Source: Endotrypanum monterogeii (lineage: Eukaryota > Euglenozoa > Kinetoplastea > Trypanosomatida > Trypanosomatidae). From it: a stretch of DNA of 64,000 nucleotides. The DNA is taken from NCBI GenBank assembly GCA_000333855.2, contig CM007320.1, positions 1,401,419 to 1,465,418 of the forward strand. The letters are read 5' to 3'. The translations under genes were made by a program, and so were the position numbers. The stretch's first letter is position 1, and each line of letters opens with the position of its first letter. The notes under the pieces were generated by a model, which made no database searches, was not told the origin of the DNA, and worked only from the letters and a program-made list of their open reading frames with translations. This document shows, in pieces, positions 1 through 64,000 of this stretch.

Positions 1-962
1 GACACCTCATCTCGCACCGTCTTATAGAGTACGGTAGAGAGGTACCTATCACCAAATGATGGAATGACGGTCACGATGGTCTTGCCCTCCATATCCGGAC
101 GCTCTGCGATCTTTAACGCTGCGTAAACATTGGCACCGCCCGAAAAGCCGCAGTAGACGCCGTCGCTGCGTGACAGCCTCAGTGCCGTCTCGATGGCGTC
201 GTCGCCCGACACGCAGAGCACCTCGTCAACGAGACTGGAGTCGAGAACACCCGGCACAAACCCTGCGCCGATCCCCTGAATCTTGTGGGGGCCCGGCTTT
301 CCGCCAGACAAAACAGGCGACTCCGCCGGCTCCACGGCAACAATACGGGCATTGCACCCCACTTTCTTAAACGCACGCGCTACACCGGTGAGCGTGCCAC
401 CTGTGCCGACTCCGGCAATAAAGCAATCGACATTGTGGCGGGTCTGCTCCAAAATCTCAGGCCCTGTGGTCTCCTCATGAATGAGAGCGTTGTATTTTGT
501 TTTGAACTGATCGGCCAAGACAGCGTTAGGGTTAGCAGCGACGATCTTCTTCGCCATTGACACAGCGCCTTTCATGCCAAGAGCAGCAGGAGTAAGAATA
601 AGCTCAGCGCCGAAAATGCGAAGAAGACAGCGACGTTCCAGAGACATGGATTCAGGCATAGTGATGATCACCTTGTAACCGCGAATTGCACCCAAGTGCG
701 CCAGTGTCACACCGGTGTTTCCACTGGTCGCCTCAACCACCACCGACTTTCCTGGGATCAGCTTGCCCTCCCTCTCCGCTTTATCGTAGATGGCAAACCC
801 GAGGCGATCCTTGACAGATGCCATCGGATTTTCAGATTCCAGCTTCAGCACAATCTTCGCCTTTGTGTGGTTCAGCTTATTCAAGTACAACGCCGGGGTC
901 TGGCCAATAAGCTGATCAATGCACTGCGCCACATCCTTTGATTTGTTAAATGGTGCCGCCAT
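1..962 (-). CDS. Cysteine synthase (O-acetylserine sulfhydrylase), 3' end outside window
   Basis: PLP-dependent enzyme that makes L-cysteine from O-acetylserine and sulfide in the cytosol. Reading from the ATG at 962-960 gives about 320 residues with no stop before the window edge, so only a short C-terminal part is missing (family length about 320-335). Seen directly: the start MAAPFNKSKDVAQCI, the PLP-lysine motif SVKDRLGFAIYDKA, the substrate loop TSGNTG, the phosphate-binding loop GTGGT, and the late CGFSGGANVYAA segment. All catalytic landmarks are intact. The 5' flank carries a CA/TG microsatellite (1001-1041) followed by AG dinucleotides suitable for trans-splicing. It is the last gene visible in the minus-strand array. 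Cystathionine beta-synthase is a less likely alternative because no heme or regulatory domain fits this length. Confidence 0.95.
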   Translation of the reverse strand, partial: MAAPFNKSKDVAQCIDQLIGQTPALYLNKLNHTKAKIVLKLESENPMASVKDRLGFAIYDKAEREGKLIPGKSVVVEATSGNTGVTLAHLGAIRGYKVIITMPESMSLERRCLLRIFGAELILTPAALGMKGAVSMAKKIVAANPNAVLADQFKTKYNALIHEETTGPEILEQTRHNVDCFIAGVGTGGTLTGVARAFKKVGCNARIVAVEPAESPVLSGGKPGPHKIQGIGAGFVPGVLDSSLVDEVLCVSGDDAIETALRLSRSDGVYCGFSGGANVYAALKIAERPDMEGKTIVTVIPSFGDRYLSTVLYKTVRDEV

Positions 963-1686
963 TGTTTCTCTTCTCGCGCTTATTATTATCCCTGCGTAAC
1001 TGTGTGTGTGTGTGTGTGTGTGTAGTGTGTGTGTGTGTGTGCCAGAGGGGGGTAGATTAACTATTTCGTGGCTAGAAAATCCCCAAAATGTGTATATGAG
1101 AGTGAGGAAGCTGTATGTGAGCGGTTGCGGTTGACTTGAACCTTCCTCGGGGTGACAGAGCCGTACGAGGGGGGGTGAAGGGAGATTGGAGAGTTCAATA
1201 TATGAGCATAATCGGTGATGGCAAGAAAGAGGGGAGTGGAGGCGCATACTAATCATAAATGATAAGAGAGAAAAAAACAGCTTGCAAGGGTGAGCAAAGC
1301 GCCTGGAAACCCCCCGATGACTGAGCAGCCAAAGAAAGAGACCCGTGCGCATCTGGAGAGGCATTCAGGCTGGTTCGAACGACAGAGCAAAGGGCAGCGG
1401 CGCGAAGGAAGAACCGCTATGCGATATCACTTCTTCATTCAGCCCTTTCATGTCATGCATCTGCCGATCCAAAGTGGGTTCCCAGGAAGGGATAGCCAAC
1501 GCCCTGAGTGACTCAAGTAGTCAGGAGCTCCGTCACAGAAACGCAACCTTCCCCTCCCCCCTTTTCCTCACTTTTTTCGTCTGTCTTCGAGGGTGTTGCA
1601 TGCTGCCGTGTATATAAGTCACCGCCCCCCCCCCGACAGCGCAGGTGCAAGTCAGTGTCTGCAGTGAAGAAAACGTGAGCATATCC
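963..1686. other. Intergenic region with TG microsatellite
   Basis: No convincing gene. It holds a TG run at 1001-1041 close to the cysteine synthase start and G/C homopolymers near 1169 and 1625. It should contain the 5' UTR of cysteine synthase and the 3' UTR of the next minus-strand gene. Confidence 0.6.
1001..1041. repeat. TG microsatellite
   Basis: Two TG blocks broken by one TAG, just upstream of the cysteine synthase start. In the transcript it reads as CA repeats next to AG acceptor sites. Confidence 0.9.
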
Positions 1687-3108
1687 TTAGAGTGGTATCT
1701 TGTCCGTCGCTGCCAACTGCACACCGCGCTGGAGTGCTGCCGCACGCTCCTCAGCTAGCCTCATCACCAGCGGAAAACGCTTCAGGTGAAGTTTGATCTT
1801 CCGCGCAGTCGGCCAGTGACGCCATGTACAGTTATGTTTGTCGCCCTGGAAAATGATTTCCATCAAGTGGCAAGTGGCGCAGTATGGACACTCAGAGCTC
1901 GCGTGTTTCGCCGGCTCGGCGTAGCGCGCGTGATACTGAGAAATGCACGGAATATGACCACGTACCCCCACCGTCGAATTCCGATGGAAAACCTGAGGAG
2001 TACCAGAAGAAACCCGTGTGACCCTTCGAGCGCATGGTTCGACGTCGACAAGGGGATGTGATGGCGGTGCTGCCGTTACCACCGGCGCGTGACGAGTTGG
2101 CAAATCTCGTCGCGTTGGTGCACTCAGTGCAGGTGCTGAAGTGCCAGTTTCGTTGAGCAGCTCGCCGATCCGAATTTCGGCATCGTCATTGATTCGCTCC
2201 TCCTCAACGAGTCGCGGCAACATTTCTTTCTTCAGTACAATCTGGGCAGGGGAAGTCGCCTCCCCGGGCACGTGCAGTTGTCCCACGGGCTCTGGGTACA
2301 GCAGTGCCAGCTCACGGCAGAGCGAGAATTGAAACGGCACGGCTGCACTCACGCGGCCAACGAATGTGTCGAGCCGTGACAACGAAGCTGGGTCTATGGA
2401 AGAGAAGGAAGCTGTGGGCGAGGGAAGTTCGTGGACAGCAGCGCGCAACGTCTCCGCAGCGCTACTTTCCAAGGAGTCGCACAGCCTCAGTACCCCATCC
2501 ACTGCGACCTGCCGCATCTCGGGTGTGAGGCGGATCCATCGGTGAGCAATAATACGCCAAGAAAGCAAGTCCATGAGCATCTGAAGAGATGGAAAGCATC
2601 CGTGATGAAGACGAATAATACCTCGCTCTTCCAGTGTGCGCAAGTTAGGACGGAGGCGAGCTGCCAGATGCTCCAGTCGTGTGTCTTTTGGTGTCCAAAG
2701 TGTCAAGCGAATCGCTGCTTCCGCGAGGCCAAGGAATACAGGCATCTCCGCCGAAGTCTGTGGCATAGGAAAGGATTCCTGAGAAGCACGGCGGAGGGAT
2801 ACCGGCACATTATCAGATTCCGTCTGCCTCTTCAGGGACACGAGAAGCTGCTGCGCCAGCATGTCGGCAAGCCCGCTGCAACAGTCACCCGTGACAACCT
2901 CCTCCTTCACCCTCTTGAGTGGCGGGCGTTGTTCCGTTGGTGTGACAGAAACTGTTGACTGACGCTTCGTATACTTCTCTCTCGCAGCCGCTAACCATTG
3001 ATGATACAAGAAGCGGTGTGATGACTCGGAAGGTACGAACAGACCGCTACTCCGCTGCTGGATGGCGCACCTTGTACAGAACGAATCGAATGACTCTTCG
3101 TCGCACAT
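1687..3108 (-). CDS. Hypothetical protein with terminal Cys motifs (473 aa)
   Basis: Family not recognised. The frame is open further upstream, but that extension translates a TA microsatellite into repeated Tyr-Ile, so I start at the ATG at 3108 (MCDEESFDSFCTRCAIQQ). Two cysteine clusters sit at opposite ends: CTRC at about residues 11-14, and near the C-terminus HARYAEPAKHASSECPYCAT followed by Cys, His and further Cys/His. The C-terminal set could bind zinc. The middle (about residues 80-330) looks helical, with Ser/Thr-rich linkers after it. A likely splice acceptor lies near 3216 after a pyrimidine tract, which places the TA repeat inside the 5' UTR together with an out-of-frame ATG at 3119. 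Function unknown. Confidence 0.75.
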   Translation of the reverse strand: MCDEESFDSFCTRCAIQQRSSGLFVPSESSHRFLYHQWLAAAREKYTKRQSTVSVTPTEQRPPLKRVKEEVVTGDCCSGLADMLAQQLLVSLKRQTESDNVPVSLRRASQESFPMPQTSAEMPVFLGLAEAAIRLTLWTPKDTRLEHLAARLRPNLRTLEERGIIRLHHGCFPSLQMLMDLLSWRIIAHRWIRLTPEMRQVAVDGVLRLCDSLESSAAETLRAAVHELPSPTASFSSIDPASLSRLDTFVGRVSAAVPFQFSLCRELALLYPEPVGQLHVPGEATSPAQIVLKKEMLPRLVEEERINDDAEIRIGELLNETGTSAPALSAPTRRDLPTRHAPVVTAAPPSHPLVDVEPCARRVTRVSSGTPQVFHRNSTVGVRGHIPCISQYHARYAEPAKHASSECPYCATCHLMEIIFQGDKHNCTWRHWPTARKIKLHLKRFPLVMRLAEERAAALQRGVQLAATDKIPL

Positions 3109-3114
3109 ATTGAG

Positions 3115-3118
<4 letters not shown>

Positions 3119-3155
<37 letters not shown>

Positions 3156-3163
3156 ATGTGTGT
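3119..3163. repeat. TA/TG microsatellite in a 5' UTR
   Basis: Lies 11 bases upstream of the ATG at 3108 on the minus-strand transcript; its edge creates an extra out-of-frame ATG (3119-3117). Confidence 0.88.
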
Positions 3164-5152
3164 AAGGAGGGGGGGAAGAGGATCGCACAAAAACCCACCC
3201 ACCCGTTCCTCCCTTTCGAAGACAAGAGACCGAGACAACGGCGGAAAAAAAAATCAGCGGAAAGAGGGGAAAAGAGCTGAGCCGCTGTCTCTATTCAACA
3301 TCACGCGTGGGAAGACCGCACGGGATAAGAAAGCGTCCCAAAAAGAAAATGTGAGTGCATTATAATGAAAAAAAAAGGGGGGGGGCAATCGGGGAGAGGG
3401 AAACAGGAAGGATGTGGGAGCGCGGTCCTGATAGAAGCTCCCGTTGTTTGCCACACCTGCATAGAAAAGGCCTCCCACTCTCTAACGGGATACCGGCGTC
3501 CAGACGATCACAGAAGGTAGTGCAGCGAGATGAAAATCATGTGTACGCGGCGCCTACAGCGTACATGGCATTGGGCCTCCAATGAAAGTACCAGTGAAGA
3601 AATCCACCGAGGTGCTCCATTTGCGCATCGAGCGACGTATAAATATTTGTCACAGCTGCCCGCACCACTCTGGCGCACGACGGACCATATGTTTCCCAGA
3701 CGAGACAGTCCCGAAACAGTCTTGCGCGTCCCTAAAAGTTTTGCCTCGAAGGCGAATAGAATATCACTGATGTCTCTTTCGTACGAAATAATTGTAGCAG
3801 GAAAAATAAAAAGGAGAGACACAGATCAATAGATAGCTAGAGAAATGAAGGGGTGAAGAGGAAGGGGAAGAAAATAAACAACGAGATCCAGAGAGGGGAA
3901 GGGGGGGATAAAAACGGAAAGCAGAAAGGGCAAAAAAAAAAAGAAAGCGAGCGAATCGTACTACCCGTCCCTTCGAACTCACATACAGTAAATGAGCATA
4001 TATATATATATGTATATATAATCTACTGGGACACTCGAAACAGATGATCATGGCAAACAGCTCAGAAACGCAAGCACATCATGATGCGGTCCGCATGTGG
4101 TACTCCCATCGAACAAAACAAAAAGTGCACGAAGCGGGAAGCAGTGAAAAAATTCAGCAGAGCGCAACACCTGATAGACGGTGCTTGACGAAGAAGTGGT
4201 CATCCGGGACAACAAGCACAAGTTCATACAAAACAGATAGTTGCGGTCAAGAACACACAGGGCAGCCCCCGTTGTCCCAAACTTAGCGGTTCTGTGCGCC
4301 AACGACAACGAGTCTGCTACTCGCGTTCCTATCTCTGCTCTCGTGAGCCGTTGGCAAACGTAACTGCATGATACTCAGAGGCAAACTATTTTCATATGTC
4401 ACACAAGCCACACTCAGTGTTGTGTGTCGTACAAAGCCCTCAAAAAGAAGAAACGGTACCACACGCTACACGCCTGTGCTGAAAGCATGCGGAGACCTCA
4501 TCTTTTCTCGACGGAGACCTGCGGCGATGGCGATCTTCAGCTCCCTTTGCCCAATACAAGTAAGTGCTTCTCTTCAGTCAACACAAAATGTCAATGAATC
4601 CTCACGCACCCTCGACGTAGCGCGCGCATGTACACGCACAGACACACACAAAAAAAAAATCCTTTGTGGTGGGAAAGCAGGAGCACCAACAACAATAACA
4701 AATATATATATATATATATATATATTAAGCCACAAATTCGCTAAGACTCAAAGAAAATATTCTACCCTGAAACGAGATGAATCTCTGTAAATGATTACAC
4801 GTTTTACCGATGCATTACCGTGTACGCGTCTGTGTGTGTACGTGTGTGTTGGGGGAGAGAAGGGGGTGAAGGAAGGGGGAGGTGCCCATGCTTGAAAAAT
4901 AAGGGAGTGCATCAAAATGCGTTGGTGGCACATAACCCTGTAACAACGGCAGCCTCGCATTAGATTTTCCTCACCACAACGACTCCCGAAAAAAAGAAAA
5001 TAACAGGAAATGCAATGAAATGCTGGTGTTTACATTCTGAGATAGTCAGAGCCTTCCCATGCCCTGTTTATCGGCTGCAGAGACGTAAAAGTTAGGCGAG
5101 AAAGAAAGGGTAGAGGGGGAGGGGGGGGTCGACAAAATCAAGTGAGTCTAAC

Positions 5153-5195
5153 AGCACACACACACACGTATATATATATATATATATATATATAT
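5153..5195. repeat. CA/TA microsatellite
   Basis: CA run joined to a TA run within the long intergenic region left of the F-box-like gene. Confidence 0.88.
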
Positions 5196-5706
5196 CAACA
5201 TAGGAACTGTTATGTATTACAGAAGAGGAGAAAGAGAAAAAAAAATGCATGGAAGAGAAAGGAGAAAAGGGGTTGGGTCAGCCAGAGCGATATGAGAGCT
5301 AGATCCGAGAAAAGAGCAGTAATAAAAATACACCGTATAGTGAGAGCTGTCAATGCACTGGTAAGACTATCCATTGGAGCACGGGTGTGTGGCAATGCCA
5401 ATCTTCAGAATTCCACGTTGTCACACGTTCACTTGGCACTCTCCACCAGTTAGAGAGCGTTCATGCGTATGTGTACGTGTGACTAAAATGTATCATCTTG
5501 TCCCCCCCCCACCCCTAACACACACACACACACACACGCACACACACGAGTGCGCCAGTCCTCAGTGGTCCCATACAACTTTCTCTTTTCCCCTCCCTCT
5601 TTTCGTGAGTCAGTAGTCGATTGCTACTCCTCTCTCTATTTCTCAACTCTCAGTAGACATCAGATGCAATGCGAACACAAAGAAAAATATATATGTGCGA
5701 TGAGAA

Positions 5707-7338
5707 TCATGACACCGTTCCCCAAAGCAGAGATTGCAAGTGCAACCACCAACCATTGTAGCAGAGCACTGATACCGTCCACAGCAGCGAGGCAGACACG
5801 ATACCAAACGCAGTGCAAGAAAGCACCTCCACACCTGTAAAAGACGGCGGCATCATCAAGAAGCGACCTGTGGCAGGAAAGACAATGTCGCCGCCCACGG
5901 CAGAGGTAACCTTGAGAACTGTCATGAACGGATCCGGCGGGGCCGTGGGCGAAAGCTCGGGGGGCCGAAGACCAAACATATAGACACAGCCGAGTCCGCC
6001 CTCTACCGTCTCCATAAGCGGTCGAAGATTATCACCGCAATCGCCGTATGACAAACTTGCTGTGACAAGAGATACCTGCTGACGCCTCAAAACATAGCAC
6101 GAAGGGTGCCCAATCAAGATCCATCTTGTCAGTGAAAGATCAGAAGAAAGCAGGAGCACCCTATCCAAACCTTGATGCTGCATGTAGACGAGATAGGTGG
6201 CCTGGCAAACAGCGATGCGAACACTTTTAAACGCCACACGATTGGGTATAATGGCAGCGAGATCGATGAACCGCTCCTCAGTGTCCTGTCGTTTTGGCTG
6301 GTAATTCACCGTATGCAAGCGCACCTCCCGGCAGTTCATCACAGCGTATTCGTCATGATCCTCGCATGGGGTGCTGTAGACGTCACCGCAGCTGCTATGC
6401 ACCAGATCCAAGCACCAGGACGAAATCCAGAAGAGTTCTTCCGCGACCACCTTGCCCAATGCGCTCGTCTTGAGCAGGAATACACCGTCCTCATTCGCAT
6501 ACAGCGCAGAAGCACCCCCCATCCAAAACGCACGCCACGCAGCACTGCTAGCGCCTAGGTAAAATCTCAGCGGTGGCGACAAGTGAGACGCATCCACGAG
6601 CACGGTATCACGGCTCCTAATTCCGGTCACAAAGTTTTGGAAGGGATCCGGCAGCGGTACTATCCGCGCCCGCAGGTGTGTAGCCAAGAGAGCGGACTGT
6701 TGCAAGTCCGATGCTTCGCTGTAGGCGCTGCTATGTCGTTTGGGATCAAGCCGGCTCATCTCCCACCAAAACGAAACGTGTACGTTAGCGGTACAGAAAA
6801 AAGCGTGGTGGTCGTAATCGAGTAGAAAGCGATCGCCATTTGGGGACGCGTAAAAGCCGTCTGTTCCGACAGGTAGTTCGATCATTACTTCGGTGAGAGC
6901 GTCGAAAACATGCAGCTCGCCCTCGCGCGTTGTACAGAGGAGGTAGCGATTCCCACTGAAGCGTACAAGTGAAGATGGGAAAGCAAAACAAGCAGGAAGC
7001 TCCTTCTGATGATCCACCAAGCACCCATTGTCGCCCACCAGCCTGGTATACAAGTAGCACTCTACCTCATCGATACTAGATGTGTCTGTGCCACTACGCA
7101 CAAGGACCAGAAGCCGCTGTTCTTTCTCCAGGTAACCGAGAGCTAAGATTTGACTGGGCGGAGCAAGCTCAACGTGGTCTTCTTTGAGGCATGGCCACAC
7201 CAAATACTGCTTTTCCTCATATGATATGAACGAATCGGTGACGATCTTCCGGCAAAGAGGTGAGACTCCGCTCAATATCACGAGTTCCTTCTTCGTCAAG
7301 TAGGACGCAATAAGAGTCAGCGTATCGGCGCATTCCAT
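5707..7338 (-). CDS. F-box-like hypothetical protein (543 aa)
   Basis: The ATG at 7338 gives 543 residues. The N-terminus (about residues 4-34, ADTLTLIASYLTKKELVILS then GVSPLCRKIV) has the spacing of leucines and the paired helices expected of an F-box, the segment that binds Skp1 in SCF ubiquitin ligases. The rest is rich in beta-strand-like stretches (for example FSGNRYLLCTTREGELHVFD) that could form a propeller, which would then be the substrate-binding part; this is inference. The last ~35 residues are hydrophobic (FGIVSASLLWTVSVLCYNGW), a possible C-terminal membrane anchor. A pyrimidine tract at about 7375-7435 and an AG near 7357 fit trans-splicing. No catalytic motif is visible. Confidence 0.75.
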   Translation of the reverse strand: MECADTLTLIASYLTKKELVILSGVSPLCRKIVTDSFISYEEKQYLVWPCLKEDHVELAPPSQILALGYLEKEQRLLVLVRSGTDTSSIDEVECYLYTRLVGDNGCLVDHQKELPACFAFPSSLVRFSGNRYLLCTTREGELHVFDALTEVMIELPVGTDGFYASPNGDRFLLDYDHHAFFCTANVHVSFWWEMSRLDPKRHSSAYSEASDLQQSALLATHLRARIVPLPDPFQNFVTGIRSRDTVLVDASHLSPPLRFYLGASSAAWRAFWMGGASALYANEDGVFLLKTSALGKVVAEELFWISSWCLDLVHSSCGDVYSTPCEDHDEYAVMNCREVRLHTVNYQPKRQDTEERFIDLAAIIPNRVAFKSVRIAVCQATYLVYMQHQGLDRVLLLSSDLSLTRWILIGHPSCYVLRRQQVSLVTASLSYGDCGDNLRPLMETVEGGLGCVYMFGLRPPELSPTAPPDPFMTVLKVTSAVGGDIVFPATGRFLMMPPSFTGVEVLSCTAFGIVSASLLWTVSVLCYNGWWLHLQSLLWGTVS

Positions 7339-9448
7339 TATTTTTTTTTATCTCTACGAGTTCCCCAAGCAGTGAAAGGTGTGGGAGGGGGAGGGGGGTA
7401 TACGGGGTGAGGGGGGGGGAGTAACGACGACACAGCCGAAGGAAACTGTGGAGAGAAAAATGCTGTGATACCCAAAAAGCTTACCAAATTCTCGATAATC
7501 TGTGAAGAACCAGACACTGCAAACGTCACTGAGAAAAAAAAAAGCAATAAGAAAGACGGTGTATCTCGCCTGCTCACCAGTGAAATAAAAACAGCGTCGC
7601 CACTGGGAAGCGAGACAGAGCTAGAGAGTTTATCACAACACTGTACACTCCAGTATTAAACGGGAAAAAAAAATGTGCTGGGAATTCAGTCAAGGGGGAG
7701 AGGGGATGTACCAGAAAGGAAAACAAAGGGGGGGGAGCGGATGGGAAATAAAATGAAGAGGTGGAAAGAAAGGAATGTGAAGATGCAAGACATAGTATAG
7801 GAGAGGGAATAAGAAACAGATGCCCCCCTTAATATGACACCAGGGTACTCACGCCTAGTGGAAGCCGAGAAGAAACAAAGCTGTGGGACAGAGGGCTAAG
7901 AGCGCTGCTGTATTCCAGGCTAGGCATGCACCTGGTGAAAGAGAATCGGAACCGAAACAATGCGGAATGGGGAATGGTGTCGAGTACAGCCACTCCCCTC
8001 CAGCCCCCCTTTCTTGAGTTGAGCTCAAAGAGCATCCCGCCACCGAGGAAAAAAGGGGGAAAACGACACTTTTGCCCCACACAGATGATGCCAGACCTGC
8101 AAGCGAAAGTGATGGATAGTACGATTCAAAATGAATTTCATCTGTGCATTTCAGATCAATGATAGGTATGTCATATCTTTTTTTTTTTAGTTTCTTTCTT
8201 CCGCCCCCTCTTCCTCCAGCTACAATGCCGCTTTCTCACAACATCGCACACAATCAAGCAAACACATATTATGTATGTTTGTAAGAATTTGTGTTGGAGT
8301 GTGTGTAGAGGGGGGAGAGGGGTCATTGCTCCCGACGCAAGAAACACATACACAGTAAAGCATAAGAAACAAACAACAAAAAAAAGCAAGAAGAATTCAC
8401 TATGTGCATCTCAATTTTTGGCACATGATGAAAGCAGATGAACGAATCAGGGGCGCCCTTCTTTTGTCTTATTTCGTCGTTGCCAGAAGGAGTGAAATAT
8501 TTTTTGTTGTTCATTGGGTAAGAGGGGGGTTGGTTCGTCTTCTCATGGTTTGCCTTCTTCAAGCAAAGAGAAGGAGAAAGAGAGGGAGAAAGAGGGAAAG
8601 GATGCCGAACACTGTGAATGGATGTCAGAAATTGAATGTGAAATAGCATGGGCCCCTGCATTTGCCCCCGCATCTCTCTCCCTCTCTTCTTCACATCTGA
8701 GTGGTTGATGATGATAAGAGAAAAAGGGGTAAAAAGAAAAAAATTACAAAAAAAAAAAAGAGGAAAAAAGAGGGAAAGGGAGGTTAGAAAACAAGCAGCG
8801 CGCAGCTAACAATACATCAAAGTAAAAAAAAAAAAAAAGGGATCCGTGGAAGACAGAGGTGGAAAGGAAACGCCAGATAGATGAGTGGTTATACTAAACA
8901 AGCCGCGTGAGAAGAGTCAAAAAAAAAAAAAGAGGAAATCCTTCTCTGCCAAACATACTCCAGACCACACAACGCAGATAATTCCACGAAGAAAAAGGGG
9001 GTACACGATCGAAGGTTTTAGACGATGTATAGTACATATATATATATATATATANNNNNNNNNNNNNNNNNNNNNNNNNNNNNNNNNNNNNNNNNNNNNN
9101 NNNNNNNNNNNNNNNNNNNNNNNNNNNNNNNNNNNNNNNNNNNNNNNNNNNNNNNNNNNNNNNNNNNNNNNNNNNNNNNNNNNNNNNNNNNNNNNNNNNN
9201 NNNNNNNNNNNNNNNNNNNNNNNNNNNNNNNNNNNNNNNNNNNNNNNNNNNNNNNNNNNNNNNNNNNNNNNNNNNNNNNNNNNNNNNNNNNNNNNNNNTA
9301 TATATATATATATGTACTATACAAGAAAAAAAACATCGTCAGATAAATATACAAAAGCGTGACCACACACTCACAACATCTCCACATCCACCTCATTCCT
9401 TCTGATACCCTTTGGGGGTACGAGGATCCATTTTGTTACGTTTTTTTT
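7339..9448. other. Intergenic region with TA-flanked assembly gap
   Basis: No supported gene. It has G/C-runs near 7387-7418 and 7729, purine-rich blocks at 8560-8600 and 8700-8860, and a TA run broken by Ns at 9055-9298. The Ns probably stand for an unresolved TA microsatellite, so true length is unknown. Confidence 0.55.
9035..9314. repeat. TA microsatellite with 244-base N gap
   Basis: TA repeats touch both sides of the N block at 9055-9298. Assembly failure in a long TA tract is the simplest explanation. Confidence 0.8.
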
Positions 9449-9760
9449 TTACCACTGCGCAAGGCTCAGCACGAAGCAAGAGAACTCTTCATACGTCAGA
9501 GCGTCATCGTACGTCGACGCGTGCTTGCGCACGGTTTCATCGATCTCCTTATCAGAGAGCTCGACGCCGTAATGCTCGAGGCCCATGTAGAACTTCTTCA
9601 CAATCTCCACTGACACCACTCCAGTGTGGTCCACGTCCAGGGATTCGAACAGGTCTTGGATGCGGTTATCCGTCACCGGAAGGCCACCGATGTTGTTCTC
9701 GATTTCATCGTACGCAAGGTGGCGGTTGTTGTTGTGGCCAGGAATGAGACTCTGCTGCAT
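9449..9760 (-). CDS. Small EF-hand protein (103 aa)
   Basis: The ATG at 9760 is followed by QQSLIPGHNNNRHLAYDEI. One EF-hand loop is clear at about residues 42-53 (DVDHTGVVSVEI), with Asp at positions 1 and 3, Gly at 6 and Val at 8; position 12 is an isoleucine rather than the usual Glu, so calcium affinity may be low. A second, degenerate loop (STYDDALTYEEF, about residues 82-93) follows. The protein is likely a soluble calcium-responsive or structural EF-hand pair rather than a full calmodulin, being shorter than the usual four-hand proteins. A CT-rich stretch and an AG after an A-run at about 9781-9792 precede the start in the transcript. Its partner is unknown. Confidence 0.85.
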   Translation of the reverse strand: MQQSLIPGHNNNRHLAYDEIENNIGGLPVTDNRIQDLFESLDVDHTGVVSVEIVKKFYMGLEHYGVELSDKEIDETVRKHASTYDDALTYEEFSCFVLSLAQW

Positions 9761-11514
9761 GATTGCGAGTGATGAGGGTTGCTTTTTTTTTTTTGAGGGG
9801 TATAAAAAAGATCGGAGTACACGAGAGTTTCAACGGAAAGCTAAAGAGCGACAGCGGGGACGATTGAGAGAGGAAAGCGCAGGGTATGTTTCTGTCAAGG
9901 GAAAAAAATGTACAGTGTGGAGGTGAGAAAGAGGCAGAGAAGAGAAAGCGGAGGAGGCGGAGGCGCTTTAATATGAGATGAGTGTGCACGAGAGAGCGTG
10001 CAGTAGAAGGGTTCGAGAGCAATGCAAGTGGCAGGGGTAGGGGTAAGGACAGGTGATAAAAAGAGAGCTCAGTAGAACGCGAACCGGACGACTTGCACAC
10101 CCCTTCAATCAGTTTCGCTGGTGCGGCAGTCAACTGTCATGAAACGAAAATGAGGAAGTGAGCATTGCGCAGTCCTCGTCTCGTGGGATGTCATATGGAG
10201 ACAATGTTTACAACAACCTGCTCACACCCAGCCGCCGCACCAGCGACGAAAAAAAAAAAGAGGAGAGTCCAGATAACTAGGTACCCTGGATACAAACATC
10301 GACTAAGGGCCTCTAGAAAACAAGCGCACTCTGTCCCTTTATAACGTATTCTTTCCTCGCTTCACTGCAAATTCGTTAAAGTTATTGTTTCGTAAACGAA
10401 ATACAGACGAGTATTCATGTAACGGACGCAACGTGCGAGAAACCCCTTTCCTCTCGGAAAGCAGATTTACGAGTTTATCCGGTAATCGGTACGTGAGCGA
10501 CGCCTGACAGAAGCTGAAATACAAAGAAGATGTGTGGGAGGCCTCCAAAAAAAAAAAATGATGGATGGACGAGAACATACAAAAAGAGACAAAATAAGAA
10601 CGTGAAGGTACAAAAAAAATATGGGTGCATTAAAATTAAGGAAAAGGTTTTTGATTTTTTGTTTTGATCTGGGAGGAGAAAGAGGGGGGGGTTGTTCTGC
10701 GAATTGATTTTTAAAAGAATCTTCTTTCCATGTAAGAAAAAAAAATTGAAAAATTTCAATGTGCACAGTCATATCGATATTGAAGACAATGGGAAGAAAA
10801 GTTTGGAGAATCCGCTGAATTAGCGTGTGAAAAAACTATCTCAAAAAAAAAAAAAACCTCCGGATAGCAAGCATACATAAGTCGGGGGCGAACCAAATGT
10901 ATAGCAAAAGGAGGAAACATAGCAGAGTGTAGCAGAGATGCGAGTACACGTGCGCCTCAGCCCACCAGCAAAACCAGCGCCGATTCATAAAAAATTTAAA
11001 AAAGATAAGCAACACAAACATAGAAAACATGTTTCGTAATGGGATTATAAAGACGGCTATGTTGCTGGCACTTGTGTATACTTGCAGAACAATAATAAAA
11101 GAATCTCCCTGAACCTGCAAAAGTGCAGGAGGTCAGTGACAAGAATCGCCTGCCCACTCTGTACGCAAGCAACCCGTAGCCTTCATGAAGCTGAAAAAAA
11201 GTGAAAACAAGAGACTGCCTGCAATGGGACTCACTTCCGCTGCCACGCCGCAACAGGAAAAAGAGGAGCATAACATTCAGAACAAACGCCCCTTCCACAC
11301 AAAAAAAAACAAAAACTGAAGAAAAAAAAATATATATATATAATTTTTTTTTTTCAAACAAAGTGTCGCAGTAACGCGGAGACCAATTCGTCAAGCGGAA
11401 CTAACAGTTTCGTCAAAGGAAACGAGAGAGTCACACCATCACCGGATGACAATAAGAAATATCCGCTAAGTGAATAACTGGATTGGGAAAAGAGGGCCAT
11501 GCCCTAGCTCTTCT
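9761..11514. other. Intergenic A/T-run-rich region
   Basis: No gene found. On the plus strand it is purine-rich with many A-runs (10245, 10548, 10610, 10738, 10841, 11300, 11320) that appear as pyrimidine tracts in the minus-strand transcript. Open frames here are phenylalanine-rich, low-complexity shadows. Confidence 0.5.
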
Positions 11515-11998
11515 TTTTCCCGACGTTCATTGTGGCGTTGAGCGTGCGTCGGGTCCCATACACGCGGAGACCTGTTGCAGGCGCATTGCACAGCACACAA
11601 CAGTTGCAGGCATGCGCCGCAGCGATGCGGACACCGTCTTCTCAGCACATTCTCTGCGCCTCATACTCGACCTATCCCTGTTCCACAGGTCGCCGTCCAT
11701 GTGGCGTGTCTCTGATGGGTGGTGAGTCAGGCTGCCCCGCCAGTAGGCAGGCGCGGGCTGGGTGCAGTGCACTTGAGCCACGCTGAGCCCATGACTCATC
11801 CCCTGGGTGCTGCAGGCGTGCCCGCTGCCGCGTGCGGCTGTGACCCTCGCTGCGCCGAGCGGTATATCTGTCCCAGTCGGTACCCGCAGTGGTCTGGCCT
11901 TGGCAGGAGAAGATGGGGGGCAGCGCTGCTGCATGATACGCTAGCTACTGTGGTCCTTTGGTCACTGCGCCCTCATTCTGAGGTCTGAAGCGTTGTCA
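11515..11998 (+). repeat. Interspersed repeat copy A (~484 bp, full length)
   Basis: GC-rich element running from about the CCCGACGTTCATTG end to the GAAGCGTTGTCA end. It matches copy B (13744-14226, opposite orientation) at nearly every base over the full length, and copies C and D over most of theirs. It lies in the presumed 3' UTR of the membrane protein gene and is antisense to that transcript. No terminal inverted repeats, poly-A tail or target-site duplication is visible. It could be a SIDER-type retroposon remnant, but such elements are usually divergent and these copies are not. Confidence 0.85.
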
Positions 11999-12364
11999 TA
12001 AATCGGGTGGAGAGCAAAGAGAAAAGACAACGAGCCGATTATCACTTTTGAAAACCACAGAGTGAGCCTCACAGCGCCAGCTATGGAAACGGGGAAAAGG
12101 AGGACTGCAGAGCCGGCGAAACGTAGCGTAACAGCAAGAGAACGCCGAGCAGACACTCGGGAAGAAGCCGTCACTCGCTTCGACCCCCACCGCCAAAACA
12201 ACAAAAAGAGGAGAGCCGAAATGCACATATAAAGTGTGTTGGGCCAAGGAAAGTAAAGGGGAAGAGAGTGGCTTACGACAGCACAAGACTGCTTCTTCGA
12301 AGAGCACTTCGTGCGCCACAACGAAAAAAAAAACTCGAGTACAGCTTCATTAAATGTGGCGATG
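11999..12364. other. Short intergenic stretch
   Basis: Between repeat copy A and the stop codon of the membrane protein gene. Open frames here are continuations of shadow frames from the flanking gene. No independent gene seen. Confidence 0.5.
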
Positions 12365-13213
12365 TTAGCCGTGTGGTGGGGAAGAGTACAACGCCCTCCA
12401 CGATGTCTCTGCCCTCGCTCTTGCAGCAAGGTTCGAAAAACTTTCGGAGGAGTCAACGCTGCCGACGGTTGCCGGCAGCTTGACATCACCGGAGTGGGAT
12501 CCATGTAGCTGGGCGATTGGCTCATGTGAACACTGCGAGGCAAAAATGTTTTCCTGCACATTTCCACCGTTGTGATTGGCATCGCTTTGGCCCGCCTCGC
12601 GTCGCTGTTGCGGAGACGACTCACACCTGTTCGGCCCTAGGAATCCCAATGGCTGCGATGTTTGAGAGTTCGACGTGGTAGGCACAGCACACGCGCTCAT
12701 GAGTTGACTCATCATGAGTTGCTTGCGGAGCTGCATCTCCAGCTGTGCGGATCGCCATTGTTGGAGAGCAGCAGCATCTTGTATCTGTTGTAGCCGCAGT
12801 TGCTCTTGGAGTAACGCAGACTCTTGTACAGCTTCCGTTGCAGGACTGTTTACAGACCGCTTTTCTTTTGCACAACGAAACCTCTTCACCAAGCAGCAAA
12901 CTACGAGAAGAACGCATGCCACAACCAACCCAGATACCAGACCAACAATGAGCAATATCTTCTTTGCATCCAACGCCTGGAACGTGAGAGATGTACCGTT
13001 GGGAAGCTCCGGTATTGAAGCACGACTGTTGCAATAGGTGAAAAGAACGCTAAAATAATCCTGGTGTATCAGGTCAGTGGACCAACCAGGGTCGCAGGTA
13101 CAACTGAGCGTAGACTCGTTCCAGTGTCCATGATTGCAATTCACAGAGAAGCGTCCAGAGTTCGCTGATTCCGACACGTCAACGGAGTGCGTAGGTATAA
13201 AGGGTCGCATCAT
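12365..13213 (-). CDS. Single-pass membrane protein with Cys-rich (EGF-like) ectodomain (282 aa from first ATG)
   Basis: From the first in-frame ATG (13213) the protein reads MMRPFIPTHSVDVS. A short Cys-rich segment follows (CNHGHWNESTLSCTCDPGW, about residues 27-45) with the C-x(n)-C-x-C-x-PGW pattern of EGF-like folds and an N-glycosylation sequon (NES). A strong membrane segment (ILLIVGLVSGLVVACVLLVV, about residues 86-105) is followed by basic residues KRFRCAKEKR, then a cytoplasmic Gln-rich, coiled-coil-prone region and a Ser-rich tail. This is type I topology, yet the ATG start leaves no signal peptide; one is readable just upstream behind a GTG (13270-13268). The gene lies between inverted repeat copies A and B. 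Ligand and role unknown. Confidence 0.75.
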   Translation of the reverse strand: MMRPFIPTHSVDVSESANSGRFSVNCNHGHWNESTLSCTCDPGWSTDLIHQDYFSVLFTYCNSRASIPELPNGTSLTFQALDAKKILLIVGLVSGLVVACVLLVVCCLVKRFRCAKEKRSVNSPATEAVQESALLQEQLRLQQIQDAAALQQWRSAQLEMQLRKQLMMSQLMSACAVPTTSNSQTSQPLGFLGPNRCESSPQQRREAGQSDANHNGGNVQENIFASQCSHEPIAQLHGSHSGDVKLPATVGSVDSSESFSNLAARARAETSWRALYSSPPHG

Positions 13214-13743
13214 ATTCAGCTCTGAAGAAGGCGCAGTAAGTGCAAATAGCAGGCAACTCCCCAAGCGCACTGAATGGAAAAAAAAACCACTACGAAGAAT
13301 TTCGAACAGCAACGTTTTAAAAAAAACTGTTTGGAGAAAAGGATGGTGACTGCAAACGAATGTCTGTCAAGTAGCACTGAAACAGAAAGGAGTAAAAGGC
13401 TCCACTCAGCTGACAACGAGCGGAACCAAGGTGCGCAACAAACGTGTGCAGAGAAAAAAAAAAAAAACAGAGGGAACCATGTGCAGCGAAGGTCAAATTG
13501 AAACAGCAGAAACATCAACAGAGCAGTGCAAGACCTCAGTTCGCACAGAATCATCCCAAGGTGCCGCGAGACTTCTCGACAGCAGCTATTTGACAGCAGG
13601 ACTGCTTGTTTCAGGGACTGTAGAGCGGCACAAAGAGAAACAGAGGCCGATAAAAATAGCCCAAAAAGGCCACCTCAGACGCTTTCCGTGCCAACTATTA
13701 TTTCACAGGTCTCCGTTGACATTAGTTATTCTTTGCGTCTTTG

Positions 13744-14226
13744 TGACAACGCTTCAGACCTCAGAATGAGGGCGCAGTGACCAAAGGACCACAGTAGCTA
13801 GCGTATCATGCAGCAGCGCTGCCCCCCATCTTCTCCTGCCAAGGCCAGACCACTGCGGGTACCGACTGGGACAGATATACCGCTCGGCGCAGCGAGGGTC
13901 ACAGCCGCACGCGGCAGCGGGCACGCCTGCAGCACCCAGGGGATGAGTCATGGGCTCAGCGTGGCTCAAGTGCACTGCACCCAGCCCGCGCCTGCCTACT
14001 GGCGGGGCAGCCTGACTCACCACCCATCAGAGACACGCCACATGGACGGCGACCTGTGGAACAGGGATAGGTCGAGTATGAGGCGCAGAGAATGTGCTGA
14101 GAAGACGGTGTCCGCATCGCTGCGGCGCATGCCTGCAACTGTTGTGTGCTGTGCAATGCGCCTGCAACAGGTCTCCGCGTGTATGGGACCCGACGCACGC
14201 TCAACGCCACAATGAACGTCGGGAAA
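13744..14226 (-). repeat. Interspersed repeat copy B (~483 bp, full length)
   Basis: Reverse complement of copy A with near-complete identity, bounded by TGACAACGCTTCAG on the left and AACGTCGGGAAAA on the right. It starts about 530 bp upstream of the membrane protein ATG and ends about 50 bp from the stop codon of the J-like gene, so it should lie in that gene's 3' UTR in sense orientation. An open frame of 135 codons crosses it but is shared only because the copies are near-identical. Confidence 0.88.
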
Positions 14227-14276
14227 ACACTCTTAACCAAGGAGAAGAGAGCTGGTGTATCAGTCTTGATAACAGT

Positions 14277-14642
14277 CTACGCTGTTTCGCCTTGAATAGT
14301 GGCGGCTCGCATCTCCAGGACGCGTGTACGGGACTCCAGCCCCTGTAGTTCGGCGTAATCCTTATGGATTCCTCGTTGAAGATCTTTAAAAGACGATGCC
14401 TCCTTCTCACGCAGTTGCGCGTCTGCGAGACGCACTTTGGCGCTGTCAAGTTTTGCCTTCGCCTGCATTGCGAGTTTGTTCCGAAAAAGTTTTTTGAATA
14501 GGGCCGCCTTTGCCTCGTATTGTTCGAATACCATCTCTTTTGTGCAGTTGCTGGGATTCAACTCCAGTACCTCGAAACTGTTCTGGCAAGCGAGAATTCT
14601 TTCCGCCTCTCGTGTCGCTTCATCAGTAATGATCAGTGCCAT
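14277..14642 (-). CDS. Degenerate J-domain-like protein (121 aa)
   Basis: I start at the ATG at 14642 (MALIITDEATREAERILACQ) because the transcript strand just upstream has a pyrimidine tract, TAG and a second CAG close to the ATG; the frame is open further upstream but without another ATG. The segment FEVLELNPSNCTKEMVFEQY (about residues 24-43) resembles helices I-II of a J domain ('lgl...a.....i...Y...a...hPD'), but the HPD tripeptide needed to stimulate Hsp70 is absent. The rest is a long charged helix (KAKLDSAKVRLADAQLREKE) likely to form a coiled coil. It may be a J-like scaffold rather than an active co-chaperone. Confidence 0.75.
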   Translation of the reverse strand: MALIITDEATREAERILACQNSFEVLELNPSNCTKEMVFEQYEAKAALFKKLFRNKLAMQAKAKLDSAKVRLADAQLREKEASSFKDLQRGIHKDYAELQGLESRTRVLEMRAATIQGETA

Positions 14643-15176
14643 CAGCTGCAATAATCTAAAAAGGAAAGAAAATGTTCGATCATGAAAGACATACAATTGA
14701 GGGAAACTCTAGACTCAGCTTTTTGTTGTTGTTTGGCTGAAAAGAGAGAGAAGGATAGGGGAAAGCGCTAATGCGTGGCACGCGAGCAGTGAGGACTTGA
14801 GGAATAGGGGAGAGGAGGAACAGAACCCCTTCAAGGGAAGTGACAAACCGCCACTACTGGGTATGCGAAGTTGGGCGTACATCAGGGCACTTCGAAAACG
14901 TGCACAAATCTCTAAAAATGGAGCGACTAATTTACACCTGCAACTTTCGGAGAAAGGGATGTATCCTCTCAAGCAATGTCACCAAGGAACTCGGTTGCGC
15001 TGTTTGTTGCAGATGGCGCATTGGCCCCACAGTACTTTTTTGTTTCCTCCTCATAGATGGCGAAAAGCATCGACTGAGGAATCAAAGATAGGAAGCATCT
15101 CGAGAATCGTTGATTTAAAATACGAGCAGCGCAATCCAACGCAGAGCGACTGCCGACTGCATGAGCAGGCCGCGCC
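14643..15176. other. Intergenic region
   Basis: Between the J-like gene and the WD40 gene. Some short frames on both strands, none with family character. Presumably the WD40 3' UTR and the J-like 5' UTR. Confidence 0.5.
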
Positions 15177-16358
15177 TCAGCAAAGCATACTATTTAGATC
15201 GTCAGCAGGAATCAAGTCCATGCCTAGGAGAGAACCCAAGTAAAGCTGAAGCTTTTTTGTGTAGCTCGTTCTGTTTGTACGCGGATCGACTACCCACTGC
15301 ACAACAGTGCCGTCAGTGGAGCACGCAGCAATAACAATCACAGACGAGACAGGTGGTGCGGTCAAAATACAGATTGAGTTGAAAATATTCATAAAAGAGA
15401 AGCAGCGGCGACGTGTTACGAATTCCTTGCAAACAAAGTATGTCTTCGGGTTAGCGACGTTCGTGAGCGCAATAGTTTCATCCTCCGATGCACTGGCGAG
15501 CCACTGTGAATCATCAGTAAATTTTCCCGCCGTGGGGGTGCAATCGTGGGCATTCGTGATGAGTGTCATCGGCTGAAGACGAAGGACATCCTCTCCGACG
15601 GCGCGAGTTGTGTTGTCTGAGCGTGGACAATAGAGCGCAATGAATGCTGCTCCGCTGGAAATGGCCATGAGGCCGCTGTAAAAACTCACCTCGAAGAGTT
15701 GAATGCCCTCCCCTAGTGAGTAATCTATCCGTGAAATGAGAGAGCCAGCCAGAACATCCCACTGACATATGACCCCGTCATCACCTGCGCTGAAAAGCTG
15801 TAGCGCGGGTGACCTGCCACGCGCAAATTTGACGAACCTGACCCAATCTGTGTGACCAGCCAAGTGGTGAAGAGGCTTCAAATCGGATGACCATACTGTA
15901 ACTAAGGCCGTGCCACTTCCCGTCGCGATGTACCTGCCGTCAGGTGTGCAAGAAATACCAAGTATGTTCTGTGCGTAGCTACGAAAATCAGATTCCTCTG
16001 TAACTATCGGGTTTTTCCCCTCAAGGTAAAAGATGCCGTCTGAGCTGCAAAGAAGCGTACCTCCGGGCGTCACGGTCACACCCGAAATCTCTTTTGTTGA
16101 TTCATTTGGGATGGTGCAGGTGGGCCACAGTGCGTTGCCTTCGCAACTGATAGTCTGAACCCCATCACGAGAGACGGTGACGAGCGACTCTGTAGAAAAC
16201 ATGTAATGTGCGATTAAAGAAAGCCGAATAGAATCCAGTTGTCGGTGCAGCAGAAGGGAGCAGAGAAACTGCCTCGATGCGAAAGATGGAGTGGGCTTTT
16301 CCCGAAGTGCTGCGCCTCGCTGCGTGTAGCGGTTGACAGTTTCGATGAGCTCCTGCAT
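15177..16358 (-). CDS. WD40-repeat protein (393 aa)
   Basis: The ATG at 16358 gives MQELIETVNRYTQRGAALRE. Several WD40-type blades are visible: DGVQTISCEGNALWPTC, then DGRYIATGSGTALVTVWSSD, LAGHTDWVRFVKFARGRS with FSAGDDGVICQWDVL, DDSQWLASASEDETIAL and AACSTDGTVVQWVVD. The GH...W.D spacing is clear in the central blades and weaker at the ends, so a six- or seven-bladed propeller is likely. It would act as a protein-interaction platform; the complex cannot be named. The N-terminal ~50 residues are helical. The transcript strand has a TTACTCATAG acceptor about 20 bases upstream of the ATG. Confidence 0.88.
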   Translation of the reverse strand: MQELIETVNRYTQRGAALREKPTPSFASRQFLCSLLLHRQLDSIRLSLIAHYMFSTESLVTVSRDGVQTISCEGNALWPTCTIPNESTKEISGVTVTPGGTLLCSSDGIFYLEGKNPIVTEESDFRSYAQNILGISCTPDGRYIATGSGTALVTVWSSDLKPLHHLAGHTDWVRFVKFARGRSPALQLFSAGDDGVICQWDVLAGSLISRIDYSLGEGIQLFEVSFYSGLMAISSGAAFIALYCPRSDNTTRAVGEDVLRLQPMTLITNAHDCTPTAGKFTDDSQWLASASEDETIALTNVANPKTYFVCKEFVTRRRCFSFMNIFNSICILTAPPVSSVIVIAACSTDGTVVQWVVDPRTNRTSYTKKLQLYLGSLLGMDLIPADDLNSMLC

Positions 16359-16858
16359 GTCTCTAGTGCTTCCTATGAGTAAGAAAATGTAGTATTGTGT
16401 CAGTCAACTCACGCCGAACTGTTTCCTTTTACCTCTGCCTCTTGGCATGCAGCCACAAAGGCACCTTTGCCGGTATATATATATACAACCATTATGAAAA
16501 GGTTGTTTTGTGAAGATGGGAGGGTCCAAAGACGGAGATGAAGATGCGTCAATAGGGCATAAGGAAGGGAAAAAAAATGTTCTCAGGGGGCTCAAGAGCG
16601 AAGAAGCATAGCAAGCAGCTGCGCTCGCACACACAACAAAAGAAATCACGTCAACAGAAGTGCGGCGGTAAAAAAAAAAAACATTCATCACTATCAACAC
16701 AATTGCTTTTCATATATTTTGGAGGTGGCGTTTGACAAGAAGGATTGTGCCCATGCCCGGTTGGTGTTCTAAGTTGGGTGGAGTGTGGGGGTTACGAATG
16801 CTCGGCCAAAAAATGTGAACAACACAGCATAACTTCCTCGAAAGCACCACGAAAACTC
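16359..16858. other. Intergenic region
   Basis: Short TA run near 16476, several A-runs and no supported gene. Contains the 5' flank of the WD40 gene and the 3' UTR of the next minus-strand gene. Confidence 0.5.
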
Positions 16859-17455
16859 TCACTTCCAAAAAAACAGGCGCTTCATCAGCGGCTTTGGATT
16901 AGTACTCTCACCTGTGACAGGCAGATTGCTTTCCGGCTTTGAAGGTGCTGGAATGTCCATAATCTTGCGCTCCTGGAGAGCAACGTAGGGCTTATATCTT
17001 GTCTTGTCCTTCTCCGGTTGTGGGAGATTGAACTCCCTAATCACTGCCGGGTCTGTGATTTTCCATCCATACACCGGACACGGCTCGCCAGTCAAATAAG
17101 GATGAGTACTAGGGTTTGGGGGCTTGCCGCCTCGGAAATAAAGCTTATTCCCGCTTTTGTGCCACACACCCTGAATCATCATATTCAGAACACGCGGGAT
17201 TTCGTTGGGGTTGCGCCGTAGGTTGCCGCGAAGCTTTGAGAGCGGGTGTGTGCGATTCAGTCCGATGCCGAACCCGGTTCCATCAGCTCCTTGATCCATC
17301 CAAGCAGGCCACTTATTTTCACGGAGCATATGCTTCGTCTTGTCGAAGCGTCCTCGATCTTGATCATATGGAGTGTCATGGAACGGTTTGGTGAAGGGAT
17401 AGACTGAGGGTGCATTGTGAAACACGGCCCCTCGCGGCCCTGTTGACCTCAGCAT
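16859..17455 (-). CDS. Probable mitochondrial protein, family not recognised (198 aa)
   Basis: The frame extends upstream into a pyrimidine tract that translates as Phe/Leu. A CAG acceptor at the end of that tract (about 17462) and the first ATG after it (17455) set the start at MLRSTGPRGAVFHNAPSVYP, a basic, acid-free N-terminus suited to mitochondrial import. The body is rich in Pro, Gly, Arg and aromatic residues (RGGKPPNPSTHPYLTG, KITDPAVIREFNLPQPEK), the style of many trypanosomatid mitoribosomal or respiratory-complex accessory proteins. That assignment is inference from composition only; no named domain is visible. Repeat copy C starts about 100 bp upstream of the ATG. Confidence 0.75.
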   Translation of the reverse strand: MLRSTGPRGAVFHNAPSVYPFTKPFHDTPYDQDRGRFDKTKHMLRENKWPAWMDQGADGTGFGIGLNRTHPLSKLRGNLRRNPNEIPRVLNMMIQGVWHKSGNKLYFRGGKPPNPSTHPYLTGEPCPVYGWKITDPAVIREFNLPQPEKDKTRYKPYVALQERKIMDIPAPSKPESNLPVTGESTNPKPLMKRLFFWK

Positions 17456-17556
17456 CACTAAGCTGCCAAGAGGTAATAAATAGCAGATTTGTAAAAAAAA
17501 GGGAAGTAGCAAATAAAAAAATATCATAATAGCTCCTTCCTCATTTGCTCTGTTCA

Positions 17557-17983
17557 TGACAACGCTTCAGACCTCAGAATGAGGGCGCAGTGACCAAAGG
17601 ACCACAGTAGCTAGCGTATCATGCAGCAGCGCTGCCCCCCATCTTCTCCTGTCAAGGCCAGACCACTGCGGGTACCGACTGGGACAGATATACCGCTCGG
17701 CGCAGCGAGGGTCACAGCCGCACGCGGCAGCGGGCACGCCTGCAGCACCCAGGGGATGAGTCATGGGCTCAGCGTGGCTCAAGTGCACTGCACCCAGCCC
17801 GCGCCTGCCTACTGGCGGGGCAGCCTGACTCACCACCCATCAGAGACACGCCACATGGACGGCGACCTGTGGAACAGGGATAGGTCGAGTATGAGGCGCA
17901 GAGAATGTGCTGAGAAGACGGTGTCCGCATCGCTGCGGCGCATGCCTGCAACTGTTGTGTGCTGTGCAATGCGCCTGCAACAG
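17557..17983 (-). repeat. Interspersed repeat copy C (~427 bp, 5'-truncated)
   Basis: Same orientation as copy B and nearly identical to it; I see a single clear C-to-T change at about 17652. It shares the TGACAACGCTTCAG end but stops at GCGCCTGCAACAG, lacking about 55 bp present in A and B. It lies downstream of the tectonic-like gene, in its probable 3' UTR. Confidence 0.88.
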
Positions 17984-18245
17984 TTATCTGTGTGAGTAAA
18001 TGAGGTTCTTTTATTTGTCGGTGAAAAGAAATTGAACGCGTAATTAGCGACTGATGGAAGATGGCATAAAAAAACTTTATACTGCCATACATCATTCCTG
18101 GGTCGTGCAAGTCCGGGATTCCAGCACCCTTTGCGGCGGTCCAAAAAGAAACCATAAAATTCGCTCGTACTTGTTTTCTATTTTTTTTTTGACATAAAAT
18201 GATATTGAAGCAAAAAAAAAAAAATTGTATAGAGCCACTTAGAAT

Positions 18246-20000
18246 TTACAGCGCGTAGGGAGAGCGAAACGGATAGAAAATACTATCGTCGAGACGCGGC
18301 AGTATTCGCGGGGCAACAACTCGGCGCATAACAGTTTCTTGCGAGTTCGGCCTATATCTGGAAAAGCTCACCCTGAATAGAATCTGCTGTAGGGAAAGAG
18401 CGGCTTCTGTAAAATCTGTCTCATTCCATATTCGAAGAGTTCCTACAATAGGTGATGCAAATGCACCAACTATGATGTCCTGTGCATTATACTCAACACC
18501 GGCGCGCGCAATCACAAACTGGTAGTGTAAGCCTACAGTAATATTTTCGCATTGACGAGTGTACGCATCGTAGATGCCTGGAGAAGTTGTCAGAGCCTGA
18601 GACAATCCACTTATAGGAATCCAGCTAGTTGTGTCGTTTGTAAGGGCATCATTGGTAACGGCTACTCGATCCAAGATAGTCACTGTGCCGCTTTCTGTGC
18701 CAAGCAAATTAGTGAGGAGGTCCCGAGTACCAGATCTGCAAACATTCTGCAATTCGAGTTCGTTCATCGAAACCAAACACCCACTACTAAGAATTGAATA
18801 TAGAAAGCTAGCACGTTTCCACTGATTCCTACCGCAAAGCCTACCACCCGCCGGTACGGCAAATCCACTTTCGCGCTCAGAGATTGCATTTTTTCCTTCG
18901 CGGATCAGAAATGTTCCTGCACGAACTTTGTTGCCTGGAATATATCCCGGAACCCCTGCAAAAATATTAGCCGGAACAGTTGTATTTTCGTCAGTAAACA
19001 AAGACTGGAAAGAAAGCACAGTGTACTGTGACAAGCCAATATTTCTCAGTGTGATGTTTATCACGGCACCGGTTAACCGACCGCTTATTGTTGATGAATA
19101 TGAAAAGTGAGCGCGGAGAGCGACAATCGCATTATTGCAATTTTCTCCATCGGAAATTGTTGCGTAAGTATTCGGCGCTGGAATTACGCTGGGATCAAGA
19201 GTCTCCAATAACTCGCCAGAGGCATCGTGAAGATTTAAAGTGATGGGCACAAAATCGAGGGCACTACTGCTGTATCCTAACGTGGGCTGTAGGAATAGAT
19301 TCTCATATTTTGCAACCGGGAACAACAAACACATTTGAGCGCCGTTTAGTGTACAAGTGGTGCCTTGAATAGAATCCAGAAAGCCTATGCTTCGTCCGAT
19401 CGTTCTGCACGAACCATCGCCTGTAGTGGTCGGTAGTTGGAAAACGCCAGTACGGCGGTAAAAAAATTGTTCATTTAAATTCACATATTTTGCAGCCCTC
19501 AAAGGATCGCCTACAGTGTATGGCTGACTCGCACTCACCGTTGTAGTAACTTTAGGGGGCAGTGAAGGCTTCTGAACATTTGTGGGGATTTTGAAATACC
19601 GATAGAGCTCGCTGGGATGATTTGTCCGAATAACGCATACCGCGTTGTAGCCTAGTCCTTTATTTTCTATGTAAGTAGCATCTATGTTATTAATTCTTTT
19701 CAAAGAGGTTGCCCTGTCACTCGGATAACAGTAGTCTAAATATGGCGAACTATGCGTTTCAGGAAGGCAACTTAAAAAGGCTGCTCGTGTAGCAGGGGAG
19801 CAATCCTCATCGCAGCAACATAGAGGATCGCAAATACCTCGAGTAACATCACAACCACATTCACCTAAATACGGAGAATTTAGATTTCGAGGTGGCGGCG
19901 GATTGTTGGGAACGTTGTCCCAGTCTATGTCTACCTCTCCTGCTGGATACGCAAATGCCGAAGTAGCAAGAAGAAGAAGACACAAGAAACCCTGCAGCAT
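18246..20000 (-). CDS. Tectonic-family protein (ciliary transition zone), 584 aa
   Basis: The ATG at 20000 gives a textbook signal peptide (MLQGFLCLLLLATSAFAYPA, cleavage near residue 17). Residues ~48-67 hold the Cys-dense signature CGCDVTRGICDPLCCCDEDC, the hallmark of tectonic proteins (DUF1619). The rest is a long beta-rich ectodomain with several sequons (NIT, NTT, NDT, NET) and scattered cysteines. Tectonics are secreted or membrane-tethered parts of the MKS/B9 complex that gates the cilium; trypanosomatids have a flagellar transition zone, so the role fits. No strong C-terminal membrane segment is visible. Codon use is clearly more A/T-rich than in the ribosomal genes downstream. The acceptor is probably the CACAG a few bases before the ATG. 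Confidence 0.82.
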   Translation of the reverse strand: MLQGFLCLLLLATSAFAYPAGEVDIDWDNVPNNPPPPRNLNSPYLGECGCDVTRGICDPLCCCDEDCSPATRAAFLSCLPETHSSPYLDYCYPSDRATSLKRINNIDATYIENKGLGYNAVCVIRTNHPSELYRYFKIPTNVQKPSLPPKVTTTVSASQPYTVGDPLRAAKYVNLNEQFFYRRTGVFQLPTTTGDGSCRTIGRSIGFLDSIQGTTCTLNGAQMCLLFPVAKYENLFLQPTLGYSSSALDFVPITLNLHDASGELLETLDPSVIPAPNTYATISDGENCNNAIVALRAHFSYSSTISGRLTGAVINITLRNIGLSQYTVLSFQSLFTDENTTVPANIFAGVPGYIPGNKVRAGTFLIREGKNAISERESGFAVPAGGRLCGRNQWKRASFLYSILSSGCLVSMNELELQNVCRSGTRDLLTNLLGTESGTVTILDRVAVTNDALTNDTTSWIPISGLSQALTTSPGIYDAYTRQCENITVGLHYQFVIARAGVEYNAQDIIVGAFASPIVGTLRIWNETDFTEAALSLQQILFRVSFSRYRPNSQETVMRRVVAPRILPRLDDSIFYPFRSPYAL

Positions 20001-20301
20001 TACAGCTGTGTGATTATTGGTCGAGAAAAACACAAACTGTAGGAGGTGAGAAAATTGATGAAGAGGTCAGCTATTACATTTGATCCCCGAGTTCTAGAGA
20101 CAAAATTTGTACTTGAAATAAATTCAATTACTACAGACACTGTAGAGTATGGCTAACATTTTTGATTAAGGAAGTTATGTCTGTTGTTTACAGAATTGCT
20201 TTCAAGAACGATAGAAATATTTTTCTAGTGTTCAATCATTTTATCACTATTATTATTTTTTTCGATCCCTAGAGTTTCTCGATATAGATTGTAAAAGCCT
20301 G
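20001..20301. other. AT-rich intergenic stretch
   Basis: About 300 bp, strongly AT-rich, no gene. Holds the tectonic 5' flank and the Nudix 3' UTR. Confidence 0.6.
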
Positions 20302-20967
20302 CTAAACGCTCCATGCTAGAGCTTCCATAAAGGTGTACAGTTTCGCGTCAACGATTGCGCGCCAACCTTTTTCCGCGTACTGTCTCACCACATCCGAAAC
20401 AGCTTTTGCAGCGGCTTTCGGATTCGAAATGGGAATCATGAAGACCTCAATGTCTTCTTCATCCTCAAGATGTTGTACGGGTTTCTGATTTTCTGGGCGA
20501 TCACCGTCGATGTGAAGGCGCACTAATACGCAACACGAATCCGTTAAACCGGGCTCCGTAGACAGCGGAGGTGAAATGGACACAATGCCAGATTCTTCTA
20601 CCACAAATCCAGTTTCTTCATATAATTCACGAATAGCAGCTAAGCCAGCGCCCTCATTTTCATCTACTAAACCTGCTGGGAATTCAATGCAAATGGCATC
20701 CAATGGAGGACGATATTGTGCAACGACAACAATGTGCCTCTCATTTTTTTTTTCTACCACAGCACAAATTTCCACCGCGTCGACGGGAATAGCTGCAGGG
20801 GATCGTTCGGATACACTTAGGGGCGTCGATCGAGTAGCCCTTTGCACCATTTCCCATTTTCGATCTTGTTTGGCATCACTCTCGCTGGTGTACGAAAGAG
20901 AACAAAGACGTGTATATTTTAGCCCACTGATAACCTCAAGGCCTGTTCGGACGTAAGAATGCTTCAT
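20302..20967 (-). CDS. Nudix hydrolase, ADP-ribose/ADP-sugar pyrophosphatase type (221 aa)
   Basis: The frame is open to 21000 but starts there with GTG; the first ATG is at 20967 (MKHSYVRTGLEVISG). The Nudix box is complete: Gly-Leu-Val-Asp-Glu-Asn-Glu, then seven residues, then RELYEETGF, at about residues 113-135. Before it the strand VAQYRPPLDAICIEFPAG, with the Y-R-P and E-x-P-A-G motifs, is typical of the NUDT5/ADP-ribose pyrophosphatase group, which splits ADP-ribose into AMP and ribose-5-phosphate to limit free ADP-ribose. The N-terminal ~45 residues are Ser/Arg-rich and might be a targeting extension. It is the first gene of the minus-strand array. Confidence 0.9.
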   Translation of the reverse strand: MKHSYVRTGLEVISGLKYTRLCSLSYTSESDAKQDRKWEMVQRATRSTPLSVSERSPAAIPVDAVEICAVVEKKNERHIVVVAQYRPPLDAICIEFPAGLVDENEGAGLAAIRELYEETGFVVEESGIVSISPPLSTEPGLTDSCCVLVRLHIDGDRPENQKPVQHLEDEEDIEVFMIPISNPKAAAKAVSDVVRQYAEKGWRAIVDAKLYTFMEALAWSV

Positions 20968-21916
20968 AATTGGTGTTCTTATCAACGTGAGGGGGGACAC
21001 TGAGTTTCAATTGTGATGAAAAACAAAAGACCACTTAAGGTGTTTGATTCGAGACTCAATTTGATGTGAGAGAAGAAAGGGAAAGTCGAAATTTCTTTCA
21101 AATGTCGCCTGAATGAAGAAAAGAGAAACCACATCTATGCACAGCTAAATTCTTTGCTGGCAAAGGAGGGCACAGAGCCCACCCATCAGAGTGCTCTCCA
21201 GATATACGCAAATCCCAGGCACTTGCTACTGTTGTGCCCCCCCCCCCCCCCGATAAAAAAAAAAAAAAGTGTTTGTCCAGTGCTTCGAAATTCTTCAAGC
21301 CATGGGGAAAGACTTTTGATCTATTGAAATGCAGCCCTCCCCTTCTCCAAGCGATTCCAAATTATTTGAGCTTTGAAAAGAAAAGAAACTCTTCTTGCAG
21401 GATCCCACGCCGCACTTCGAGAGTGTGGTGGACTTGGTTGGGCCCACCTGGCTACAAGCAAAATATATACTACCTCCTTTATTTTCTATACATCAGCCAG
21501 TTCTCCAGAACTGGAAAACTGACGGACTTGTGTTTCAGGAAGTCTCCAATCTCACGTTGAGAAGGGGAAGCAATGCAACTCACAATATTCAAAGGGTTAA
21601 CGTGAAGAAATGTACATTCTCCCAACGCGAAAAAGCCACTACTTCCGTTTTACTCCCACTTATTTAAATAGGGCCGCTACTCACCTTTGGCTCTGAGGAA
21701 TTCTCCTTCCACGTATCATCCATTTACAACATCGACCCCAGAAAAGAGTTTAGTTCTCAAAACCGGCTTCTCATGGTGATTCGCAATCATTACTCGTCAT
21801 ACTTTTTCTTCACCGAACCTACTCCTTTTTTTTCATGTAGGGTATGCTTCATTTTTTTCTCTTTCTGCAAAATAAAAAAAACGGAAATTGAAACGATTGG
21901 TTAATACCCTTTAGCA
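20968..21916. promoter_or_regulatory. Divergent strand-switch region, probable transcription start region
   Basis: Genes to the left run on the minus strand and genes to the right on the plus strand, so transcription must diverge from this ~950 bp. No coding frame here has family character. It contains a C-run immediately followed by an A-run (21237-21266) and T- and A-runs at 21827 and 21875. In trypanosomatids such regions are broad polymerase II initiation zones marked by histone variants, without TATA boxes. Exact start sites cannot be read from sequence. Confidence 0.85.
21237..21266. repeat. C-run joined to A-run in the strand-switch region
   Basis: About 14-15 C residues followed, after GAT, by about 14 A residues. 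It is the most extreme homopolymer pair inside the divergent region. Confidence 0.85.
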
Positions 21917-22855
21917 ATGAGGACGATTTTGAATAGAGCGCCTCTCCCTCTGATACTTGGCGGAAGCAATGTGCTGTGTTTCCAGCTACGGTGGTATCTT
22001 CTCAGAAATGACAAGAAGGAAAATGAAGAACTGAAGGAAATTGAATTTTCACCAACTTTTGAGCGAGACCGAATGCCCCAAGGGGAGGGAGGCCACGATT
22101 TACTTGAACTTTCGACCAGCAGCTCGCAGCTAGTCGAACCTCTATCGAAAGGTCTCATGAACACATTGGAGGAAACCCCGTACAGGGTCAGCTGGTATGA
22201 TTTTCAAGCCGTGAGCCCTGCGAAACGCTTCACATACTGGGTATATCGCCGCCTGCGAGATCTCCCACCCGAATGGCAAGATTATTATCGACGTATGGTG
22301 TATCAAGAGATCAGAGCCAGTCAGTATGTAAACCAAACGTGGGATTGTTTCATGATGGTAGTGGATGGCTATCGCAAAGCGAAATGGGTTCTTCGGAAGT
22401 ATGGTGTAGTAGTCGACGAGAGTCTTATTCCGAAGCCTTATAATAATTTCTGGGAGGAAACCACACACGAGGAGCGTGTTTGGGCTCATCGGCGCTCCCA
22501 TCAAATGAAAGAACTTCAGGCGCTCCAGCGCGATGACGACGAGGTAGTTTTTGGGGCAAATATGATGAATAGGAACGAGGTCTCATATTCCTCGATGAAG
22601 AACCTCCAGACTGGAATGCAGGGTGGAACGCCCGTTCACGCTCATGATCTGCCTGCACCAAAAGAATCTGAGCTAAAAATGACACGCCAAGATGAGGAAA
22701 TGAGCAGCGCCCTCATGTCGAGTATCGAAGATGACAAACTGTGGAACCCAGTGCTACGATCACGGTTACATACGCAACGTCAACGAGCCGAAGCGGAATT
22801 GTACAGCTTCGAAGATGATGATGATGATGATATCGCTAAAAGCAAGGGAACGTAA
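21917..22855 (+). CDS. Probable mitochondrial protein, unknown family (312 aa)
   Basis: The start MRTILNRAPLPLILGGSNVL is basic and hydrophobic without acids, consistent with mitochondrial import; CCCTTTAG lies two bases before the ATG, a good splice acceptor. The middle (YRVSWYDFQAVSPAKRFTYW, then YRRMVYQEIRASQYVNQTWD) is rich in Tyr, Trp and Arg; the C-terminal third is acidic and ends in a run of six Asp residues. Aromatic/basic cores with acidic tails are common in trypanosomatid mitoribosomal and RNA-processing proteins, but I cannot name a family. First gene of the plus-strand array. Codon use is fairly AT-rich, like its neighbours across the strand switch. Confidence 0.8.
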   Translation: MRTILNRAPLPLILGGSNVLCFQLRWYLLRNDKKENEELKEIEFSPTFERDRMPQGEGGHDLLELSTSSSQLVEPLSKGLMNTLEETPYRVSWYDFQAVSPAKRFTYWVYRRLRDLPPEWQDYYRRMVYQEIRASQYVNQTWDCFMMVVDGYRKAKWVLRKYGVVVDESLIPKPYNNFWEETTHEERVWAHRRSHQMKELQALQRDDDEVVFGANMMNRNEVSYSSMKNLQTGMQGGTPVHAHDLPAPKESELKMTRQDEEMSSALMSSIEDDKLWNPVLRSRLHTQRQRAEAELYSFEDDDDDDIAKSKGT

Positions 22856-23021
22856 GCACCACTAAATCATCTACTTCTATTCAGTTGCCTTTTTTTTTTC
22901 AGCTTCGCTCACCGCAAAATTCTAGTGATAAGAAAAGAAATAGTCTCGAGCTGGACTGTCCGTAGTCTGTCTGGTTGCGTTGCCTGATAGTGTGGAGCTA
23001 TTTAAATACACACACACACAC

Positions 23022-23057
<36 letters not shown>

Positions 23058-23518
23058 NNNNNNNNNNNNNNNNNNNNNNNNNNNNNNNNNNNNNNNNNNN
23101 NNNNNNNNNNNNNNNNNNNNNNNNNNNNNNNNNNNNNNNNNNNNNNNNNNNNNNNNNNNNNNNNNNNNNNNNNNNNNNNNNNNNNNNNNNNNNNNNNNNN
23201 NNNNNNNNNNNNNNNNNNNNNNNNNNNNNNNNNNNNNNNNNNNNNNNNNNNNNNNNNNNNNNNNNNNNNNNNNNNNNNNNNNNNNNNNNNNNNNNNNNNN
23301 NNNNNNNNNNNNNNNNNNNNNNNNNNNNNNNNNNNNNNNNNNNNNNNNNNNNNNNNNNNNNNNNNNNNNNNNNNNNNNNNNNNNNNNNNNNNNNNNNNNN
23401 NNNNNNNNNNNNNNNNNNNNNNNNNNNNNNNNNNNNNNNNNNNNNNNNNNNNNNNNNNNNNNNNNNNNNNNNNNNNNNNNNNNNNNNNNNNNNNNNNNNN
23501 NNNNNNNNNNNNNNNNNN

Positions 23519-23562
<44 letters not shown>

Positions 23563-23804
23563 CGTTTTTACATGATGTCTTTGTGTCCTATCACCTTCAC
23601 CTAATCTTACCTGACGTCCTGACGTTTCTAGAAGGTGTTCGAAGGCTGGACTTTTGCAATATCTCGGAAAAGTTTTTGTCTCTTCCCCTTCCCCTCCTGA
23701 TTCAACCATGACTGCAAGCAAGTATTCACAGAAAGACAGCATCTACTGGTGACTTTCTCAACACGCATATTATTATTATATTCACTTTTTTCTTCTTATG
23801 AAAG
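22856..23804. other. Intergenic region with TA-flanked gap
   Basis: CA/TA microsatellite broken by Ns at 23058-23518, then pyrimidine-rich sequence leading to the calmodulin-like gene. No gene seen in the resolved parts. Confidence 0.6.
22998..23559. repeat. CA/TA microsatellite with 461-base N gap
   Basis: CA repeat, then TA repeat, then Ns (23058-23518), then TA repeat. The gap is almost certainly an unresolved TA tract. Confidence 0.8.
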
Positions 23805-24272
23805 ATGGCAGACCTTCTTTCTCTTCAGCAAATTACTGAGCTCAAAGAAGCCTTTGTTGCATTTGATACGGATTGCGATGGTAGCATTACCGTAGAGGAC
23901 TTGGCGAAGGCTTTTGATTCTATTGGCCACAAAGTGTCAAATAAAAAACTGCAGTCTATTTTAGCTGAAGCCGATGTAGACTCCAACGGAGTGATTGACT
24001 TTCCTGAGTTTCTCACATTAGTTGCTACAAAGCTCAACGATCCGGAGGAGAAAGAGCTAGAAATGCGGCGTGCCTTCCGCATGTACGACCTGGGCAACAC
24101 CGGGTTTATCACCGCATCCAATCTACGCTATGTTATGGGCCGCCTTGGTTGTTTCCTGACGACAGAACAAGCGTTTGAAATGATTAGTGAGGCGGACAGT
24201 GATGGCGACGGAAAACTCAACTTTGCCGACTTTTGTCGTGTTATGACTGAAGGGTGGGGTGCAACCGGTTGA
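23805..24272 (+). CDS. Calmodulin-like four-EF-hand protein (155 aa)
   Basis: Calmodulin-like order and spacing: MADLLSLQQITELKEAFVAF, then four loops. Loop 1 (D21-D32, DTDCDGSITVED) and loop 4 (D131-D142, DSDGDGKLNFAD) have Asp rather than Glu at position 12; loop 2 (D57-E68, DVDSNGVIDFPE) is canonical; loop 3 (DLGNTGFITASN, from residue 95) lacks most ligands. Thus up to three sites could bind calcium, one well. True calmodulin is 149 aa and almost invariant across eukaryotes, so this is a diverged relative, centrin- or calmodulin-like, perhaps flagellar. An AG sits immediately before the ATG, and stronger pyrimidine tracts lie further upstream. Confidence 0.92.
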   Translation: MADLLSLQQITELKEAFVAFDTDCDGSITVEDLAKAFDSIGHKVSNKKLQSILAEADVDSNGVIDFPEFLTLVATKLNDPEEKELEMRRAFRMYDLGNTGFITASNLRYVMGRLGCFLTTEQAFEMISEADSDGDGKLNFADFCRVMTEGWGATG

Positions 24273-24864
24273 ATGAGTACGAGAATCATGTATATTATGT
24301 CGTCTTATTACAGATTTTGCAATTTTTTTTTTCATGTAAACAGTTGCTGTTTCTCTGAAAGCCTGGGGCCGTACTTGTCTGACCCTTGTCAGCGTCGTCA
24401 TCTTTTTTTTCATTTTTGCTGATTAAAAAATCACAGGAAAAACATCGAGACTTCATTTTTGATGAAATATCTGTTGATTTTTTGAGAAAAACAACACACA
24501 AAAAAAAAAGAATGTTCTCGGTACGAACCGTTTTCACGCGTTGTGTTTTGCTTCGGCGAGTTTACTCCCGCGGAAATATGTGTAAGAGGTACCCTTATGC
24601 TCATACGTTCATTGAAAAAAAAAGTGTTGTGGTGGTGCGACTTGTTGCAATCGCTAGCTCCTTTTACTCTGTTTTATACATACATATAAATATATATATA
24701 TATATATATTTATATGTGTGTGTGTATATGTATATGTATATAAATTAGCAATTTCTCTCAAAAACAGAGCACACACCTTTACTTTACCCTATGAACCCCC
24801 GGTTCTCTTTTATCGAAAAGATACGTGAAATAGATGTATTGCAATTTCCTGCAAAGCGCAAAGA
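24273..24864. other. Intergenic region with TA/TG tract
   Basis: T-runs at 24322 and 24403, an A-run at 24500, and a TA/TG tract at 24687-24743 ahead of the kinase gene. No gene. Confidence 0.6.
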
Positions 24865-27798
24865 ATGAACACCGCGGCAGTGAGCGTGGCAATCGAAAAA
24901 TATGATATTCACGATGTTTTTCTGGCGTTGAGCGTCCTACGAAAGCTACCCGAGTACACAACAGAGCTGGAGGAAGGCTCCACTGAAGTATCCTACCAAA
25001 TCATCTACAATTCGATTACTACTGCTCGCTGGTACTGCCGACGTTACTCCCGTTATGGGGAATTCGTTCGTTTGCTTAACACATACGTGGAGTACAACAG
25101 TCTAAATTCCTACAATACTGCTCTCGAAGTGGCGAAAAAAATTGCTGCATATGCTTCCGAAGTTCAGATCCCACATCTGCAGCAACGAATGCCGCTCCTC
25201 CTCGTTGCATTTCTTCTTGTTGCATTTATTTGCTCCGTAGTGACAGTGATTCTTATTGGCTCTGGGGAGAGATGCTGTCAAAAAAGGGAGATATCTGCGC
25301 TGCTGCTCAGTTCGGCCAGTGTTGTGTGTTTGTGCGTTCTTTTTCAACAAATCAACACTTCACTCAAATTGTGCGAATACAGAAGAAACCAGCTGCTTGT
25401 TGACCGAATGGTACGGATAGCCTGTGCGAAAGCTGACCAAGTGGATATCCGCAGTCACCCGCTGTCACAATGCGTTGGCCGAAAGGAGCGCGTAGCAGTG
25501 GAAGACACCGATTCATTTCTTCTGGACGGTGAAACAGCGCATCGTAATCGGAAGGCTATTTCAATGCTTCTAACGGAAGCAGTCGAGGACGAGGGGACTG
25601 TGGTTTTGCGATGCCGGGGACTTCCTCCAGCTATGATCGGCCTTAGCGCTATCTATCGACATACAATCATTGTCATGACAGACTTCGATGGGAAGGTTGT
25701 TATGTGGAGTGATGGCGCAGCTACCTGCTTCGGTTTCAGTGCACGAGATGCTGAAGGAAGCAATATAAATTCTCTTCTTTATGGCGAGCGGTCTGTAGAG
25801 CTCTACACAACAATGACTGAAGCAGCTGTGAAGAACCTGGACCTTTCCGAAAAAGTATTAACTCTGGCGCATATGAGTCTGGGCAGTGTTTCCATCAGTG
25901 CAACAGTGGTTGTGAGCCGCGAGACCGAGTCCAATCAGCCTGTCGGGTTTACCCTCATCGGGTCAGTACGCTCTGATGAATTGTCGCAGACGCAGGCGGT
26001 TTTGCACTCATTCTTTGTGACTGAGTTGTCTCATTTGCCCATCAAGGACAGTCAATTCAAGCAAATTGTGGACTGTTTGCGGTGGAAAAACCTGCGCGAC
26101 TTCTCGGCGCTTGCGAGAGACTGGAGAAGTGCACACATTCGGCAGCTGCTGTCTGAGGTTATCAAAGGAAGACAGCGCTATGTGAGTGTGGAGGTAGATC
26201 CGAAGGTAACCGAGTTGCCGCCTATCCTCTGCGATGCTGTTGGTGTGACTGCGGTGCTGAACCGCGCTTTTGAGCTCTTCAGCATTAAAATCAGCGTTCG
26301 CGTTGAGCAAAAACGTACGACTAGTGCGGTATACCAGCTCGTTGTTATTTATCGTCATGACACCTTCGAACTCAATCGAAGCAATTTGGTCAGCATCACT
26401 CGCTCTGCAAACGACCTCGGTGGTATTGTGATCGATTCGCCTGGTACACTTAAGCTTTTACTTCCTTTTATGGTAAAGGATGACGCGATTCAGGCCTTGC
26501 GGCCTCAAGGTACTGCTCCGCAGAAACCGATCGGTCATGATCCCCTTATTGTTCTTCTTCTTGAGAAGAATGCGGTGCATCGCCACAATATATCTGCTTC
26601 TATTTGGAACTGTGGCCATTCTTTGCGTTTAGTGGAGAACGTCCGAAAGGCCTTGCAGGCTATTGAAGAATCGACTGACCTCGGGTGCGCTATCGTCGAT
26701 GTCGACGTGAAGGGCTCCGACCGTGTGGTCGAAGCGCTGTTAGCGAAGCGCATTTACATAATCGAAACCTCCGAGGCTTTGGACAGCGTCCCCAAGCGCG
26801 GGGACGCTATTTTGAAAAAGCCGATTTCGAATGAAGCGCTTCGTAAGGAGTTGGGGAGGGCGGCAGACAAGTGCGAAGAGGCGAAGCGTGTCGGTGAAGA
26901 GCTCCTGAAGCGGCAAGAGGTTTTTGGAAAGGTGCGAAACAGCCCCTGGACGCAGGGTCGCCTGCTCGGGCGCGGCGGGTACGCTGCCGTGTATGAGGCG
27001 ACTTCCACCCTGACCGGCGGCAAAATGGCTGTCAAGGTCATATCTGTCTCAGGCAACTTTGAGGAGCGCATCGACGAGTTCATGAACGAAGTAGAAATTC
27101 TGTGCAAGTTGACGCATCCGAACATTATTCACTATTTTTATTGCGAGAGGACAGAGACGACCCTTAACCTATTTATGGCGCTTGCTGATCAGGGCACTGT
27201 GGCTGACCTCCTTAAGCGCTGCCCCCGACTACCGGAAAACCATGTCGCCTCGATCATGAAACAGCTGTTGCAAGCAGTCAACTACTTGCACGAGTGTGGC
27301 ATTATTCACCGAGATATCAAGCCTGGCAACATGCTTATTTCGCAAGGGCAGCTGAAGCTTTCAGACTTCGGGACAGCTACCACAAACGTTCGTGAGGGCA
27401 CAGTTGGCACTATCAGATACATGGCCCCAGAGGTTGTTGACGGTAAGCCAAGCGGTAAGGAGAGCGACATCTGGTCGGTTGGCTGCGTTGTCTGCGAGAG
27501 TTTGCAAATCAAGCGTTCTGGTGGTGGTTTGCTTGGCTATGGTGCCCCCGAAGAGTATCCCAGTGACATCTCTCCTCAGGCGATTGATTTCATCAAGGCT
27601 TGCATGCACAGAAATCCATCGGAGCGTGCAACAGCTGGCACTTTGCTGCTGCATGACTTCATTGTGCACCTCGACCACGAAGTTCCACAGCTAGCTGAAG
27701 TACCAACTGAGGCGGCGCCAAACGACGAGGAAGCGAAGCAACCCAAAGCTGGCAGTGGTTCCAGTGACTCCACTGCCATTAGTTGGTCCTTCGACTAG
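24865..27798 (+). CDS. Membrane PAS / histidine-kinase-like / receiver / STE11-type protein kinase (977 aa)
   Basis: Domain order read from the sequence: N-terminal helical region; two membrane segments (about 112-132 and 145-165); PAS-like domain (about 255-372, IVMTDFDGKVVMWSDGA); H-box-like FFVTELSHLP with His390; degenerate ATPase-like region (about 425-545) lacking a clear N-box Asn; receiver-like domain (about 560-665) with Asp612, Thr635/Ser636 and Lys652-Pro653 in the correct order; then a complete Ser/Thr kinase (about 695-945) with GRGGYAAVYEA, AVKVI, HRDIKPGN (Asp817), DFG (834-836), GTIRYMAPE and SDIWSVGCV. The kinase is closest in style to MAPKKK/STE11. A membrane sensor feeding a MAPK cascade is the inferred role. 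The C-terminal tail is acidic and Ser-rich. It could be mis-annotated elsewhere as simply a protein kinase. Confidence 0.9.
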   Translation: MNTAAVSVAIEKYDIHDVFLALSVLRKLPEYTTELEEGSTEVSYQIIYNSITTARWYCRRYSRYGEFVRLLNTYVEYNSLNSYNTALEVAKKIAAYASEVQIPHLQQRMPLLLVAFLLVAFICSVVTVILIGSGERCCQKREISALLLSSASVVCLCVLFQQINTSLKLCEYRRNQLLVDRMVRIACAKADQVDIRSHPLSQCVGRKERVAVEDTDSFLLDGETAHRNRKAISMLLTEAVEDEGTVVLRCRGLPPAMIGLSAIYRHTIIVMTDFDGKVVMWSDGAATCFGFSARDAEGSNINSLLYGERSVELYTTMTEAAVKNLDLSEKVLTLAHMSLGSVSISATVVVSRETESNQPVGFTLIGSVRSDELSQTQAVLHSFFVTELSHLPIKDSQFKQIVDCLRWKNLRDFSALARDWRSAHIRQLLSEVIKGRQRYVSVEVDPKVTELPPILCDAVGVTAVLNRAFELFSIKISVRVEQKRTTSAVYQLVVIYRHDTFELNRSNLVSITRSANDLGGIVIDSPGTLKLLLPFMVKDDAIQALRPQGTAPQKPIGHDPLIVLLLEKNAVHRHNISASIWNCGHSLRLVENVRKALQAIEESTDLGCAIVDVDVKGSDRVVEALLAKRIYIIETSEALDSVPKRGDAILKKPISNEALRKELGRAADKCEEAKRVGEELLKRQEVFGKVRNSPWTQGRLLGRGGYAAVYEATSTLTGGKMAVKVISVSGNFEERIDEFMNEVEILCKLTHPNIIHYFYCERTETTLNLFMALADQGTVADLLKRCPRLPENHVASIMKQLLQAVNYLHECGIIHRDIKPGNMLISQGQLKLSDFGTATTNVREGTVGTIRYMAPEVVDGKPSGKESDIWSVGCVVCESLQIKRSGGGLLGYGAPEEYPSDISPQAIDFIKACMHRNPSERATAGTLLLHDFIVHLDHEVPQLAEVPTEAAPNDEEAKQPKAGSGSSDSTAISWSFD

Positions 27799-28552
27799 TC
27801 TCGATATATTTTTTCTCAGCCTACTCTTATTCTCACTATTGCTCTGGCTCTATTTGTTTCTATATACTTGTTTTTTTTTGTTAGGTGTGCAAAGTTTTGC
27901 TGTACCGCCGTCTCTTCTTTTTCACTCCCTAAAGATTTATCGCTGTTGGCCTACAAGGTAGATGGCACACGCACATCTGCGCACAGAGATGTCAAACCAC
28001 TGTGAGTTTTGTGTTGGTAGCGACGACAAGAGAAAAGTAAGCAAAAAGATATTCTGCTCCTCACCTTTTCCGAGACATTTCCTGGTAGCATTCGTATGAG
28101 ACTAGTTTTGCTCTTTTACTGCCTTTTTTTTCCCATCTGGAAAGCTGCGGCAATAGTATTTCAATAAACTGCGGCAGCGGTGGGGAAAAAAGAGTGCCAG
28201 GTGACTGCCTCCGTGCCCTCTTTCTGTGACGGAGAGGGGACATCGAGTTTGGAAGGCTCTGCTCATTTGTCTTCCTTATCGACGTCTTTGTATCCCACAC
28301 TGTACCACTCGGAATTCGATCGAATGAATCTCCACCTCTGATGCTTACACCAACCGCCCCTCATTTCTGACTGACCGTCTCGCTTTCTTTTCACTCCGTT
28401 CCATTCTGGTATCTTTTTTTTTTTTTCGTGCAGCCCTTTTGAAAAGTGTTGTCTGCGTCGACCACCTGTCCTCACCTACTCGCCCATTTCCGTTCCGTCC
28501 CCTCCGTTGATCTTATTGGCACCGTCGCAACATTGTTCCTCTCTGTCGAAGA
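27799..28552. other. Intergenic pyrimidine-rich region
   Basis: Pyrimidine-rich, with T-runs near 27870, 28120 and 28412 and the acceptor TGTCGAAG just before the next ATG. No gene seen. Confidence 0.6.
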
Positions 28553-31500
28553 ATGATGGAGGGGCATCCAGCACCGACAGCGCAAGGTAGCTCTCCGAAC
28601 CTCAGCACATCGCTGCAGGAGGCTTTCCTGCGTTATGATTCAAAAGAATGGCGGCATTGCGTCAACGGGCCGGCGATAGAGGAAGCACGTCCCCTGCTGA
28701 GGAATCAGTATTTTAATATGGACTACCTTTCCATGTGGAAACCGTCGCTGCTCACATCTCTCGGCGAGGCACGCCATCGAGCTGTGTACGTGAACGAGTA
28801 TCATGTGCTTTTGTGCAGTCGTCGACTTGTTTTGGTCAATAGAAAAGGCCGCCACATCGTCTTTCTTCCCTTTTCTGACTCACTATACGATGCCTATGCA
28901 GAAAGGATCTCCGAGACGTGCACTCTAGTGCTCGCCGCCGTAGCATCTGGCGTCCACGTTATCATCGTTCGGGACTCTGAGGGCGAGAGAGTGGATACGC
29001 TGCAAAGCGTCTTCTGCGCTACCGCGTCTGCGGTCGCCTGCATTCACCACCTCGAGAAGAATCTCTACTGTTTATGCTGCGAGAACTGCAGTGTGGAGAG
29101 TTTGGCCGTCACGCTCGAGAACGCTCACTCACTGCAACCAGTGCTGCACGCAGATGTTTTGTCCAGTGGAAATGGCTGGTTCCAGTCGGCCCGTGACTAC
29201 TACTCACGGAAGAAGTACGTACACAGCTTTTTCGATCGGCACAGAGGCTTTCTCCTGATGCTGTCAAGCCGGGATGTGTCTTTGTGGGAGCTCAGCGACA
29301 ACAGCCATTTGCAGTTGGAGTGCTCCGCGATTCTTCCCCGAGAGCCAGTCGTGGCAATTGTGCCTCCCCTGCAGGATGGGTATGAGGCGGCGGAGGCAGC
29401 GTTACTCGTGACCGGCAGCGGTGGTCGTATTCCGGTGCGTTTAGCCCGAATACCAGACAAGCGCGGCCACTCGCGGTCGCTCACCGTTGGTGAGCTACGG
29501 CCTCTTCCGAGCGGAGTGACGAGCACGGTGATTTCACTGGCATGTGCGTGTGACTCGTCGCTGCTCTTGGTGGACCAGGCTACTTCGTCCCTGCTTCTCG
29601 TGACGCGCTGCGAGCCGTTTTGCGAAGCACCTGCAAGTGCCACTACGCACGTGGTCACGCAGCACTTCTTGGGCAAACCCATTTGTGGTGTCGGGGTCGA
29701 GAAGAACGTCCGCGATGGTGGAAGTTTCCTGACTTTTTTTTTATACTGCGGGGACTCGACGATTGTACGTCTCGGTCGCATGCCTCGTGGTCAACTACTA
29801 CAGAGAAGGTTTGCAGATTCCGTGTCAGGCGGAATCGCTGCGCTCAGCGCGCTCGAGCCCCCGACACGAGTCGATCTTCTTCTTGATAGTACTCTGAATG
29901 GCCTTCCGATCTCGTCTCTTTCTCAAGCCCTCGACCTTCTTCTTCGCCCGCAGGTGGTAGCTGTGGGCACGGTGCGCCTCTCCGATGGAGCACGTGGAAT
30001 CGTTCAACACACAATGCGAGGTTTAAGAGAGCTCTCTCGGTTGTGCTCGTCGTTTCACTATTGGCGTTTGACAGAGGAGCTGAGGCAGTGGAGATGTAGG
30101 CTTGAGAAGAGTTGTACAATACTCACCGAGGTGCTGAACCGTGGCGGTTGGTTGGACTGCCCCACACGTCAGAGGTTGGTGTGGGACGATGGCGTCTTTC
30201 TTCGAGCTGAGGGCATTGTGACCGATGCAACTGCTGCCAATGCCCAGGCAGAGGTCCTGGAGCTGCTGCTTTCTTCGCTAAGGCACGCTACGACGATTGC
30301 GTGGCTTTACGAATTGCACCTGGAGGCCGGCGTTACTTATCGATTTCCCGGTAAACTGGAAGATCTCCTGTGGAGGAGCGATCCAATAACGGTCCAGGTT
30401 TCTTTGTGCATGGATCTATTGGCAAGGCGAAAGAAAGAAGTTGCGGAGCAGCTGTTGCAGAAGGAGCACGTGCTGCCAAAGCACTGCCGCCTCGCCGCTA
30501 CTCTGCTGTCACTGGTGTCAGACAAGTTGCTCGAACCTGTCATGACATACACGCGGCAGCATATCCTCGACCTCGTGCAGCATGACCTTCTCTCGTATAC
30601 GGCGGAGCTTCTCGAGTTGAACTTTCCCACCTCGCATCCTCGCACCCGTCTTTTGGTTTACCGCTACCCACACGATCACAGCGTCTCTTCTCAGATCTTG
30701 TCGGCCGTCGAGAGCATTTCATCGACCAGCGAGCTGTACAGCACACTGGTGACCGTTCTCGACGATGCAGTGTGTGATGGCGAGCTTCGCTCTGTCTTGC
30801 TCGATTGGATGGAACGCCACACACTCGCTGACCACCGTATTTTGACGTTTGCGAAAGTCGTAGTGGACATGGGGCTCTGCGTCGACCCGGCGCACACCTT
30901 GGCAGGTCGCTTCTTTTCGTCAGTCAAACTGCAGGCGGGTGGAGGCTCGCAACAGGCAGCGCTGCGGTTTGCCGAACTGGCGCGTAGTGATCTATCTGTG
31001 CCCCTTAGCGGGCGACTACTTGCTATTGAGCACTCCATCGCCGCGGCACCGTCAGATGACGGCCAACTAATTCACTTCCTGTTGCTCCTCCAGCAGCAGT
31101 TAGCGAGTCTCATCACTAAGCACCTCACAGTCGGTAAGGATCTCGTGCTTCCGCGAGCGACCGTGGAGACAGATCTGCAGGCGTTGCAGGATCACTACGT
31201 TGGCGAGAACTCGCTTTTTGAATTAGCTGGGCGCTACAGGGTCTTGGGTGGCTGCAGCATTCAGCTTGACCTGCTGAAGACTCACACGCATCCTTCAGAG
31301 CCCCTTCTTGCTGATGCGCTCACCGGAGTGCTAATGTTTCTAAAAGCAGTGGGGTTGTCCGCGCCACAGGCAGTGCAGCGTGCTCTGCAGGAATATCTCG
31401 GCACTTTCCAGGCCCAGTTGCCCCTCTTCCCCTTGCTCGAGTTTCTTGCCTTCGATGGCCAATCCCCAGCCGAGGCAATGGACGAACTTGAAAAGGGTGG

Positions 31501-31783
31501 TGTGCCGCTACCCACAATCTTCGACACCTTTATGGGCTTGCTGGACAGGCAGCACCGTCCGCTCTTTCAGATTAGTGACACGGTACAGGCGCTGGGACAG
31601 CTGGTACCCAAGATCAGCCCAACAGTTCAGCACATCTTCGCGGCACACTTGCTTGAGTGCAGCCGGAGCATGCTGGCCGGGGAGCTGCCTAACATCGCTT
31701 TCTCAGAACAGGATATGCACACTATTAGACACATTGGCAACGACATGCGGAGACTATCGCAGCAGAGTCAGACGGCTTTCTGA
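28553..31783 (+). CDS. Large beta-propeller/alpha-solenoid protein, candidate Nup155/Nup133-type nucleoporin (1076 aa)
   Basis: Starts MMEGHPAPTAQGSSPNLSTS just after a CTCTGTCGAAG acceptor. The first ~450 residues alternate short hydrophobic strands with loops (VYVNEYHVLLCSRRLVLVNR; YVHSFFDRHRGFLLMLSSRD then VSLWELSD), the pattern of the Nup155/Nup133 N-terminal propeller, where a 'D..r..Ly.ls....i..w.l' strand pair recurs. The remaining ~600 residues are almost all helical, like the alpha-solenoid of scaffold nucleoporins. Length fits that class. No catalytic motif, signal peptide or membrane segment. Identification rests on architecture and weak motif likeness, so a vesicle-coat or Vps propeller-solenoid protein is also possible. 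Confidence 0.55.
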   Translation: MMEGHPAPTAQGSSPNLSTSLQEAFLRYDSKEWRHCVNGPAIEEARPLLRNQYFNMDYLSMWKPSLLTSLGEARHRAVYVNEYHVLLCSRRLVLVNRKGRHIVFLPFSDSLYDAYAERISETCTLVLAAVASGVHVIIVRDSEGERVDTLQSVFCATASAVACIHHLEKNLYCLCCENCSVESLAVTLENAHSLQPVLHADVLSSGNGWFQSARDYYSRKKYVHSFFDRHRGFLLMLSSRDVSLWELSDNSHLQLECSAILPREPVVAIVPPLQDGYEAAEAALLVTGSGGRIPVRLARIPDKRGHSRSLTVGELRPLPSGVTSTVISLACACDSSLLLVDQATSSLLLVTRCEPFCEAPASATTHVVTQHFLGKPICGVGVEKNVRDGGSFLTFFLYCGDSTIVRLGRMPRGQLLQRRFADSVSGGIAALSALEPPTRVDLLLDSTLNGLPISSLSQALDLLLRPQVVAVGTVRLSDGARGIVQHTMRGLRELSRLCSSFHYWRLTEELRQWRCRLEKSCTILTEVLNRGGWLDCPTRQRLVWDDGVFLRAEGIVTDATAANAQAEVLELLLSSLRHATTIAWLYELHLEAGVTYRFPGKLEDLLWRSDPITVQVSLCMDLLARRKKEVAEQLLQKEHVLPKHCRLAATLLSLVSDKLLEPVMTYTRQHILDLVQHDLLSYTAELLELNFPTSHPRTRLLVYRYPHDHSVSSQILSAVESISSTSELYSTLVTVLDDAVCDGELRSVLLDWMERHTLADHRILTFAKVVVDMGLCVDPAHTLAGRFFSSVKLQAGGGSQQAALRFAELARSDLSVPLSGRLLAIEHSIAAAPSDDGQLIHFLLLLQQQLASLITKHLTVGKDLVLPRATVETDLQALQDHYVGENSLFELAGRYRVLGGCSIQLDLLKTHTHPSEPLLADALTGVLMFLKAVGLSAPQAVQRALQEYLGTFQAQLPLFPLLEFLAFDGQSPAEAMDELEKGGVPLPTIFDTFMGLLDRQHRPLFQISDTVQALGQLVPKISPTVQHIFAAHLLECSRSMLAGELPNIAFSEQDMHTIRHIGNDMRRLSQQSQTAF

Positions 31784-33256
31784 CGGCACACGTCCCCTTG
31801 AACCTCACTATAAACTCCTGTACTCGATAACTCGGTCACACCCATGCCAGCTCCTTTTTTTTTCATCCCGTAGTCTCGCCCCCCCAAAAAAAACAGGGAG
31901 ATGAGTGTTTTTGTTCACAAGAATCGACTACTTTCTGTTCCACACTGTCTTAGTCTTTTACGTAATGCTCACTGCCTTTCATTGGCTCAGCAAGCCTAAG
32001 ACACAGTGAGAAAAGAAAAAGGGAAGTGACGTGTTGCATCACAGCCACCATCTTTTTTTTTTCCGTAGTCGAAGCAGGTCTTTCCATGTTTCTACCCCTG
32101 CACAATAGCAGGACTACTTTTGACAGACGGCATCGCCTCCTGTCCCCTCTCCTATGCGTTGGCCTTTCATGGGGAGAGGGGTTTCTGTGACTGTATGCGT
32201 GTCTGTGGATGGCGTCTAGATATCCCCAGCTGAGATGGTCACATTCACCCCCTTCCGTCTGTCTCAGAGCCCTTCGTACTCAGTATCCTCTGCTTCCCCC
32301 CCCCCCTCGTCTCTATCTCCTGCCTTCGATTGTACTATCACCACTCCCCAGCGGTCATCTACATCTGCTCCACCTAGCTTTACACTCCTTTTTTTTTTTT
32401 TACGCGTGTACGTGCTGCTCTGTGTTTTTTCTTCCCATGCAAGTTTTTTAAAAATCCACGGCCATTTGTATCATAATCTGCTCCTACTGCCATCATCACC
32501 ACTGCGCTCAACAGCACCGAATTTTCCGTCTTTCACAGGTCTACGCATTCCATACCGTATCTTCAGCCTCTCTTTCCGTTTTCTGTTCTTCCCCCGTTAC
32601 CTCCTCCTCCTCCCTTTTTCTGGTTGGTGTCCCTGGGAAAACCATCGCGGCTATTACACCTTCTAATTTTAGGAAGATTCCTGACCCTGATCTCATTTTT
32701 TTTTTCTGCGTTTTATTTGTCTTCTTATTCGACTGTCAGTTTACGCGCTTCACGAGGCTAGCCGACATAGACACGCACACACGAGCGTCCTCATCTTCCT
32801 TTCTCCACCTCCGACTTCAGGACGATATATATATATATTTATATTTATATATATAAAGGTACTAAGTTTAACTGCGTTTTCCTCATACAATGAGATGTGC
32901 GTAAATATATAAAGACTCTATCACCTTAATCCTGTTGCCTTTCCCCTCCTGGTTTCGTTGTCCCTCCCTTCACTCTTTTTTTTTTTGATTTTTCCTTGAT
33001 TTCTGAACAGTGTTGCCGTTCTTTTCTTTCCTCCGCCACCTGGTGTTCCCTGTGCTGCTCTTTTCCCTTTGGACTCAACAAAGCCACAGTTGCGTGCCGT
33101 GGTTTTGCGTTCACAGACATATGCGATCGCGCACATAGCAACGAGCTTCGGCCTGTCAACGGCAGTAAGCGGGGGTAAGGAGCAGATAGGAGTGCGTCTC
33201 GTATACGAAGCCCTTTTTTTTTTCTCTAGCGACCTGGATTGTGCCTCTGCCTACCG
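31784..33256. other. Intergenic pyrimidine-rich region
   Basis: About 1.5 kb dominated by T- and C-rich tracts with a TA stretch at 32824-32856. No coding frame with family character. The TTTTTTTTTTCTCTAG just before 33231 is the probable acceptor for the next gene. Confidence 0.6.
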
Positions 33257-33841
33257 ATGCTGCGCCTCGGTCTCCTACTACGCTATGCCAGCGTCAAACA
33301 GAAGCCGCACCTTTTCCCAATTGATCTCACATCGAAACATATCTCAGGTCGACTCTATTTTGCTGATCGCGCTGTCAAGTCCACTGCCACGGATCCATTT
33401 TTTGTGTGCATCGACAACGCCATATCATGCCAGGCAGAAGACTCAAATGCGGCAGTTGTGCTGTGCAGCTCCATGACGAAGGGCCGGGGGCTCTTCCAGT
33501 ACGGCCGAACGCGCTTTCAAGGCACGAGTGCGGTTCTTATATTTCGTCACAAACATCTTGTCTTCCAAGGCATCGGCGACGCCTCTCTGCAGACCTTTGA
33601 AATGTCGCTTAACCACAGCGATATTTTTGCGCTTCTGAGTGGGATCGATTCGCGCCTAAATATACCAGCGTGGGCGCGCGCGGTGGAGAAGGCTGTCGCA
33701 GAAGGCGACGTCGAATATATTGCAGAAGAGATGTTGTTGCAGCTCCGCGGCAGCACAGAGGGCTGTACCTCCGTTGTAGCGAAGGTATCCAAGTTCTCAG
33801 CAGGCCTGCCGATACCGCCGAGCTCTTCCCATGCTCTTTAG
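33257..33841 (+). CDS. Probable mitochondrial protein, unknown family (194 aa)
   Basis: The frame is open from a TTG at 33239, but the first ATG after the strong TTTCTCTAG acceptor is 33257, giving MLRLGLLLRYASVKQKPHLF, a typical mitochondrial presequence (Arg/Leu-rich, no acids). The body contains FFVCIDNAISCQAEDSNAAV, RTRFQGTSAVLIFRHKHLVF and a helical C-terminal half (ARAVEKAVAEGDVEYIAEEM). No recognised motif. Ser/Pro-rich end. A mitochondrial matrix or complex subunit is a guess from the presequence only. Confidence 0.75.
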   Translation: MLRLGLLLRYASVKQKPHLFPIDLTSKHISGRLYFADRAVKSTATDPFFVCIDNAISCQAEDSNAAVVLCSSMTKGRGLFQYGRTRFQGTSAVLIFRHKHLVFQGIGDASLQTFEMSLNHSDIFALLSGIDSRLNIPAWARAVEKAVAEGDVEYIAEEMLLQLRGSTEGCTSVVAKVSKFSAGLPIPPSSSHAL

Positions 33842-34027
33842 CGAAAGTCAACAATAACACTAAGGAAAAAAAGTGTTTGCTCGAGAGCCCTTATCTGTTT
33901 TTCTCTTGACGAAGGAAAAAAAAGCCAGAGAAGTAGACATAGAAGGTCAAATGAATAGACAAAAAAAAAGCAGCGTTTGGCAACAAAGGTGGTGCCTGGA
34001 GATCATTCCGACTACTGTGGTGCAAAG

Positions 34028-34255
34028 ATGTTTACTTTACTTGGCTTTGGCACCCGGGCCTTCCTAGGATGGCTTCGCACGCCTACATCTCGGGAGGGTG
34101 GAGTTGATCGATCAAGCACGGACACGACAGGGGGTCACAAGGTAATTATGATTCAGAGACGAACCGAGCACCTACACATTCGTATTATTTTTTTCTCAGC
34201 TGAGGGGGCTGCGGGTACACATGCGCTCCTGAGTAGCTTGAAGGTGCCTCGTTAA
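34028..34255 (+). CDS. Possible small protein (75 aa)
   Basis: An ATG at 34028 opens 75 codons ending in TAA: MFTLLGFGTRAFLGWLRTPT, then a Gly/Thr/Ser linker, then KVIMIQRRTEHLHIRIIFFS and a short helical tail. Composition is normal and unlike the surrounding low-complexity T-rich frames, and the N-terminus has the basic/hydrophobic mix of a mitochondrial presequence. It begins 186 bp after the preceding stop codon, which is close but enough for a splice site, and A-rich then mixed sequence lies between. It might be a genuine small mitochondrial protein or a chance frame. Confidence 0.45.
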   Translation: MFTLLGFGTRAFLGWLRTPTSREGGVDRSSTDTTGGHKVIMIQRRTEHLHIRIIFFSAEGAAGTHALLSSLKVPR

Positions 34256-36052
34256 GGATCTCACATCTATGAATGTCATTCAATTCCCCGAGAAGAATAC
34301 CCAATGCAGATTACTTCTCGCTCTTTTTTTTTTTTTCTCTTCAGCGCCTCCCAGTGTTTCGTTTTGTCTCACTCTTTTTCCTTCTCAGTGATTTGCTTTT
34401 TTGGGCTCGTTTTGATTACTTTGTTTTATGAGTGTTTTTTTTCTTTTTTGCATATAAATAAATACACACATAAATATATTTATATGTATATTTATTTATA
34501 TATATTTATTTATTTACATATTTCTAATATGTATTTCTCTGTTCTTTTTTTTCCATTCTTGTTTTCCCTCCGAATGTATATTTGACTTTTTTTTTTCTGC
34601 TTTTGACATCCCCTCTTCTTTTTCCCCGATAAGTTTGGGACACCGTCCGAAACTCTTCTTTGGGGTGTGTTTTTACCCACTCACCTTTTCACCAAAAAAA
34701 AATTCCATCCTTTCAGTAGTTTCTTGTCCTTCCCCCTTCTCTTGTTTGTGTCTCCTCCCAAAGACACGTGAGTCCGCGGATATCTACGCTGTGCGAAGGA
34801 TTGGTCACTCTTTGCTTCGGATTCTATCTGTTACATTCGCCTTCGCAGTCGGGCGTTTCATTTGTCTTTGTCTGTGCTGACTGGTCAGTCTGACTCATCC
34901 CTTCCTCTTCTGTTCCACGTATGCATCTTTTCTCTCTGTGTGTGTGTGTGTGTGTGTTTGATCTCCTCTCTCCAATTTTTGACGGCTTTGTTCCACATCA
35001 ATCATCTCGCTCTTTCATTCTGCCCCATCCCTCCCTTCCTCCCTCCCCCCTTTGATTAGCTTCGCCATCTTTTTCTGACCACGTGTCATTTGGCTGAGGC
35101 AAGGTATAACGACTGTGCGTTTGCTTGTTCCAGTAGGCGGATGTGCTATGGTTATGTGCTTTGCCAGTGTTTTTTCCCCTTCCCACTCTCTGAGGCTTTG
35201 CCCTCACTTCTTTGCCTTCATTCCTCATTCTCCCTTGTCTTTGGTGCATATATGTCAGGATCGCCAATATCGTTCCCTCTATCTGAATCCTCTGCGTCTC
35301 GATGTATCAGACAACTGTTCAGCGTCCTCCCTTTCCCCTTTTTGTTTCAATTTTTTTTTTTTGTGTGCTGTCGCATGTTTATTTTTTTTTTGTGTGTGGG
35401 ACTCATTTTTTTTTTATCAGTCACATTTCTTGGTTTTTAATTCTCCGTTTTGTGTTTTTCTTCATCAGACAGTCTGTGTGGAATGATACAAGTCCAGACA
35501 AGTCAGATAACAACGGGAAATGCACTTGAGAGAGATGAATAAAAATAAGTATATACACAAACGTATGCATAGGTGTACGTGTGTGCATATGTATACCCTT
35601 CCCCAACACAGTAAAAAGAAGAAAACAGAAAAAATCAGAGAAATCCCCTCCCCCAAAAGAAAATAGCAACTCGTGTCTCTATCATTATTTTCAGCATGCT
35701 GCTACACATCTTCATGGGAGAGTTGCACGCATGAGGAGAAACAGTTGAATAGTGAGGTAGTTACGTCAGTACCGGCAAACAAAGGATCAAAAAATACCTC
35801 CGTGAGCGTCTAGGCGTCCCAAAAGATTCTACTAGAAAGAGAGAGGAGCAGGAAAAGTTAATGGGCTTCGGATGTAATAACAAAAAGCAAAAAACATCAA
35901 GAACTGAGCAGACACGACACGCACCCACGTCAACTGGGAAGTTATGGGCAGGCGTACCGAAGCTACACCCATCGCATGAGCAGGTAGAGGAATTCGGTGG
36001 GGAAAGGAAAGCAGTGAGGTTATGAGACAACTTATTGACAATTATCCCCGCC

Positions 36053-36094
36053 GCTACTACTAATACTACTAGTGGTAGTAGTAGTAGCAGTAGC
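36053..36094. repeat. Imperfect trinucleotide palindrome/hairpin
   Basis: A CTA/ACT-type trinucleotide run is followed at once by a TAG/GTA-type run, so the two arms can pair over about 17-20 bases around a short TAGT loop. Confidence 0.6.
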
Positions 36095-38989
36095 GATGAC
36101 TTGTTCAAAAGAAAAATATCGTTTCGACTGTTTTCCCTCTTTTCTGTTTTCTTAGTGTTTGCCTGAGGACGTCGCTGCGTGATTTTGTGCCGATTTCTTG
36201 GTTATGAATTGTGCTTTCGGCGCATATAGATTTCCCGCTTTCGTGCCTGCACTGGGGAAAAAATGCGTTTGCGTATATAAAAATATATATATTTTGACAG
36301 CTGAGGCAGCGGCATCGTGGTGGTGGCTGTGACTGTGTGTGTGTGTGTTTGGGAAGGGGATAGGTAGGAAAATAAGAAGCAACATTTTGGAGGAGCGTCA
36401 AATAAAAATTGAAAAGAAAAAAAGTGATCAGATGAGGGATACTGAGGGAATTTGTTTTTCTTCCATACGTTCTGGCATAGCCTCCGATGGGAGATATGAG
36501 ATATTGCTCTTTTCTTTAGTGTTCGCGCTCCTGCTCTCACAACAGCTCTGTTGTCGTTTCGTTTGCTCGTCCCCAAGCCGGTTTTCGGCTCACCCCCTTT
36601 GTGCCTTTCCTCTCCCCCTCACCTCTGTTGCTGCGCTGCGCCTTTTCTGCATTGTTTCAGAGTCTTTTTTTCCGTTCCCCTAGTTACTCTTGGCTTTGAG
36701 TGGCTCGGAGTGTCTCCCTCTCCTCTCTCTTTTTCTTTTCGCATATGGGCGACGTTGCAAAACCGGCGTGTTGTATTTTTTCTTCATATTTTTCGGCGAT
36801 TCTTTTTTTTTGTCCTGTTGTAAGTGTGTTTCTTTTTTTTTTTCGCTTCGTTATTCTGTTTTTGCGAAGGAACTGTTCACGTTTTTTATTTCATTCTTTT
36901 TTTTTTCTTTCAATAAGAAGACGAAAGGGCTGGTACTGTATCACATGCATAGCGCTGCAGGAACGGGGATGCATAAAGGAAAAAAGGTAACCCAGATGCC
37001 GAGGACAATTTCAAGTGTGCCGATGCTTTGTTCACGGCAAACGAAGGTGGAGGATATAATGATACCGGTAAGAATGAACAGGACAACATTCAGACTTTTC
37101 AGTCGTCTTTGTTATTAAAAAAAAAAAGAGTAGCATTTTTTTTTTTACTTCCTTTTGTGTGTGTCGTCATTTTCTCTTTAATACTGACAAAAAAAATAAA
37201 AAAAACATAGAAGTGTCTCCTTTTTCCAAGACCTCGTTCCCAGTCGTCCATCATCCAGTCTCCTCCTTTTTTCCCCTTCTCTGTGTGCACATCATTTTTT
37301 TTTTCGTGTGCGTGTGTTACCTTTGCTTGTTCCCACCCCTCCCTCCCTTCAGTCGTTCTCTTCTCGTCCCTCTTCTAATGTGTGATGATCCGTGTTCGCA
37401 TCTTTCTGTTATTGCGCACGTGTACAGTTGTGAGTAGTGTATGTTTCACATAATGGTCAGAGCGTTGCGGAGTTGAGAGACGCTGGGCGAAGGGTACATA
37501 AGTAATGTGGTTGGCAGTTGATCCTCCTTTACCCTTTCCCCCTGTTTCCTTCTTCATCGTTTATTTTTATTTTTTTTTCTCTTCCCCATCTTCCACATTC
37601 TCTTTTTTTTTTTTTCATACGCTAGTTCGTATATCTTTTTTTCCTCTGTGTGTGTGTGTGTGTGCATTAGCCAGTGCGGTCCCTGCTGCATTCTTATGTG
37701 ATCTTAGTTGTCAATGTTGGAGCTGCCGATGTTTACCCCCCCCCCTCGCTCTCTGTATAGTCGTTCACTTGCCGACAGCGATTGAAATCGCCTTGTTTTC
37801 GATTTTATCCGTCTTCTTGATCACCTCACCTGAAGGTATGAACAGCAACAATCAAAGAAACAGGTAACCTATACCAACAGACGCACGCATGCGGGGACAT
37901 TGCTCATTATTTTTACGCGTGTTTTGTGCGGAGAGCAAAGTACACCCATTCCCTCATATATATATATTTATGTGTGCGTCTACATTTTTTTCACCTCATT
38001 CGTTTTTTTTCTCTTTTTTTTTTTTCGTGCTGCGTCTTTTCCGTCTTCCACGAAAAAAAAAAGGTCTAATCTTCTCCGACGAAAGAGAAAAAATAAAAAA
38101 GGAACAAAAAAAGTAAACACGTGCCGCGTCCATGAGATGTTCGTGTACCGGTGTAAGATTCCCTATGTCTGTCTTTAAATTTAAGATCACATCTTTCGGC
38201 GATGGACGCTTGTTCTTTGTTTGATTTTCATTTTTCTTTTCTTTCTCCCTCTAACTGTCTTCTCTTCCCCCCCTTGCTCCCTCGTTTGCTCAAGTACAGA
38301 TGTGTTTCCTTTTCAGAGGATTTCGTTTTTGTTTTGCGGTGTGGTCGCTCTCTTTCTGCTTCGTTTTTGTTTCACATATTTATTTATTTATATTTATATT
38401 TATGCTTGCGTTCAACCGATAAAAAAGAGCAAAAAGACTGCACGCTAAACACGAGTTGCTTTATATTTCCGTTTTTCTCACGTGGAAGGTTTACATCTTT
38501 TCTTCTTACGGTCCCCTCCCCCATTTTTCATTTCACTTTGGTGGGCTATGCTGTTGCGTGGGGCTTTAAAGACACGGGTGTTCGCACTCACACAAATACA
38601 AACACCCCCACACAACTGTCATTTGTTTTCTCGCACTCTTGGATATTTATTTCCTCGAGTCTGTAGGTCTCCACTGTTTCCAGTAACTCGAATGCATGCA
38701 GAAAGGTGAAAGGTGTGACACCCATCTCTTTTTGTTCTTGTTTGTTTGTTATTGCAAGCGCCAAATTTTCTTGGCAACATTTTACCCTGAAGACAAAGAA
38801 GAAATGAAGAAAAATATACATGGATGTTCTTGCACTCGAGGCCAGCCGAATTCATTGTCTGCGTCGGTGTCGTCACTCGACACAATATTGTTGTCGATAG
38901 GATTTTTTTTCTTTTCCTTTCGTCGATACACTTCTTTTTAAAAAATCCCTCTTCCTTTTTTTTTCTGCTGCTGTTCTCTCTTTGCCGTT

Positions 38990-39172
38990 TTTTTTTTTTT
39001 GGTGGTCCGTCTGCGTATCTACGGATCTGAAGGGCTCGAATACTGTAGCTCTTCTAGATTCAACTTCTTCAGCTGTTACGATATGACCTCCTTGCTGTAG
39101 CAAGGACAGAGCGCTCACTTGGGCTTGAGTGCGGGTAGCACACAACAGGAAGAGAATATCTGACCCATCTAC
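38990..39172 (-). pseudogene. Antisense coding-like fragment (~60 codons)
   Basis: On the minus strand a frame without ATG, entered directly after a TGA, reads like ordinary protein: ILFLLCATRTQAQVSALSLL then QGGHIVTAEEVESRRA and FRSVDTQTD. It ends in an A-rich run that translates as Lys. Both ends are truncated and its orientation is opposite to the plus-strand array, so it looks like a gene relic rather than an active gene. A chance open frame cannot be excluded. Confidence 0.35.
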
Positions 39173-39833
39173 ATCTCATCCGCGGCACCTACCCCGGTCC
39201 ATATGGAGAAGGAAGAGGAGTAGAGAAGAAAACAATGGAGTGGGGGGGGGAAAGCAAGCCATGCTAGTTTGTGTATGCAGAATCGAAAAGGATATTGAAG
39301 ATGTTTGAGTATATGAACACCGCACGTGCAACTGTACCGCTCTGCTGACGTGCATTTGCACTAATGAGAGAATAAATCAATACACAACATTACATCTGTA
39401 GATATGCACAGTCGCAGATGTCTCTCTTGCGCACCACTTCGAAATCAATCCGCTTCATCGTCACGAGCAAGCACATAAACTCACCGCGTGGCCTTCACAT
39501 TTACTTGAAATGAGAAAATGCTCCTTTTTATTACTCTGGATTATGTGGGTGTAATCTCCTTTCGACCTCTAAGCTTTGCTGTTTTTTTTTTTTGTGCTCT
39601 CTGCTCTTTTTTTTTGTTCCCCATATGCCTGATCCCCTTGTTTTGTCTGCTTCTGTGTCTTTTTCTTTTTGTTTGTTGACTCGGTTTATACGACGCTTGT
39701 GTAAGTGTGGATTGTATGTATGCGCGTGTGTACCTGCGTGCATATGTTTCTCCCACTCAACATGCCCATATGGTGTATTGCAGGGACATGAAAAGCTTCA
39801 CCTCCTATCTCCCCTCTCCTCCTCCCCGCTTTT

Positions 39834-40193
39834 ATGTTGCAGGCTCATTGCACAGCACACAACAGTTGTAGGCATGCGCCGCAGCGATGCGGACACCGTC
39901 TTCTCAGCACATTCTCTGCGCCTCATACTCGACCTATCCCTGTTCCACAGGTCGCCGTCCATGTGGCGTGTCTCTGATGGGTGGTGAGTCAGGCTGCCCC
40001 GCCAGTAGGCAGGCGCGGGCTGGGTGCAGTGCACTTGAGCCACGCTGAGCCCATGACTCATCCCCTGGGTGCTGCAGGCGTGCCCGCTGCCGCGTGCGGC
40101 TGTGACCCTCGCTGCGCCGAGCGGTATATCTGTCCCAGTCGGTACCCGCAGTGGTCTGGCCTTGGCAGGAGAAGATGGGGGGCAGCGCGGCTG
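39834..40193 (+). repeat. Interspersed repeat copy D (~360 bp, truncated both ends)
   Basis: Same orientation as copy A; starts at TGTTGCAGGC, the same internal point where copy C is cut, and stops at GGGGGGCAGCGC, before the last ~75 bp of A. A few substitutions only (GCTCATTG for GCGCATTG; GTTGTAGG for GTTGCAGG). Lies in the gene-poor region of the plus-strand array. Confidence 0.87.
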
Positions 40194-42811
40194 TCTTCGA
40201 GAGGAATCACTGTACCTTGGTACGACGGCGAGAGTGTCGGTGTTGCGAATAGGGGATATATATATATATATACATATACATATACATTTATTTATATTCA
40301 TATTGATAAACATTCTTCTTTTGGTATTCACTGCATCTGAAGTTTTTCTGTATGGTGCGCTCACCCTGTCCACCTTCAGGTAGTGCACCAATGCTCAGTT
40401 GGTGTTGCGTTGCTCTCTTATCCGTGTATCCATCAGTCCGCCCTTTTAGTGTATCTGCAATTTTTTTATCTTCCTTTTCTTTCGCTGTTTCCCTCTTCTT
40501 CATTCTGGAGAGGGCAAAGGGGGGAGAGTGCGGGTAGCGAGAATATGCAGGTTGAAGGAAGGCGTGGGGGGATGGGGGGGGCCTGGTAGGTAAGTTGGCT
40601 GCAAAGAGGTGGCCACGTGAGGAGGCATAGAGGGGGAGAAGGGAGAGAGTTGATTCACGCGTCACAAAAGAAGCCATCTCCGGTGTACTCTCGTATGAAC
40701 CGCTTCCCCTTCTCTTGCTGTCCCGCGTTCCTTTTCCAGCGACTCCTACATCGGCCGCTGCACCTTTTTTGCTCCAGAGAGTACTCCTTTTGCTTTCTCG
40801 CTACTTCATGACGGTTTAAATCCCTTTTTTTTCATCGTGTTTTCAGCTGATTCACGGGATCTAGCTGTCAGTGGTCAGCGACAGAAAAAAAAAAACGCCG
40901 AGCAAGAATGTTTTTTTTCTGGCTCAGCGAGGGCATAAAAGGGTGTTTCCGTACAACGAAAATTTTAATCTGTTTCATCACGGACACCCGCGTTTGCGAA
41001 GGAATTGTATCACAAGGCAGCGGGAAGGAAAATGGTTAATACATTTTTTTTTTTTTTGTTGCTACTGTAAGCAAACTTTTGTTATTTGTGCGTTCGTCTT
41101 TTCGTTTTTGCTCTACTACTTGCGCCTTCCCGTTTCGATGTTCTATTGTATCTTTTCTGTTCTGGAGGTCGATTTCCTTTTTCTTTTCATCCCGCAAGAG
41201 CTCATCCCCTTTTCTGCTTCTCAAAGGAGCGCCTGTGTCTCGGAGGCTTACACATGCAGCTCCTCTGCGAGTCGTGTCCCGAAGGGGGGGTGGGTTGGGG
41301 AAAAGGAAGAACACCAGAGATCAGTTTTGAGTTTTAGTAGGAGTTTTGCAGAAAAAATAATTTTCAGACGGGGATGCCGACTGACCTAATCGATATATAT
41401 ATATATATATATATATCAACGCACGTGTGTGGTTTTTACATCAGGCATGTGCGTAGGCCTTGAGTACACTTGTGCTGCTGGTCCTCTTTTTCTGTTCTCG
41501 GTTCCACGCCTGGTTTATATAGCACCTCCTTTCTCAATCTTCCATTGCAACTAACGTTGATCGACTTCCTCGTTTTCCATCCTAGGAAGAGTTCACTCAA
41601 ACAGACATGCCCGCAAACGTTCTCACAACCTTTCAGCTGTCGCTGTGATGGTGATTATTATAGGAATTTTTTTTTTTCCGACGCTGTGGTCTTCTGAGCA
41701 GTTAAATCCCAAAAGGTTTTCTCCTGGAACCCCACTGACGCGTCCAGCTTTCCTCATTCTGCCGGTGTCTTGTTTTCTCTTGGACCACCATTGTGAGGGG
41801 TAAAGAAACGTGCTTCGTAGTTTCCAAGTGTGCTTCACCCTTAACCGTTTTTGATTATATATATATATATATATATATATGCTGCAGGTATTTGGATATC
41901 CACTGTGGTTATTGCCTTTGGCTTCCAGGAAAAAAAAAAGACTGGTGAATAGGGAACGGGCATTAGAGATGCACGCATGGGCGTGGACACTCTAGAGTGT
42001 GTGTCTTTTTCTCCCCCTCCTTTAGCTGTTCCTCACCTTCCCTGGTTACTTGTCACCTCCCTCTTTTTTTTTTCCGACTCAACTGCACGAAGGCTATACT
42101 AACAGAATCAAGCACACAGAAAGTTATCCCCAAAAGAAAAGAAAGCTCACGACAAAGTGCGAACGTGGGAAGTGATCTTATTGAGGTTAATCTTTGAGCT
42201 CTTGCCGGCAGCGCATCAAATTAGTGAACCAAAGCAAAAAAAAAAAAACAATTACTTCACTTACTGGCCTCAGGCACATGTTCAGTGCTGATGGGAAGGG
42301 GCGTGTGTGTGAAGTATACGATTGCTTGATTGCTTTCCCTGTTTCTTCTGTGAAGAGGAAACACCCACCATTTTTTTTTTTTTGCAGCGGCTGCTTTTCC
42401 CTTTTTTCCTCCTTCCGTGCTTGCCCCCTTTCCCAGGAGACTGCTGCGGCGAAGATATTTGCTGCTATTTCTCTTCCTCTCTCTCTTCCTCCTCTTTCTC
42501 TCCCTTCCTCACGCTTCAACCTTTCTTCTTTTCGGTGTCTTCATAATGAACCAAATGCTGTTCTAATTCGTGTCGCTCTTGACTCGGATTCAGCGATCTT
42601 TTTTTTTTTCTAGTGACCAGGGCGTTGTTGCATGTAGGCTGTCCTCATCAACTTGGTTAATTCGCTCCTCTGCAGAGATCGCTGCACCATTTTTTTTTTT
42701 TTTCACATCCGGCGTTCACCCTACACATTTCTTTACACAATTTAACATCTTCGCAGACTCTTCTGTATTCCAGGTGGGAAACAGGGAAAGGTGAGAGGCA
42801 CAGGAATTGAG
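40194..42811. other. Gene-poor T-rich region ahead of the Clp1-like gene
   Basis: TA tracts at 40256-40285, 41392-41416 and 41856-41881 and many T-runs. No coding frame with family character. The TTCTGTATTCCAG at about 42760-42773 is the likely acceptor for the next gene. Confidence 0.55.
41392..41416. repeat. TA microsatellite
   Basis: Perfect TA run in the gene-poor region; another lies at 41856-41881. Confidence 0.88.
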
Positions 42812-44170
42812 ATGCCACCAAAAAAGCGTTCCTCGAGGCGCCTCACGCTGAATGCCGGTGAGGAGTACACCCTTGTGGGCGATGGTGCCCTGCAAATTAC
42901 GCTTCAATCGGGCCTTTTGGATGTGGCTGGGGTGATGCTGGATGCCAACCGCCCGTACACGTTTTATCTGCATGCAGATCGACAGGCAATCACGCTTTTT
43001 ACGTTGGAGGGTGCGGCATGTCTTCTATCTAGCGATAACCGTGTAGACGCCCATCGAGGTGTGGCGCGGGCGGGCCGGCTGGTTCAAATGACACGTCGAA
43101 CTTTTCTTGCAGTCAAGAGCACAAAGGTGCTCGTCATTGGCCGACCCCGTAGTGGTAAGACGCTCGCGGCACACACACTCTGCAACTTGCTGATGCGCTA
43201 CGGAAATGACAAGCGGGGTGTGTTTTTGATGGATTTGAATGCGGAATCGAACTGCCTTTATGCACCTGGGTGCGTATCTTGTATCCAGGTCCCAGAGGCA
43301 CCGCTGTGGCCGGGGCTAACTGCGAGCCCGAAGTTGTTGCCGCTTTCTCTCTACACGGGTGCCGCTGTCCGTCCTTCCGCCAGCAATGTGAACTCGCTTT
43401 TGCACTACTACGACCAGTTGCATGAAACCGCTATGGGATACATTCAGGAGCTCAGCGGCGCAGCGACTGCCGCTGCTGAGCGTCAAATATCTTCGCCGTA
43501 TTCATCCACCCCAAACGAGACCCGGTCGCACCTTGTCATCGATGCGCCGGCGCCACTGGCAGATCTGCAGGAAGGTGTTTGGTATAAAAAGCTTATTGAG
43601 GTCCTCCGTCCTTCGCACGTGGTGATTGTCGGCAGCCGCGAGGACGGCGAAGAGAGGTGGTCTACGTTTCTGCAGGAGGACGTCCAGCGAGTCCTCCCAG
43701 ACTGTGAGTTTCTCTTCACCGATCCTGTGGCTTTCCCATGTGAGCGCTCCTCGAGTTGTGAGCTAATGAGGGAATACTTCGTCGGTACCCCGTTTTATAC
43801 CCTGGGCTGCTCTAAAGTTGTGGTGCCACTCAAATCTCTTACTTTTGTGCAGGAGGTGAGTGAGGGTTCAGCACCGGGCAGCACAGGTGGCGTGTCTATG
43901 TCTGTGGTGCACCCTGATGCGTCATTCCAGGCTCTTGTATGCGCTCTCTCCCACGCTGAACTTATCGAGGAGGCCCCGCTGGCACCGATCGCCGGTTTGG
44001 TGACGATTGTCTACGTTGATGAGGAGAACGAAGAGGTGGCGATGTTAATCCCCGCTGCCGAGGAGCCCCTGCTGCGCCGCATAATAATTGTGCCCCAGTC
44101 CTGCTACCGCGACACGTTGCGAATGACGAATGCACAGGTGACAACAATGGAGGAATACGTGGCTGTCTGA
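42812..44170 (+). CDS. Clp1-type pre-mRNA cleavage complex / polynucleotide kinase-like protein (452 aa)
   Basis: The open frame begins at a GTG (42791), but the first ATG after the acceptor is 42812: MPPKKRSSRRLTLNAGEEYT. The order matches Clp1: N-terminal beta domain (ITLQSGLLDVAGVMLDANRP, ITLFTLEGAACLL, about residues 30-75), P-loop GRPRSGKT (residues 110-117), a D-x-N/D-type strand (FLMDLNAES, about 138-146) where Clp1 and Grc3 have the D-x-D-x-GQ motif, and a C-terminal domain (APIAGLVTIVYVDEENEEVA). Clp1 bridges cleavage factors in mRNA 3'-end formation, which in trypanosomatids is coupled to trans-splicing of the next gene. The P-loop is intact but the second motif departs from kinases known to be active, so it may bind ATP without RNA kinase activity. 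Confidence 0.8.
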   Translation: MPPKKRSSRRLTLNAGEEYTLVGDGALQITLQSGLLDVAGVMLDANRPYTFYLHADRQAITLFTLEGAACLLSSDNRVDAHRGVARAGRLVQMTRRTFLAVKSTKVLVIGRPRSGKTLAAHTLCNLLMRYGNDKRGVFLMDLNAESNCLYAPGCVSCIQVPEAPLWPGLTASPKLLPLSLYTGAAVRPSASNVNSLLHYYDQLHETAMGYIQELSGAATAAAERQISSPYSSTPNETRSHLVIDAPAPLADLQEGVWYKKLIEVLRPSHVVIVGSREDGEERWSTFLQEDVQRVLPDCEFLFTDPVAFPCERSSSCELMREYFVGTPFYTLGCSKVVVPLKSLTFVQEVSEGSAPGSTGGVSMSVVHPDASFQALVCALSHAELIEEAPLAPIAGLVTIVYVDEENEEVAMLIPAAEEPLLRRIIIVPQSCYRDTLRMTNAQVTTMEEYVAV

Positions 44171-45357
44171 AACGGGTTTTCGAGTGCTCTTCTTCATTGT
44201 CACGGCGGCGGCTTGTTGTGCATGGAGACTGCCTCAATGGCTACCATGCTACCGCGACACGTTGCGAATGACGAGGAGGAGGTCGAAGCAGGGAAAACAT
44301 CCGTACTGGCAGCCTTCAGCGAAAAAATCTCTCGGCTCATCTCTGTGCTGCTATCCAGGCGGGCACAGGTGTGTCCGTGTGTTTGCGAGTGCGAAATACC
44401 TTCTGGGAAGATACGCCACTGGCTTCCACCGCCGGGATCTCCTCTGATCCTCTTTTTTTTTCTTCCACGAATCATCGTAAAGGGGCTACGGAGGAGGTGG
44501 GGAGATATGCAAGGATATGGAGAAGGGAGGAGCAAAGCAGGAAAAGAGCAACAAAAAAGTGAGGCGAACATCGAAAACTGAGCTATGCGGCAGACAAATG
44601 TAAAACCGTGCACAGCTGCGGAGGGTCGTACATTTGCCAGGATCTTCCCTCCTTATTTTTTTATGTTGCCGCTCAGTATCCGTAGCTTTGAAATGTGCCT
44701 GATGAGGGATATCTGTAGGCTTTTAGACGCTCTTAAAAAAAAAAATCCTGCATAAGTAAAAAAAAATAATATATATATATATACACGATTTAGTGATTTC
44801 CAGTGAAACGAGGCACTACTCTCCTTCTGGTGCGCTTGGCGATTGCCTATGCAGAGCTTTTGGTAACGCTGCCTATCGCAAAGGGAAAGAGCAGCTGTGC
44901 CTTTTTTTTTTGTGATGATGATGCCATCGGTCTACCGGAAAGATACAAAGGGGTTCCGTCTGGTTGAACAATTCGGCTCATCGTCACAGTGACTCCCACG
45001 TGTCGCATCTCCCTCTTGTCGTTCCATTTTCCACACTTGTTCCCGAGTCTTTGCCGTTGGTGTTTTTCCGTCATGACCTAACAGTACATGCCTTCACAGG
45101 CACGCAGGTAATAACGTCTACACGATTGTGCGCCAGGAGAGAGGTAGGAGGACGGAGTGAGGGAAAATATTCTACTTTTAGTTATCCAAATATCCTAGAC
45201 ACTTTCTTGCTGCTTCTACTCCTGCTCCGTTTTTTCTTTCTGCGTGTGCGACTCGTCCTCTCGAGGTGCGGAACATTCTTCGCCGTCGCACCCTTTCCGT
45301 CTTTTTAAAAATTATATCGTAGCTGCTGTGCTTGCAGGCAAGTGGTGGTGTGTCGTC
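44171..45357. other. Intergenic region with a copied Clp1 tail segment
   Basis: A 28-base piece of the Clp1-like coding end (44102-44129) recurs exactly at 44247-44274. A frame from the ATGs at 44223-44247 continues through it for some way (VANDEEEVEAGKTSVLAAFS) with normal composition before becoming low-complexity. TA tract at 44769-44782. No confident gene. Confidence 0.5.
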
Positions 45358-47241
45358 ATGCGAGCGACTGCGTGCGCGCGCGAGACGCATAAGATCGGAT
45401 GGCGCACGCGGACAAAGCGTGCTGTCGAGCGCATTGTCCGCCAATACGTCCCTGATCCGCGCGACAACCCACTCACTGAGCTCCCCATGAACGCAGAGAC
45501 TTATTCGAAGACGCAGCAGCAGCACGAAGGTAGCGTGCGCATCGGCATCCGCCCTGGGCAGTCAATCGAGGATTACATGGTAGAGCGTGATCGAAATTGG
45601 CTTGAACAGCAGCGCCTTCTTTTCGAGCAACGTGTCAAAGATGACAACCTTCCCACAACGAAGGATGGTCTTCCTTTTGTTGGCGCGGGCTCGCGAGATC
45701 ATTACATGGACATTGACTCGGCCAATAAGCTGGTGCGCAACCCCGAGCCAGAGCACTACGAGATGGACGAGGAGACAGTGCTCTTGCGGCGCCAGCTGCA
45801 GGTGGAGAACGAGGCCGAATACCGAAAGTTTGTGGCGGAGGCGAAGCGATCGGAGATCGCCGCAGGGGAGACGCAAAAGCGGCGGCGCCCGCACCCTAGT
45901 GACCCCAGCTATGACCCCTTCAAGCTGACGCCTGGGTACCGTCCGCAGGATAGCACGGCGCTGGCCCAATGGCTCAAGCGCCAGCGGGAGTCTGGAAAGT
46001 CGGCAAGCGGCCTCTCATTGCAGACGAAAGAGGGTCAGGAACGCTTCTACAACGAAGAAAAGATGGCGACACAGTACAATGCGAATCCGTTCGCCAACCG
46101 CATAGAGACTCCACGTGGCATGTCAACGATGCGTGTTACCGCCTACTCCCCCGACAGCATTTTCATTAACGACAGGGAGGTGATAGGGTCGTGTATTGTG
46201 ACGGAGAAAGGCTACTACCACTGGAATGTGGGAAGCTTTGAGGAGGTGAACGAGCGGACGTTGGCAGTGCTACTGCACATGTATCCCGTGCCAGACGTGG
46301 TATTCCTCGGAACTGGCAGAAACTTGCACTTCATCGACGAGGATCTGCGCATCGCCTTCCAAAAACGCGGGACTGTGATACACTGCTTAACTACTCCTCA
46401 GGCATGTGGCCACTTCGGGGTTCAGCTGTCGGTCTCACGTCGCTCTGCTTTAGCGATCATCAACCCTATTCCCACCAACGGCTACGGGGTCGAATGCTTT
46501 GGCGACTTTGTGGAGAACGACATGTTTTCTTTGTCTGACACCCAGCTCGGCATCTCGCCGATGCGTCAGTTCTCACCCTCACTCTTCCGGCAGAACAAGG
46601 TGGCAGAGAAGTACAGGGCAACGCAAGGTACCGGCATCGGCCCACAGTATCACCAGCTAAGCGATGGTCGTCTTGTGCGTCCTGGCACAAGCCACACAAA
46701 GTTGCGACCCATGCTTGAGCCAGGCGAAACAGTAGACTGGGAAAAGTTGCCTTCCTACTACCACTGGTACCCGAAGGAAGAGCTGCATGATTACATCGAG
46801 AACACCACATGGCGCGAGATCAAGGGCAAACCCACTGGGGAGCCTTCGGAGAACCGCCTCACAAAGACGATGAACGGCGGCACTTACGAAAAGGACGAGT
46901 CCCCTATCCCAGTCCCCATGCCGTGGAACTCTGCAACGATCCCAATCACGAAGTTCCCACACGAGCGCAACGAAGACGAGATCATCGTCGAGGACCCCAA
47001 GACGGGCCGTATCATCGGCATGGAGCGCGATACATACGAGCGCTGGAGGCGCATGATGGAGGAGCGCCGCGCGGGTCTACCCGAGAGTGACCCAGTCGAG
47101 TACGATCAGGAGCGTTACGTCACCAACAAAGATGGCGTCGTTTTCGACCTCTCAAAGATGAAATTCCGACCCATCTTCGAGGGACGCTGGAACCCACGTC
47201 GCCAGCAGAGTACCGGACGCACGAATCCGATCATGACATGA
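45358..47241 (+). CDS. Large protein with NDUFAF3/DUF498-like domain, probably mitochondrial (627 aa)
   Basis: First ATG after the TGCTTGCAG acceptor is 45358: MRATACARETHKIGWRTRTK, basic and import-like. Residues ~258-370 resemble the NDUFAF3/Mth938 (DUF498) fold: TAYSPDSIFINDREVIGSCI, then VPDVVFLGTGRNLHFIDED, then RGTVIHCLTTPQACGHFGV, matching the family's 'f.ing', 'LGTG', and 'G...e...T..Ac..yn.l' landmarks. NDUFAF3 helps assemble complex I. Here the domain is embedded in long helical N- and C-terminal extensions that small NDUFAF3 proteins lack. Such extended versions are typical of trypanosomatid mitoribosome or assembly-factor proteins, so a mitoribosomal role is an alternative. The C-terminus is rich in charged residues and Pro. 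Confidence 0.75.
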   Translation: MRATACARETHKIGWRTRTKRAVERIVRQYVPDPRDNPLTELPMNAETYSKTQQQHEGSVRIGIRPGQSIEDYMVERDRNWLEQQRLLFEQRVKDDNLPTTKDGLPFVGAGSRDHYMDIDSANKLVRNPEPEHYEMDEETVLLRRQLQVENEAEYRKFVAEAKRSEIAAGETQKRRRPHPSDPSYDPFKLTPGYRPQDSTALAQWLKRQRESGKSASGLSLQTKEGQERFYNEEKMATQYNANPFANRIETPRGMSTMRVTAYSPDSIFINDREVIGSCIVTEKGYYHWNVGSFEEVNERTLAVLLHMYPVPDVVFLGTGRNLHFIDEDLRIAFQKRGTVIHCLTTPQACGHFGVQLSVSRRSALAIINPIPTNGYGVECFGDFVENDMFSLSDTQLGISPMRQFSPSLFRQNKVAEKYRATQGTGIGPQYHQLSDGRLVRPGTSHTKLRPMLEPGETVDWEKLPSYYHWYPKEELHDYIENTTWREIKGKPTGEPSENRLTKTMNGGTYEKDESPIPVPMPWNSATIPITKFPHERNEDEIIVEDPKTGRIIGMERDTYERWRRMMEERRAGLPESDPVEYDQERYVTNKDGVVFDLSKMKFRPIFEGRWNPRRQQSTGRTNPIMT

Positions 47242-48395
47242 GCGGTCGTGCTGGTGTGTGTCTTTCTCTCCGGTGACGAAGGCGAGGAATGGAATGGGCA
47301 TTGACAAGTCTAGGAAGGGAATTCGGCTATGAACACAGGTCCTGTGCAAAAAAAGAAAAAATGTATTCCTTTTTTTTTCAAAGAAGCGGTGTGCTGCTCT
47401 TCTGCCTGTTTCCCTCTTGCTTGCCAGTCGTTCATGGTGCGCTCCTGGTCCCCTGTTTGATGGTGCGACTCTTTCTCAGGTCTGGCTGGTGTCTAGATGT
47501 TTTTTTTTTTATACCTGTTTCACGCGTATGTACACTGCACAACATGTGATTATGGCCCTCTCTGTCTGCTGCTGCTTCCCCTTTTCGCTTAGCGCCAAAG
47601 TATTGTGCGGGGGCGTTGGAGGCGCTTCCCAAGGGGACGAGCTTCAGCGTTCGCCTGCGAGGGGGGTGTCGCATGCGGTGGGTGGTGGTGGCTCGGTACG
47701 TGGGTGCGTTCCGTTGCCGTCGTACAGCAGTTTGTGTGTGCGCGTGTGCGTGTTTATCGTTACTGCTCGTCTTGAGCTCCGACTACCCTTTTGCAAAAAA
47801 AAAAACGGAAGAGAAAAACAGAATACACGCCTCTTCCCAGGGAAAAGGACGCCAGTAGGGTTCGAGTACCTAATAGAACTCGCTGATATGAGGATGGGGG
47901 GGGGGCTCGCAGCGGCAGTGGGTGTCTGCCAAGCATATAAACATGTATACATCCCCTAGGTCATTCACAACTGCCCTGAGTTTGATGAGGTGGTCTACTG
48001 CCTCTCGTTTTGCGGAAGGTGCGTTATGACTATCCTTGACTATCGGAGCGACGCTCTCTGTGCCCCTCCAAGAGACTGCGTGAGAGAGGAGAAGCCGCGA
48101 GAGGTCAGTGCATGCCGTCCTAACTCCAGGTCTGCGCATTTCAGTTGTCCCCTCTCCTTTCCATCATAACATCTTTATATATTTACTTATATATATGTAT
48201 AATATCACCATAACTTCATGAAGGGGTAGACACTGGCGAAAGCAAAGGTGACTCAGGCTCGCCGACCAGTCGTGTCGTGAGGGGCTGCTACGGATGCCCA
48301 CCCATGCGCTCACATTGTGCTCTAGCTTGTTCGATGGTGGATGACATGGTGCATGAGCGTTCACACCCAGAAGCCTGGAGTCTTATGAGGCAACT
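47242..48395. other. Intergenic region
   Basis: T-runs, a C-run on the reverse strand near 47897 and no gene with family character. A GTTCGAG sequence near 47862 is not part of a foldable tRNA. Confidence 0.55.
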
Positions 48396-48944
48396 ATGAT
48401 TTCTATTGACGGCACAAATGGTCCACTCTTCAGCGTAGCTGAATTGCCGGCTGCCATGGCGTACTTGACGGAACACTACCCACAGTGCAGGAAGCGCGGC
48501 CTTGGGTGGCAACTTAGCGTTGAAGAGGTCCATTATATGCAGTCGCAGCTGCATCCATCCGGAGGCATACGTTTTATTTCGGATGAAGCGAGGCAGCAGT
48601 ATGAGGTACTCCGAAAGCGATACGCGCGTCATTGTTTTGTATACGCCTCGCTCACCACCACCTACGGCTACAGGCTACGTCACGGCAGTCAGTTTGGCGC
48701 TAACTACATCGGCTACCGAGATGTCGAGGCACACGGTGAATGCTTGTTCTTCATAGGGCCTCTCTCAGAGCTGGAGAAGATACGAGCGGTGCGTATCGCT
48801 CGTAGCGTAGGGAAGCGGGCGATGTTGGTACTTGTACGGAGAGAGGCCGTTGACGGCTGTCCGGGTACTGTCACTGTCTCAGAACTTTTGACTGACTCTT
48901 CCGCTCACTTCCAGCGCCCGTACAAGTTGCGTCGAAAGGAGTAG
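48396..48944 (+). CDS. tRNA-splicing endonuclease catalytic subunit-like protein (182 aa)
   Basis: Carries the tRNA intron endonuclease fold signature: YASLTTTYGYRLRHGSQFGA then NYIGYRDVEAHGECLFFIG, followed by IARSVGKRAMLVLV. The catalytic triad of the family can be placed at Tyr107, His113 and Lys140, so this is a catalytic (Sen2/Sen34-type or archaeal-like) subunit. The enzyme removes introns from pre-tRNAs; trypanosomatids have an intron in tRNA-Tyr. At 182 aa it is short, closer to archaeal subunits than to fungal Sen2. The start ATG (48396) gives MISIDGTNGPLFSVAELPAA. Two codons after its TAG stop, an ATG resumes in the same frame and continues for 55 codons, see the next entry. Confidence 0.85.
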   Translation: MISIDGTNGPLFSVAELPAAMAYLTEHYPQCRKRGLGWQLSVEEVHYMQSQLHPSGGIRFISDEARQQYEVLRKRYARHCFVYASLTTTYGYRLRHGSQFGANYIGYRDVEAHGECLFFIGPLSELEKIRAVRIARSVGKRAMLVLVRREAVDGCPGTVTVSELLTDSSAHFQRPYKLRRKE

Positions 48945-48950
48945 AAAGGG

Positions 48951-49118
48951 ATGGAGGAAGACGGTCGGGCGTGGGAAGGTCTCGCAGGGGCACCGAAGCT
49001 GTTTCATTTAGGGCACGTACCTGACAATTTTATTATTATTCGGCGTCCGCGCGCACAATCATTTCTCAAGGTGCTGCTCGGCTTCATTGTCCGTGATAAC
49101 TCGGACGTTCCAACCTAG
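48951..49118 (+). CDS. Same-frame continuation after the endonuclease stop (55 codons)
   Basis: Starts six bases after the TAG of the tRNA endonuclease gene and in the same reading frame, too close for its own splice acceptor. It reads like real protein: MEEDGRAWEGLAGAPKLFHL, DNFIIIRRPRAQSFLKVLLG, ending in TAG at 49116-49118. Most likely it is a former C-terminal extension cut off by a stop codon, a readthrough extension, or the product of a base error at 48942-48944. A second coding-like stretch in another frame follows (to 49314), so the original gene may have been longer still. A separate small gene is unlikely. Confidence 0.4.
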   Translation: MEEDGRAWEGLAGAPKLFHLGHVPDNFIIIRRPRAQSFLKVLLGFIVRDNSDVPT

Positions 49119-49714
49119 GATTCGTATTCATCTCTTCACATACCCACAGTGTGCTTGCTCACGTAGCAGCGCTTCCCTCGGCTCTGTTTCCCATAATGGG
49201 TCTGTGAGAGGAGTGTTCGCTATGCGGCGAAACTGTACCTCCCTTCTGTATCCGCCGCGTATGCACACCGTCGGGGCCACTGTAGGGCTCAAAAATGACC
49301 CTTATGAAGTATAATAAAAACATTCAAAGTTGTGTTGCGCTTCTTGTCTCGCTGTTCTTGGTGGCTGCGCACCCAAAGGAAACCAGCAATGGGTAAAACA
49401 TGCCAATGCGTAATTTTTTTTTTTGTTCAGCAGGTGAGCTAACCGAACTGAACCCTTGACGGGGAACGGCCCCCCCCCCTGGCAGAACCTGGTGTCTCTC
49501 GACCCTGCTGCCTACTGTTCCCATGTCGCTTTTCTCGTTTATTTCTTCCTTTATCCTATGCCACCTTCTCTATTTTCCCTTTACACCTCCACACCGTGTG
49601 CGTTCTTCGTTTCTTGTCGGCCGCCTTCTTAACATTTCTCTCCTATTCCATTGGTTCTGTCATTCCCACCTTGGGTTTCATCGTTAGTGCGAAGTGAATT
49701 ACACACCAAGAGAG
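49119..49714. other. Intergenic region with coding-like tail
   Basis: The first ~195 bases, in frame 1, give a normal-looking peptide ending MHTVGATVGLKNDPYEV (stop just before 49315). The rest is pyrimidine-rich flank of the L34 gene. Confidence 0.4.
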
Positions 49715-50089
49715 ATGGCCTGCCCTCGCGTCCAGTATCGCCGTCGCATGCACTATGCCACTCGTGGCAACCGCATGAAGATGGTCCGTACCCCGGGCAA
49801 CAAGCTTGTGATGCAGAAGCGCACGAAGCGCTCGCAGGGTATCCACACCCCTTGGGTGCTCGGCCACAAGCGCCTCGGTGGCACCAAGGCCCTGCGCCAC
49901 ATCGACGCCCGCCTTGCTTCTCACCACGAGAAGAGCGTGTCTCGTGCGTACGGTGGTGTGCTGAGCCACGACCAGGTCCGCGACCGCGTCGTGCGTGCCT
50001 TCCTCGTTGAGGAGCAGCGCATCGTGAAGCAGGCGCTGAAGGAGCACCAGAAGATGAAGCTCTCGCACAAGCGCACCGCCAACAAGAAG
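49715..50089 (+). CDS. RPL34: 60S ribosomal protein L34 (eL34), first copy, 3' end lost in gap
   Basis: ATG at 49715 and 125 codons identical at the nucleotide level to the second copy (50385-50759), then ten Ns (50090-50099). After the gap the sequence is non-coding (GTGTGTGCGCGCG), so about 43 codons of this copy are missing from the assembly. The 15 bases before the ATG are also shared (ACACCAAGAGAG). Component of the large ribosomal subunit. Either a true tandem gene with collapsed assembly at its 3' end or a join error between two identical copies. Confidence 0.88.
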
Positions 50090-50099
50090 NNNNNNNNNN
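50090..50099. other. Assembly gap (10 Ns) in first L34 copy
   Basis: Fixed-length N block replacing the 3' part of the first L34 copy; true gap size unknown. Confidence 0.95.
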
Positions 50100-50384
50100 A
50101 TGTGTGTGTGCGCGCGTTTTTAGTGATTAGATTTCCCGTTCCCCCGAGAGTTCATGCAATGTTCTACTTCCGAACATCGACGCACCCACAAACCAACCTT
50201 TCCCCCAAAATCTTTTATTGGTGTCCCTTCTCATTTCTTTTTACCTACATATGCCCACACACACACACACACACACCTGCCTGCGTACGTGCATACCCGA
50301 GCAGAAGTTCGATAAGAACAGAGATCGTCTGATTTGCTAGGGGGTCATTCTTCATCTCTCCGCCTACATTTCACACCAAGAGAG
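50100..50384. other. Spacer between L34 copies
   Basis: Contains a CA run near 50261-50276 and pyrimidine tracts. It should hold the 3' UTR of copy 1 and the 5' UTR of copy 2. Confidence 0.6.
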
Positions 50385-50891
50385 ATGGCCTGCCCTCGCG
50401 TCCAGTATCGCCGTCGCATGCACTATGCCACTCGTGGCAACCGCATGAAGATGGTCCGTACCCCGGGCAACAAGCTTGTGATGCAGAAGCGCACGAAGCG
50501 CTCGCAGGGTATCCACACCCCTTGGGTGCTCGGCCACAAGCGCCTCGGTGGCACCAAGGCCCTGCGCCACATCGACGCCCGCCTTGCTTCTCACCACGAG
50601 AAGAGCGTGTCTCGTGCGTACGGTGGTGTGCTGAGCCACGACCAGGTCCGCGACCGCGTCGTGCGTGCCTTCCTCGTTGAGGAGCAGCGCATCGTGAAGC
50701 AGGCGCTGAAGGAGCACCAGAAGATGAAGCTCTCGCACAAGCGCACCGCCAACAAGAAGAAGAGCAAGCAGTCGAAGAAGGAGGCCATCGCGAAGAAGAT
50801 CTCCACAAAGACGGTTTCCAAGAAGAAGGCTCCAGTGAAGAAGGCAGCGACGACGCGTCAGCCCGTCGGCTCTAAGCTGGTGAAGAAGTAA
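50385..50891 (+). CDS. RPL34: 60S ribosomal protein L34 (eL34), second copy, 168 aa
   Basis: MACPRVQYRRRMHYATRGNR, then VRTPGNKLVMQKRTKRSQG and HTPWVLGHKRLGGTKALRHI, all diagnostic of eL34. The last ~45 residues are a Lys/Ala-rich tail (KKKAPVKKAATTRQPVGSK) longer than in most eukaryotes but usual for trypanosomatids, where ribosomal proteins often carry basic extensions. Cytosolic large-subunit protein near the polypeptide exit side. Codon use is GC-rich at third positions, as expected of highly expressed genes, and unlike the AT-rich genes at 18-24 kb. Confidence 0.97.
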   Translation: MACPRVQYRRRMHYATRGNRMKMVRTPGNKLVMQKRTKRSQGIHTPWVLGHKRLGGTKALRHIDARLASHHEKSVSRAYGGVLSHDQVRDRVVRAFLVEEQRIVKQALKEHQKMKLSHKRTANKKKSKQSKKEAIAKKISTKTVSKKKAPVKKAATTRQPVGSKLVKK

Positions 50892-51666
50892 GAGGAGAGC
50901 AGTTGGCTTGTTACATGGTGTTCTGTGCCTCAATCTTTGACCTTGCGTGTGAGACTTTCTTTTCCTATGGCCGCTCGACTTTTTCCTTCTTCCGCTTGGT
51001 GTGCTAATTTCAAATACATATATATATATATATATATATATGTGTGTAATTTTTTTTGGTTTTGATTTTGCCCACATGAACGAACGAAAAAAAAACATAG
51101 ATAAACAACACAAGGTATTCTGTACTCTCTGTTGGTGCCGTAGCTTGATGGTGACGAGACAATTGCCTGTTGCTGGACTCTCCTGAGAGGGAGTAACTCT
51201 CAGTCGCAGTCGTCTCTTCTCTTCGAGGAAGAGGAGGCAGGGTGTGTGTGGGTGGGGGGGGGCGGAGGGACGAGGATACGGGGTAACACACAAGATGTTT
51301 TGGATGATACGGGTCTCCTCGCCCCATGACAATCATGTGTTGCGTCCTCTCGATCCTCTTCGATGCGCTTCACCTATGCAACTACTATTTTAGAAGCTCC
51401 ACTTTTCCACATTGCGTGGAGTACACGGGGGCTCTCACCGACACGGCATATCCTTCAACCCTTATTTCACTCTGATTTTGTTTCCTTTCACTTTCTCAAT
51501 CCTTTTTTTTTTCTTCTTCTGATGCACTCATAAAACTTCGAATGCACACGTACTCTTTTCACCTATTCGCACAATCATACGCTTGCTGTGTACACATATC
51601 AATCTCTCCTCACCTCCAATTGAACACGCCTGTCATCAACCTCAAGGTCCTCTCTCCCTTTCACAA
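50892..51666. other. Intergenic region
   Basis: TA/TG tract at 51016-51048, T-runs, no gene. Includes the 3' UTR of L34 and the 5' UTR of S27. Confidence 0.6.
51016..51048. repeat. TA/TG microsatellite
   Basis: TA run followed by TG in the 3' flank of the second L34 gene. Confidence 0.88.
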
Positions 51667-51927
51667 ATGGGCTTCTTTGATGCTGACCTCAGCTACCCCA
51701 CCGTGCGCACGGAGCGCATGAAGCACAAGCGCCGTCGTCTTGTGCAGGGTCCCAACTCCTACTTCATGGATGTGAGCTGCCCGCGTTGCCGCCAGGTGAC
51801 CGTGGTGTACAGCCATGCCACCACGCCAGTGGAGTGCAAGGGGTGCTCCAAGAAGCTCTGCCGCGCGACTGGTGGTAAGGCGCTTCTTGTGGAGGGCTGC
51901 GGGTACCGCCGCAAGCCGGATCACTAA
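51667..51927 (+). CDS. RPS27: 40S ribosomal protein S27 (eS27), 86 aa
   Basis: Start [20 protein letters not shown] at 51667; the frame is open upstream but this is the ATG consistent with family length. The zinc ribbon is complete: Cys38-Pro-Arg-Cys41 and Cys57-Lys-Gly-Cys60, with [17 protein letters not shown] between, diagnostic of eS27. Structural protein of the small ribosomal subunit. It sits in a translation-gene cluster with L34 upstream and L10a downstream. Confidence 0.97.
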
Positions 51928-52650
51928 TACAGTAAGGTATATGCGGTGTGTGTACGTTTTATTGCGTCCATGACACTCCCCAGGACCACATCTGTGCCCA
52001 TATCACTGATTTCGTGATTTTTTACTGGTTAATTTTCATCCCCGATAAAAAAACAAAAAACAAAAAATGAAGAGCACTAAAGCTATGAAACATACCTCTT
52101 CAGTCCTTTATGGGCTGTGCAGGTGGCGTATCGATGCTCTACTCCACAGCTGCATGGCCCTTGTCAGAGGGAGGAACATCGACCAAAACAGTATTGTGGG
52201 AAATAGAGCGAATGGTGGCAGAGAGTGGAAGGGGTCTCTGTGTGTGTGTGTTTGCATCCGTTGCAGGAGCCACGCGTGTGTACATCTGCACCTCCTTGTT
52301 ACGTCTTCCTTTCTGGTGGTTAATGTGTGAAGGCTTCTGACATCGGTGTGGGAGGGAGGGGGGGGTATCGGGATAGCAGTGGATACATCCCAGTGCAACC
52401 TACACCGGTGCCTTGGCTCTCCCATTTCCCTCCCACCCTATCATTTCATCCATGAGACTTGTGAGCAGCGCTCATGTTTATCTGTTACTTTTTGTTCCTC
52501 ACCACCACGCTTATATCCATCCCGTCTCTCGTCTGATGTGCTGCCAACATCATCGACTACACACTCAACATACTCACTCGCAAATCAATAATAAAAAAAA
52601 AACGCACCACACCGCCAGTAGGCTTTGCATACTCCTGTGAGAGCACGACC
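51928..52650. other. Intergenic region
   Basis: Mixed sequence with a TG run near 52238-52249 and a G-run at about 52360. No gene. The acceptor for L10a may be the CCAG near 52618 or the GTGAG just before the ATG. Confidence 0.55.
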
Positions 52651-53295
52651 ATGTCCAAGATCTCCCCCCAGGCTCTGTCGGAGGCCATCCAGGCCGTCCT
52701 TAAGGTGGAGAAGGAGCGCAAGTTCAAGGAGAGCGTTGACCTCCAGGTGAACCTTAAGAACTACGACCCCCAGAAGGACAAGCGTTTCTCCGGATCCCTG
52801 AAGCTGCCGAACGTGTGCCGCCCACGCATGACTGTGTGCCTGCTGTGCGACCTCGTCCACGAGGACATTGCCAAGAAGGACGGCGTGCCGACGATGAACC
52901 AGGAGGAGCTGAAGAAGCTGAACAAGAACAAGAAGCTGGTGAAGAAGATGTGCAACCAGTACGACGCCTTCCTGTGCTCTGAGTCCATCATCAAGACCGT
53001 GCCGCGTCTGGTGGGCCCCCACATGCACCGTATGGGTAAGTTCCCGACGGTGTGCTCGCCCAGCGAGTCGATCGTCGATAAGGTCACGGAGCTGCGCTCG
53101 ACCGTCAAGTTCCAGCTGAAGAAGGTGCTGTGCCTCGGAACTTGCGTGGGCCACATGGAGATGAACGAGGAGCAGCTTCGCCAGAACGTGATGATGGCGA
53201 TCAACTTCCTTGTGTCGCTGCTGAAGAAGAACTGGCAGAACCTGAAGTCGGCGTACATCAAGTCGACCATGGGCAAACCACAGCGCATCTACTAG
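52651..53295 (+). CDS. RPL10A: 60S ribosomal protein L10a (uL1), 214 aa
   Basis: [20 protein letters not shown] is the L10a start, and [38 protein letters not shown] and [11 protein letters not shown] are uL1/L10a landmarks. Full length compared with the family (about 215 aa). It forms the mobile L1 stalk at the tRNA exit site of the cytosolic ribosome. Strong GC3 codon bias. Confidence 0.97.
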
Positions 53296-54239
53296 GATCT
53301 TCAAACGGCTCCCTCCATCTCTTCCGCTAACACGCCTTGTATGTTGATGGGCGATATGGGAAGGCGGCTTCTGAGAATGTGTACATGTATGCATACAATG
53401 ACGGCGGCTGTCGCCATCGCCATCGCTGTTTCTCACGCGTGCTCTTTTCGCTCTTCACCCATTCCTGTTTCTTCTTGCTTCTGCAGGTGAGTCAGTCGGA
53501 AAAGCCTCTTGATTATGATTTCATGCGTTTTTATTTCATATATTTTTTTATTCAATCGAAAGTAAAAGCCGGAGAAGGGCAGCAACAAAAAGTAAAATGG
53601 GGGGGGGAACCCATGGGGATTTGTGTGTGTGGGGAGGAGTGGGGGGGCCGTAGTTATCTTAGACTCCCTCTCCTCGCCTCATTCATAGGTTGATGTTGGA
53701 GGCTCAGGGCAGGACACATACGGGGGATAGCAAGGGGAAATAAAATGAGGGGGTGTATTTGTCTGTTTCCCCTTTTTTCCTTCCCTATTCTCACAACCCC
53801 CCCCCTTTCCCCAATTTTCTTTACTGAAGCGTCAGACAAGACGCACACTTCCCCATCTCAACAGCCCAACTTTGCAAATTGGTGTGTGTGTGTGCGCGGT
53901 GCCACGGAATAGGTGGTTGTGCACACACACTTTCTGCTGACGTTGAAGGGCAAAGATGATGTCGAAAGAGGTGCGTATCGCGTGTGTGTGCATTAGCATC
54001 CAGGTTTCAAATTTCTTCTACTCTCCGCCCCTTCGCACCGTCCTCTCTACGTCATTCCTTGCACATCGGATCGAATACACATTCTGTTACACGGCCACCG
54101 CTTACTATCTTTTTTCTCCCTTTCCAAATGCTGACGGGCTGCATCTTGCATAATCATTCCGGAACACTCCTCCTATTCACCGCAGCAAAGAAGTCACTCC
54201 TACGACTCTCTTCGTAGTTACAATCAACGTGCAGCAAAC
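53296..54239. other. Intergenic region
   Basis: G-runs at 53600 and 53640 on the plus strand, a C-run at 53797, and a TG run at 53882. No gene. CTATTCACCGCAG at about 54171-54183 is the likely NAC-beta acceptor. Confidence 0.6.
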
Positions 54240-54551
54240 ATGCCTATCACGCAGGAACAACTGAAGCGCCGCGCCGAGATGGTGCGTACTGGTGGCAAGG
54301 GCTCCATGCGCCGCACCACCAAGGCCCACCACAAGAGCAGTGGCGATGACAAGAAGGTCCAGGCTACCCTCCGCCGCCTTGGCGTCACTCCTTTCAGCGA
54401 CATCGACGAGGCTCTTTTCTACCGCCAGGACGGCAGCGCCATGTACTTCTGCAAGCCTAAGGTGCAGGCTTCCATGCAGACGCAGTGCTTTGTGGTCTCA
54501 GGCGACTACGACGTGAGACCCGCCGAGGAAGTGGATGCCAATAAGGAGTAG
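54240..54551 (+). CDS. Nascent polypeptide-associated complex beta subunit (BTF3-like), 103 aa
   Basis: MPITQEQLKRRAEMVRTGGK, then GSMRRTTKAHHKSSGDDKKV is the ribosome-binding basic region of NAC-beta (RRK-x(n)-KK family motif), followed by the NAC domain (LRRLGVTPFSDIDEALFYRQ, YFCKPKVQASMQTQCFVVSG). NAC sits at the ribosome exit tunnel and guards nascent chains. At 103 aa it lacks the C-terminal extension of animal BTF3 (about 150-160 aa), as is usual in trypanosomatids. The neighbouring ribosomal genes fit its role. Confidence 0.93.
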   Translation: MPITQEQLKRRAEMVRTGGKGSMRRTTKAHHKSSGDDKKVQATLRRLGVTPFSDIDEALFYRQDGSAMYFCKPKVQASMQTQCFVVSGDYDVRPAEEVDANKE

Positions 54552-56040
54552 ATTTTTGGGGCTGCAGAGACCTCACTCAGCTTCTTGACTGTTTCTTGAG
54601 GCCTTCCTTCTTTCTCTTTTCTCCCCCCTCATATCTTTCAGTAGCCGCAGTTCGCTTCCCCCCTTTTTCACCCTCCTTCTGCGGCCAAGATGTACTCATG
54701 AGAAGGCAGTGTGCTCTCCTCCTCTTTCTCGGAGGGGGGGGGGCTGGAGGCAGTGGTGGATAGGGGAAGGGCTATTGCAGTACTCCTAGTCAGAGAGGTT
54801 TGAAACATGGGGGCGCGAGGATAGGGTTCCCGGATGGCACGTCTGTTGCTCGAGTTATACATTCTGCTTCTCTCTCGGTCACGCTGTGGTCATTTCTTCT
54901 TGTTACGGTGTGTGTGCGCGCGCGTTCTGAGTTTTTTTTTTCATTTTGCATTGTCTCTTATTTCTATCTCATTTGTCAGAATTGCAACAGCAACGAAAAA
55001 TAACAGCGAAGAAAATCACGCACCGCTCTGCGTGTTCGCGTGTACGGGCTTCAAGGAATCTCGTCAAAAGAGAGGAAGAGGGGGAGAGGGGTGTCTACAA
55101 AGCCTCCTTGAGTTCCTAGTGGGTCCCTCCTGACCGTGACTTATTCTTCGCTTTTTCGTGCACGCTCTCTAGGAGCGAGCGTGTGAGGCGCCTGTGCCCC
55201 CCATTCTCGTACACTGCTTAGGGGAACCCCCGTCTCCAGGGGGGGGGGTGGAACTATGCTGTGTGCGGGGATTACTGACTATGGAATATCACCCTTCTCC
55301 TCTCTTCTGTTTCTTCCCTGAACTTCTTCTATTGCAGGCATGTTGTGTTGCTGAGCCCTTAGGGATCGTCTGCTCGCGAGTCCAAGGCATATATCTATAT
55401 GTGGGTGCGAGGAAGAAACAGGGGAGTGAGGAAGGTGGCAGTGCGTTCCCGGTGAGCACCAGGAGGATTTCTTTCTCTGCATTGCTTCCCTCTGCCCATA
55501 TGTGAATGTAGCTGATCTTGTTCAATGTCACTATCTTTTCGGGTCTCTCGATTTGCATTTTGTTTTGATTCATAAACTTGCACGACGGCCTCGTTGTCTG
55601 TGCACGCAACCTCATGCATACATGAGATAAATCATCCTTTCCACGCACTCCCGCCATACTTTACAAGTGCTCCAGCTCTTCCATTCCTCGACTTCGACAC
55701 CATCGATCTCGCATCTCCTCTTTTCGCTGTCTCCTCTCCCTGGTTATTCATTCTTTTCTCCTACTTTAATAACTCTTTCGAGTGTTTCTCAGCGCTTTTT
55801 AAAATCTCTGGTCCGACAAAACCAAGAGCCAACCACGAAAAGAGGGGGCAGCGGCAGGCGGCGTGCTGTCCAATCATCACCGTAATATATATATATATAT
55901 ATATACACCGGTTATCACTACTTCTATAATTTTTCATTCGGCTTCTCGGCTTGTGTATTCAGCCCCTCCCCCTCTCCCTTTCTGCTCCCCTTTCCCTTTA
56001 TTCCCCCCCCCCTCTCCCCTCCCCCCTGCAAAAAAAAAAA
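54552..56040. other. Intergenic region
   Basis: G-runs near 54730 and 55240, a TA tract at 55883-55905, and a long C-rich pyrimidine tract at 55960-56030 followed by an A-run just before the MORN gene. No gene with family character. Confidence 0.55.
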
Positions 56041-56991
56041 ATGGATGAAATAAAAAAATATACGTACAAGTCGGGGGCCGTCTATGAAGGTTGCTTCGAC
56101 GGCAACATGCGCTCAGGCCGTGGCCACTGGAGTCACCCACAAGGGGAAATCTATGAGGGAGAGTACAAGGACAACAAGCAGGATGGCCTCGGCATGTATA
56201 TATTCGCATCCACGGGCAAGAGATACATTGGTCACTGGGCTGCGGGTCAGATGAGCGGTGAAGGCCTCTACTTCTTCAACCGCGACCGCATCGCGTATTA
56301 CTTCGGCGGTTATGCGAAAGACAAGAAAAACGGGGATGGTCACTACATGTATGAGAATGGTGTCATGACGACGCAGAAGTGGGATATGGGAAGGTTAGTG
56401 GGAGAGGAGGAGACACCACCATCCGAAATTGTAGAGTGTATGGTGAAGATGAAGGAACTCGAGGACTCTGTCCGGACAGTGGCGCCAAAAGAGATGGGTG
56501 CCATGCCGCCACCCTCGGAGGTACGTACTTTCCAGTTCCCTTCTGGCGCCACATATACAGGCCAGTACTTCGGCACCAAGAAGCACGGCCGTGGCTATTG
56601 GCTGCATCCGGAGGGTGATAGCTACGAAGGTCAATTCGACAGCAATCATCACAACGGCTGGGGCGTCTACGTGATAGGTCGCAGTGGCAAGAAATATGTT
56701 GGCCACTGGCGTGATGGTAAGATGAACGGAATTGGAGTGTACTTCTTCAATCCCCAGGAGACGGAGTACTACGTAGGTTTGTACCTCCAAGATGTGAAGA
56801 ACGGTCGCGGTATGTATCACTTCGCGGAGAGCGGTGTTAGCATGATTCAAATGTGGGAGAACGGGGTACTGCGACAGGAAGCCGAGGCCGACGAGGCCAC
56901 CAAGAAAAAGTACCATGCAGCTATTCACAAAATCATAGAGACAGTGAGGCCCCACGCTCCAAACTACGAGCCGGTGGCCTTCGCTTCGTGA
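56041..56991 (+). CDS. MORN-repeat protein with 4+4 repeats (316 aa)
   Basis: Start MDEIKKYTYKSGAVYEGCF. Eight MORN repeats of the form Y-x-G-x(6)-G-x-G can be counted: four before a linker at about residues 120-165 (ETPPSEIVECMVKMKELEDS) and four after it. The two blocks run in the same internal order (GHW, GLYFFN / GVYFFN, KNGDGHYMYENG / KNGRGMYHFAESG), so the protein arose by doubling a four-repeat unit. MORN proteins of this type include radial-spoke RSPH1-like and other flagellar proteins; a flagellar role is inferred. The start follows an A-run after a long C/T tract. Confidence 0.9.
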   Translation: MDEIKKYTYKSGAVYEGCFDGNMRSGRGHWSHPQGEIYEGEYKDNKQDGLGMYIFASTGKRYIGHWAAGQMSGEGLYFFNRDRIAYYFGGYAKDKKNGDGHYMYENGVMTTQKWDMGRLVGEEETPPSEIVECMVKMKELEDSVRTVAPKEMGAMPPPSEVRTFQFPSGATYTGQYFGTKKHGRGYWLHPEGDSYEGQFDSNHHNGWGVYVIGRSGKKYVGHWRDGKMNGIGVYFFNPQETEYYVGLYLQDVKNGRGMYHFAESGVSMIQMWENGVLRQEAEADEATKKKYHAAIHKIIETVRPHAPNYEPVAFAS

Positions 56992-59472
56992 CACTACTCA
57001 GTCGAAGGATTCATGCGGGAGGGGAGGGAGGAGGTGCAAAACGACAGCGAGAGGTAAGAATGCAAAACGAGAGTGCAGCTGAGGTAACTCTGTCGAATGT
57101 GTAGTCTCTTTAAAAAAAAAAAATGTGTTTGCTGTTTTCGTACATGGGGAAGACTACTGCGGGCAGAGCTGTCGTCACTGCCTCTGCGCCTCTTCCTTTA
57201 TGCTTCCCTCGGTTTGTGTTTATATGGAATGCACATGTTGAGATAAGGCTTCTTTTCACGTAAGTTCTCGCCGCACCTCGTGAACCGCTCTTTCCTTCTC
57301 CGTTTCAGCTCTTTTTCCTTTGGAGGCATCGCAGCGGGTTGGAAGAAGCGCGCACACCCTTTTCGTTGCTGTTTTATTTATCGGTTCTCTTGGTGTCTTT
57401 TTTCTTCCCAGCTTTTTGATTTTTGTTTGTTGCTGTCGTTATTGCGCGTCTTATCGTATCCACCCGTGTTGCATCCCATGTGCACGTGTGCGAGTGGCTC
57501 CTTGTTCGTGCGGGCGTGTGCGCGCGCCGGTGTTTCTTAGGTTATTCTGTGTGTGCTTTTATTCTTCCGGAGAGCATGCTCGCGTTGGGGTTCTTGTCAA
57601 AAGATGTGTGATGTGTCTGGTTTGGTGCTGTGAGGGTGCGTACGCCTTGGCTTGAACCTTATGCGTTAGAAAAGCAGAGGCACCTCTGGCAGGAGGTGGG
57701 GAGGAGGTGGGGGTATGTATGCATCCGTGTCATCATTCTTCTCTTTCTCGCACCCACCCCCCTTTTCTCCCCCATTTCTCCTTTGTCTTTCCCTTTCCCC
57801 CTTCCCCCTCAGAGGGTGCGAAGGGGATTCTGTCTGTAGTTGTCTCCAGACTCAGCTCACGTCTTTTCCCTATATATATATATATATTATTATTTTTTTT
57901 TTACATTTTTTTCTCTGTGCATCAAAGGCTCTTCGACTAACAAGGAAAAAAACAATGTGACTGCCTGTGCCTGTGCCTGTGTGTGTGTGTGTGTGTGTGA
58001 ATATTTTCACTTCGATTGGTTTCTTGCAAACTTGTGTGTGTTCTGAGAGCACATGAACCAGAGACTGTGTTCATTGCACCGACTGTTGCAACGGCGACGG
58101 TGACGGCGACAGGAAAGAACAACAGATACAGTTGCGCTCGTACGAGGCGGTGGGTGGGTACGTAATATCAGTGGTTCTTGGCATTTTTTCCATCTCTTCA
58201 TAGAGCATGTCAAAGGAAACAAAACGTTCGGCGATAATCATTGCAACATGGGCAACGGAGTGGGCCAAAACAAGCAGCGGAGTACCTATCGTTCACGTAG
58301 TTGGGGAGTATAGCAGGCCTGAAGCTGCGCGTTGAATGGGACTTGTCTGCGTCTCGAATTTTTCGACATAGAGGGTAGGGCTACACGGTGACCTTGAACG
58401 CAACCAAGCTCGCTCTCGTGGCGCTGATGCTGGTGCATCGTCGAAAGCAGTGGAGGGAAGGGGGGGGGTATCCACCAGGGGAGGGGTGCAGAGTTTGCTC
58501 TTGGGAGGTTCTCTCTCCCATCCTCGACACTATGGCCCCTCCTCCAAAAAAAAATTCTGTGCCATTGTCGCGGTAAACATCTGCGCTTTTTTACGTTCTG
58601 CAAATTACCTCCGCTGCCCATTTCGTCTGTTGCTTCTTATTTCCATCTCCTTTCCACCTATCCTACTCAGGCTTTTATGCGTCGAGGCCGCATCGGGCCA
58701 TACCGCATCTATGGTGCCTGTGAAACATCTTGTTCCGTGATTCTCCTCCGTCTGCCTCTTACTCCTTCGTCTATTTCTTATAGTCTCCCCCTCTTTTTTT
58801 TTCACGAACTCTGCATTTCCTTCCTTTGCTTGGTCTTGCTTTAGGCTAGCATATATATTCATCATTGAGCCTTAAAAAGAAAAAGAAAAATGTATGTGTG
58901 CGCGTCTACGGGCATGTACCCGCTTTCCCTACATTTGGTTATTCATTTGAAGTATCTACACACATCGGGAAGCTCCCCATCGCATCTCACTGCATCGCAG
59001 CCCACTGTTTACTGCTAGGTGGCCCGGAATGTTTTTTCCATTTTTATACTTTTCTATCGGCGTCTCCTAAGTGGCACTGCGCGTGGGTGTGTTAGTGTAC
59101 CTTACGAATCCACAGTCTCCCTTCATCCTCGCCTGCCTCTCATTCAGCTGGGCCATCGTGCTCACTCAGAGCGCTGACTCTGACTACTTTCCGCTGTGTG
59201 TTGTGATCTCCGGACCGCTGTATAAAACGATTCCTTGAACGTGCCTTTTTCTCGGTATTCCGACAGAGTTGTACCAAGGCAAATTAATGTGCACGACTCA
59301 GTTGGACACCGCTCACTGAGGCTTTCCTTACTATTTTTCCCTGCCCATTCTCGTGTTGGACGTCAGCAGGATGGGTTAAGCAAATCAAGGGAGAAGCGAC
59401 AAACTGCGAGGGGGGGGGTAGAAAGTTGCGATATAGGCAAGGCGGCCAAGCATTCAGCGACGACCATCGCTG
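56992..59472. other. Intergenic region with a coding-like island
   Basis: Mostly pyrimidine-rich with TA (57871-57888) and TG (57980-57999) runs. At about 58081-58370 composition changes and normal-looking peptides appear on both strands with in-frame stops (plus strand: YVISVVLGIFSIS, IIIATWATEWAKTSSGVPIV; minus strand: AMIIAERFVSFDMLYEEMEK). No intact gene. Confidence 0.45.
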
Positions 59473-59988
59473 ATGGGGGCAACGAACACAATCACGAAGC
59501 GCTGGGATGCCCGGTGCGGTCATCGTGGAGATACACTTCTTTGCAGTATTATCGGGCTCTTCTCATACCCCTCGCCGCTGTCTTCACGCATGCTTGATGC
59601 CAATCTGTGCCACGAGGAGCTCGGCATCTTCTACCTTTTGCTGGGTGAGATCTTTGGCCTTCGAGCTTCAGATTTCTTGGTGTTCGCGAGGCCTTTTTTC
59701 TTTCCAGAGTATTAGATTGGGGCACACTTTATTGTGGACAGCAACGCAGGGCTATCAGCCTGGGGCGTCAGCTGCACTGGTGTATTGCCATAGGAGAAGT
59801 ACCCATTTTTCAAAGAAGGTTTCATTTACTTTGCGTTGACGCAGGAGCGCTTTCCCAGTGGAATGGGCAAAGCCATCTGTGCGTCTGCAGTGACGGAAGG
59901 GGGCATCGTGATACCCTCAACCATTCGTCTTTACGGACCTGCTGCTCGCAACGCCACGGGTTTCCGACTCACTTGTGTATTTGACTAG
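59473..59988 (+). pseudogene. Decayed coding sequence, first block
   Basis: One continuous frame reads as normal protein with two internal TAG codons (59713-59715 and 59791-59793) before a terminal TAG at 59986. Pieces seen: MLDANLCHEELGIFYLLLGE, HFIVDSNAGLSAWGVSC, and FIYFALTQERFPSGMGKAIC with GGIVIPSTIRLYGPAARNA. The peptide character on both sides of each stop argues for a dead gene rather than chance. Family not recognised. It lies on the coding strand of the plus array between the MORN gene and glycine cleavage T-protein, and probably belongs with the next block. Confidence 0.5.
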
Positions 59989-60749
59989 CTGTTGTGTGCG
60001 ACCACACGCGGCACTGCTTTAATCTGCTGCTTAATTATTATTTTTTTCATGCGCTTAACCGGAAGTCATCGTCTCGAGGAATGCCCTGCACAGTCTGTCG
60101 ATCCCCCGGTCTTCTTTTTCTCTTTTCTTGACTGAACGTCTGCTCGCTGTGGTGCGCACCGTGTATTTGAGTGCCGCCAAGGGGAAAGGCGACCTTAGTG
60201 TGCGCGTCTCGGGTAGCAATGATAGTGAGGGACGAGGGTGTAGCTCCACCCCGTTTTGTGTCACACCTTTGTCGTCTCTTCCATTCGTTTCCGCAACGCT
60301 GGGGACGTCCAGATGAGCGGGGCGCCGTTGGTACCGTCTCACTTTTCTGTTCATTTACCAGTCGGCTCTGTGAATAATTGTGGACCATCAACTGGATCAA
60401 TGCGGGCACGAGTGTGTCGAGGGCACTCAGTGCACATTCCCGAACTCTTGCCCAATGTAATTCTACGAGCTTGAAGAAGGTCATGTGAGATCTGTCTAAG
60501 GGTCGCCACTCGACTTGAGTGCATGCGGTGTCACCAGAACGATCTACGTATCGTACAAAATATTTTGACGGCGCTGTTGCCGCCGTCGCTTTTTCTTTTG
60601 CCCCTCTCTGCATTCAAGGTGCATGCTGGGCCCCTGTACACCTAAAGGCAGTTCCTGAGGCAGAGGAGTGGCAACATATCAGCGCTGTTTGCTCGTGACT
60701 TCTGAGGCAGCAGTGAGGGTCAGAGGCGGCAACGTGTGTATGTGCTACG

Positions 60750-61860
60750 CTGCAGGATGAGCTGGCGAATGTTGCGCTCAATCATCTACATGACCTTCCA
60801 GAGCTGAAGGTCATAAGGACAGCGACTGACGGTACCGCATGTCAGCACCCACACTTCTATTCCGTCGCTGTGACAATGAGCAGTGCTCGCGCAGAGAGCG
60901 AAGGCAACGAGGTGCAATGCAGTGCAATTGTGTCGCGAGCGTCACGCAGGTCGCCTCGTCTACAATTTCACATCGCATCAACCTGGTTAGGTTTATCTCC
61001 AGTGCTGTCGATATCGCGTCCGTGGTTTGCTCATCAGAGTTCTTCACCGTTGCCTCCGAAAGATGCTACTGCGCCGTAAGAGACTGTTTTGGATGTGATT
61101 ATGACACAGCTTGCGGGATTGACTGCGATGCTGAGGGATGCATTCTGCGCGCAGATGCGAGTGTTGCTCACATTGTGCAGCCAGCGCCACACGAGTGCAC
61201 GTCTTCGACTAGTCGCGGAGTCGTTTCAGCGTTATCGCGGTCCTAGTGGCGCTTGCTGCGATGACGCATTTGATTCCAGTGCCTTGCGCAGGTGTGATGA
61301 AGTCTGATGACAGCCTGCGCAGGGGTCCGTTGCCCGAGTAAAACCGTGGGCCCGGTGGCGCAGTGCGCTGTGTGGTGTTCCTCGGATCTAATCGACGTAA
61401 TTGGCAGTGTTGTTGGGGCTGTGAAGCAAAACTGTGACCGGTGGGAGCAGCGGTGCCAGCCGGTGAGCACCGAGCCGCACCGCGCCGATGAAAGGCTTCG
61501 GCGAGCGCTTGCTGAACGTGAGGTGCTGCGGTAATGGGAATAGGAGACACAGACGGAGTCGTGGAGCATCATTGATCGGCTTTCTCTGTCTCAAAAGCTG
61601 TGCACGCAGGTGGAGGCATGCCTTCATGCAGAGGCAACGACTTTGCGGTCACATGAGGAGGGTGCTCGCGTTGACTATTTCTACACCTCATGTCCATGAA
61701 ACGCAATGTGCAACTGATGGGCCGGTTAGGCTGCTCAGCGCCCGCCTCCAACACGTACGAAAATACAAGTTGGTCAGGGAGGAGGCGCGGGCCGAGTAGG
61801 CGGAGATGATTGCAGCGTTGAGAATGAATCTTCGGTAGCAACGCGCGTCGTGTGAGCAGG
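60750..61860 (+). pseudogene. Decayed coiled-coil gene, second block
   Basis: Coding-like peptides in shifting plus-strand frames: LQDELANVALNHLHDLPELK, DVIMTQLAGLTAMLRDAF with CSQRHTSARLRLVAESFQRY, EPHRADERLRRALAEREVLR, then after TAA and TAG in the same frame ETQTESWSIIDRLSLSQKLC, and later RLQHVRKYKLVREEARAE in another frame. The heptad-like Leu/Arg/Glu content suggests a former coiled-coil protein. Frameshifts and stops occur every 50-100 codons. GC content is higher than in the surrounding T-rich DNA. Sequencing error could explain one break but not all of them. Confidence 0.5.
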
Positions 61861-63561
61861 CTGCAGGGTAGTTGAACGATAGTTAGCGGTGGCGACAGTT
61901 GCTACATCACGAGTAAGCTGCATTGCAACTCTAGATTCGGTGCGCTGCTGAGAAGGTAAGGCTTCAGGGGCGTGTATCGAAGCCGCTTTTACCTACCGCA
62001 GCCGAGATGGCAACTGCATCCAGCATCAACCGAGACTTTCACGCGGGGAAAAAAAAGCAGATAGTGGTTGGCGACTCAGCGCCGCTGGGTTTCTTCTCGC
62101 CGTGCAATAGACCTGTCAAGTGACAGTGGGGCTCATATCTGGGGCTCTGTTTTCCACCGAACATGCGCTTTACGTTTCTCCGTTACATCGAACGGCAACC
62201 CATATTTGTTAATAGAGAAGATGAGCAACTTGATCACGCGCTCCGCCTTCACACCGATTTGCGCCATTGCCACTATACATCGGTGTGCTTTTTGCTTCAA
62301 GTTGCTCCTCATCGTTTTCTTTGAGTGCCGACATTGAGGAGATTCACGAAGCCGAATCGCCAGAAAAAAACTATACGGCTTAAAAAAAAAAAGGTGCCCA
62401 ACTGTATCAGCTACGCCGTTCATCAGCAACACATGTTCATGGGGGGGGTACCCTCCTCTGATTCCTCTGGATCGTTGGTATCAGCAGCCGAGCTTGGGCG
62501 ATCGAAGCAGAAGATTTTGTGCAAGGAAGACGTGGAATAGTCCCTTTAAAAGACGGAAGAAGGGAGTGGGGGCAGAAGCAATTCTTTGCGCTGCTGCAAA
62601 CTCGATTTTACCCCCAATAGGGGACTCGCTTGGAGTTGGATGCAGACTTATGCGCCAGTGCACACCTACTCAGATACGGACGTGTAGGCAACATCGGGGC
62701 CAGGAAACCACGTGTTCTCGTATGACAGTGTACTATATTTTGTTTCTCTTTTTCACTTGAACTGGGCGTAGATCGCTTCGAATCTCAGCGACAACGTGGA
62801 AAACAAAAAGATAACATAACTGTCAGGAACAGCTACCAAAAAAAAAAAAAAGTGGAATGATTACTTCGGAGTCTGGCGAAGCATGGAGGCGGGGAGTGAG
62901 TGGGAGGAGGGAGTCGGTTGACTGGAGGGCCAGCTCCTTTCGAGTCACAACCATGATTGTCAAATCACTAGAAGTGGCAGTGAGAGTAGCTACGGAAACA
63001 ATACAAGTGCATTGAACAACTCCGTGTACCCAACATGGAGCACTTCCATTCCCTTCTCGCTCCCCTTTACCCGAACATTCATAATCATTTCGCGGTGGAA
63101 ATGGTCAAGGTGCGTTTTTTCTTCATTTTATTCGCTCCCTTTTACGCTACATTTTCTGAAACATGTTTTTTTCTATCTTATCCTCACTCCCTCACATAAT
63201 CGTGCAAGACTGTATTACTGTATTTGCGCGACATACTAGCGTCTCATCTACTTCTGCGGGATCCCAAATTGTCTGTCACCGTTGCTCTCACGTCTCGCGC
63301 GTTGCTTTTGCGCCTTCCACCGCCAATTAAACCTTTTTTCTCTGTACGCACACCCCCACGAGGCTTGCGTCGCCGCTGAAAAATTTTTTGGCAGCCCTTC
63401 CAAGTGCTCACCCATACAGCGTTTCACACATTCTTCTGTGTCCTCTCCAAGGGGGGTCTTCCCTTGACTTCTTACGTCATCGTCGCGTTGGTGACTCAAC
63501 ACTCCGTAGCAGATCTTCATCGTGTACAATTTGTTTCCCCCCCCCTTCTCACTCCCGAGCC
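61861..63561. other. Intergenic region ahead of glycine cleavage T-protein
   Basis: The first ~200 bases may still be pseudogene. The rest is mixed to pyrimidine-rich, with A-runs at 62380 and 62838 and a G-run at 62441. The C-run with CTTCTCACTCCCGAG at 63538-63559 is the acceptor tract of the next gene. No intact gene. Confidence 0.5.
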
Positions 63562-64000
63562 ATGAACTCTTCCCTCAAGAGGATCGCGCTCCACAGCTTC
63601 CATGTTGCCCAGAAGGCGAAGATGGACGAATTCACGGGATATCATATGCCCATTTTCTATAGAAAATTGGGTGTGCTCAAGGAGCACCTCTACACTCGCC
63701 AGGTCGCGGGCATCTTCGATATCTCACATGTGGGTCAGTATGAGGTCCGCGGCGCAGATCGTGAGAGGTTCATGGAGTATGTCACCCCTGTTGACCTGCA
63801 GCGCACCCAGACTGGGTATGGTGCGCTGACGATGCTGACCAACGCGCAGGGAGGCATCAAGGACGACTGCATCGTGACGAAGATGGCTGATCACCTGGTT
63901 CTTGTGCTGAACGCTGGGTGCAAGGAGAAGGATGTCGCGCACCTGGAGGGTGTGCTGCGTGAGGGTCCGATGAAGGGCGCGGATGTGCAGCTGATACCGC
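63562..64000 (+). CDS. Glycine cleavage system T-protein (aminomethyltransferase), 5' part
   Basis: ATG at 63562, directly after a C/T tract and CCCGAG. MNSSLKRIALHSFHVAQKAK is a mitochondrial-type start, then GYHMPIFYRKLGVLKEHLYT, GIFDISHVGQYEVRGADRER, GALTMLTNAQGGIKDDCIVT: the T-protein landmarks (the M-x-x-F-x-G-x-x-M-P start, D-x-S-H-x-G, and G-G-x-x-D-D). It transfers the one-carbon unit from the H-protein-bound intermediate to tetrahydrofolate and releases ammonia. The window ends after about 146 codons of an expected ~375-400. Confidence 0.95.
   Translation, partial: MNSSLKRIALHSFHVAQKAKMDEFTGYHMPIFYRKLGVLKEHLYTRQVAGIFDISHVGQYEVRGADRERFMEYVTPVDLQRTQTGYGALTMLTNAQGGIKDDCIVTKMADHLVLVLNAGCKEKDVAHLEGVLREGPMKGADVQLIP

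What the first reader, a model, noticed from the sequence alone, without database searches (positions are those of the whole stretch)
24865..27798. A hybrid-histidine-kinase-like module fused to a MAPKKK-type kinase
One open frame carries two membrane segments, a PAS-like domain, an H-box-like SHLP (His390), a degenerate ATPase-like region, a receiver-like domain with Asp612, Thr635/Ser636 and Lys652-Pro653 in canonical order, and a complete STE11-style kinase. Known background: in fungal osmosensing a receiver protein (Ssk1) activates a MAPKKK (Ssk2/Ssk22), and trypanosomatids are thought to lack classical two-component systems. Inference: here sensor, receiver and MAPKKK have become one protein, with histidine kinase activity probably lost (no clear N-box Asn or G-boxes) but the receiver phospho-site kept. 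Whether this architecture is already described I cannot tell.
Basis: partly seen in the sequence, partly recalled or inferred. Interest (0 to 1): 0.85.

Follow-up and report, generated by a model that had tools for sequence, protein, structure and literature searches.

The report
Dead bacterial sensor fused to kinase
This parasite gene encodes a membrane-anchored protein kinase that carries, just in front of its catalytic part, the worn-down remains of a bacterial-type sensor system; a sister protein with the same layout has already been described in trypanosomes.

Summary

Two parts of the interpretation fail. His390 is His in 2 of 22 aligned proteins, and I find no H-box. The receiver is not simply 'phospho-site kept': the metal-binding acid before Asn569 is Lys568 (Lys in 22 of 23, Arg in one). 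In CheY this change (D13K) is reported to give poor phosphorylation with constitutive activity. I read it as a pseudo-receiver.

The architecture is in print: Jensen et al. 2021 described 'dual ancestor kinase' (DAK, Tb927.9.3120). The window gene is not DAK but an ancient paralogue; DAK's orthologue lies on contig 26 of this genome, and both groups contain Bodo. No T. brucei or T. cruzi member of the window's group was named in two capped searches.

Three further kinases here carry receiver-like stretches; the one on contig 15 keeps all five receiver residues. Mechanism (inferred): input passes conformationally through the dead cassette to the kinase, without phosphotransfer.

The parts
24865..27798 (+). 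Whole reading frame, 977 aa: N-terminal region, TM hairpin, PAS, pseudo-histidine-kinase, pseudo-receiver, STE-type kinase
   Evidence: relatives
25201..25257 (+). Transmembrane segment 1, residues 113-131
   Evidence: Kyte-Doolittle mean 3.15
25291..25347 (+). Transmembrane segment 2, residues 143-161 (hairpin with segment 1)
   Evidence: Kyte-Doolittle mean 2.15
25663..25968 (+). PAS domain, about residues 267-368
   Evidence: model; Foldseek match to a solved PAS domain
25975..26121 (+). Degenerate DHp-like two-helix region, about residues 371-419; no H-box seen
   Evidence: model (low confidence here, pLDDT blocks 47-60)
26032..26034 (+).
26137..26475 (+). Degenerate HATPase-like domain, about residues 425-537; N-box Asn and G-boxes missing by eye
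   Evidence: model; Foldseek to histidine kinases; columns
26545..26880 (+). Receiver domain, about residues 561-672
26563..26571 (+). E567-K568-N569: receiver acid pair with Lys in place of the directly metal-binding acid
26698..26700 (+). Asp612, phospho-acceptor position, invariant
26767..26772 (+). Thr635-Ser636, invariant
26818..26820 (+). Lys652, invariant
26830..26937 (+). Long receiver helix alpha5, residues 656-691, running into the kinase (inferred signalling helix)
   Evidence: model (helix 433-468 of the fragment)
26950..27663 (+). Protein kinase domain, residues 696-933

Best explanation
The gene encodes a membrane-anchored STE-type kinase of the kinetoplastid 'dual ancestor kinase' kind, in a paralogue group of its own. 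A hybrid histidine kinase cassette (PAS, DHp, ATPase, receiver) sits between a TM hairpin and the kinase. The histidine kinase is dead (shown by sequence). The receiver keeps its fold and Asp/Thr/Lys but has Lys in the metal site (shown), so it most likely works as a phosphorylation-independent pseudo-receiver (inferred). Input at PAS or at the membrane is passed as a conformational or dimerisation change through the dead cassette and the long receiver helix to the kinase, which then acts as a MAP3K-like enzyme (inferred, untested).
Against: D612, T635 and K652 are invariant, which selection for phosphorylation would also explain. The same Lys change in Myxococcus EpsW was not activating. Only the best of five receiver models is confident (89.3; the rest 55-67). 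Many whole-core matches have rmsd near 20 A, so the domain arrangement is unknown. The genome search is not proof of absence: it missed the contig-15 receiver that Pfam finds when given alone. Receiver-only comparison with DAK gives little support (hhalign 2.1%; 64 of 1000 shuffles as good; one profile search hit the right place at E 0.0076 in a small set).
Confidence: 0.6

Rival explanations
1. The receiver is still a working phospho-acceptor, charged at Asp612 by an unknown donor, and gates the kinase as Ssk1 gates Ssk2.
For: D612, T635, S636, K652 invariant in 23 of 23; fold intact. The contig-15 relative keeps all five residues by motif reading.
Against: Lys or Arg at the direct metal ligand in 23 of 23. 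PMC12632262 (passages) gives this position as 100% acidic in its receivers and about 80% non-acidic in pseudo-receivers. No HisKA or Hpt match in the genome, with the caveat on sensitivity.
Confidence: 0.12
2. The cassette is only a dimerising scaffold or membrane tether; the kinase is controlled by other kinases or by expression, and the receiver transmits nothing.
For: Histidine kinase dead; a long helix joins receiver to kinase; in the DAK group, of the receiver residues, only Asp660 is left, in 28 of 28 rows (other positions placed by eye).
Against: Active-site residues T635, S636 and K652 are invariant to Bodo, which a mere scaffold would hardly require.
Confidence: 0.22
3. It is the orthologue of DAK (Tb927.9.3120) itself, hence already described.
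For: Same architecture as published (PMC8519429).
Against: A contig-26 gene in the same genome fits better. Its group holds T. brucei gambiense P0046, whose kinase domain spans 747-990, 244 aa, against the published 737-980, also 244 aa, plus T. cruzi and Bodo. Two capped searches with the window group named no T. brucei or T. cruzi protein.
Confidence: 0.03
4. The histidine kinase is active and uses the conserved His381 as acceptor.
For: His381 is His in 20 of 22 and lies in a predicted helix (low confidence).
Against: No acidic residue follows it; no N-box or G-boxes by eye; no H-box motif in the region.
Confidence: 0.02

Closest known systems
DAK, dual ancestor kinase, Tb927.9.3120 and orthologues (Jensen et al. 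2021, PMC8519429; outline, sections 13 and 15, and passages seen)
   Same: TM segments, PAS, DHp-like, catalytic-like and receiver regions followed by a C-terminal eukaryotic kinase; catalytic His lost, receiver Asp kept; conserved to Bodo.
   Different: Separate paralogue group, 47% identical in the kinase domain. The DAK receiver keeps the Asp (28 of 28) but, placing columns by eye, has Asn/Cys-type residues at the acid pair, Pro at the Thr place and no conserved Lys; the window group keeps Asp, Thr and Lys and has Lys in the metal site.
CheY D13K and bacterial pseudo-receivers (PMC4671073, PMC11528121, PMC4838244, PMC12632262; passages)
   Same: Lys at the second acid of the pair (D13K); receiver fold kept.
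   Different: CheY D13K is a laboratory mutant; here the residue is fixed across a eukaryotic group and the output domain is a Ser/Thr kinase.
Rim15 of fungi (PMC8510515, passages)
   Same: Protein kinase with an often non-canonical receiver and a shortened alpha4.
   Different: The Rim15 receiver is C-terminal; no pseudo-histidine-kinase cassette or TM hairpin (the latter recalled).
Ssk1-Ssk2 of the yeast HOG pathway (passages of PMC8510515)
   Same: A receiver controls a MAP3K.
   Different: Two separate proteins with a working phosphorelay; here one polypeptide with a dead donor.
LmjF15.1200-type STE kinase (PMC1266030, passages)
   Same: PAS plus STE kinase; the likely contig-15 counterpart (my inference) also has weak cassette remnants and a receiver.
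   Different: Two cyclic-nucleotide-binding domains and no TM segments; the passages name only the cNMP and PAS domains.

Membership tests
DAK-type hybrid-cassette kinase (as a kind) | TM segments, PAS, DHp/catalytic/receiver regions and C-terminal ePK in one chain | tested here: met
   the DHp part rests on a low-confidence stretch of the model
DAK-type hybrid-cassette kinase (as a kind) | Cassette homologous to that of DAK | tested here: met
   core profiles 408 columns, 97.5%, E 8e-12; receiver-only comparison gave little support
DAK orthologue group | Falls in the clade with T. brucei and T. cruzi DAK | tested here: not met
   kinase tree: separate groups, 96/93 and 100/99
Active histidine kinase | H-box His with following acid | tested here: not met
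   0 of 22 at column 386 (placed by eye); His390 in 2 of 22; no motif in the region
Active histidine kinase | N-box Asn and G-boxes | tested here: not met
   Asn in 1 of 22 at column 470 (placed by eye); G-boxes absent by reading of the alignment
Receiver domain (fold) | (beta-alpha)5 CheY-like fold | tested here: met
Phospho-competent receiver | Acceptor Asp, Ser/Thr and Lys | tested here: met
   23 of 23
Phospho-competent receiver | Acid pair for metal binding | tested here: not met
   E567 kept in 23 of 23, second acid Lys/Arg in 23 of 23
Phospho-competent receiver | Accepts phosphate | not testable with these tools
   needs purified protein
STE11 / MAP3K | Kinase sequence groups with STE11 | tested here: inconclusive
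   Pkinase 2.4e-59; best PDB relatives are PLK3/PLK4 (4e-33 to 6e-31), then MAP3K2, TAO3 and STE20-type kinases (6e-31 and weaker); no reference kinome was in the tree
STE11 / MAP3K | Phosphorylates a MAP2K | not testable with these tools
   biochemistry

The most novel reading that the evidence does not exclude
Kinetoplastids turned one captured hybrid-histidine-kinase cassette into a family of receiver-gated STE kinases that now run without phosphotransfer. In the window's branch an evolutionarily fixed Lys in the metal site, the natural counterpart of CheY D13K, holds the receiver in an active-like state, and the PAS and membrane parts switch the kinase by releasing or masking it.
Probability: 0.3. 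Interest if true: 0.7.

Novelty: new member of a known kind. Interest (0 to 1): 0.5.

Why it matters
Trypanosomatids have few recognised membrane receptor kinases (abstract of PMC8519429; passages of PMC1266030). A second, ancient sensor-kinase fusion, and possibly five receiver-bearing kinases in one genome, would give concrete entry points to how these cells couple membrane or metabolic signals to kinase cascades. If the by-eye residue readings hold, the set is a natural series of receiver decay: complete residue set on contig 15, Lys-locked in the window, Asp only in DAK, Asp lost on contig 2. That makes the question of how pseudo-receivers signal testable inside one organism.

Tried and rejected
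RDK1 (Tb927.11.14070) was my first guess for the orthologue. It was dropped: the published RDK1 has a sensor-like domain and a cyclase-like domain, not this cassette (passages).

Pfam Response_reg and HATPase_c do not match the window protein, nor are they among the 25 of 38 families shown for the relatives; the decisive evidence came from structure prediction. The five genome-wide HATPase_c matches did not include the window. I read the contig-28 one by eye as a topoisomerase II-like frame (recalled) and left the other four.

The receiver structure lists also hold a human protein titled 'uncharacterized Rossmann fold' (28tm; rank 6, rank 38), so a match in these lists does not by itself prove a two-component origin.

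Receiver-only comparisons of window and DAK gave little. The first contig-2 comparison used a wrongly placed fragment; it was redone, where contig 2 resembles contig 20 (0 of 1000 shuffles as good) and contig 15 (5 of 1000) but not the window (369 of 1000) or DAK (625 of 1000).

Against a neat family: among this genome's kinases the contig-5 and contig-13 kinase domains resemble the window's more (144.6 and 121.2 bits) than contig 20's does (118.7 bits). The upstream regions of six other kinases (contigs 5, 14, 27, 32 and two on 30) gave no pair above z 3 with the four correctly placed receiver regions (300 shuffles per pair, although its printed header says 500; the contig-14 fragment already includes kinase sequence, so it was barely tested). 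Contig 13 was not compared there.

Gene names: a search for six names of the Leishmania orthologue (five guessed, one) found only PMC8717319. Searches for earlier descriptions. Their listings were capped in several cases (20 of 679, 15 of 1,009, 10 of 507); among what I saw only PMC8519429 described this architecture. The library holds open-licence papers only.

Full report
What is there. The window lies on contig 36 of a 30.7 Mb genome in 44 contigs. The closest relative found is from Porcisia hertigi, 91% identical over the searched region and 88% over the whole alignment, with Leishmania donovani at 81%, so this is a Leishmania-like trypanosomatid; I did not identify the species. The frame at 24865-27798 encodes 977 aa. 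I found 22 relatives: 21 and P0023. They are aligned with the window protein as A1 (22 rows, without P0023) and A4 (23 rows); all 'of 22' and 'of 23' counts below include the window protein.

Active sites. The histidine kinase looks dead: no H-box, no N-box, no G-boxes (these motifs are recalled and their columns placed by eye). His390 is not conserved (2 of 22). In the receiver, E567, N569, D612, D614, T635, S636 and K652 are invariant in 23 of 23. The acid pair reads E-K; K568 is Lys in 21 of 22 A1 rows and Arg in P0014, and Lys in P0023 (read). phmmer aligns this stretch with the E-D-N of E. coli PhoP (E 0.13, weak; the best hit of that call, SdrG at E 0.021, does not cover it). In the terms of PMC12632262 (passages) the second acid binds the metal directly. 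CheY D13K is described as constitutively active and poorly phosphorylated, while the same change in EpsW failed to complement (PMC4671073 passages). I infer a pseudo-receiver; whether it is locked on is open.

Prior art. Jensen et al. 2021 (PMC8519429; outline, sections 13 and 15, and passages seen) described the same layout in Tb927.9.3120, named it DAK, noted the mutated His and the kept Asp, and reported it in T. cruzi, L. major and Bodo. They list ER localisation and say that no knockdown phenotype was known. So the architecture is not new.

The window gene is a paralogue of DAK. A PAS search of the genome led to a 1025-aa gene on contig 26 with the same layout. Its search returned 33 proteins including T. 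cruzi, T. brucei gambiense, T. vivax and Bodo; I aligned 27 of the 33 with it (A5, 28 rows), leaving out P0035, P0036, P0048, P0049, P0055 and P0056 for partial coverage or deviating length. The gambiense kinase domain (747-990) has the length published for DAK (737-980), shifted by ten. A kinase tree of 23 rows held 12 kinases of this genome and 11 of the 55 relatives (5 of 22 window-type, 6 of 33 DAK-type): the two groups are separate, each with a Bodo member, so I infer that the duplication predates the Bodo-trypanosomatid split.

Wider family. Contig 15 carries a 2743-aa kinase with two cNMP domains and PAS. Its receiver fragment matches Pfam Response_reg over positions 3-110 of 111 (E 2.5e-4, 21.6 bits against a curated cut-off of 30.2) and 3jte (E 8e-4). 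By motif reading it shows the acid pair, Asp, Thr/Ser and Lys (positions); I had no orthologues to test conservation. Contig 20 has a close relative of that receiver (0 of 1000 shuffles as good). Contig 2 has a TM hairpin and a receiver-like stretch without the Asp, by eye. Window against contig 15: 1 of 1000 shuffles as good; against contig 20: 2 of 1000; against DAK 64 of 1000; against contig 2 369 of 1000. The ATPase-like remnants of contigs 15 and 20 score weakly (domain E 0.5 and 0.16 in a small set). The kinase tree sets contigs 36, 26, 15, 20 and 2 apart from the other seven at 92/90, with contig 2 on a very long branch and the root drawn at the midpoint only. A single origin of the fusion is therefore plausible, not shown.

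Function hints from others. LdBPK_363870, 'mitogen activated kinase-like protein', is a balancing-selection candidate in L. donovani (Tajima's D 3.9, 10 nonsynonymous and 9 synonymous variants; PMC8717319 passages). That it is the window's orthologue is inferred from the product name and a contig the size of chromosome 36 (size recalled) for P0003. In L. mexicana, LmxM.02.0570, a TM kinase, shares a lysosome-and-flagellum location with LmxM.26.1730 and LmxM.36.1530, and its loss gives short flagella and defective motility (PMC7902614 passages). That 02.0570 and 26.1730 correspond to the contig-2 and contig-26 genes is my guess from chromosome number and TM segments.

Mechanism. Shown by sequence or model: layout, loss of histidine kinase motifs, receiver fold, Lys in the metal site, kinase motifs. 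Inferred: conformational signalling through the 656-691 helix, active-like pseudo-receiver, MAP3K role. The genome gave no HisKA, Response_reg or Hpt match, which fits a system without phosphotransfer, but that search also missed the contig-15 receiver, so it is weak evidence.

Verdict.

Noticed in passing
L018:980-9211 (-), contig 15: 2743-aa kinase with two cNMP-binding domains, PAS, weak cassette remnants and a receiver that by motif reading keeps all five active-site residues, in a genome where the searches run found no histidine kinase or Hpt; probably the LmjF15.1200 type noted in 2005 for cNMP and PAS.
   Followed up: partly
L017:41-6860 (+), contig 20: PAS, weak cassette remnants, receiver-like domain and kinase in one frame (2886-6860), with cNMP-like sequence (by eye) in an overlapping upstream frame (41-3109); either two genes or a frame break in the assembly. 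Left as it stands.
   Followed up: partly
L019:671-5065 (-), contig 2: Kinase with TM hairpin and an Asp-less receiver-like stretch before the kinase; possible counterpart of the L. mexicana motility kinase LmxM.02.0570 (unproven).
   Followed up: partly
L016:1434-4511 (+), contig 26: The likely DAK orthologue of this genome; its group keeps the receiver Asp (28 of 28 rows) but not the other receiver residues, placed by eye.
   Followed up: yes
window 18249-20033 (-): Frame with tectonic (DUF1619) domains, a ciliary transition-zone type of protein (recalled).
   Followed up: no
window 28553-31783 (+): 1076-aa frame, the next frame of 250 aa or more downstream, with no Pfam match at E<=0.001.
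   Followed up: no
contig 36: This contig is 3.73 Mb, longer than the 2.77 Mb L. donovani contig bearing the relative; Porcisia hertigi has it on a 3.84 Mb contig, which suggests a chromosome fusion shared with Porcisia.
   Followed up: no
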